A stretch of 34,513 nucleotides of DNA from Mycobacteriales bacterium (GTDB lineage: Bacteria; Actinomycetota; Actinomycetes; JAFAQI01). This document shows positions 1 through 34,513 of the stretch, one piece after another; position 1 is the stretch's first letter; each line of letters opens with the position of its first letter. The stretch spans positions 1-34,513 of the forward strand of contig DASZRO010000114.1 in NCBI GenBank assembly GCA_035550055.1, written 5' to 3'. Position numbers and translations under genes: made by a program. The notes beneath the pieces were generated by a model that was not told the DNA's origin, did no database searches, and saw nothing but the letters and a program-made list of their open reading frames with translations.

Positions 1-140
1 AGCCGGGCGCGTCATCAGTTGGCGCTATTTATCCAGACGGTACGGATCGCGGCCAGGGCACTTGGTCCCGGACCTAGGCGATGGGTGGCAAGGCCCCCGT
101 GCCAGTATCTGAGCAGTTGCACAGCATGAGCGGAGGACAC

Positions 141-887
141 ATGGGCGAGCTCGACGGCAAGGTGGCCGTGATCACCGGCGCCGGATCCGGCATGGGCCGG
201 GCGTCGGCGGAGGTCTTCGTGCGCGCGGGCGCCCGGGTCGTCTGCGCCGACATCAGCGGGGCGCAGGACCAGACCGCCGCCGACCTCGGCGACGCCGCGA
301 TCGCCGTACGGTGCGACGTCGCCGACGAGGCGAGCGTCGTCGCGTTGTTCGAGGCCGCGGTGCAGGCGTTCGGCCGGGTCGACGCCGCGCTGAACGTCGC
401 AGGCGTCGCGTCCGGCGGACCGCTCGCCGAGGCGACCCTCGAGGAGTACCACCGGGTCACCTCGATCGACATGCTCGGTGTCCTGCTCGGCACGAAGCAT
501 GCGATCAAGACGATGATCCCGACCGGAGGCGGGTCGATCGTGAACTGGTCGTCGATCGGCGGTCTCGGCGCCTCGCCGATGGGCACCGGCATCTACTCCG
601 CGGCGAAGGCCGGGGTGCACGCCATCACCAAGGCAGCGGCCGTCGAGTACGGCGCCCAGGGGATCCGCGCCAACGCGATCTGTCCGGGCTTCGTCGAGAC
701 CGCGATGACCGGCGGACCCGGCACCGCGGAGAAGTTCCCGCAGCTCGTGCAGGGCTCGGCGCTCAAGCGGGCCGGCCGCGCGGAGGAGATCGCGGAGGTC
801 GCCGCGTTCCTGGCCTCCGACCGGTCGAGCTATCTGACCGGCGTGATCATCCCGGTCGACGGCGGCACCACCGCCGCGCTGCCGTAA
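141..887 (+). CDS. SDR-family NAD(P)-dependent oxidoreductase
   Basis: Classical short-chain dehydrogenase/reductase, 248 aa, a usual length for the family. The Rossmann nucleotide-binding motif TGAGSGMG is at residues 12-19. An acidic residue after beta-2 (D37 in ADIS) suggests NAD rather than NADP. The NNAG-type motif reads LNVAG (85-89). The catalytic set is Ser138, Tyr152 and Lys156 (YSAAK). The C-terminal part has the normal PGFVETAM loop and the DGG end. I chose the ATG at 141 because GGAGGA lies at 132-137; in-frame starts at 81 and 126 have no such site. The substrate cannot be read from sequence. It faces an aldehyde dehydrogenase with only three bases between the stop codons, so an alcohol/ketone plus aldehyde oxidation pairing is possible but not shown. 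Confidence 0.93.
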   Translation: MGELDGKVAVITGAGSGMGRASAEVFVRAGARVVCADISGAQDQTAADLGDAAIAVRCDVADEASVVALFEAAVQAFGRVDAALNVAGVASGGPLAEATLEEYHRVTSIDMLGVLLGTKHAIKTMIPTGGGSIVNWSSIGGLGASPMGTGIYSAAKAGVHAITKAAAVEYGAQGIRANAICPGFVETAMTGGPGTAEKFPQLVQGSALKRAGRAEEIAEVAAFLASDRSSYLTGVIIPVDGGTTAALP

Positions 888-890
888 CGG

Positions 891-2360
891 CTACTCGGCG
901 TACGAGCTCGGCGTCGTCTCGAGGATGACCGTCTTGGTCTCGAGGTAGGGGAGCAGTCCCTCGACGCCACCCTCGCGCCCGATGCCGGACTGCTTGAAGC
1001 CGCCGAAGGCGATGCCGAAGTCGGTGCGGAAGCCGTTGTGCCCGACCGTCCCCGAGCGCAGGCGGGCGGCGACCGCGCGCGCCTTGTCGGCGTCGCCGGT
1101 GAACACCGAGGCGTTGAGGCCGTAGATCGTGTCGTTGGCGATCCGGACCGCGTCGTCCTCATCGGCGGCCGGGATCACCGACAGCACCGGCCCGAAGATC
1201 TCCTCCTGCGCGATCGTCATCGAGTTGTCGACCTCGGCGAAGACGGTCGGCTCGACGTAGTAGCCGCGCTCGAGGTGCGCCGGCCGCCCACCACCGGTGA
1301 CGAGCTTCGCCTCGGTCTTGCCTTTCGCGATCAGGTCGAGCACCTTGTCGCGCTGGCGCTCCATCGCGAGCGGGCCCATCTGCGTCGCCGGGTCGAACGG
1401 GTCGCCGACCACCATCTGGGAGAACGTTGCGGCCAGTGCCTCGACGAACTCGTCGTGGCGCTTGCGCGGGACGACGAGGCGCGTGAGCGAGGAGCAGACC
1501 TGGCCGGAGATCATGCACTCCGCGCCGGCGATCGCCATGGCGGCCTGTCCCAGGTCGGCGTCGTCGAGGATCACGGCGGCGGACTTGCCGCCGAGCTCGA
1601 GGGTGTAGCGGGCGATCCGCTTACCGCACAGCGAGGCGATCCGCCGGCCGGCGGCGGTCGACCCGGTGAAGGCGATCTTGTCCACGCGCGGGTCGCGGAC
1701 CAGCATCTCGGAGACCTCGCGGTCGGCAGTGAGGACGTTGAAGACGCCCGGCGGCAGCCCGGCGGCCTCGGCGCACTCGGCCAGCAGGTCCGCCGCGCCG
1801 GGTGCCTCGGGGGAGGCCTTGAGGATCACGGTGCACCCGGCGAGCAGGGCCGGCGCCATCTTGTAGATCGCGAGCTGGATCGGCGCGTTCCACGGGATGA
1901 TCGCGCCGACGACACCGACCGGCTCGCGCACGATCAGGCCGAACGAGCCGCCCATCGTCGGCTGCGCCCGCTCCTCCCACGCGTAGGTGTCGGCGAGCCC
2001 CGCGTAGTAGTCGAAGACCGTCGCGAACATCGGTGCGGAGAACTTCGCGATCATCGCGAGGATCCCGGACTCGCGCGGCCAGATCTCTCCGAGCGCGTCG
2101 GCCCGGGCAGACAGCTCCTTGCTCAGCGCGCGCAGGTACTCCGCGCGCTCGCGGTGGGCGAGGAAGGGCCACGGTCCGTTGTCGAAGGCGTTGCGCGCAG
2201 CGGTGATGGCCTTCTCCATGTCGGCGGCCTGCGCCTCGGCAACGGAGAAGAAGACCTCTTCACTGGCCGAGTCGATGACGTCGAACGTGGCCGAGGAGGA
2301 GGGCGTGGCCCACTCGCCGTCGATGAAGAAGCGATCGGGGTGGACGACAGGTGCGGTCAC
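891..2360 (-). CDS. Aldehyde dehydrogenase (NAD(P)+), copy 1
   Basis: Full-length aldehyde dehydrogenase of 489 aa that oxidises an aldehyde to the acid in the cytoplasm. The active-site pieces are present: PWN with Asn158, the cofactor motif FTGSTAAG (231-238), the general base Glu255 in LELGGKS, and the nucleophile Cys289 in GQVCSS. EEIFGPVLSV and the FGGFKQSGIGREGG tail are also typical. It starts with GTG at 2360, supported by GGAGG (complement of 2366-2370) five bases upstream. It is divergent from the HTH-nucleotidyltransferase unit and convergent with the SDR gene. A paralogue with about 85% identical protein lies at the other end of the window on the same strand. The substrate is unknown. 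Confidence 0.96.
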   Translation of the reverse strand: MTAPVVHPDRFFIDGEWATPSSSATFDVIDSASEEVFFSVAEAQAADMEKAITAARNAFDNGPWPFLAHRERAEYLRALSKELSARADALGEIWPRESGILAMIAKFSAPMFATVFDYYAGLADTYAWEERAQPTMGGSFGLIVREPVGVVGAIIPWNAPIQLAIYKMAPALLAGCTVILKASPEAPGAADLLAECAEAAGLPPGVFNVLTADREVSEMLVRDPRVDKIAFTGSTAAGRRIASLCGKRIARYTLELGGKSAAVILDDADLGQAAMAIAGAECMISGQVCSSLTRLVVPRKRHDEFVEALAATFSQMVVGDPFDPATQMGPLAMERQRDKVLDLIAKGKTEAKLVTGGGRPAHLERGYYVEPTVFAEVDNSMTIAQEEIFGPVLSVIPAADEDDAVRIANDTIYGLNASVFTGDADKARAVAARLRSGTVGHNGFRTDFGIAFGGFKQSGIGREGGVEGLLPYLETKTVILETTPSSYAE

Positions 2361-2464
2361 GACAGCCTCCGGTGAAGGGATGTGCCTCCTTTTCTATCGG
2401 ATCGCATGTCCCGCCGACCGTCCGCCTCGGGCCAACTGGGGTAGCGCAATCCGTCAACCCCGCA

Positions 2465-2470
2465 TACGAT
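2465..2470 (+). promoter_or_regulatory. Predicted -10 box for a leaderless start of the HTH gene
   Basis: TACGAT matches the TAnnnT form of actinobacterial -10 elements. It ends six bases before the GTG at 2477, so transcription would begin at or next to the start codon. I see no convincing -35 hexamer. A separate ribosome binding site with normal spacing is also absent, which fits a leaderless mRNA. This is an inference from spacing only. Confidence 0.5.
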
Positions 2471-2476
2471 GGTGGG

Positions 2477-2791
2477 GTGAGCCGATCCGGGTCGCTGCTG
2501 CGCGAGGTGCGCGGTCGCGCCGGCCTGTCCCAGAACGAGCTCGCGCGGCGCAGCGGCGTCGACGCGACGCTCATCAGTGCGTACGAGAACGGGCGCCGCG
2601 TGCCGGGCGGCGACGCGCTGATCCGGCTGATCGAGGCCTGCGGCGCGACGCTCGACCCGACGACGACCGTCGACCGTGCTCGTGGCGCCGCGGCTCAGCT
2701 CGAGCAGGTGACCGCGCTCGCGATGGCGTTGCCCCGGCGTGCGGCCGGACCGCTCACCTATCCGTCGTTCCGGCGGCTGCGGGCGGGATGA
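2477..2791 (+). CDS. XRE-family helix-turn-helix regulator (putative antitoxin)
   Basis: Small protein of 104 aa with a Cro/cI-type helix-turn-helix over roughly residues 6-60; the segments LREVRGRAGLSQNELARRSG and the following SAYENGRRVPG are typical. The rest is a short tail rich in Ala and Leu. The GTG at 2477 was chosen because it sits six bases after a TACGAT box and directly before the HTH; a longer in-frame version would run into the divergent promoter region. Its stop codon overlaps the ATG of the next gene (ATGA at 2788-2791), so the two are translationally coupled. A small XRE protein ahead of a nucleotidyltransferase is a toxin-antitoxin-like order, and it probably represses its own promoter. 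Confidence 0.85.
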   Translation: MSRSGSLLREVRGRAGLSQNELARRSGVDATLISAYENGRRVPGGDALIRLIEACGATLDPTTTVDRARGAAAQLEQVTALAMALPRRAAGPLTYPSFRRLRAG

Positions 2792-3381
2792 CCACGTCGC
2801 CGTTGATCGTCCTCGAGCGGGCGGTCGACGTTCACCACCGGCTCGACCGCGCCGGAGTCGCACACGCGATCGGTGGCGCACTCGCGCTGGCCTACCACGT
2901 CGCGCAGGCGCGGGCCACCAACGACATCGACCTCAACGTCAGTGCTGACCCGAAGCACCCCGAGGCCGTCTTCGGGCTGCTGCCGCCCGATGTGCCGTGG
3001 ACAGAGGGGGATGTCGCGGCGGTCCGCCGGGACGGACAGGTCCGGCTGCTCTGGCCGCTGCCGGAGGGCGACGGCCCGGCCATCCCGCTCGACCTGTTCT
3101 TCCCGCAGCACGCGCTGCACGCCGCGATCGACGCGCGCACCGAGCTGGTGCCGATGCTGGACGCGACGGTTCCGATCCTGTCGGCGACCGACCTGCTCGT
3201 GTTCAAGGCGCTTTTCGACCGTCGCAAGGACTGGGCGGACATCGAAGAGCTCGTGCGGTTCGGCAAGCCGGACGTCGCCGAAGCGCGCCGGTGGCTCACC
3301 AAGATCGTGGGTGCGAAGGACCATCGGCTCGCCGCTCTGTCCGAGATCGTGGACGAGGTCACTGACGGCCCTTCGGCCTAG
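2788..3381 (+). CDS. Nucleotidyltransferase-fold protein (AbiEii/MNT-like, putative toxin)
   Basis: 197 aa protein with the polymerase-beta-type nucleotidyltransferase signature. Gly29-Gly30 in AIGGALA begins the motif, Asp46 and Asp48 are in NDIDLNV, and a third acidic residue, Asp102, is in IPLDLFF. This is the metal-binding triad of active members. A C-terminal segment with LLVFKALFDRRKDWADIEEL is typical of AbiEii-like proteins, where a lysine lies in the KxxxxRxKD helix. It starts by ATGA overlap with the HTH gene and probably depends on it for translation. Members of this fold paired with a DNA-binding partner act as toxins that modify tRNA or proteins in some systems. Others are antitoxins (MNT of HEPN-MNT) or antibiotic-modifying enzymes, so the role here is an inference. 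Confidence 0.78.
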   Translation: MTTSPLIVLERAVDVHHRLDRAGVAHAIGGALALAYHVAQARATNDIDLNVSADPKHPEAVFGLLPPDVPWTEGDVAAVRRDGQVRLLWPLPEGDGPAIPLDLFFPQHALHAAIDARTELVPMLDATVPILSATDLLVFKALFDRRKDWADIEELVRFGKPDVAEARRWLTKIVGAKDHRLAALSEIVDEVTDGPSA

Positions 3382-3415
3382 CGGGAACGGGCCGGCCGTC
3401 GCCGGTAGACCCCGC

Positions 3416-3431
3416 GTGATCTGCTCGAAAC
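3416..3431 (+). promoter_or_regulatory. Candidate GlnR box upstream of glutamine synthetase
   Basis: GTGAT, six bases, GAAAC. This differs at one position from the actinobacterial GlnR consensus gTnAC-n6-GaAAc as I remember it. It lies 76 bases before the start of a glutamine synthetase gene, the expected place for nitrogen control. One half-site is imperfect and I could not score it against the genome background. Confidence 0.4.
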
Positions 3432-3507
3432 AAACCTCGCCTACCTTCGAGACCGGAAATCGGCCCGTCGAGGCGGGCTCGGGGACGGCTCACGCAGGGG
3501 AGAGTTG

Positions 3508-5685
3508 ATGGCAGGCAACGCAGTACGACGGCAGGCGATCGAGGCCGTGGCGGCCTTCACCCCGCCTCCGGCGACGTTCTCACTCGACGAGGAGCCGGGT
3601 GGCATCTTCGGCGAGAACGTCTTCAGCAAGGCAGTGATGCAGAAGGTCCTGCCGAAGGCCGTCTACAAGTCGGTGCTCGCCACGATCGACCACAACCAGA
3701 CCCTCGACCCCAGCGTCGCTGACGCCGTCGCCGTGGCGATGAAGGACTGGGCGATGTCGAAGGGTGCGACGCACTATGCGCACGTCTTCTACCCGCTGAC
3801 CGGTCTGACCGCGGAGAAGCACGACAGCTTCCTGGAGCCCAACGGCGACGGCACGGCGCTGGCGGAGTTCTCCGGCAAGACCCTGACCCAGGGTGAGCCC
3901 GACGCGTCCAGCTTCCCGAACGGCGGCATCCGCTCGACGTTCGAGGCGCGCGGCTACACCGGCTGGGACGTGACCAGCCCGGCGTACATCCTCGAGAACC
4001 CCAACGGCAACACGCTGTGCATCCCGACGGTGTTCGTCTCGATGACCGGCGAGGCGCTGGACCACAAGACCCCGCTGCTGCGCTCGCAGCAGGCGATGGC
4101 CAAGCAGGCCGAGCGGGTGCTGAAGCTCTTCGGCCACGAGAACCCCGACGCGGTCGTGTCCTTCGCCGGTCCGGAGCAGGAGTACTTCCTGGTCGACCGC
4201 CACTTCCTGTTGGCCCGGCCCGACCTGCTCAACTCCGGCCGGACGCTGTTCGGTGCGAAGCCGCCGAAGGGCCAGGAGTTCGACGACCACTACTTCGGCG
4301 CCATCCCGGACCGGGTGCTGGCGTGCATGTTCGACGCCGAGCGCGAGCTGTTCAAGCTCGGCATCCCGGCCAAGACCCGGCACAACGAGGTCGCACCCGG
4401 GCAGTTCGAGATCGCCCCGGTCTTCGAGCGCTCCAACATCGCCTCCGACCACCAGCAGCTGCTGATGACGACCATGAAGAAGGTCGCCAACCGCCACGGC
4501 ATGGAGTGCCTGTTCCACGAGAAGCCGTTTGCCGGAATCAACGGCTCGGGCAAGCACGTCAACTTCTCGATCGGCAACGCCAGCCAGGGCAACCTGCTGC
4601 TGCCGGGTGACACGCCCCACGACAACGCGCAGTTCCTCGTCTTCTGCAGCGCGGTGATCCGCGGCGTGCACAAGTACGGCGGCCTGCTTCGCGCGGCGAT
4701 CGCGTCGGCGGCCAACGACCACCGGCTCGGTGCCAACGAGGCTCCGCCGGCGATCATCTCGATCTTCCTGGGCGAGCAGCTGGCCGACGTGTTCGACCAG
4801 ATCGCCAAGGGCGGCGCGACGTCGTCGAAGGAGAAGGGGACGCTGATCATCGGCGTCGACACCCTGCCGGTCCTGCCGACCGACCCGGGTGACCGCAACC
4901 GGACCAGTCCGTTCGCCTTCACCGGCAACCGGTTCGAGTTCCGCGCCGCCGGCTCGAGCCAGACGATCGCCGGTCCGATGACGATGATCAACACCATCCT
5001 GGCGGAGGCGCTGGACTACATCGCCACCTCGCTGGAGACCGCGATCGCCGGCGGCACGGAGTTCAACACCGCCGTGCAGAAGCTGCTCGAGGAGATCATC
5101 ACCAACCACGGCAACGTCGTGTTCAACGGCAACGGCTACTCCGAGGACTGGCAGGTCGAGGCTGCGGCGCGCGGCCTTGCGAACCTGCGCACGACCCCCG
5201 ACGCGCTGCCGGAGCTCATCAAGCCGGAGTCGGTGGAGCTGTTCTCGAAGTACGGCGTCTTCACCGAGCGCGAAGCGCACAGCCGCTACGAGATCGGCTT
5301 GGAGCAGTACGTCCTCAGCGTCGGGGTCGAGGCTCGCTCGGTGCTGGAGATCGGTACGACGTCGATCCTGCCTGCGGCGACCCGCTACCAGACCGAGCTC
5401 GCGGCCAACGTGGCGGCGCTGAAGGCGGCCGGCGTCGAGGCCGACACCACTGCGCTGGGCGAGCTCACCGGGCTGATCGGCTCGCTGCGCGAGGCGCTCG
5501 GCACCCTGTCGGCGGGGCTGCGCCACGAGGCCGCGGACGACCTGCTGGCCGAGGCGATCCACTACCGCGACGCGCTGCTGCCGGCGATGCTGGCGGTCCG
5601 CTCGGCGGTGGACTCCCTGGAGGCGGTCGTGGCCGACGACCTGTGGCCGTTGCCGACCTACCAGGAGATGCTGTTCATGCTCTGA
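3508..5685 (+). CDS. glnN: Glutamine synthetase type III
   Basis: 725 aa, the size of the large type III glutamine synthetases (types I and II are about 450 and 350 aa). It condenses glutamate and ammonia with ATP in the cytoplasm. Family signatures are visible: the TAEKHDSF segment (101-108), [11 protein letters not shown] with the metal-binding glutamate, the [16 protein letters not shown] block, and [12 protein letters not shown] in the active site. The C-terminal helical extension is complete. The ATG at 3508 has GGGGAGAG (3497-3504) just upstream. It stands alone, with a candidate GlnR box at 3416-3431 and a hairpin terminator at 5711-5746. Actinomycetes usually rely on GlnA1 and GlnII; type III enzymes occur in only some of them, so this is probably an accessory nitrogen-assimilation enzyme. 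Confidence 0.96.
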
Positions 5686-5710
5686 CGTCGCGGCGTCAGC
5701 CGGACCGTCA

Positions 5711-5746
5711 CGAAGGGGTCGCAGTCCTCAGACTGCGGCCCCTTCG
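5711..5746. terminator. Hairpin terminator between convergent genes
   Basis: A 16-bp inverted repeat with a CTCA loop: CGAAGGGGTCGCAGTC at 5711-5726 and its near-perfect complement at 5731-5746. The single mismatch becomes a G-U pair in one transcript. No T-tract follows on either strand, which is common for actinobacterial terminators. The hairpin serves the glutamine synthetase on the plus strand. It also overlaps the stop codon (complement of 5728-5730) and last codons of the converging membrane gene. Confidence 0.75.
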
Positions 5747-7494
5747 GCGTCGCGGTGGGCGCGAGTCGGACCGATCCGGCGCGCCCGGGTCGCGCGAGGC
5801 CGAGGGTGCAGGGCACGGTGCTCCCACAACGAGACGGTCAGCCCGTGGAACGGCAGGACTCGAACCACGTGGAAGTCGGCGGCGAGCAGCGCCCGTTCGT
5901 CGTCGTCGAGCGCCGTCGGCTGCGGCCCGAACGGCATCCGTCCGACCGTCCAGATCCGATGACAGCCGAGGATGCGGGGCACCGCAGTGACGAACGGGGC
6001 GTCGACGCCCTTGAACGTGCCGCTTTGCAGGGGCGACTCCGCCACCCCGACATCGCGAATGTGGCGGAAGGCGCCGGGATAGCCGAGCTCCATCAGCCGG
6101 AAGTAGTCGCTGAAGAACAGCACACCGTCGCCGGGCCGAGCATGGCGATCGAGGTAGGTCGCGGGCGAGCCGAAGTCGCGTAGCCGGCTGTCCGGCGAGC
6201 GGATGTAGCGGGCGGCCGGAAGCTGTGCCAGAAAGACCGCGCCGGCGAGCCCGAGCGCCGGCAGCCAGACCCAGGCGGCCCGCTGCTGTCCCAGTGTGCG
6301 GCCGGCGACTCGGACCGCGCCGTGGGCGATGAGCAGGACCGCGCCGAGCACGCAGTAGAGCAGGTAGCGGTCGACATAGAGCGGCTGCCCGACCTCGGAC
6401 TCCGCGATCAACATGACCGGGGGCACCAGGAGCAGCGGCAGCGCGACGGACACCAGCGAGGCCGGCCCGCGGCGCCGCCACGCGGCGAGCGCCCGGTGGT
6501 TCGCTAGCGCAGTCCGCACGTGCCCGGCCGGGACGCAGCCGGCGATCACACAACCGATCGTGACCACCATGATCGCAGGACGCGGACCGAAGAAGTCGCG
6601 CAGCAGAGTCACGACGTCGTGGCCGCTCGGCCGGGTCACCCAGTCGACGGCGTCCTGCTGCCCGCTGCTGATCACGAACAACGGGATCACCGAGAGGATG
6701 CCGGCCGCCGCGGCGGCGAACCACTGCCGGCGTACCCGGGGCGCGTATCCGGTGACCGCCATCGTGACCGCGTGCGCGGCGACGACGAGCAACGCCATCT
6801 CGTTGAGCCAGCCGGACGCCGCGATCAGCGCGCCGTACGTCGCCCAGCGGCGTAGCAGGACTCGGCCCGGCCGGTCGGCACGGGCAGCCTCCAGCGCCCG
6901 CAGCAGCGCCAACGTCGCCGCAGCGATCAGCAGTGACACTGCCGAGTACGAACGCGCGGTCTGCGCGTAGAACATGACGAACGGGTTGATCGCGTAGAAG
7001 ATGCCGGCCACGAGCCCGACGCAGAGCCGCCCGGTCAGCCGGCGGCCGAGCTCGCTGACCAGACCTGCCGTCGCGACCGCAGCGATGAGGGAGGGCAGCC
7101 GCAGCGCCACGGGACCGGTGCCGAAGGCGACCCAGGCGTGCATCCCGAGGTAGTACAGGCCGTGGACGGCGTCGATGTGGCGCAGCAGGTGGAACAGGTC
7201 GTGGATCGGCAGCAGCGCCGCCCAGCGAGTGGCCGACTCGTCACCGCTGTACGCGCCGTGCCGTTGCAGGCCCCAGGCGCCGAGGCCGGCCAGCAGGGCC
7301 GGCGCCGCCAACCAGACGGCGACGCGGGCCAGCCGAGACTCGCGCCGCGGCGCCAACCTCAGATTCGGCTCCCCGGCGGTCCACGCGGGGGCAACCGGCT
7401 GCTCCGGGATCAGCACGTCCCAGGCGGCGGTCGGCCGGGCGGGGGCGGACTCCAACGACATCGGCCGTGGCCTCACGTATGGGCTAGTCGCCAC
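5728..7494 (-). CDS. GT-C type membrane glycosyltransferase (GT39/ArnT-like)
   Basis: 588 aa polytopic membrane protein. A polar N-terminal tail of about 55 residues is followed by a first membrane helix (about 57-76). Then comes an outward loop with the acidic pair Asp85-Glu86 (YSGDESATRW), the place of the catalytic acid in GT-C lipid-linked-sugar transferases. About ten further hydrophobic helices follow, then a soluble C-terminal part of about 170 residues. FYAINPFVMFYAQTARSY is typical of dolichyl- or polyprenyl-phosphate-mannose-type transferases. The likely job is transfer of a sugar from a polyprenyl carrier to a cell-envelope acceptor, but the acceptor is unknown. The GTG at 7494 has AGGAGA eight bases upstream. 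The last codons form one arm of the shared terminator hairpin. Confidence 0.8.
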   Translation of the reverse strand: MATSPYVRPRPMSLESAPARPTAAWDVLIPEQPVAPAWTAGEPNLRLAPRRESRLARVAVWLAAPALLAGLGAWGLQRHGAYSGDESATRWAALLPIHDLFHLLRHIDAVHGLYYLGMHAWVAFGTGPVALRLPSLIAAVATAGLVSELGRRLTGRLCVGLVAGIFYAINPFVMFYAQTARSYSAVSLLIAAATLALLRALEAARADRPGRVLLRRWATYGALIAASGWLNEMALLVVAAHAVTMAVTGYAPRVRRQWFAAAAAGILSVIPLFVISSGQQDAVDWVTRPSGHDVVTLLRDFFGPRPAIMVVTIGCVIAGCVPAGHVRTALANHRALAAWRRRGPASLVSVALPLLLVPPVMLIAESEVGQPLYVDRYLLYCVLGAVLLIAHGAVRVAGRTLGQQRAAWVWLPALGLAGAVFLAQLPAARYIRSPDSRLRDFGSPATYLDRHARPGDGVLFFSDYFRLMELGYPGAFRHIRDVGVAESPLQSGTFKGVDAPFVTAVPRILGCHRIWTVGRMPFGPQPTALDDDERALLAADFHVVRVLPFHGLTVSLWEHRALHPRPRATRARRIGPTRAHRDAEGAAV

Positions 7495-7572
7495 GAACGA
7501 TGTCTCCTGCTTGCTCCGTGACCGACCCGGCGCTCACAGCAAACTGTAAGGCACCCGGATACTTGCTTGCTT
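7495..7572. promoter_or_regulatory. Divergent promoter region
   Basis: A 78-bp gap between two divergently read genes, so it must hold both promoters. For the plus-strand gene, GATACT at 7558-7563 is a possible -10 and would place the mRNA start within about three bases of the ATG at 7573. No ribosome binding site precedes that ATG. Short tandem CTTG units (7562-7571) lie in the same place. No clear -35 element is visible. Confidence 0.4.
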
Positions 7573-8733
7573 ATGAAGGTCTTCAGGTTCGACGATCCGC
7601 TCGTCGCGATCCACGGCGCGGCCGACTTCGACCGCACCGAGGGCGGGATCAGCCCCCGCCGGCTGCCGGCTTGGACCCGCATCCAGGTGCCGGACGCGCT
7701 CTCGGACGTCGCCAGCCGGATGCCGGCGGGTTGCTACGTCGCGCTGCGTACGACGGCAACCGTCATCGAGCTCGACGCCCGGACGATGATCCTGAACAGC
7801 CCGCCGACCGCGCCGCGGCCCGCCGTGTTCGACCTGGTCGTGGACGGCCGGATCGCAGACTCGGTCGCGGTCACGGACGGTGACCGGCTCGTCGTACGCA
7901 ACCTGCGGCCCCTGGACGTGTCGGTCGAGCGCGGCGCGCTCGCGACGGTCCGCTTCGCCGACCTGCCACCCGGTGTGAAGGACCTCGAGATCTGGCTGCC
8001 GCACAACGCGACGGTCGAGCTGCGTGAGCTCCGCCTCGATGACGACGCGTCGCTGGAGCCGCGGCTTCCGGACACTCGCAAGGTCTGGGCCCACTACGGC
8101 AGCTCCATCAGCCACTGCCTGGAGGTGCCGCGCCCGACCGACGTCTGGCCAGCGCAGGTGGCGCGCTCGACCGGCCTGAGCCTGATCGACCTCGGTTTCG
8201 GCGGGAGCTGCCACCTCGACCAGTACGCGGCACGCACCATCCGCGATTTGGCCGCGGACGTCATCACCCTCAAGGTGGGCATCAACGTCTCCAACGGCGA
8301 CACGATGCGCGAGCGCGCCTTCGTCCCGGCCGTCCACGGCTTTCTCGACACGATCCGCGAGGCTCAGCCCGACGTTGCGATCGTCGTGATCTCGCCGATC
8401 ATCTGCCCGCCGGCCGAGGACCATCCCGGTCCGGCAAGCCGCGGTCCGGATGGCAGCTACCAGCGCGTCGAGCGTCCCGACGACCTCATGACCGGAGCGT
8501 TGACGTTGCAACGGATGCGCGAGCTGCTCGAAGCCGCCGTGGCCAGTCGTCAAGGGCAGGGCGACGCGAACCTGCACTACCTGGGCGGGCTCGCGCTGTT
8601 CGGTGCGCCCGACGCGCACCTGTTGCCGGACGACCTCCATCCCAGCCCCGAGGGGTACCGGATGATCGGCGAGCGGTTCACCGACCTGGTGTTCGGTCCC
8701 GACGGGTTGCTGCGCGAACTTGGTGGGTTCTGA
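7573..8733 (+). CDS. SGNH/GDSL-type hydrolase with N-terminal beta-sandwich domain
   Basis: 386 aa esterase-like protein without signal peptide. The first ~170 residues look like the beta-rich accessory domain found in SsfX3-type acylhydrolases. From 171 the SGNH fold follows. Block I is YGSSISH with the nucleophile Ser178, where GDS is replaced by GSS. Block II is GFGGSCH (208-214), block III GINVSNG with Asn238, and block V PDDLHPS with Asp353 and His356. All four catalytic blocks are therefore present. I start at the ATG at 7573 rather than the TTG at 7567. The gene is divergent from the GT-C transferase, which raises the possibility of an acyl decoration on the same glycan, but nothing proves it. 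Confidence 0.86.
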   Translation: MKVFRFDDPLVAIHGAADFDRTEGGISPRRLPAWTRIQVPDALSDVASRMPAGCYVALRTTATVIELDARTMILNSPPTAPRPAVFDLVVDGRIADSVAVTDGDRLVVRNLRPLDVSVERGALATVRFADLPPGVKDLEIWLPHNATVELRELRLDDDASLEPRLPDTRKVWAHYGSSISHCLEVPRPTDVWPAQVARSTGLSLIDLGFGGSCHLDQYAARTIRDLAADVITLKVGINVSNGDTMRERAFVPAVHGFLDTIREAQPDVAIVVISPIICPPAEDHPGPASRGPDGSYQRVERPDDLMTGALTLQRMRELLEAAVASRQGQGDANLHYLGGLALFGAPDAHLLPDDLHPSPEGYRMIGERFTDLVFGPDGLLRELGGF

Positions 8734-8742
8734 GCGGTCGGC

Positions 8743-9582
8743 TCAGCGAAGCCCGTCGAAGAGGTCCTTTTCCGGAAGCGGCGCGTTCGTCGTGTCACGC
8801 ACCCGCACGAAGGTCTCCTCGCCCATCAGCTTGGTGAAGGTGTCCAACCCCAGCTGAAGGAAGAAGATGTTCTCGCCCTGGCTGGCGTGCGCCGCGAGTG
8901 AGTTGAACTTCTGCTCGCTGTAGTCGCGGATGTCCACCCAGGTGGTGATCTGGTCGTCGGGAAGCCCGATGTCGAGCGCGCCGTCCTCAGCCGCGGGAGG
9001 TTCCTCGTCCCAGTCCGCCAGACCGGCGTCGCGCATCGCGTTGCCGAACTCTTCCATCCGCGACTTGGGGATCGTGCCCCAGTAGACCTTGGCCGACGAT
9101 CCCGTGGCGGCGTGAGCGGCCATCGTGATCCGGTGGGCCTGAATGTGGTCCGGATGCCCGTAGAAGCCGTTCTCGTCGTAGGTCACGATCACGTCCGGCT
9201 GGTATTTCTCGATGAGCGCCCCGAGCTTTGCCGCGCCGTCCGCCACGGGAGTCGACCAGAACGACTCGGGCGCGTTGTTGAACTGCTCCCAGCCCATCAT
9301 TCCGGAGTCGTGGTAGCCCAGCAGCTCGAGATCGCTGATGCCGAGGATCTCGCAGGACTTCTCGAGCTCCGGGATGCGCAGGGCCGCGACCGCGTCCGGA
9401 TCGTGTCCGGGCTCGCCCGGCTTGACCCCGCCAGGGCCGTCGCCGCAGCGACCGTCGGTGCAGGTGACGAGCACGGTACGGATGCCTTCGGCGGCGGCCT
9501 TGGCCAGCACCCCGCCGGTGCCGGTGGCCTCGTCGTCGGGGTGGGCGTGCACGGCCATCAGGGTCAGCTGCCGGTCAGTCAC
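8743..9582 (-). CDS. PIG-L family deacetylase (MshB/Mca-like)
   Basis: 279 aa zinc-dependent N-acetylglucosaminyl deacetylase family protein. The first metal motif AHPDDE gives His14 and Asp17; the second, YGHPDHIQAHR, gives His146. TYDENG and GYHDSGMMGW are typical of the actinobacterial members that include MshB (mycothiol synthesis) and Mca (mycothiol S-conjugate amidase). The sequence does not follow Mca closely enough to use that name. It starts with GTG at 9582. It is the last gene of a minus-strand run after an MDMPI-family protein, 33 bases downstream of it. Since MDMPI proteins often use mycothiol, a joint role in thiol-linked detoxification is a reasonable inference. Confidence 0.88.
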   Translation of the reverse strand: MTDRQLTLMAVHAHPDDEATGTGGVLAKAAAEGIRTVLVTCTDGRCGDGPGGVKPGEPGHDPDAVAALRIPELEKSCEILGISDLELLGYHDSGMMGWEQFNNAPESFWSTPVADGAAKLGALIEKYQPDVIVTYDENGFYGHPDHIQAHRITMAAHAATGSSAKVYWGTIPKSRMEEFGNAMRDAGLADWDEEPPAAEDGALDIGLPDDQITTWVDIRDYSEQKFNSLAAHASQGENIFFLQLGLDTFTKLMGEETFVRVRDTTNAPLPEKDLFDGLR

Positions 9583-9615
9583 GGTGATCAGGCTATGAGT
9601 CGCGCGGGAGTGGTA

Positions 9616-10398
9616 TCAGAAACCGGGAAAGACGCGACGCAGGTCGTCGATGGTGAGCTCGCCCGACACCCGCACCGAATCCGGCGTGTAGGCGTCGGTC
9701 AGCCGCCCGCCGATCAGTCGGACCAGCGCCTCCAGAGGCCCTTCGAACGACGCCGTGACGTTCTGCGGCGAGCTGGTCAGCCGCACCCGGTCGGCGATGA
9801 CGAGGCCGTAGCTTCCCGCGTCGACGACGGCCGGCTGGGACAGGGCATCGGCCTTGCCGACGTGACGGAGCATGAAGGCCAGCCCCCCGGAGTACTGCTC
9901 GGCGAGGATGTCTGCGGCCTCGTCGTCGAGCTTGGCGGTCGGGTCGAGTGCGACCCGGACGTCCCAGCTGTGCAGCGCCACCTCGTTCAGCCGCATGCCG
10001 GTCAGGGTCGCGATGCCGACCGGCTCCGGCAGGTAGCTGAGCTTCACGTGCAGGCCCTCGCGCTGCTCGGCGGTGAGCGCGTCGAGCAGTTCGACGAGCT
10101 GTTCGTCGTGCGCGACGAACTGCTGCGCCTGTTCGTCCGGACGCATCCCGTCCCAGCGGTCCCAGATCCGTCGGTTGTAGTCGTCTTCGGGCTCGGCGGC
10201 GTCGCCGAGCGCGACCTGGCAGGCGCGTAGGTTGAGCTCGGCGCCGCTGCCGAGGTGCGACAGCACCTGGGCGACCGACCACTCCGAGGCGGCGGACGGG
10301 CCTTTCAGCTCCGCGTCACTGAGGTTCGCGACCACACTCGCGAGCGCGTCGTGATGGTCGAGGAGGGCAGCGATGGTGCGGTCTGCGAGGGAAGCCAT
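9616..10398 (-). CDS. Maleylpyruvate isomerase/DinB-fold family protein
   Basis: 260 aa protein of the MDMPI_N (DinB-like four-helix) family, the mycothiol-dependent maleylpyruvate isomerase superfamily. The three usual metal-ligand positions are filled: His48 in SVAQVLSHLGSGAE, Glu54 just after it, and His143 in NEVALHSWDVRVA. A C-terminal part from about residue 190 resembles the SCP2-like domain of these proteins and ends in LTIDDLRRVFPGF. The ATG at 10398 is the only good start. It lies 39 bases after the S15 hydrolase and 33 bases before the PIG-L gene on the same strand, so the three are probably cotranscribed. The actual substrate is unknown; most family members are not true maleylpyruvate isomerases. 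Confidence 0.87.
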   Translation of the reverse strand: MASLADRTIAALLDHHDALASVVANLSDAELKGPSAASEWSVAQVLSHLGSGAELNLRACQVALGDAAEPEDDYNRRIWDRWDGMRPDEQAQQFVAHDEQLVELLDALTAEQREGLHVKLSYLPEPVGIATLTGMRLNEVALHSWDVRVALDPTAKLDDEAADILAEQYSGGLAFMLRHVGKADALSQPAVVDAGSYGLVIADRVRLTSSPQNVTASFEGPLEALVRLIGGRLTDAYTPDSVRVSGELTIDDLRRVFPGF

Positions 10399-10437
10399 GT
10401 TCGTCCCAGCCTGCGCGCTGCCGTGGATATTCCCGAA

Positions 10438-12366
10438 TCACCAACCGCGGGGGAGCGCTGCGCGGTCTGCGGTCGTCGTCACCGGGTTGGCCCGACACGG
10501 CTCACCGACGAGCCGGTCGCAGGCTGGCTCGTGGCCGGGTGCTCGATGCCCGGACAGCCTTCCGACGACCAGCGCCGAGTCGTGGCTGTGGTCGAGTGAG
10601 AGGGTGTCGATCTCGCCCGCGTCGCTGGACAGGAAGTTCCAGTCGCCCGTGCCGCTGGGCGCGTCGAGCCAGATCCGGATCGCGGTCCCGGCACGGAACG
10701 TGTGCGTGAAGTTCGGGATCTCGACCCGCGCCCGGACGAGCCTGCCGGGGGTGAGGGGCTGCAGCGCCGCCATCGTCTCCTGATGCACCGGCAGCAGGCG
10801 GCTCGACAGCGCCTTGTCGATCGCGCGTGCCGACACGCGCAGCCAGCCGCGCTGCACGTACTCCTCCTGGCCGCCCGGGCGCACCTCGGTGACGGTGACC
10901 TGCACGTCGGTGTTGGTGGCTGTCGAGGACAGCCACAGGTTCAACGATGCCGGTCCGGACAGCGTGATCGTGCGGGTCAGCCGTGGCGTGGTGAACGACA
11001 GCGCGGTGCCCGCGACGATGGCCGAGGCCTGCCACGGCAGCTCCCCGACCGGCCCGCCCGACGCGTCCAGGATCGCGCCCGGAACGTCGTTGTTCACGAT
11101 CGGTCCTGGCAGCGGCGCGAAGGTCTCCGATCCGCTCGCGGCCGTGGCGCGCTGCGCCGCGAGTCCGCCGCCTGTCCGCAACCACAACGTCGTCGGATGC
11201 ACCGGCACCGGCAGCCGTGGACGGGTGATGACGAAGCCGGGCTTCGCCTCGGTCAGCTGGTCGTCGCTGGACTGCGCACCGCCCGCGGCGGTCGTCTCTT
11301 CCCAGAGCCGGACGTGCGGCGTGCGGGCGAACCCGTTGGCCTCCTGCTTCACGAAGTGGTCCATGAACGCGAGCAGCGTCGGGCGGAAGGACTTGCTCAG
11401 GTAGATGTCGTGCTGGCCGTTGGTCCCGACGTACCAGGTCCTCGACGGGTCGAGGAGCTGCTGGTAGTAGCCGCCGCGCGAGCCCACCTCTTCGTCCTGC
11501 CAGTCGACCATCGACAGGACGGGTACGGCGATGCGCCTGGTCATGGCGCGCAGGTCACGGTTGCGCCAGAACCCGTCCTCGAACAGGTGCGTGGAGTCCG
11601 CGGTCGGTGAGGTGGCCTGACCCACGGTGACGTTGCGGGCGAGGTCGACGGCGCACCGCGTGTCGCCGTCGCCGACCGCGTCCAGCGCGGCGTAGGTCCA
11701 CGAGTCGAGGATGGTGGCCCACCACAGGTTGTTGAACTCCGGGTTCGGGATGCCGCCGGGTGCGCCGACGTCGCGGAGCGGATCGGTCACGACCATGCCC
11801 GGTGCGATCGCGTCGAGTGCCTTCGGCCGGGTCGACGCGGTGAACAGCTGGCCGATGCCGGGCCAGGACCAGTCATACATCCCGACGCGACCGGTCGACC
11901 ACGGCTGGCGGGCCGCCCACTCGACCCCCAGCGCTCCGTCGGTGCCCCAGTCCTCGGCGAACAGGTCGAAGGTCCCGGACGAGCAGCCGGTGCCCGGCAT
12001 CTGCAAGCCCATCACCGCGTAGCCGCGGCGCAGCAGGCTCGCGTCCAGCTCGCTGGACATCCAGGTGGCGCCCTGCTGGTAGGCGACGCCGCCGATCTCG
12101 CCGGCGTCGTACCCGTCGTACTGCATCAGGACCGGGAAGCGACCGTGCGCGCGGGGGAGCAGGACGCTGTAGCGCAGCTCGACCCCGCCCGGGGCGGGCA
12201 GGTAGCCCCAGATCCGCCTCGCCCAGGGGTTCGCGGTGGCGGTCGCGGCGTGGGTGCGCGCCGCCCCGGTCGACGCGTATGTCGGCGCGAGGCGCCCACT
12301 CAGCCCGCCCAGGCAGGTCAGCGAGACGGCGAGCGCAATGACGACGCCACGACGCAGCCGGCTCAT
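10438..12366 (-). CDS. Secreted CocE/NonD (S15, X-Pro dipeptidyl-peptidase-like) hydrolase
   Basis: 642 aa. The N-terminus is basic followed by a hydrophobic stretch (residues 8-22) and looks like a signal peptide, so the enzyme acts outside the membrane. The alpha/beta-hydrolase domain carries the nucleophile Ser167 in GMYDWSWPG, an acidic residue at Asp288 or Asp291 (VDWQDEE) and His319 in NGQHD. The C-terminal half contains the beta-sandwich X-Pro_C domain with the FRAGTAIRIWLDAPSGTG segment. The family includes cocaine esterase and acyl esterases as well as peptidases, so the substrate is open. The ATG at 12366 follows a GGAG at normal distance. It heads a run with the MDMPI and PIG-L genes. 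A second S15 enzyme lies at 20321-22225 but is quite different in sequence. Confidence 0.88.
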   Translation of the reverse strand: MSRLRRGVVIALAVSLTCLGGLSGRLAPTYASTGAARTHAATATANPWARRIWGYLPAPGGVELRYSVLLPRAHGRFPVLMQYDGYDAGEIGGVAYQQGATWMSSELDASLLRRGYAVMGLQMPGTGCSSGTFDLFAEDWGTDGALGVEWAARQPWSTGRVGMYDWSWPGIGQLFTASTRPKALDAIAPGMVVTDPLRDVGAPGGIPNPEFNNLWWATILDSWTYAALDAVGDGDTRCAVDLARNVTVGQATSPTADSTHLFEDGFWRNRDLRAMTRRIAVPVLSMVDWQDEEVGSRGGYYQQLLDPSRTWYVGTNGQHDIYLSKSFRPTLLAFMDHFVKQEANGFARTPHVRLWEETTAAGGAQSSDDQLTEAKPGFVITRPRLPVPVHPTTLWLRTGGGLAAQRATAASGSETFAPLPGPIVNNDVPGAILDASGGPVGELPWQASAIVAGTALSFTTPRLTRTITLSGPASLNLWLSSTATNTDVQVTVTEVRPGGQEEYVQRGWLRVSARAIDKALSSRLLPVHQETMAALQPLTPGRLVRARVEIPNFTHTFRAGTAIRIWLDAPSGTGDWNFLSSDAGEIDTLSLDHSHDSALVVGRLSGHRAPGHEPACDRLVGEPCRANPVTTTADRAALPRGW

Positions 12367-12465
12367 CGGGTCAGCTCCACGCCGTCGATCATCTCGGTTG
12401 TGCTCCGGGCGGCTCGTGAGCGACGCGAATCGCTACGGCCGCCACAGCGATGGCATCTTGAGCAC

Positions 12466-13005
12466 ATGAGCTTCCGGACGGTGTCGAGCCGCGAGGTGTA
12501 TCGCAACCCGTGGATCACCGTGCGCGAAGACGCGGTCGAGCTGCCCGACGGCACGCCTGGGCTGTACGGCGTCGTCGACCGGCCTGACTTCGCCCTCGTC
12601 ATCCCTCGCGAACCGGACGGCAGCATGTGGCTCGTCGAGCAGTACCGCTACGCGATCGGCCGCCGATCCTGGGAGTTCCCGCAGGGCACCTGGCCGCCCG
12701 GCGGGGAGCGCGGCTCGATCGAAGAGCTGGCACGTGCCGAGCTTCGCGAGGAGACCGGAATCCGCGCGGCGGAGCTGCGCCACCTCGGCCACCTCTATAC
12801 GGCGTACGGGTTCTGCAGCCAGGGTTACGACGTGTGGCTCGCGTCAGGCCTCACCGCCGGCGAGCACGAGCGCGAGCCGACGGAGCAGGACATGGTCCAG
12901 CGGCGGTTCACCGCCGCCGAGTTCGAAGCGGCGATTTGCCGGGGCGAGATCTTCGACAGTCATTCGCTGGCGGCATACGGGTTGTTGCAGCTGCTCGGCG
13001 CCTAG
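12466..13005 (+). CDS. Nudix hydrolase (ADP-ribose pyrophosphatase-like)
   Basis: 179 aa Nudix-fold protein. The core reads EFPQGTWPPGG, then a helix ending in AELREETGI. The REUxEExGU part of the Nudix box is thus present with its metal-binding glutamates, but the usual Arg is Ala and the spacing of the leading Gly/Glu loop is irregular. The N-terminal VEQYRYAIGRRSWEFP is typical of ADP-ribose and sugar-nucleotide pyrophosphatases. The start is the ATG at 12466, with no clear ribosome binding site. It is divergent from the S15 gene by about 100 bases and is followed after 37 bases by the enoyl-CoA hydratase homologue. Substrate unknown; activity is likely but the altered box deserves a test. 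Confidence 0.85.
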   Translation: MSFRTVSSREVYRNPWITVREDAVELPDGTPGLYGVVDRPDFALVIPREPDGSMWLVEQYRYAIGRRSWEFPQGTWPPGGERGSIEELARAELREETGIRAAELRHLGHLYTAYGFCSQGYDVWLASGLTAGEHEREPTEQDMVQRRFTAAEFEAAICRGEIFDSHSLAAYGLLQLLGA

Positions 13006-13042
13006 CTGCGTCCGCCCGTGGGCGGGATGACATGGTTCTGCG

Positions 13043-13909
13043 ATGAGCGACTACCGCGACATCACCTACGACCTGGCCGACGCCATCGCCACCATCACGC
13101 TGAACCGGCCGGACAAGCTCAACGCTTTCACGCCGCTCATGTGCGAGGAGCTCATCGACGCGTTCGACCGGGCCGACGCCGATGACGACGTACGGGTCGT
13201 GATCGTGACGGGTGCCGGGCGCGGCTTCTGCGCCGGCGCCGACCTGTCCAGCGGCGGCAGCGCGTTCGACCCGCAGCGCCGGGGGCACAGCGCGGGCCAG
13301 GTGCCGCGCGACGGCGGGGGCCGGGTGAGCTTGCGCATCTTCGAAAGCCGCAAGCCGGTCATCGCTGCGATCAACGGGCCGTGTGTGGGCGTCGGGGTGA
13401 CGATGACCCTTCCGATGGACATCCGCATGGCGTCGGACACCGCGAAGTTCGGGTTCGTCTTCGCACGCCGGGGGATCGTGCCGGAGGCCGCGTCGTCGTG
13501 GTTCCTGCCCAGGATCGTCGGGCCGAGCCAGGCGATGGAGTGGTACGCGACGGGAAGGGTGTTCGGTCCGGAGGAGGCGCTCGCGAGCCGGCTGCTGCGC
13601 AGCGTCCACCCCGCGGCGGAGCTGCTCGGCGCGGCGACGGCCCTCGCCCGCGAGATCGCTGACAACACCTCCGCCGTCAGCGTGGCCCTCGCCCGTCAGT
13701 TGATGTGGCGCGGCCTGACCTTCGATCGGCCCCACCTCTCCCACGTCGCCGACTCGCGGGCCATGGCCGCGGCCGGCGGCGGCCGGGACGCGGTCGAAGG
13801 GGTGACGTCGTTCCTCGAGAAACGGCCGCCGGCGTTTCCCGGCAAGGTCAGCGTCGACTACCCCGACGTGTTCGGCGACCCGCAGCCGGACTGGGCCGGC
13901 CAGCCGTGA
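13043..13909 (+). CDS. Enoyl-CoA hydratase/isomerase family protein
   Basis: 288 aa crotonase-fold protein. The oxyanion-hole segments are AGRGFCAGADL (58-68) and INGPCVGVG (110-118). Aligned to the classical hydratase, the first catalytic glutamate (GGGCEL) is replaced: GVGVTMTL gives Thr120 at that position. The second is kept as Glu148 in RRGIVPEAAS. Crotonases with one glutamate are often isomerases, hydrolases or other variants, so calling it a true hydratase would be unsafe. The C-terminus is full length. Its TGA overlaps the GTG of the next gene (GTGA at 13906-13909), so it is coupled to the Gfo/Idh/MocA oxidoreductase. Confidence 0.92.
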   Translation: MSDYRDITYDLADAIATITLNRPDKLNAFTPLMCEELIDAFDRADADDDVRVVIVTGAGRGFCAGADLSSGGSAFDPQRRGHSAGQVPRDGGGRVSLRIFESRKPVIAAINGPCVGVGVTMTLPMDIRMASDTAKFGFVFARRGIVPEAASSWFLPRIVGPSQAMEWYATGRVFGPEEALASRLLRSVHPAAELLGAATALAREIADNTSAVSVALARQLMWRGLTFDRPHLSHVADSRAMAAAGGGRDAVEGVTSFLEKRPPAFPGKVSVDYPDVFGDPQPDWAGQP

Positions 13910-14790
13910 GCGCGTTGCGCGTGGGGCTGATCGGCGCCGGACCGTGGGCGCAGATCGCCTATGTGCCGATGATCACCGGTGGGCCCGAGCTCGAGCTCTG
14001 CGGTGTGTGGGCGCGGCGCCCGCAGGCGGCGCAGGAGCTCGCGGAGGTGGCAGGTACGACGGCTGTCGAGTCCGTCGAGGAGCTCTTCGACCGCTGCGAG
14101 GTCATCGCGTGCGCGGTACCGCCGGCGATCCAGGCCGGTTATGCGATCCAGGCGGCTGCGGCCGGCAAGCACCTGATGCTCGACAAGCCGCTCGCCGACA
14201 GTGCCGAACGAGCCGAGGAGGTCGCCGGCGCGATCGCCGACGCCGGCGTCACGTCGATCGTGATGTTCACCTCGCGGTTCCGGCCCGACGTGCGCGAGCT
14301 GCTCGACACCGTCACGGATCCGACGTACGCGCAACTGGTCAACCTCAACGGCGCCTTCCTCAGCGGACCCTTCGCGGGCTCGCCGTGGCGTCAGCAGGAG
14401 GGCGCACTGCTCGACTGGGGCCCGCACGGCGTGGACCTGCTGATGCACGCGCTCGGTCCGGTCGTGGCGTGCGAAGCGACCGAGCGCGGCGCGGTCGTCT
14501 CGGCCGTCCTGCACCACGAGGGCGGTGGGCTGTCGCAGCTGCTGTTCGGCTCGCGGTGGCCGCATGAGCCGGTGAGCCGGCTCGATCTGGTGGATGCCGC
14601 CGGACGGCACTGCGCCGACTGGACCGGCCGCAGGGCACAGGCCTACCAGCGCACCTTCGCGACTCTGCGCGAGGAGTTCGCGGCGTCGGTGCGGACCGGT
14701 GCAGCCCACCCGTGCGATGCACGGCGCGCCGCGGACGTTCAGCACGTCGTGGACCGGTTGCGCCGATCGGCGCGCGATCACCGCGAGTAG
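13906..14790 (+). CDS. Gfo/Idh/MocA family oxidoreductase
   Basis: 294 aa NAD(P)-dependent dehydrogenase. The Rossmann motif GLIGAGPWAQ is at 7-16 and the family's EKP motif appears as DKP with Lys94. The C-terminal beta-sheet domain contains WGPHGVDLLMHALG, where the histidine is the likely catalytic or metal-adjacent residue. It is shorter than many members (330-390 aa) but shows no break. The GTG at 13906 overlaps the previous stop codon, which sets the start. These enzymes act on sugars, inositols or related polyols; the substrate here is unknown. The RAE element begins 36 bases after its stop, so helR is probably transcribed from its own promoter. Confidence 0.9.
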   Translation: MSALRVGLIGAGPWAQIAYVPMITGGPELELCGVWARRPQAAQELAEVAGTTAVESVEELFDRCEVIACAVPPAIQAGYAIQAAAAGKHLMLDKPLADSAERAEEVAGAIADAGVTSIVMFTSRFRPDVRELLDTVTDPTYAQLVNLNGAFLSGPFAGSPWRQQEGALLDWGPHGVDLLMHALGPVVACEATERGAVVSAVLHHEGGGLSQLLFGSRWPHEPVSRLDLVDAAGRHCADWTGRRAQAYQRTFATLREEFAASVRTGAAHPCDARRAADVQHVVDRLRRSARDHRE

Positions 14791-14825
14791 CGCGTGCCCC
14801 TCAGTTTCAAGGTACCCCCGGACCG

Positions 14826-14844
14826 GGGGCTTGCGGCAAGACCC
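14826..14844 (+). promoter_or_regulatory. Rifamycin-associated element (RAE)
   Basis: GGGGCTTGCGGCAAGACCC, a 19-bp imperfect inverted repeat. It differs by one base from the published RAE consensus as I recall it (GGGGCTTGCGGCAAGGCCC), the element linked to rifamycin-responsive expression in actinomycetes. It lies directly upstream of a HelR-type gene, the expected target. TTGCGG (14831-14836) inside it could act as a -35 hexamer, with CACACT (14856-14861) as a weak -10; that part is inference. Confidence 0.88.
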
Positions 14845-14849
14845 GGGTC

Positions 14850-17078
14850 GTGCCGCACACTCGTCGGCCGAAGACCTGGCCGGCCACGAAAGCGAGGGAC
14901 GCGATCAGCGCGTTCGATCTTCCTGCCCACCTTGCCGCGAAAGCCGCCCCGGCGCTCATCGCGGCCGACGAGCAACACTTCCACGCGATCGCCGAGTGCC
15001 TCACCGCCACGATCGCCGAGCTGTCCGAGCGCCTCGAGCGCGAGCTGAGAACCGCGGGCGGTGAGGGCCAGGCCGCGATGGACCGCGACCTCGAGATCCA
15101 TCGGCTCGCGGCCCGGCTGCGCACCCTCAGGCGGTTCGGACTTGATCTCTGCCTCGGCCACGTGATCGGCAGCGAGGACGGCGAGCCGGCGTACGTCGGC
15201 CGGCTCGGCCTGACCGATCCCAGCGGCCGTCGGTTGCTGCTCGACTGGCGCTCACCCGCCGCCGAGCCGTTCTTCGGCGCGACGCATGCGAACCCGATGG
15301 GCCTGGCGAGCCGGCGGCGCTACCGGTGGAGCCGCGGCAAGATCAACGACTACTGGGACGAGGTGTTCACCCCCGAAGGCTTCGAAGGCCACGCGCCCGC
15401 CCTCGACGACCAGTCGGCGTTCATCGCCAGCCTGGGCGGCAGCCGGTCGCCGCGCATGCGGGACGTACTCGCGACGATCCAGGCCGATCAGGACGCGATC
15501 ATCCGCGCCGGTTCCGCTGGGGCGCTCGTCGTCGACGGCGGTCCCGGCACGGGCAAGACCGTCGTCGCCCTGCATCGCGCCGCGTACCTGCTCTACGCGG
15601 ACCCGCGGCTGGGACATCACCGCGGCGGCGTGCTGTTCGTCGGGCCGCACGAGCCCTACCTGGCCTACGTCGCGGACGTCCTGCCCAGTCTCGGTGAGGA
15701 GGGCGTGCAGATCTGCACGTTGCGGGATCTGGTCCCGGAAGGTCGTGACGCGAGGGTCGAAGCCGATCCGGAGGTCGCCCGCCTCAAGTCGTCCGCGGCG
15801 CTGGTCAAGGCGATCGAGCCGGCCGTCCGCTACTACGAGAAGCCACCGAAGAAGGGGCTGAACGTCGAAAGCCACTACGGCGACGTTTGGCTCAGCGCCG
15901 AGGACTGGGCCGAGGCTTTCGATGCGGCCGAGCCCGGTACGCCGCACAACGAGGCGCGCGCCGAGGTGTGGGACGCGCTGGTCGAGATCGCGATCGACAA
16001 CTTCGACAGCGACGAGATCGAACCGCACCTGCTCCGGCGTTCGCTCACCCGCAACCGCGAGTTGCTCACCACGTTCGCGCGGGCCTGGCCGTTGCTCGAC
16101 CCGGCCGAGCTGGTCGGCGACCTGCTGACCGTTCCGGCGTATCTGCGGCTGTGCGCGCCGTCGTTGAGCGATGACGAGGTCGCCGCGTTGCAGCGGCCCG
16201 TCGCAGATGCCTGGACGGTGTCCGACCTGCCGATGCTCGACGCGGCTCGCCTCCGCCTCGGCGACGCGGAGGCCGCTCGCCGGGCCCGCCAGCGACAGTC
16301 GGCAGTGGCGGCCGAAGCGGAGCAGCGAGAGGCGGTCATCGACAGCTTGCTCGCCTCCGACCATGACGGCGACAGTGCCGTCCAGATGTTGCGTTCGATC
16401 GTCGACGCCGAGGGCAACGCCGTACTCGGCTTTCACGACGTGCGTGACGCGCTGATCGACGAGTCGGGCCTGCCGAGTGCGACACCGGACCGCCTCGCCG
16501 GGCCCTTCGCCCACATCGTCGTGGACGAGGCGCAGGAGCTCACCGACGCCGAGTGGCAGATGCTGCTGTCGCGGTGCCCGTCCCGCAGCTTCACGATCGT
16601 CGGGGACCGCGCGCAGGCCCGGCGCGGGTTCACGGAGTCCTGGCAGGCGCGGTTGGCGCGGGTGGGCCTGGACCGCGTCGAGCTGGCGACGCTGACCGTG
16701 AACTACCGGACGCCGGAGGAGGTCATGGCCGAGGCCGAGCCGGTGATCCGGGCCGTGTTGCCGGACGCCAACGTGCCGACGTCGATCCGCACCGGCGGCC
16801 GTCCTGTCGTGCACGCCGCGGCGTCGGAGCTGACCTCGATCCTGGACGCCTGGCTCGCCGAGCACCCGGACGGCATCGCCTGCGTGATCGGGGAACCGAC
16901 GTTCGAAGCCACCGGCCGGGTTCGCTCCCTCACGCCCGAGCTCGCCAAAGGCCTCGAGTTCGACCTCGTCGTGCTCGTCGACCCGGCCGGCTGGGGGGAG
17001 GGCGTCGCAGTGGCTGTCGACCGCTACGTAGCGATGACCAGAGCGACCCAGCAGCTCGTGATCCTCACGTCTGCGTGA
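14850..17078 (+). CDS. helR: HelR, RNA polymerase recycling motor ATPase (rifamycin protection)
   Basis: Superfamily-1 helicase-like protein of the HelD/HelR class, which inserts into RNA polymerase, removes stalled enzyme from DNA and can displace bound rifamycin. An N-terminal helical part (residues 20-100 from this start) would form the secondary-channel arm. DQDAIIRAG precedes Walker A GGPGTGKT (230-237). A family insertion follows, then Walker B VVDEAQE (557-563), VGDRAQA, NYRTPEEVM (618-626) and the end motif VAMTRATQQLVIL. The long match to HelR proteins I remember, and the RAE just upstream, support the name. Start: GTG 14850 gives 742 aa, but no ATG, GTG or TTG occurs in frame from there to 15078. 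Homology begins at about residue 20, where GAGGGA (14894-14899) precedes an ATC codon at 14904. The true start is therefore uncertain. Confidence 0.93.
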   Translation: MPHTRRPKTWPATKARDAISAFDLPAHLAAKAAPALIAADEQHFHAIAECLTATIAELSERLERELRTAGGEGQAAMDRDLEIHRLAARLRTLRRFGLDLCLGHVIGSEDGEPAYVGRLGLTDPSGRRLLLDWRSPAAEPFFGATHANPMGLASRRRYRWSRGKINDYWDEVFTPEGFEGHAPALDDQSAFIASLGGSRSPRMRDVLATIQADQDAIIRAGSAGALVVDGGPGTGKTVVALHRAAYLLYADPRLGHHRGGVLFVGPHEPYLAYVADVLPSLGEEGVQICTLRDLVPEGRDARVEADPEVARLKSSAALVKAIEPAVRYYEKPPKKGLNVESHYGDVWLSAEDWAEAFDAAEPGTPHNEARAEVWDALVEIAIDNFDSDEIEPHLLRRSLTRNRELLTTFARAWPLLDPAELVGDLLTVPAYLRLCAPSLSDDEVAALQRPVADAWTVSDLPMLDAARLRLGDAEAARRARQRQSAVAAEAEQREAVIDSLLASDHDGDSAVQMLRSIVDAEGNAVLGFHDVRDALIDESGLPSATPDRLAGPFAHIVVDEAQELTDAEWQMLLSRCPSRSFTIVGDRAQARRGFTESWQARLARVGLDRVELATLTVNYRTPEEVMAEAEPVIRAVLPDANVPTSIRTGGRPVVHAAASELTSILDAWLAEHPDGIACVIGEPTFEATGRVRSLTPELAKGLEFDLVVLVDPAGWGEGVAVAVDRYVAMTRATQQLVILTSA

Positions 17079-17126
17079 CTGGCGAGCAGGAGCACCCGGC
17101 GGTCGGCGAGCGACCCGCGCCGGTAG

Positions 17127-17333
17127 TTACTCGTCGTCCCCGAGCTCGCGAATGCGGTCCGCCGGAATCGTCTCGGTGAGCACGCGAGAGCCCGTCGAGT
17201 ACCGAACCGTGGCGATCCAACCTTTGCGCGGGTCCTCGCGCCACAGGCCCATCGTGCCCGTGAACCACTGGCCGTCGCGCTCGACCTCGACCCGCTTCAC
17301 TGCGTCGATCCCATCGATCAAAGGTACGGCCAC
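17127..17333 (-). CDS. Small hypothetical protein
   Basis: About 68 aa from the GTG at 17333. It contains VERDGQWFTGTMGLWRED, then GWIATVRYST and IPADRIREL, a pattern seen in small actinobacterial beta-rich proteins of unknown function. No signal peptide or membrane helix. I chose this start because upstream in-frame codons would overlap the lipoprotein gene; a TTG and another GTG a few codons later are alternatives. It lies 40 bases after the lipoprotein gene on the same strand and converges with helR. Possibly cotranscribed with the lipoprotein. Confidence 0.6.
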   Translation of the reverse strand: MAVPLIDGIDAVKRVEVERDGQWFTGTMGLWREDPRKGWIATVRYSTGSRVLTETIPADRIRELGDDE

Positions 17334-17373
17334 GAAGCGATCTTCGCCACGGACGTTGTCTTCATGACGCCGA

Positions 17374-17928
17374 TCAGTCGCCGCTTTCGTTGATGCCGCA
17401 CTTGTCCGCGAGGTAGCTGGCAATCGCCGCGTCGGCCTTGGTGAAGGCGGGTGTGTCGATCGAGGCGAAGGCGCTCGGGTCGACCTTGTGGTAGTCGTAC
17501 CCGGCGTTCTTCAGCAGCGTGAACACCTTCTTGGCCCCGGCCACCACCGTCTGGACGTCGGGCTTGATCGACGCCGGCGCTGTGGCCGCGAACTCGTCGA
17601 GCTCGCTCACCGCCTTCGCGGCGTAGGCGGCGAGCTGCTTCGGGTCGTCGGAGGTGAAGGCTTTCGAGTCGTTCTCCTCCTGCGCCTGGGCGGTCCTGGC
17701 GAAGGTGCAGAAGGAGCTGGCGTCGGTCCCAGCGGACGTTGTGGAGGCGCCACCGGACGACGTCGTCGGCGTGGATGCGGCGGCGGTGGTGCCGAGGGCC
17801 GCCGGCGTGGTCCCTGCCGCCGCCCCGCCGGAGCTGCTGGCGCCGCAGCCGGCCAGGCAGCAGCCGGCAGCGATCAGCGCGGCCCCTACGCGCAGACCGT
17901 GCCAGTGCTGCGTCCCGTCACCGTTCAC
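17374..17928 (-). CDS. Putative lipoprotein
   Basis: 184 aa. A hydrophobic segment (14-27) ends in the lipobox LAGC with Cys28, so the mature protein is probably lipid-anchored on the outer face of the membrane. A low-complexity linker rich in Ser, Thr, Ala and Gly runs to about residue 68, followed by a helical domain of about 115 residues with two cysteines (in SFCTFA and ADKCGI) that could form a disulfide. I do not recognise a specific family. The GTG at 17928 is supported by GAGGGAG about nine bases upstream. It is divergent from the DUF6351 gene and is followed by a small protein gene. Confidence 0.8.
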   Translation of the reverse strand: MNGDGTQHWHGLRVGAALIAAGCCLAGCGASSSGGAAAGTTPAALGTTAAASTPTTSSGGASTTSAGTDASSFCTFARTAQAQEENDSKAFTSDDPKQLAAYAAKAVSELDEFAATAPASIKPDVQTVVAGAKKVFTLLKNAGYDYHKVDPSAFASIDTPAFTKADAAIASYLADKCGINESGD

Positions 17929-18035
17929 CGGTCGGCTCCCTCGTCGTACGTGCTGCGGTCGACCCGGCGACGCGGGTTGATCATGACCTTAGCGGGGCGA
18001 GAGGGAATGCCCGACCCGTCGCCGAAGTAGGCGCC

Positions 18036-20324
18036 GTGGCTGTTCATCGGCTGAGAACCGTCCTGTTGCTGCCGGCACTGCTCGCTGCGGGGTCCGCCGC
18101 CTTGCCGGGCGGGTCACCGCAGCACAGTGACGCGCCTTCTCCGGTCGTCATCAGTGTGCTGTCCGGTCGCGCCGATCTGGTGAGCGGCGGGCGCGCGCTC
18201 GTTGCGGTCTCGCCCGCTGCCGACGCGGGACGGTTGACCATCACCGTCGACGGGCGCGACGTGACGCGCAGGTTCGCCGTCCGCCAGGACGGGGCGCTCG
18301 ACGGCAGCTACGCCGGGCTGCTTCGCGGCCTGCGGGTCGGCCGCCACGTCGTGCGAGCGACGTTGCCGGACGGGACCGGCGCCGAGCTCACCGTCACGAA
18401 CCACCCGAACGGCGGGCCGCTGTTCGCCGGGCCGCAACCGCAGCCGTGGACGTGTCAGAAGGGCGCGCGCGACAAGAAGTGCGACGAGCCGGCGACCGTC
18501 CGCTACAAGTACGTCTCCACCGACCCGGCGCAGCCCGGCTTCGAGCCCTACGACCCGGCCCACCCGCCGACGGACGTCGCGACCACGACCACCGACCAGG
18601 GTGTGACGGTGCCGTTCGTGATCCGGATCCAGACCGGCTACATGGACCGCGACCAGTACGAGATCGCGTCGCTGTACCAACCGGGCAAACCGTGGACGCC
18701 CTTCGCCCCGCAGCCCGTGTGGGACCACAAGCTGCTGATCATGCACGGCGCCAGCTGTGCGGCGCAGTACAAGCCGACGACCGCGCCGGACGTCACCGGC
18801 AGCTCCAACCCCACCAGCGCCGTCGGCAAGCTCGCGCTCGGCAAGGGCTACATGACCATGTCGACGGCGCTGGACAACTCCGGGCACGACTGCAACGTCG
18901 CGATCCAGGCGGAGTCGCTGGTGATGGCCAAGCAGTACATCGCGACGCACTACGGCTTGATCCGTTACACGATCGGCACCGGCTGCTCAGGCGGCTCGCT
19001 CGCCGTGCAGTGGGTCGCCAACGCCTACCCCGGCGTCTACCAAGGGATCCTGCCCACTTGCTCGTTCCCGGACTCGATGACGTCGGCGACCCAGGTTGCC
19101 GATTACGCGTTGCTCGAGCGCTACTGGCTCAGCCTCGCCGACAACAGCGTGACCCGCGGCGTCGTCTGGTCACCCACGCAGTTCGGCGCGGTCGAGGGCA
19201 ACTTGCTGCCCGTGGACGCCCTCCTCAGCGTCGGCTGCCTGTCACCGGCTGCGCCGTACACCCCGGCGAAGTGCCCGACCGGCTACCTGTCGGGTGCGGT
19301 GCCGTACTTCCCGTGCGCGGGTACGACGGACAAGACCCGCTACAACGCGACGACCAACCCGGGCGGTGTCCGCTGTTCGATCTTCCAGCTGGACAAGAAC
19401 CTGCTCGGGCTGCGCCCTCGCCGGGAGTGGAGCGCGGCGGAGAAGAAGGTCGGGCGGGGCTTCGCCAACATGCCGCTGGACAACGTCGGGGTGCAGTACG
19501 GCCTCGGCGCATTGCAGAAGGGCGAGATCACTGCGGCGCAGTTCGCCGATCTCAACGCCCACATCGGCGGGGTGAACATCGATCTCGGCTGGGTCCCGAC
19601 CAGGTTGCGCGCAACTCGCACCTCGCTCGCCAACGCCTACCGCAGCGGCCTGATCAACGAGGCGAACAACCTCGGCCAGACCGCGATCATCGACTGCCGC
19701 GGCCCTGATCCGGGCGTCGCACACGACGCCTATCGCGCCTTCGCGATCCGTGCCCGGCTCGATCGGGAGAACGGCACGCACGGCAACCAGCTGATCTGGG
19801 AGGGTGCGGAGCCGGTCTTCGGCGACGCCGCCTGCGAGCGCAACGCGTTCCTTGCGATGGACCGCTGGCTGACCGCGGTGGCGGCTGACGAAAGTGACCG
19901 ATCGCTGGCCACGAAGGTCATCGCCGACAAGCCGACAGATCTGAGCGACGAGTGCTGGGACGGCGCCGGGACGTTGCTGTGGCACTCGCTGTGCGGCCCG
20001 GACGTCGTGCCGGTGTACGGAACGGCGCGCATGGTCGCCGGTGACTCGATCAGCACCGACAACAACAAGTGTCAGCTCGAGCCGCTCGACCGGTCGTCGT
20101 ACACGACAACCGTTGCCGGTGTGACCACGCCGGTCAGCTTCACCGCATCCGAATGGGCCGAGCTCGAGCACGCTTTCCCGACGGGGGTGTGCGACTTCGC
20201 AAAACCCGGAGTGGAGCAGCAGCCCACGATCCCGTGGCAGACCTACCAACAGGCCGACGGGCGAGTGATCTACGGCGGCCGCCCGCTCGGGCCGGCGCCG
20301 GTGTCCCACCCGATCGGGTCGTGA
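18036..20324 (+). CDS. Secreted DUF6351-family protein (putative hydrolase)
   Basis: 762 aa exported protein. A signal peptide is visible (residues 5-22, LRTVLLLPALLAAGSAAL). A beta-rich N-terminal domain follows with DLVSGGRALV, TITVDGRDVTRRF and NHPNGGPLFAGPQPQPWTC, features I associate with DUF6351. The large second domain has IGTGCSGGSLAVQWVANAYP, where Ser in GCSGGS looks like an alpha/beta-hydrolase nucleophile, and HGNQLIWEG near the C-terminus. Several cysteine pairs suggest disulfides outside the cell. No reaction is established for the family as far as I know. The GTG at 18036 is the start that puts the signal peptide first; the longer frame reads into the divergent lipoprotein gene. 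Its stop overlaps the next gene's GTG, so it is coupled to an S15 hydrolase. Confidence 0.85.
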   Translation: MAVHRLRTVLLLPALLAAGSAALPGGSPQHSDAPSPVVISVLSGRADLVSGGRALVAVSPAADAGRLTITVDGRDVTRRFAVRQDGALDGSYAGLLRGLRVGRHVVRATLPDGTGAELTVTNHPNGGPLFAGPQPQPWTCQKGARDKKCDEPATVRYKYVSTDPAQPGFEPYDPAHPPTDVATTTTDQGVTVPFVIRIQTGYMDRDQYEIASLYQPGKPWTPFAPQPVWDHKLLIMHGASCAAQYKPTTAPDVTGSSNPTSAVGKLALGKGYMTMSTALDNSGHDCNVAIQAESLVMAKQYIATHYGLIRYTIGTGCSGGSLAVQWVANAYPGVYQGILPTCSFPDSMTSATQVADYALLERYWLSLADNSVTRGVVWSPTQFGAVEGNLLPVDALLSVGCLSPAAPYTPAKCPTGYLSGAVPYFPCAGTTDKTRYNATTNPGGVRCSIFQLDKNLLGLRPRREWSAAEKKVGRGFANMPLDNVGVQYGLGALQKGEITAAQFADLNAHIGGVNIDLGWVPTRLRATRTSLANAYRSGLINEANNLGQTAIIDCRGPDPGVAHDAYRAFAIRARLDRENGTHGNQLIWEGAEPVFGDAACERNAFLAMDRWLTAVAADESDRSLATKVIADKPTDLSDECWDGAGTLLWHSLCGPDVVPVYGTARMVAGDSISTDNNKCQLEPLDRSSYTTTVAGVTTPVSFTASEWAELEHAFPTGVCDFAKPGVEQQPTIPWQTYQQADGRVIYGGRPLGPAPVSHPIGS

Positions 20325-22225
20325 AAGCGATGCGCCTGTCGGGACGGCGGTTGTCCGTGTCGGTGGTGACCGTGGCGTTGGCCGCGTCCTCGGCGGCGAC
20401 CGCCAGCGCTGCCGGCGGGCAGACCAGCGCAGCCCCGCCGACCGCCTCAGCGCTCGGCGTGTTCGCCGGCCACACGATGGACGGCAGCCCGATGCCGTGC
20501 ACCACTCGCTCCGACGGGATACGCGTGTGCGTCGGCAACGAGAGCGGGGTGGGCAAGCCGGACTACCGGCTCGCCAGCTTCGACGGCACGCCGCTGGCGA
20601 CCTACGTGACGTTGCCGGCGGCGGCTGCCCCCGCGCACGGGTATCCGCTCGTCGTCGAGAGCCACGGCTGGGGCGACCCGCCGACCGGACCGGGCGACCA
20701 CCAGTACGGCGGGCCGTCGCCGTTGCAGTGGGCGCGGCAGGGCTACGCGGTCCTGCAGATGGCCGCGCGCGGCTGGGGCAACTCCTGCGGCAAGCTGGCG
20801 TCGCGACTCGTCGACCCGGCGGCCTGCGCCAACGGCTTCATCCACATGGACGACTACCGCTACGAGGCCCGCGACGTCGAGCACGCGGTCGGTCTGCTGG
20901 TCGACGAGGGCTTCGCCGACCCCGACCGCATCGGCGTGATGGGGGAGTCCTACGGCGCCGGGGTGTCTCTCGAGCTCGCCACGCTGAACAACCGCGTGAT
21001 GCTGCCCGACGGGAAGCTCGTGCCGTGGCGCAGCCCGGACGGCACACCGCTGCACATCGCGGCGGCGGCACCGTTCGCCACGTGGAGCGACCTGGTCTAC
21101 GCGTTGGCGCCGAACGGCCGGACGTTCGACGACTCGGTGACGTCTCCCACCGCTGATCTGTCACCGATCGGCGTCATGAAGACCTCGATCATGTCCGGCC
21201 TGTTCCTCGTCGGGACCGAGAGCGGCTATATCGCCGCCCCGGGTGTCGACCCCCAGGCGAACATCACCGCCTGGTACGTCGCGATCCTCGCTGGCGAGCC
21301 GTACACGCTCCCGATCGACCACGCGTTGCTGCGCCAGGCCTCCGAGTACCACTCGCCGTACTACCTGCTCGGCGGTGACTACCGGATGCGCCGCGAGGCT
21401 CCCGCGCCGTTGCTGATCTCCAACGGGTTCACCGACGACGTGTTCCCCGCCGACGAGGCGCTGCGCTACTACAACCTGGAACGCCGGCTCTACCCGCATG
21501 ACCCGATCTCGCTGTTCTTCGGCGACGTCGGGCACCAACGCGCCGACAACAAGCCGGCTGACGACGCGCAGCTCCAGCCGCGGGTCGAGGCCTTCTTCAA
21601 CCACTACGTGAAGGGCAGCGCGCCCGCGCCCGCGCTCGGGGTCACCGCGATGACCCAGAGCTGCCCGGTGAGCACCAAGTCGGCCGGACCGTTCCATGCC
21701 GCCACCTGGGCGGCGCTGCATCCCACCGCGGTGACGTACCGGTCGGCGAGTGTCCGCACTCTGCTGTCGGTGAGCGGCAGCCCGCTCGTCGGGAAGACCT
21801 TCGACCCGGTCTTCGGCGGTCTGGCGTGCACCACAGCGCCATCGACCGGGCAGGGTCCCGGCGTCGCGAGCTATTCGCTGCCGGTCGCCCGCGGCAACGG
21901 CTACACCTTGCTCGGGGCGCCCACCGTCACGGCCGACCTCACCGTCACGGGGACGACGTCGTCGGCCTATCTCGCCGAGCGGCTTCTCGACGTGAACCCG
22001 GCGACCAAGACCGAGACCCTCGTCGCACGCGGCCTCTACCGCATCGACCCCAAGCATCCCGACGGTCGGCAGACCTTCCAGCTCCACCCGGCCGGCTGGC
22101 ACTTTGCGGCCGGGCACGTCGCGAAGCTCGAGCTGCTCGGCGAGGACGCGCCGTACAGCAGGCCGGCCAACGGGGTGTACTCCGTCTCGGTGTCGAACCT
22201 CGAGCTGACGCTCCCGACGCACTGA
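20321..22225 (+). CDS. Secreted S15/CocE-like acyl esterase or peptidase
   Basis: 634 aa with a signal peptide (positively charged MKAMRLSGRR then a hydrophobic run to ATASA at about 30). The alpha/beta-hydrolase domain shows VMGESYGAGVSLE with nucleophile Ser210, GFTDDVFP with Asp372 or Asp373, and GDVGHQRAD with His405. The C-terminal part (about 470-634) is a beta-sandwich like the X-Pro C-terminal domain and ends in VSVSNLELTLP. The GTG at 20321 overlaps the stop of the DUF6351 gene by four bases (GTGA); an ATG at 20330 is an alternative. The two exported hydrolases are therefore made together and probably act on the same external substrate. What that is cannot be read from sequence. Confidence 0.88.
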   Translation: MKAMRLSGRRLSVSVVTVALAASSAATASAAGGQTSAAPPTASALGVFAGHTMDGSPMPCTTRSDGIRVCVGNESGVGKPDYRLASFDGTPLATYVTLPAAAAPAHGYPLVVESHGWGDPPTGPGDHQYGGPSPLQWARQGYAVLQMAARGWGNSCGKLASRLVDPAACANGFIHMDDYRYEARDVEHAVGLLVDEGFADPDRIGVMGESYGAGVSLELATLNNRVMLPDGKLVPWRSPDGTPLHIAAAAPFATWSDLVYALAPNGRTFDDSVTSPTADLSPIGVMKTSIMSGLFLVGTESGYIAAPGVDPQANITAWYVAILAGEPYTLPIDHALLRQASEYHSPYYLLGGDYRMRREAPAPLLISNGFTDDVFPADEALRYYNLERRLYPHDPISLFFGDVGHQRADNKPADDAQLQPRVEAFFNHYVKGSAPAPALGVTAMTQSCPVSTKSAGPFHAATWAALHPTAVTYRSASVRTLLSVSGSPLVGKTFDPVFGGLACTTAPSTGQGPGVASYSLPVARGNGYTLLGAPTVTADLTVTGTTSSAYLAERLLDVNPATKTETLVARGLYRIDPKHPDGRQTFQLHPAGWHFAAGHVAKLELLGEDAPYSRPANGVYSVSVSNLELTLPTH

Positions 22226-22243
22226 CGACGATGCCGGCGTCCG

Positions 22244-23263
22244 TCAGAAGACGGGAATGATGTCCTCGGGGCTGATCTCGCTGACGTCGACGCCGTCGAT
22301 GTCGAGCTCGGGAATGGCGGGGAACTCGATGCCCCACCGCCCGACAATGGCGCGGACCTTCGCCATGGCGACTCGCCAGTTCTCCGCCTGCTGCTCGTAG
22401 TTGAGGATGCCGAGGCCGGCGTCGCGAGCGATGTCGATGAGGATCCGGTGGTTGTCGAGGAAGTACGGCGGCAGATCCCAGAACTGCGTCGGCGGCTCCC
22501 ACAGGATCATCGACAGGAAGACGAAGCCGGCTCGCAGCTGCCGGGTGATCTGCGAGCGGTCGACCTCCGACAGGCCCGGGTACTCCTTCTCCAGGATCGT
22601 CATGCAGATCTGCAGATGCCGGGACTCGTCGCGCCCGATGCGGTGGAACACCTCCTGCAACAGCGGGTGTTGCGCTCCGGTGGCCATCATGCGGAACAAC
22701 GTGGAGGAGGCGACCTCGCCCATCATGAACGAGGTGAACAGCACCGCCATCGGATGTTTGCCGAGGCTCGCCGAGTAGCCCGACCAGTACCTGCCGCCGT
22801 TGTAGTAGAGCCAGCTGATGTTGTTGTGCGCCGCTCGCTCCAGATCCGTTGCCGGCGTCCAGTCGACCGGGCCGCCCGGCCACAGCCTCCCGATCGCCCG
22901 CTGGCAGCACTCCTCGTGGTTCATCTCGTCGCGGGTGATCGAGAAGAAGCACTTGCGGACCGGGTCCTCCTCGTGCACTTCGAAAGCGTGGATCGTCGCG
23001 CGGGCGAAGACGGCGGGACCGCTCGCGTCGAAGTTGGCGAGCAGCGCCCACCAGTACATGAACGCGAGACGTTGCTCGGCGGTGTAGGCCTCCGGGTCGA
23101 GGGAGTCCCACGGCAGGTCCGACGGGTTCCACAGCGCGACCTTGGACTTCTCGTAGATCGCGGCGAGCTTGTCGGTGTCGACCCGCCATTCCATCGGGTA
23201 GATGTTCGGCTGCGGGATGGGCGGCGCAGGCCAGAACCCGCCGTCGGGAACGTGGACGCTCAT
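22244..23263 (-). CDS. Ferritin-like di-iron protein
   Basis: 339 aa, all helical, with two DExxH motifs of a four-helix-bundle di-iron site: Asp112-Glu113-Met-Asn-His116 and Asp212-Glu213-Ser-Arg-His216. Glu183 (MMGEVASS) is the ligand from the third helix, 30 residues before the second motif as in R2-like and ferritin-like oxygenases. The first-helix ligand may be Asp79 or a nearby glutamate. This supports an iron-dependent oxygenase, desaturase or N-oxygenase rather than a storage ferritin, but I cannot assign a substrate. I use the ATG at 23263 with GAGGTG six bases upstream; a GTG at 23272 is possible. It follows the ABC permease gene by 57 bases on the same strand. Confidence 0.82.
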   Translation of the reverse strand: MSVHVPDGGFWPAPPIPQPNIYPMEWRVDTDKLAAIYEKSKVALWNPSDLPWDSLDPEAYTAEQRLAFMYWWALLANFDASGPAVFARATIHAFEVHEEDPVRKCFFSITRDEMNHEECCQRAIGRLWPGGPVDWTPATDLERAAHNNISWLYYNGGRYWSGYSASLGKHPMAVLFTSFMMGEVASSTLFRMMATGAQHPLLQEVFHRIGRDESRHLQICMTILEKEYPGLSEVDRSQITRQLRAGFVFLSMILWEPPTQFWDLPPYFLDNHRILIDIARDAGLGILNYEQQAENWRVAMAKVRAIVGRWGIEFPAIPELDIDGVDVSEISPEDIIPVF

Positions 23264-23320
23264 GCCGGTCACCTCACCTGCTACGAGCGTACGACTCAGG
23301 AGCCGAACCGGCGCCGAAGT

Positions 23321-24205
23321 TCAGGAGGTGACGTCGGCGTCGCTGAACCTCGCCCACGCCAGGCCGCCGGCGATCGCGACGTAGACCAGCTGGAGCAGCA
23401 GGTAGCGGGCGAGCTGGCCGAAGTCCGGCCCGACCCTGATCAGCGTCCCGAACGACTGCCAGTAGTTGCTGATCAGTCCCGGGTGGATCGCGTGCAGCTC
23501 GGGGATCTGGTCGAGCACGATCGAGAGCACCGCAAACCCGAGCGTCGCCGCCATCGCCGCGATCGGCACTTCCGTCAGCACCGAGATCAGCAGTCCGACC
23601 GCGATCAGCCCGAACAGCGACAGCCACACGTAGATCGCGACGGCCAGGATGCGCAGCAGGCCTTCGCCCACCGACACCGTCTGTCCGCCGAGCAGCGTGA
23701 ACGAGCCGGTCCCGAACAACGCGATGCCGGTGACGGCCGCGACTCCGGCGATGGTGCCGACCGCGGCGAGCGCGTAGGTCACGATCCCGAACGCCTTGAC
23801 GAACAGCAGCCTGCTGCGGCGTACCGGGACGAGCAGCAGGTAGCGCAGCGTGCCGGTCTGCGCCTCACCGGCCACGCCGTCTGCCGCGACGATGCCGACG
23901 ACGACCGGCAGGAACAGGTTCAAGGTGATGAACAGCGCGGTCAGCACCAGGAACAGCCCGCTGTCGGTGATCCGGTTGAGGAACTGCGGCCCGCCGCCGT
24001 CGTTGCCGCCGGGTGGGGACAGCTTGACCGCGGTCCCGATGGCCAGCGGGATCAACCCGAGTGCGGCGAGCAGGATCAAGTTGCGGCGGCGACCGAACGC
24101 GAGCCGCAGCTCCGAGCGGAGCTGGCGGCCGAGTGCGCCGCGATGTGGTTTCGGGCCGGGGATCCGGGCGCTGCCGGTGGCGATAGTGGCCTCAGCGGAC
24201 GACAT
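23321..24205 (-). CDS. ABC-2 type transporter permease
   Basis: 294 aa integral membrane protein with about six hydrophobic helices, an N-terminal polar tail and ending in FSDADVTS. The segment AGEAQTGTLRYLLLVPVRRSRLLFVKAFG is the conserved cytoplasmic coupling region of ABC-2 permeases (EGTLRxLLxxPVxR). The start at 24205 overlaps the end of the ATPase gene by 14 bases and has GAGAGGG just upstream. It forms the membrane part of the exporter with the preceding ATPase. The substrate could be an antibiotic, peptide or lipid; nothing in the sequence decides. Confidence 0.92.
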   Translation of the reverse strand: MSSAEATIATGSARIPGPKPHRGALGRQLRSELRLAFGRRRNLILLAALGLIPLAIGTAVKLSPPGGNDGGGPQFLNRITDSGLFLVLTALFITLNLFLPVVVGIVAADGVAGEAQTGTLRYLLLVPVRRSRLLFVKAFGIVTYALAAVGTIAGVAAVTGIALFGTGSFTLLGGQTVSVGEGLLRILAVAIYVWLSLFGLIAVGLLISVLTEVPIAAMAATLGFAVLSIVLDQIPELHAIHPGLISNYWQSFGTLIRVGPDFGQLARYLLLQLVYVAIAGGLAWARFSDADVTS

Positions 24206-25175
24206 CGAATCCCTCTCCGGTGAGCTGGACGAACAGATCCTCGAGGGCGGGTTTGGTGACGACGAGGCCGCGGACCGGTACGCCGGCCCGCACCAGCGCC
24301 GCGGTGACGTCCTCGGGTGCGACGTCGCCGAGCGGCGCACGGACCTCGTCGGATCCGGCGACCACGCCGTCGCGAAGCCCGACGTCGCGCAGGGCAGCGA
24401 GGGCGGCCGCGGTGGCCGGTGTCGTGACGGTGACCAGCGTGCTGTCCGCACCGCGGAAGTCCTCGAGGGTGCCCTGGCAGACCAGCTTGCCGGCGCTCAT
24501 GATCCCGACGTGGCTGCAGACCTGCTCGACCTCGGCAAGCAGATGACTCGAGATCAGCACGGTCATGCCGTCGGCGGACAGCTCGCGAACCAGATGGCGT
24601 ACCTCGCGCGTGCCCTGCGGGTCCAAACCGTTGGTGGGCTCGTCCAGCACGAGCAGGTCGCGCGGCTGGAGCAGCGCGGCGGCGATCCCGAGACGCTGCT
24701 TCATGCCGAGGGAGTACTGCCGGAACCGCTTCCCGGCCGCGGCGGTCAGGCCGACGCGGGCGAGCGCGGCCGCGATGCGGTCGCCGTGAGTGCTCGGGTC
24801 AGCGGTGACATCCATCCGGTCGAGCCGGGCGAGGTTCGCCTGCCCGCTCAGATACGGATGGAACGCCGGGCCCTCCACGAGCGCGCCGACCCGCGCCATC
24901 GTGACCGGAAGCTGCTCGGGCATCGGCCGGCCGAGCAGGGTGACGCTGCCCTCGGTGGGCCGGATCAGACCGAGCAGCATACGGATCGTCGTGGTCTTCC
25001 CCGAGCCGTTCGGGCCGAGGAACCCGAAGACCGCGCCCTGCGGCACCGCGAGGTCGATGTGGTCGACGGCGACCTGTCCGCTTCGAAACCGCTTGGTCAG
25101 GCCGCCCGTCGAGATGACCAGCGGTGCGCTCTCGGCGGCTGCTGCCGGCGTCTGCTCCTCGGCGATCGCCGTCAC
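24192..25175 (-). CDS. ABC transporter ATP-binding protein
   Basis: 327 aa ATPase of the DrrA/CcmA-like group. Walker A is GPNGSGKT (54-61). The signature motif reads YSLGMKQRLGIA instead of LSGGQ, normal for ABC-2 drug-type exporters. Walker B is LLVLDEPTNGLDP, followed by the H-loop in LISSHLL. A C-terminal regulatory domain of about 90 residues with a LEDLFVQLTGEG end completes the family pattern. GTG at 25175 overlaps the upstream stop (GTGA at 25172-25175), so its translation is tied to the LolA-like gene. It powers the permease encoded next. Confidence 0.95.
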   Translation of the reverse strand: MTAIAEEQTPAAAAESAPLVISTGGLTKRFRSGQVAVDHIDLAVPQGAVFGFLGPNGSGKTTTIRMLLGLIRPTEGSVTLLGRPMPEQLPVTMARVGALVEGPAFHPYLSGQANLARLDRMDVTADPSTHGDRIAAALARVGLTAAAGKRFRQYSLGMKQRLGIAAALLQPRDLLVLDEPTNGLDPQGTREVRHLVRELSADGMTVLISSHLLAEVEQVCSHVGIMSAGKLVCQGTLEDFRGADSTLVTVTTPATAAALAALRDVGLRDGVVAGSDEVRAPLGDVAPEDVTAALVRAGVPVRGLVVTKPALEDLFVQLTGEGFDVVR

Positions 25176-26329
25176 TGCGCTGCCTTGCTTGCGGCGAGCT
25201 GCTCGAGATAGCGCGGTGTCACCGCGCCGAGCAGGATCCGGTTGTCGTCGGTCACCAGGATCGTGACCAACGAGGTCGAGATCACATGGCCGCCGGCGAC
25301 GCGGTCGCCGAGCTGGTCGAGGGACTGCGCGAGTCCCGGTTCCTGCGGCGGCGCGCCAGGGGCAGCGGCAGACGGTGGTGCGACGTGCTCGACGAGGACC
25401 GAGGTCCAGTTGTGCCCGACGACGGAGGCGCCGCCGGCTTCGGTACCTGAGTCGCCGCCTTCAGCCGAGCCTGCGAAGGAGTGGCTGAACGGCAGCGGCT
25501 CGGTTGTCGCGGTCGGCGGTGTCGTGAAGTCGAAGGTCGAGGCGCTCGGCGCCGACATCGAGATGCTCGTGAACCCGACTTCGAACGCCGGGTCGGACGC
25601 GTCGTCGCGCGACCAGATCTGCACCCGCAGCGGCAGCGAGGTGGCCGAGTCGAGCGCGATCCGCACCGAGCCGACCAGGGTGTTGGCGTCGCGCGGCGTG
25701 AGGTCGACCTGGTAGGCCGGGCGGCCTGCGACCTCCGCCGTACGGTCCACCGTCACCGCGGTGGACGGGTCGATCTCCGCGAGTGCGCGCTCGGCGGCCT
25801 TGGCCGGGTCCATCGCCGTCGTCACGTCTGGCTCGGGTGCCTTGGCCGCGGAGTGGTCCGCCGCCCGGCCCTCGAGGGTGTTGTGGGTCACGGAGTTGCT
25901 GTCGCTGGAGTAGGTCCAGATGTCGTCGCCGTTGTGGACGACATCCATCTCGGACAGGTCGGACAGGAAGATCGCGAGTCGCTGCTTGTCCGGACCGCCG
26001 TAGGCGACCTGGGCGGTGTGCGAGCCGCTGAGCAGCGTCACGATCTCGGTCAGCCCGTCGTGCCCCGCCGGGGTCATGTCTCCGGCGAGCTGGCTGTCCC
26101 CGATGTCGGGCAACCCCAGCCGCGCGGTCTCGACCACCGTCCCGCTGAAGTGCGGCAACGGGGCCCTCTCCATGGCCGCGAGCAGCTGCGCCGCGGTGCG
26201 GGCCGGCAGGTGAGGGTGGGTGACGCCCGACGCTGCCTGCGGGACGAGGACGACACCGGCCGTGACGACGGCCGCACCGAGTGGGACGAGGTAGCGCGCC
26301 CGGTGACGCGCGGCGGGAGAAAGTGCCAT
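25172..26329 (-). CDS. LolA/RseB-like exported protein
   Basis: 385 aa. After a basic start (MALSPAARHRARY) comes a hydrophobic helix (about 14-32) that is a signal peptide or membrane anchor. The exported part has the half-barrel pattern of LolA/RseB proteins: HFSGTVVET near the start, NGDDIWTYSSDSNSVT, AEVAGRPAYQVDLTP and LPLRVQIWSRDD. A Ser/Ala-rich linker and a second region ending DDNRILLGAVTPRYLEQL follow. Proteins of this kind next to ABC-2 exporters are common in actinomycetes and may sense or bind a lipid at the membrane surface. The ATG at 26329 puts the hydrophobic segment near the N-terminus. It is the first gene of the ABC operon and is divergent from the two-component system, whose candidate sites lie just upstream. 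Confidence 0.83.
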   Translation of the reverse strand: MALSPAARHRARYLVPLGAAVVTAGVVLVPQAASGVTHPHLPARTAAQLLAAMERAPLPHFSGTVVETARLGLPDIGDSQLAGDMTPAGHDGLTEIVTLLSGSHTAQVAYGGPDKQRLAIFLSDLSEMDVVHNGDDIWTYSSDSNSVTHNTLEGRAADHSAAKAPEPDVTTAMDPAKAAERALAEIDPSTAVTVDRTAEVAGRPAYQVDLTPRDANTLVGSVRIALDSATSLPLRVQIWSRDDASDPAFEVGFTSISMSAPSASTFDFTTPPTATTEPLPFSHSFAGSAEGGDSGTEAGGASVVGHNWTSVLVEHVAPPSAAAPGAPPQEPGLAQSLDQLGDRVAGGHVISTSLVTILVTDDNRILLGAVTPRYLEQLAASKAAQ

Positions 26330-26339
26330 GGCGAAGAGG

Positions 26340-26375
26340 CTGACAGGACGCAACTGAGAGGACGCTGAGAAGCCG
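26340..26375. promoter_or_regulatory. Three direct repeats, candidate OmpR-type operator
   Basis: CTGACAGGACG (26340-26350), CTGAGAGGACG (26354-26364) and CTGAGAAGCCG (26365-26375). The last two are spaced exactly 11 bases, one DNA turn, as expected for tandem binding of an OmpR/PhoB-type regulator. They lie between the divergent ABC operon and its neighbouring two-component system, close to the LolA-like start codon. Confidence 0.55.
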
Positions 26376-26412
26376 CCGCCGCGGTGACTGGCCGGTTCCG
26401 GCGTACCGGTCG

Positions 26413-26418
26413 GACACT
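26413..26418 (+). promoter_or_regulatory. Possible -10 box for leaderless response-regulator transcript
   Basis: GACACT lies six bases before the GTG at 26425, the spacing of a leaderless start. It keeps the important second A and last T of the -10 consensus. I see neither a ribosome binding site before this GTG nor a good -35. Confidence 0.35.
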
Positions 26419-26424
26419 GGCTGG

Positions 26425-27096
26425 GTGCGCCTGCTGGTGGTCGACGACGAGCGTCGCCTCGCTCGTGCGCTCCAGACCGGGTTGGCGCGCGAGGGCTACG
26501 TCGTCGACGTCGAGTACGACGGCGCCGCGGGCCTGGCCAGCGCACTCACCGGCGACTACGACCTGATCCTGCTCGACCTGATGCTGCCGGCGCTGTCCGG
26601 TTATGAGGTGGTGCGCCGCCTGCGGGCGGCGGAGGTCTGGACTCCCGTCCTCATGCTGACCGCGAAGGACGGCGAGTACGACGAGGCGGACGCGCTCGAC
26701 GAGGGCGCCGACGACTACCTGACCAAGCCGTTCTCGCTGGTGGTGCTGGTCGCCCGCATCCGCGCGTTGCTGCGTCGCGGCGCCGCCCCGCGGCCGGTGA
26801 TCATGCGTTCGGGCTCCCTCGAGGTCGACCCCGGGACCCGACGCGTGCTGCGCAACGGCGACGAGGTCGAGATCACCGCGCGGGAGTTCGCGTTGCTGGC
26901 CTATCTCACCCACCACCAGGGCCGCGTCGTGTCGAAGGCCGAGATCTACGAGCACGTGTGGGAGTCGCACGACGCGAGCCGCGACCTCAACGTGGTCGAG
27001 GTCTACGTCGGGTATCTGCGCCGCAAGCTCGGCCGAGACGTGATCGAAACGGTGCGCGGCGCCGGCTACCGCGTGCCGCATGAGGGGCCGAGCTGA
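26425..27096 (+). CDS. OmpR/PhoB-family response regulator
   Basis: 223 aa. The receiver domain has the acidic pocket Asp7-Asp8, phosphoacceptor Asp51 (LILLDLMLP), Thr79 and Lys101 (LTKPF). The C-terminal winged helix (about 130-220) has the usual ITAREFALLAYL, VVEVYVGYLRRKLG and VRGAGYRV segments. It starts with a GTG at 26425. It is followed directly by its histidine kinase. It is divergent from the LolA-ABC operon, and the 11-bp repeats between them are the natural candidate for its binding site, so control of the exporter and of its own expression is likely. Confidence 0.96.
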   Translation: MRLLVVDDERRLARALQTGLAREGYVVDVEYDGAAGLASALTGDYDLILLDLMLPALSGYEVVRRLRAAEVWTPVLMLTAKDGEYDEADALDEGADDYLTKPFSLVVLVARIRALLRRGAAPRPVIMRSGSLEVDPGTRRVLRNGDEVEITAREFALLAYLTHHQGRVVSKAEIYEHVWESHDASRDLNVVEVYVGYLRRKLGRDVIETVRGAGYRVPHEGPS

Positions 27097-27119
27097 GCCG
27101 CGGCTGGAGCCGGCTCGGG

Positions 27120-28439
27120 TTGCGGGCCCGGCTCACCTTCATCGCGACCGCCGCGTTGGCCGTCTTCCTCGCGGCCGGCAGCGTGCTGTTGCTGCACGGC
27201 TTCGCCTCCAGCCGGATCCATGCCGTCGACCAGGCGAGCCGGACCTCCGCCGACAACATCACGGCGTTGGTGAGCGCGGGTGCGCTTCCCCCGACGCTTC
27301 CGGTCCAGGCCGGCCAGAGCGCCCAGGTCGTCGACGCCGCGGGTGCCGTGTTCGCGGTCTCGCCCGGCACGTCCCGCACCCTTCCGCTCGTTGCAGGCAC
27401 CGAGCTGTCGAGCCTGGCAAGTGGCGGCCCTCGCAGCCAGCAGGTCGACGAGATCGCATCGGACGGCCTCAACCGGGTCCTCGTGCGCGCAGTGTCGGAG
27501 GGCGGCCGCACCGACTACGTCATCGTCGCCGAGTCGTTGCGTGACGAGCGAGCGACGCTGCACAGCCTGACGAGGTACGTCGTCATCGCCGCACCGCTGC
27601 TGTTGGTGCTGGTCGGCGCGACGCTGTGGATCCTGCTCGGCCGGGCGCTCGGCGCGGTGTCCTCCCTGCGGCGCGGCGCCGAGAGCGTCATGCATCCGAT
27701 CGGCGGGGTGCGGCTCCCGCTGCCGGAGGGTCGAGACGAGATCCGGGCCCTCGCCGTCACCCTCAACGCCATGCTCGACCGGCTGGGTGCGGCGGCGGCC
27801 CGAGAGCAGCAGTTCGTCGCCGACGTGGCCCACGAGCTGCGCAGCCCGCTCGCCGCGGCGCGGACGCAGCTGGAAGTGGCATTGGCCGAGCCCGACAGCG
27901 TGACGCGCGCCGAGCTCGTGGCCGGAGCGCTCCAGGACACCGAGCGACTCGTCACTTTGGTCGACGACCTGTTGACGCTCGCCCGCGTGGAGTCCGACAC
28001 ACAGCTGCGCGACGAGCGGGTCGATCTCGCGGACCTCGTGCCCTCGGCCGGCAACGGGACGTATCTGGTCGTCGGCGACCGTCGCGCGCTTGCCCGCGCC
28101 ATCGACAACCTGGTCGCCAACGCGCATCGTCACGCGGTGTCGAAGGTGACGGTGACGCTGGCACGACCGGCAGCCGACACGGTGGAGGTCCGGGTCGACG
28201 ACGACGGCGCGGGCGTGCCAGTCGAGGACCGGCAACGCATCTTCGAACGGTTCGTCCGCCTCGACGACGCACGGGCACGAGACGACGGCGGGTCGGGGCT
28301 CGGCCTGGCGATCGCGCATGCGACGGCGCAGGCGCACGGCGGCGCGCTGCGGGTGGAGGCCTCCGATCTCGGCGGCGCGTGCTTCGTCCTCGCGTTGCCG
28401 GCCGTCGGCGCCGTCACGCTCGACACGGTTTCGCGCTGA
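27120..28439 (+). CDS. Sensor histidine kinase
   Basis: 439 aa from the TTG at 27120. First membrane helix 7-27, an outside sensor region of about 125 residues, second helix about 152-174, HAMP linker, HisKA with phosphoacceptor His238 in FVADVAHELRSPL, and the ATPase domain with N-box Asn334, DDDGAGVP (360-367) and GSGLGLAI (391-398). Start choice is open. GGAG at 27106-27109 fits the TTG. In the same frame a CTG at 27093 overlaps the regulator's TGA (CTGA), has GAGGGG (27082-27087) upstream and would add nine residues (SRGWSRLGL-like), as in many homologues. It phosphorylates the regulator encoded before it and probably senses an envelope or drug signal handled by the ABC system. Confidence 0.94.
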   Translation: MRARLTFIATAALAVFLAAGSVLLLHGFASSRIHAVDQASRTSADNITALVSAGALPPTLPVQAGQSAQVVDAAGAVFAVSPGTSRTLPLVAGTELSSLASGGPRSQQVDEIASDGLNRVLVRAVSEGGRTDYVIVAESLRDERATLHSLTRYVVIAAPLLLVLVGATLWILLGRALGAVSSLRRGAESVMHPIGGVRLPLPEGRDEIRALAVTLNAMLDRLGAAAAREQQFVADVAHELRSPLAAARTQLEVALAEPDSVTRAELVAGALQDTERLVTLVDDLLTLARVESDTQLRDERVDLADLVPSAGNGTYLVVGDRRALARAIDNLVANAHRHAVSKVTVTLARPAADTVEVRVDDDGAGVPVEDRQRIFERFVRLDDARARDDGGSGLGLAIAHATAQAHGGALRVEASDLGGACFVLALPAVGAVTLDTVSR

Positions 28440-28478
28440 CGCCAGGGAGCGCGGCGCTCGGCGGACCTGGTTGTTAGC

Positions 28479-30764
28479 ATGGACCTGCGCGATCAGGCCG
28501 ACCGCTCGCAGTCGGATTCGGGCTCCGCGCTCATGTTCATCGATCTGACCGTCGACACCTCGTCCTCGGTTGGCCGGGGAGAGCGATTGCCGCCACGTTC
28601 CCGTCGCCGCACCCGTAGCGGCGTCGAGCAGCCCACCGACGACCGCGCCATGCCGGCGCGTGCGCCGGCCAGGCCGGTCGAGTCCCGCGGCACGCCGCAG
28701 CGGCGACAGGGTCCGTCGCTACAGGAGCAGGGCCCGTTGGCAGCGCTCGCGCTCGCTACCGCCAACCTGAGCCGCGCGCCGGTGACGTCGGCGATGCGGG
28801 CGCAGTTCCAGGCCGTGGCGCTGCTGCTGCGTGAGCAACGGGTCGAGGCGGCGACCGAGCCGATGAGCCCGTCGCAGCGTTCGGTCAAGCAGAAGCGGAT
28901 CGAAGGTGTCGCGGCGAGCCTCGCCCGCGTCGCCGGTCGCGACGGGTCGCTGTTCGAGCTGTTGGCCGACGGGGCCCCGATGCTTCCCGGTACGAGCGAC
29001 GCGGTTCGCGCATTGCGCACCAAGGCGGGCCTTGCGGTCGTCGACGAGCCCGAGCCGGAGGCACCGCAGACGTCGGCAGCGCCGGAGCGCGAACGGCAGG
29101 TGGTGCCTCAGTCGGCGGTCGCCCGCAGCCTCGCCAACCCGTTCCTCGCGCCGGACTTCTCGGCGGTGCCGGCTGCCCGCCCGAAGCCTCGGCTGCTCAT
29201 CGACTGGGAGCTGATCAAGCCGCTGCTGCGCTCGTTCGAGCAGTCGACGGCCGACGCCCGTTCGTGCATGACGCTGCCCCCGCCCGGGCCGACGTTCCTG
29301 CCTCCCGGCCTCGAGCTGATGCGCCACCAGGCGCAGGTGGTCGCGAAGGCGAGGGAAGGTCATCGGACCTTCCTGCTGGCAGACGAGCCCGGTTTGGGCA
29401 AGACGGCGCAGGCGTTGCTGGCCGCTCAGGCCGCGGATGCCTATCCGCTGCTCGTCGTCGTACCGAACGTCGTCAAGACCAGCTGGGCACGGGAGGCGGC
29501 GACGTGGACGCCCGAGCACAGTGCGACGGTCGTCCACGGCGACGGCGAGGAGGTGGATGCGTTTCGCGACATCATCGTCGTCAACTACGACATCCTCAGC
29601 CGCCACGTCGGGTGGCTGAGCCGGTTCGGGTTCCGCGGCATGATCGTCGACGAGGCGCACTTCATCAAGAACAAGTCGTCGCAGCGATCGAAGAACGTCC
29701 TCGACCTCTCGCGCAAGATCCGGGAGCGCACCCCCCGCCCGCTGCTCATGGCGCTGACCGGGACGCCGCTGATCAACGACATCGAGGACTTCCTGGCGAT
29801 CTGGGAGTTCCTCGGCTGGATCACCGACAAGGAGGTCGGCCCCGACCTGCTGCACGCGCTTGAGGCCAACGGCACGACGCCGGTCGACCCCGGCTTCTAC
29901 CCGCTCGCGCGCGACACGGTGATCGAGATGGGCGTCGTCCGGCGCCGCAAGGTCGACGTCGCCAAGGACATCCCGGCGAGGCGGATCGCGGACGTCCCGG
30001 TCGAGCTCGAAGGTGCCGCCGGCACGTCGGTGCGCGCCGCCGAGAAGAAGCTCGTCGCCCGGCTGCTCAAGCGCTACGACAGCGCCATCGCGGCACGTAA
30101 GGACGACGTCGACCCGGCGGGCGTCGACGGCGCCGTCGTGCGGCAGGTGTGCGCCAGAGAGCTTCGCAACTCGGACGACGACGCCACCAGCGGCGAGAAC
30201 GTGTTCGCGATGATGCGACGGATCGGGCAGGCCAAGGCCGAGCTCGCCGCCGACTACGCCGCGCAGCTGTCGCACAGCGCAGGCAAGGTCGTGTTCTTCG
30301 CCAAGCACATCGACGTGATGGACGCGGCCGAGGCGTTGTTCGAGAAGCGGGGGATCGGGTTCGCCTCGATCCGTGGCGACCAGACGACCAAGGTCCGGAC
30401 CGCGAACATCGACTCCTTCGTCAACGACGACGACGTGCAGATCATCGTGTGTTCGCTGACCGCGGCCGGGGTGGGCATCAACCTGCAGGTGGCCTCCAAC
30501 GTGGTGCTGGCGGAGCTGTCGTGGACGGCGGCCGAGCAGACCCAGGCGATCGACCGGGTGCACCGGATCGGCCAGGACCAGCCGGTCACCGCATGGCGGA
30601 TCATCGCCGCCCAGACCGTCGACGCGCGGGTGGCCGACCTGATCGGGCTCAAGGAGGGTCTCGCCGCCCGAGCCCTCGACGGTGAGGACGTCGAGGTCAG
30701 CGACGTCGACGTTCGTCTCGAGACGCTCGTCAGCCTCTTGACCGACGCGCTCGCCGCGCGCTGA
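28479..30764 (+). CDS. SNF2-family DEAD/H helicase (SMARCAL1-like)
   Basis: 761 aa ATP-dependent DNA translocase. About 260 N-terminal residues are basic and low in complexity (RRRTRSG, PARAPARP) with no domain I recognise. The SNF2 motor follows: LELMRHQAQVV, Walker A DEPGLGKT (302-309), DEAH box (391-394), SALTGTP-type motif III as MALTGTP, then the second lobe with VFFAKHIDVM, VCSLTAAGVGINL and VHRIGQDQPV (694-702). HIRAN or HARP domains are not seen. Such proteins remodel replication forks or displace DNA-bound protein; in bacteria some belong to defence loci, but no partner gene is present here. The ATG at 28479 has no clear ribosome binding site; an ATG at 28533 is an alternative. Confidence 0.9.
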   Translation: MDLRDQADRSQSDSGSALMFIDLTVDTSSSVGRGERLPPRSRRRTRSGVEQPTDDRAMPARAPARPVESRGTPQRRQGPSLQEQGPLAALALATANLSRAPVTSAMRAQFQAVALLLREQRVEAATEPMSPSQRSVKQKRIEGVAASLARVAGRDGSLFELLADGAPMLPGTSDAVRALRTKAGLAVVDEPEPEAPQTSAAPERERQVVPQSAVARSLANPFLAPDFSAVPAARPKPRLLIDWELIKPLLRSFEQSTADARSCMTLPPPGPTFLPPGLELMRHQAQVVAKAREGHRTFLLADEPGLGKTAQALLAAQAADAYPLLVVVPNVVKTSWAREAATWTPEHSATVVHGDGEEVDAFRDIIVVNYDILSRHVGWLSRFGFRGMIVDEAHFIKNKSSQRSKNVLDLSRKIRERTPRPLLMALTGTPLINDIEDFLAIWEFLGWITDKEVGPDLLHALEANGTTPVDPGFYPLARDTVIEMGVVRRRKVDVAKDIPARRIADVPVELEGAAGTSVRAAEKKLVARLLKRYDSAIAARKDDVDPAGVDGAVVRQVCARELRNSDDDATSGENVFAMMRRIGQAKAELAADYAAQLSHSAGKVVFFAKHIDVMDAAEALFEKRGIGFASIRGDQTTKVRTANIDSFVNDDDVQIIVCSLTAAGVGINLQVASNVVLAELSWTAAEQTQAIDRVHRIGQDQPVTAWRIIAAQTVDARVADLIGLKEGLAARALDGEDVEVSDVDVRLETLVSLLTDALAAR

Positions 30765-30775
30765 CGCCAGCCGCG

Positions 30776-32779
30776 CTACGGCGTGCCTGGGACGAGTCCG
30801 CCGACCTTGGTCAGCAGCCCGGACGCGCCGGGGGCGGACAGGTTGACCAGGTGCCAGCTGCCCCCGAGGTCGGTGACGACTCCGACCGATACGGTCGCCT
30901 TGCCGACGGCGTGCAGGACCCATGCCGGGTCGAGCGTGCCCGCGAGCGTTGACACGCTGATCCGGTACGTCGTCTCGGGCGCCGCCGGGATCCCCGTGAC
31001 CAGCCCGACTGCGGTCCAGCGCTGCTGGCGCCACTCGTAGATCGTCATCCGGCCCGCGGGTCCTGCGGACGCCGGTGAGAGGACCGCCAGCCAGCGTTGC
31101 CCGTTGCGGGCGACGACCGGGCTCGCGACCACTGCGGGCAGGTTCGCTTCCTTGGCGGTCGTGGCGACGGCGGCGATGAGCGTCGCGGCGGCGGCAGCCG
31201 GCTGCGCGACCGGACCGACGGCGGCGGCCAGGTGCTGCACGACCGTCAGCCGCGGCGCGCTCGCGGTCGGCACGTGGGCAGTGACCGCGGAGTCGAGCAG
31301 CGCGCCGTGGCGGGTGTTAAGCCGGCGCCAGCTGCCGGCCCGGTAGTGGAGCAGCTCCATGCGGCCGTGCTCACGGTTCGACGCGGCGAGCGCCCACTGC
31401 CCGTCGCAGGCCACGACGGCGCCCGGCCCGCTGATGCCGGCAGCGGCCTGCAGGTCCGTAGTCGTACACGCGGGGACCAGCCCTGACGCGGCGACCTCAG
31501 CCTTGCCCGGCGCGGGCGGCGACGGGTGGAAGGCGGGTGCGAACTGCAACACCACGACGACTGCGGCGACGCCGAGTGCGAGTTGCGGGACGAACCGGAG
31601 CCTGGCCCATGCCGGTGCGGGTGCCGGCCGGGTGGCGCGGGCGGTCGTCGCGCGCCGGCGCCTTGGCAGCCGCAGCTTCCCGAGCCGGATCGGCTCTTCG
31701 ACGAAGCGGTAGCTGATCGACGCGACGACGAGGGCACTCGTCACGTCGACGACGCCGCGCACCTCGATGTTGGGGATGAGACCTGATCGGGCCCACATCT
31801 GGTAGATCGTCGCGTGGAACAGGTATGCGCCGTAGCTGATGCGTCCGAGGAACGCGAGCGGGCGGATCCCCAGGGCGCGCGACACGAGGCTGGGCCGCGT
31901 GCTGCGGATCATCAGGTGGCCGATGAACAGCGCCGTCACCACGCCGAAGAAGAGGTAGCCCCCGCGCATCGCCCGGTACTGGTGGAAGTGCAGCCACCGG
32001 GCGCTGAACCCGATGCCGAAAGCGAGCACGGCCGCTACCGGCGTCGCCCAGACGACCTTGCGCAGCGCCGACGCCCACGGGCTGTGCAACCAGATCGCGA
32101 CCAGGCAGCCGCACAGCAAGCCGATCCCGGCGACCGGCGTCGAGTAGGTCGCGCTGACCCCGCGCGTGCTGGTCAGGACGGCGACGTCGAACCCGATGAC
32201 GAGCAGCGCCAGCGCCGCCATGGCGCTGCCCGCGGCGCCGAGCCGGGTCCAGGTGCGACGTAGCGTGAGCGGCCAGGCCAGATAGAACTGTTCCTCGACG
32301 CTCAGGGACCAGGTCGGCGCGAGGTAGCCGAGGTTCGCGTGGTTGAACAGCAGCCAGTTCGAGCTGAGCGCGAGGACCGACAGCACGACCAGGGTGGGCC
32401 GGGTCCCGAGCGGCAGGCTGTCGTCGCGCAGACCTGCCACGCACAACGCGGTCGTGGTGAGCAAGATCATCACGGCGGCCGGGGCGAGACGGCGCACCCG
32501 ACGCATCCGGAACTTGCGCATGTCGACGGTGCCGGTCTTCGCGATCTCGCACAACGCGAGATGGGTGATGAGCGCGCCGGAGAGGACGAAGAACACTTCC
32601 AGGCACAGCTCGCCACCACCGAGGAGGCTGATCATCCGCGGTTGGAAGAACAGCCCAGCGCCGCCGAAGATCGTCAGGTGGCCGATCAGCACGGCCAGCA
32701 TGCAGATCCCGCGCACGCCGTCCAGCGCCGGCATGTAGCGCGCGCCGCGAGCCCGCAGCGCGGCGTCGTGATCGGTCAC
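30776..32779 (-). CDS. Acyltransferase-3 membrane protein with novel C-terminal domain
   Basis: 667 aa. The first ~370 residues form the OafA/YrhL acyltransferase-3 unit with about ten membrane helices: PALDGVRG (17-24), catalytic His34 in VLIGHLT, FFVLSG (63-68) and the WSLSVEEQFYLAWP block with Glu162-Glu163. A basic, Pro/Ala-rich linker and one more membrane helix (about 398-416) follow, then an outside domain of about 245 residues. In many OafA proteins this place holds an SGNH esterase domain, but I see no GDS, GxND or DxxH motif; instead there are repeated sandwich-like strands (QRWLAVLSP, MTIYEWRQQRW). It would O-acylate an envelope polysaccharide or lipid. GTG at 32779 is the start used; Met16 is a shorter option. 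Confidence 0.87.
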   Translation of the reverse strand: MTDHDAALRARGARYMPALDGVRGICMLAVLIGHLTIFGGAGLFFQPRMISLLGGGELCLEVFFVLSGALITHLALCEIAKTGTVDMRKFRMRRVRRLAPAAVMILLTTTALCVAGLRDDSLPLGTRPTLVVLSVLALSSNWLLFNHANLGYLAPTWSLSVEEQFYLAWPLTLRRTWTRLGAAGSAMAALALLVIGFDVAVLTSTRGVSATYSTPVAGIGLLCGCLVAIWLHSPWASALRKVVWATPVAAVLAFGIGFSARWLHFHQYRAMRGGYLFFGVVTALFIGHLMIRSTRPSLVSRALGIRPLAFLGRISYGAYLFHATIYQMWARSGLIPNIEVRGVVDVTSALVVASISYRFVEEPIRLGKLRLPRRRRATTARATRPAPAPAWARLRFVPQLALGVAAVVVVLQFAPAFHPSPPAPGKAEVAASGLVPACTTTDLQAAAGISGPGAVVACDGQWALAASNREHGRMELLHYRAGSWRRLNTRHGALLDSAVTAHVPTASAPRLTVVQHLAAAVGPVAQPAAAAATLIAAVATTAKEANLPAVVASPVVARNGQRWLAVLSPASAGPAGRMTIYEWRQQRWTAVGLVTGIPAAPETTYRISVSTLAGTLDPAWVLHAVGKATVSVGVVTDLGGSWHLVNLSAPGASGLLTKVGGLVPGTP

Positions 32780-32935
32780 CCCGGCCCCGAACCCTTCAAT
32801 GGGCGAAGTCCCCCCGGGCAGACACTATGCGACGACCTGTGGCGATTTCGACCGATGACGGCAACCCGCCGCCGCCGGACGGATCAGTCTCGATAGGTTG
32901 CCGAGGACGTCGAAGCCGTTCGAATCGGAGAGCTC
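32780..32935. promoter_or_regulatory. Divergent intergenic region
   Basis: A 156-bp gap with start codons on both sides, so it must carry two promoters. TAGGTT at 32894-32899 is a possible -10 for the small plus-strand gene. GGAGAG (about 32925-32930) is the ribosome binding site of that gene. I see no strong inverted repeat or RNA gene in it. Confidence 0.35.
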
Positions 32936-33232
32936 ATGACCAAGTCCATCCTCGTCGTGAAGACCGCACCCGACTCGCCCGAGGGCGCGGCGGCTTACAA
33001 CGACTGGTACGACAACACTCACCTGGGCGAGCTCCTGGCGATCGAAGGCTGCACCAGTGCCCGCCGTTTCGGGCCCGACGGCGACACCTACCTCGCGCTC
33101 TACGAGTTCGACTGCGACGCCGACACCGCGAAGGCGCGCTTCGGCGCGGCGTTCGCGAACATGGCTCCGCCGGTGAACGTCCGCATGGACCCGCCGCCGT
33201 CGATGGAGTTCTACGACGTCTACGGCGGGTAG
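32936..33232 (+). CDS. Small dimeric alpha-beta barrel protein (DUF4286/EthD-like)
   Basis: 98 aa. The order strand (SILVVKTAPD), helix with NDWYDNTHLGELLAIEG, strand (YLALYEFDC), helix and a final strand is that of the ferredoxin-like alpha-beta-barrel proteins, and the W-Y-x-x-x-H core resembles DUF4286/EthD members. These often act as small helpers or isomerase-like enzymes in catabolic gene clusters. The ATG at 32936 has a good GGAGAG. It converges on the second aldehyde dehydrogenase with 30 bases between stop codons. The specific role is unknown. Confidence 0.8.
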   Translation: MTKSILVVKTAPDSPEGAAAYNDWYDNTHLGELLAIEGCTSARRFGPDGDTYLALYEFDCDADTAKARFGAAFANMAPPVNVRMDPPPSMEFYDVYGG

Positions 33233-33262
33233 CCAGAGCCCGCGACCGGGCAGCCGGCTCCG

Positions 33263-34513
33263 TCAGCCGGCGTACCCGCTCGGCGTCTCGTCGAGGATGA
33301 CCGTCTTGGTCTCGAGGTAGGGCAGCAAGCCCTCGGTGCCGCCCTCGCGGCCGATGCCGGACTGCTTGAAGCCGCCGAACGCGATTCCGAAGTCGGTGCG
33401 GAACCCGTTGTGACCGACCGTGCCCGACCGCAGCCGCGCGGCGACCGCGCGAGCCCGGTCCGCGTCGTTGGTGAACACGGACGCGTTGAGCCCGTAGATC
33501 GAGTCGTTGGCGATGCGGATCGCGTCGTCCTCGTCGGCGGCGGGAATCACCGAAAGGACCGGACCGAAGATCTCCTCCTGCGCGATCGTCATCGCGTTGT
33601 CGACCTCGGCGAACACCGTCGGCTCGACGTAGTACCCGCGCTCGAGGTGCGCTGGCCGGCCGCCGCCGGTCACCAGCTTCGCTTCGTTCTTGCCCTGCGC
33701 GATGAGGTCGAGCACCTTGTCGCGCTGGCGTTCCATCGCCAGCGGCCCCATCTGGGTCGCCGGGTCGAACGGGTCGCCGACGACCACCTGCGAGAACGTG
33801 CTGGCCAGCGCGTCGACGAACTCGTCGTGTCGCTTGCGGGGCACGATCAGCCGGGTCAGCGACGAGCAGACCTGTCCGGTGATCATGCACTCGGCGCCGG
33901 AGATGGTGGCCGCCGCTTGCGCCAGGTCGGCGTCGTCGAGGATCACCGCGGCGGACTTGCCGCCGAGCTCGAGCGTGTAGCGCGCGATGCGCTCGCCGCA
34001 CAGCGATGCGATGCGCCGACCGGCCGCGGTCGAGCCGGTGAACGCGATCTTGTCGACGCGGGGGTCGGTGACGAGCTTCTCGCTCACCTCCCGGTCGGCG
34101 GTGAGGACGTTGAGCACGCCCGCGGGCAGGCCCGCCGCCTCCGCCGCCTCCGCGAGCAGCAGGCCTGCGCCCGGCGCCTCGGGTGACGTCTTCAGCACGA
34201 CCGTGCAGCCGGCGAGGAACGCGGGCGCGATCTTGTAGACGGCGAGGGACAGCGGCGAGTTCCACGGGATGATCGCGCCGACGACGCCGACCGGCTCGCG
34301 CACGAGCAGGCCGAACGAGCCGCCGCTGGTCGGCTGCGCGCGCTCCTCGAACGGGTAGGTCGCGGCGAGGTCGGCGTAGTAGTCGAAGACCGCGCCCATC
34401 CCGGCGGCCATGCGCTTCGTGATCTTGGCGAGGATGCCGGACTCGCGGGGCCAGATGTCCGCGAGCGCTTCGCCGCGGGCGGCCAGCTCCTTGCCGAACC
34501 GGCGCATGTGCTC
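33263..34513 (-). CDS. Aldehyde dehydrogenase, copy 2 (partial, runs off window)
   Basis: The reading frame is open to the window edge. Compared with the copy at 891-2360 it lacks about 73 N-terminal residues, so the in-window ATG at 34507 is internal and not the start. Active-site features are all there: PWN, GSTAAGRRI, the LELGGKS glutamate and the GQVCSS cysteine, plus the FGGFKQSGIGREGG end. A gapless hand comparison with the first copy over 414 residues gives about 61 differences (about 85% identity), with the C-terminal 130 residues almost identical. It presumably oxidises a related aldehyde, perhaps under different regulation. Confidence 0.95.
   Translation of the reverse strand, partial: EHMRRFGKELAARGEALADIWPRESGILAKITKRMAAGMGAVFDYYADLAATYPFEERAQPTSGGSFGLLVREPVGVVGAIIPWNSPLSLAVYKIAPAFLAGCTVVLKTSPEAPGAGLLLAEAAEAAGLPAGVLNVLTADREVSEKLVTDPRVDKIAFTGSTAAGRRIASLCGERIARYTLELGGKSAAVILDDADLAQAAATISGAECMITGQVCSSLTRLIVPRKRHDEFVDALASTFSQVVVGDPFDPATQMGPLAMERQRDKVLDLIAQGKNEAKLVTGGGRPAHLERGYYVEPTVFAEVDNAMTIAQEEIFGPVLSVIPAADEDDAIRIANDSIYGLNASVFTNDADRARAVAARLRSGTVGHNGFRTDFGIAFGGFKQSGIGREGGTEGLLPYLETKTVILDETPSGYAG

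Follow-up and report, generated by a model that had tools for sequence, protein, structure and literature searches.

Three similar 11-mers lie in a 95-bp region between a two-component system and an operon for an exported protein and an ABC exporter. Do these repeats form an operator and, if so, which regulator reads it and which genes does it serve? The initial annotation had proposed a direct-repeat operator for an autoregulated sensor-regulator pair that also controls an exporter with an exported LolA-like partner, as a plausible module for envelope stress or for a response to antibiotics. We examined this proposal in the window, by which we mean the whole stretch of 34,513 nucleotides analysed here, and in homologous loci of related genomes.

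Organization of the locus

The region and the genes on its two sides are as follows.

23321–24199, minus strand: ABC-2 type permease, start uncertain (Pfam ABC2_membrane_2, 42.8 bits; ABC2_membrane_4, 40.4 bits)
24192–25175, minus strand: ABC exporter ATPase, overlapping the stop of the rseB-like gene (Pfam ABC_tran, 98.2 bits)
25172–26329, minus strand: RseB/MucB-like exported two-domain protein, 385 aa (assigned from Pfam, NCBIfam and comparison of an AlphaFold model)
26330–26424: intergenic region, 95 bp, between the divergent starts ATG 26329 (minus strand) and GTG 26425 (plus strand)
26425–27096, plus strand: OmpR/PhoB-family response regulator, recognition helix NVVEVYVGYLRRK (Pfam Response_reg, 93.3 bits; Trans_reg_C, 86 bits)
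27120–28439, plus strand: sensor histidine kinase (HAMP, HisKA and HATPase_c by Pfam)

Both OmpR/PhoB domains of the regulator pass their cut-offs (30.2 bits for Response_reg and 26.2 bits for Trans_reg_C). Homologues of the kinase adjoin the regulator in relatives, as judged from the kinase alignment, in which L102 is partial. A gene for an AurF/rubrerythrin-like diiron protein (22244–23272) lies directly downstream of the permease gene on the same strand. This gene, an SNF2 helicase gene and two further genes of the window were considered as members of the module and rejected: no homologues of the four were found by tblastn (E 1e-10) in the loci collected. The window itself served as the positive control and was matched in the tblastn search for the module members. 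Scans of the window for promoters and terminators, for tRNAs and against Rfam gave no matches.

A pair of direct repeats is conserved across families

Over both strands of the whole window, the pattern CTGAnAnGnCG matches at 26340, 26354 and 26365 only. The pattern was derived from these same three copies, so the count of three is not an independent test. The copies are spaced by 14 bp (26340/26354) and 11 bp (26354/26365), in agreement with the original observation of three 11-mers in the divergent region, two of them one turn apart. A perfect CTGWGA-N5-CTGWGA appears in 3 of 20,000 dinucleotide shuffles of the 95-bp region. The elements to which we refer below are the following.

26337–26342, minus strand: predicted −10 of the rseB-like operon, CAGCCT, 11 bp from the putative operator and 7 nt from the ATG
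26340–26350, plus strand: first 11-mer, CTGACAGGACG, overlapping the predicted −10 and spacer of the rseB-like promoter
26353–26370, minus strand: putative operator, head-to-tail core TCTCAGC-GTCC-TCTCAGT, with a 4-bp spacer at 26360–26363 and a period of 11 bp
26364–26370, minus strand: half-site 1, the upstream half for the rseB-like promoter, TCTCAGC, with (nearly) invariant letters across 50 distinct loci
26353–26359, minus strand: half-site 2, promoter-proximal, TCTCAGT
26413–26418, plus strand: predicted −10 of the regulator promoter, GACACT, 6 nt before the GTG, predicted leaderless

With the exported protein as query, two overlapping sets of genomes of the class were searched, 60 and then 393, and gave matches in 24 and 124 genomes, respectively. 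Not all of the 124 matching genomes were taken into the locus set; f19, a family rich in matches, is represented by eight loci (L012, L014, L035, L038, L039, L044, L047 and L048). Left out of the set were L025–L027, which are second pieces of loci already included, and L089. The 85 loci analysed comprise 53 with a divergent regulator, including the window, and 32 without one.

Within 200 bp before the regulator, CTGWGA-N5-CTGWGA is present with at most one mismatch in 49 of the 53 loci, and in 51 when two mismatches are allowed. The corresponding frequencies in 5,300 dinucleotide shuffles are 0.4% and 4.0%. The two loci that lack the operator are L021 and L030, and the 4-bp spacing is kept in 51 of the 53. 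The loci are not all independent of each other, as f17 contributes 15 of them and f20 contributes 19. The first 23 loci served to define the motif. All of the 30 loci added afterwards contain it with at most two mismatches, and 29 of them with at most one. Conservation of the repeats before orthologous pairs had been named at the outset as the test of the proposal. The repeats are retained in 12 of 14 families, and the general loss that had been taken as refutation was not seen. Judged from these sequences, the conservation of the repeats elsewhere puts the putative operator far beyond chance. In one locus, L003, two complete repeat pairs lie within a single intergenic region, each facing the rseB-like gene.

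The repeats stand at a fixed distance from a predicted −10 element

The 51 operator-bearing loci, less one dropped as identical, were aligned with the operator as sole anchor, and their sequences were followed outward along the strand of the exported protein. A hexamer of the form CAnnnT stands at a distance of exactly 11 bp; its A and its T are invariant in the 50 distinct loci, and its C is present in 48. The distance is fixed in all 50; the spacer between the operator and the hexamer is poorly conserved and contains no repeat. From the short distance to the ATG, the rseB-like mRNA is predicted to be leaderless.

The promoter scan of the window found neither a sigma-70 consensus promoter nor a recognisable −35. 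In the PhoB architecture, the operator stands in for the −35 of activator promoters. An 11-bp spacing without a −35 is, on sequence criteria, the layout of a promoter activated by a PhoP/PhoB-type regulator at the −35 position. The rseB-like promoter thus has in common with PhoB/OmpR-type activator promoters an operator at a fixed 11 bp from the −10 and no recognisable −35. It differs from them in that the −10 is CAnnnT, followed in the window by 7 nt to the start codon, with a leaderless transcript by prediction. Taking these features jointly, we consider it probable that the adjacent regulator uses 26353–26370 as its operator and activates the operon of the RseB-like protein and the ABC exporter.

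Autoregulation is not evident in the window

The regulator gene also has a predicted −10 element close to its start: in 41 of the 53 loci, the end of a [CGT]AnnnT is 6–7 nt ahead of the start codon. A single shared operator might set both divergent promoters, so that the rseB-like operon is activated and the regulator gene autoregulated. The putative operator does lie between the two starts, and a second, regulator-facing operator with a −10-like hexamer at the model spacing is present in 12 of the 53 loci. A thirteenth regulator-facing match, in L030, is 65 nt from the regulator start. In the window, however, the operator, which is upstream of both predicted −10 elements, is 11 bp from that of the rseB-like gene and about 42 bp from that of the regulator. 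No second, regulator-facing operator was found; the best regulator-directed score is −17.9. Because no such copy is present, autoregulation is not readable from the sequence of the window, and the original description of the pair as autoregulated is not borne out here. We regard a shared operator as possible but, on balance, somewhat doubtful; it might act on the regulator gene from a greater upstream distance, or as a site of repression.

The operator is associated with the adjacent regulator

A weight matrix of the full promoter was built from the 51 loci, and each locus was scored with itself left out. The 51 loci score between 17.4 and 43.2, with the window at 27.4. As full promoters, the 32 homologous loci that lack the regulator reach 8.6 at most, for a decayed copy at the right place in L007; some of these loci stop close to a contig edge (L005, L007 and L033 among them), and the absence of the regulator there may be an artefact. 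Two loci outside the first set also have a divergent regulator. L095 fits, with a score of 23.0, and L092 has the repeats, lacks the −10 at 11 bp and scores −0.4.

The operator alone was examined in a control set of 35 loci without a nearby regulator (the 32 loci together with L091, L093, L094 and L098–L101, with L023, L024, L033 and L091 excluded). It is present with at most one mismatch in 4 of the 35 (L029, L093, L094 and L099) and with at most two in 7; shuffles give 0.3% and 2.5%, respectively. None of the four has a high-scoring full promoter. No regulator was found within 5 kb upstream of L093, L094, L099 or L100, or within 1.5 kb for L029, and a regulator elsewhere in the genome may serve the sites of such loci. 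Operator-like repeats of this kind precede the rseB-like gene at L099:4962, L100:4963 and L094:4935, and likewise in L093 and L029. L099 and L100 are from Acidimicrobiaceae, with full-promoter scores of 10.3 and 4.5. In the eight f19 loci, the rseB-like genes have neither an adjacent regulator nor the operator; an ABC ATPase gene is near the rseB-like gene in six of the eight, in the stretch examined. By sequence, then, the operator is tied strongly to the adjacent regulator, though with exceptions. The proposal that the operator belongs with the neighbouring regulator and is placed for the operon of the exported protein and the exporter holds in this comparison.

The number of sites in the genome also bears on which regulator reads them. 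In the window's own genome, the full promoter pattern has one exact match, at the 26353–26370 site. A one-mismatch match on C31 was considered as a second target and rejected; it lies inside the coding frame of an amidohydrolase, on the other strand. The operator alone has two matches, the rseB-like site and a site on C108. The latter, at L105:1501 (G000:C108:34336), lies about 90 bp before an ECF-sigma gene. It was also rejected as a second target: there is no AnnnT at 11 bp, and the site was not found in the congener G001, in which the rseB-like site is the sole operator match. From these searches, the switch appears to be dedicated to the rseB-like operon in the window's species.

An alternative is that the operator belongs to another, global regulator of the OmpR type, such as an orthologue of PhoP or MtrA, and that the neighbouring pair is linked to it by position only. 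This would account for the loci that carry the operator with at most one mismatch and have no regulator nearby (L029, L093, L094 and L099), and the motif is one letter per half away from the Mtb PhoP box. It would not account for the difference between 49 of 53 loci with an adjacent regulator and 4 of 35 without. A global regulator would also be expected to have many sites, whereas one exact full promoter and two matches to the operator alone were found in the window's genome, and a single operator match in G001. We therefore think a global regulator unlikely and retain the adjacent regulator as the probable reader of the repeats.

Comparison with PhoP and other response regulators

In the crystal structure of Mtb PhoP, two TCACAGC repeats separated by a strict 4-bp spacer are bound by a dimer in head-to-tail arrangement (PMC4832192). 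Bases are contacted by Asn212, Val213, Glu215, Ser216, Tyr217 and Tyr220, and Ser216 and Asn212 share a water-mediated contact to A6 (PMC4832192), which in our motif numbering is the third base of TCACAGC. The putative operator of the window shares with the PhoP box, TCACAGC-N4-TCACAGC in that source, two 7-bp direct repeats arranged head to tail, the 4-bp spacer and the 11-bp period. It differs in the repeat itself, which is TCTCAGC here, with T as the third base, and in its apparent dedication to one operon.

The recognition helices are similar, NVVEVYVGY in the window and NVVESYVSY in PhoP. Five of the six base-contacting residues are identical; the exception is Ser216, which is Val. In the upstream half of the operator, the third base is T in 51 of 51 operators, and in the other half it is A in 40 and T in 11. 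Val is found at PhoP position 216 in all 49 regulators read; the regulators outside this number are those of L021, L030, L043 and L053, and that of L030 also has Val. The pairing of Ser216-to-Val with A-to-T in the repeat is suggestive, a match and not proof: the residue is invariant in the regulators read, so there is nothing to correlate, and the pairing is not a statistical test. Among PDB entries, the regulator of the window matches 1kgs best (163 bits), followed by PrrA (156 bits) and PhoP (154 bits).

CutRS and MprAB of actinobacteria are, like the pair considered here, two-component systems with proposed or known roles in secretion or envelope stress. CutR binds TAWATAAA (PMC12802291) and C. 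glutamicum MprA binds TKTTAAGAAM (PMC12113857). Both motifs were rejected as models because they differ, as given there, from the operator of the window; TAWATAAA, by reading, is absent from 26330–26424.

The first 11-mer is probably not a half-site

Multi-repeat binding has also been described for Mtb PhoP (PMC4832192). If each of the three 11-mers were a half-site, the −10 would be covered by a trimer, or by an additional monomer, and the rseB-like promoter would be repressed. The third copy does match well, at 11 of 12 letters. Its 14-bp offset, however, breaks the strict 4-bp spacer, and the aligned loci show little conservation of the spacer and no repeat within it; among the three 11-mers, the pair at 26354 and 26365 alone is conserved. 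As the 26340 copy falls on the −10 and the spacer, where the aligned loci show no repeat, it is probably not a half-site of the regulator, and we consider repression through three half-sites very unlikely. The direct-repeat operator of the initial annotation is accordingly upheld for the 26354/26365 pair and given up for 26340. As to chance repeats in GC-rich DNA, short repeats are common and the pattern was picked after the fact, but with sequence, spacing and position conserved in 12 families, and with the motif present in all 30 loci that were added once it had been defined, this explanation is hardly credible. The candidate operator that remains is the two-repeat element at 26353–26370.

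The exported protein is modelled as RseB-like

The exported protein passes Pfam MucB_RseB narrowly (24.1 bits against a cut-off of 22.3) and stays far under the cut-off of the NCBIfam lolA equivalog (23.4 bits against 112). Its AlphaFold model is of modest confidence, with a mean pLDDT of 67. In Foldseek, the model matches RseB and MucB best (E 6.9e-11). The superposition with RseB (2v42) covers 241 residues in the range 42–385 of the model, with a Z score of 15.2 and an rmsd of 4.5. Practically the same score, Z 14.7, is obtained for 2yzy, a functionally uncharacterized Thermus protein with one domain. For LolA-type carriers the highest value is Z 13.5, and the part covered is at most residues 42–290; LprG gives Z 9.1–9.6. 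On the strength of the Pfam and NCBIfam scores and the fold matches of the model, the "LolA-like" protein would be better called RseB/MucB-like, as it appears to be neither LolA nor RseB. That it is exported and has a LolA-type fold agrees with the first description; the protein fits RseB/MucB better than LolA.

RseB is best known from Gram-negative sigma-E signalling, in which RseB/MucB has RseA/MucA as its anti-sigma partner. The protein of the window shares with the RseB/MucB sigma-E sensors a fold match across the mature protein and a MucB_RseB score above cut-off. Its identity to them is about 14%, and the neighbours of its gene within the window are a two-component system and an ABC exporter and not an anti-sigma gene.

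The ABC exporter is a common but not constant partner of the rseB-like gene. An ABC ATPase gene follows the rseB-like gene in 14 of 23 regulator-linked loci and is absent from the other 9, within the approximately 1.5 kb examined downstream (shorter at contig ends). Homologues of the ATPase, 43–75% identical and mostly 57–75%, adjoin many rseB-like genes, not all. Control of an exporter operon by the pair, as first suggested, is consistent with the placement of the operator in the window, but the exporter is not a fixed member of the arrangement. LolCDE-type exporters have an FtsX/MacB-type permease; the permease of the window, in contrast, is assigned to ABC2_membrane_2/4 by Pfam.

Additional sites in relatives

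Exact sites number 76 across 50 regulator-bearing genomes and are present in 47 of these; the reversed control gave 4. A second site is present in all 12 g43 genomes searched, and in 10 of them it is on the same contig, about 8–13 kb away. The seven second sites inspected in g43 (L116, L117, L120, L121, L122, L126 and L127) precede a lipoprotein gene. In L151:2406–4905, the lipoprotein is LppX_LprAFG (51.4 bits against a cut-off of 24) and is followed by an MFS_1 gene (139 against 33.4). An LprG lipoprotein with an MFS exporter is the arrangement of Rv1411c-Rv1410c in Mtb. Shared with that system are the LppX_LprAFG lipoprotein behind the g43 promoter, the MFS_1 gene in L151 and the LolA-type fold that the RseB-like protein has in common with LprG; unlike in g43, such a site was not found in the window's genome.

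In f17, a close polyprenyl-diphosphate synthase (62–100% identity, the query's own genome included) is encoded in 7 of 16 genomes, and the promoter is directly upstream of its gene in all seven (L137, L139, L141, L142, L143, L146 and L148). The best matches in the other nine f17 genomes are 39% identical or less. Three of the seven proteins were scanned, and all three are Pfam polyprenyl synthetases. In G306 and G368 (L138 and L140), a site precedes a gene for a UbiE/MenG-type methyltransferase; that of G306 passes NCBIfam TIGR01934 (163.2 against 158.35). A MenG/UbiE-type methyltransferase behind the promoter hints at a link to quinones. In G100, a site precedes the gene of an ABC ATPase that is 39% identical to that of the window, compared with 57–75% for most rseB-adjacent ATPases. 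The other second sites, in L144, L145, L147 and L150, are unassigned or look like chance matches. In L119 (G216:C81:25893), by reading, a full promoter match lies just before another OmpR-type regulator gene. Taken by their annotation, the targets in relatives suggest envelope-lipid and isoprenoid handling.

A model for the switch

The model we propose builds on the observed repeats, on their conservation, fixed spacing and strong association with the regulator, on the finding of one full copy in the genome, and on the resemblance of the modelled protein to RseB in fold. The kinase would phosphorylate the adjacent OmpR/PhoB-family regulator. The phosphorylated regulator would bind 26353–26370 as a head-to-tail dimer, one monomer per repeat. 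Standing in place of a −35 element, it would recruit RNA polymerase to the −10 CAGCCT 11 bp downstream and would activate the operon rather than repress it. A leaderless mRNA would begin at or near the ATG at 26329, and from it the RseB/MucB-like protein, with its lipid-binding LolA-type fold, and the ABC exporter would be produced. Together, these proteins most likely remove or report a lipophilic component of the envelope or a lipophilic attacker; this lipid-related role is suggested by the fold and by the targets in relatives.

A more far-reaching version is that the RseB-like protein is both the exported lipid-sensing partner of the kinase and the main output of the regulator. The three components would then form a feedback on envelope lipid or isoprenoid, in which the regulator adjusts lineage-specific handling genes. 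These would be the ABC exporter, the LprG-like lipoprotein with its MFS exporter, the polyprenyl-diphosphate synthase and the MenG-like methyltransferase. We offer this version tentatively and consider it rather unlikely as a whole.

The PhoP-like type of direct-repeat operator and the layout of a regulator beside an exporter are known already. The literature matches listed, from a search with subscription journals mostly outside its reach, include no paper on the system, the motif or the pairing of RseB/LolA proteins with two-component systems. Nor do those matches show an RseB-like protein associated with a two-component system, or a set of targets with a lipid and isoprenoid flavour. For the two-component system of many actinobacterial families, the analysis provides a precise, testable switch, with a candidate operator, a −10, a spacing and a predicted contact residue. 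The Ser-to-Val change, with its A-to-T partner in the repeat, would offer a compact way to test DNA recognition by PhoP-type regulators. The analysis also links an RseB-like protein to a two-component system, and the additional targets in relatives suggest that such systems may watch envelope lipids, isoprenoids or quinones.
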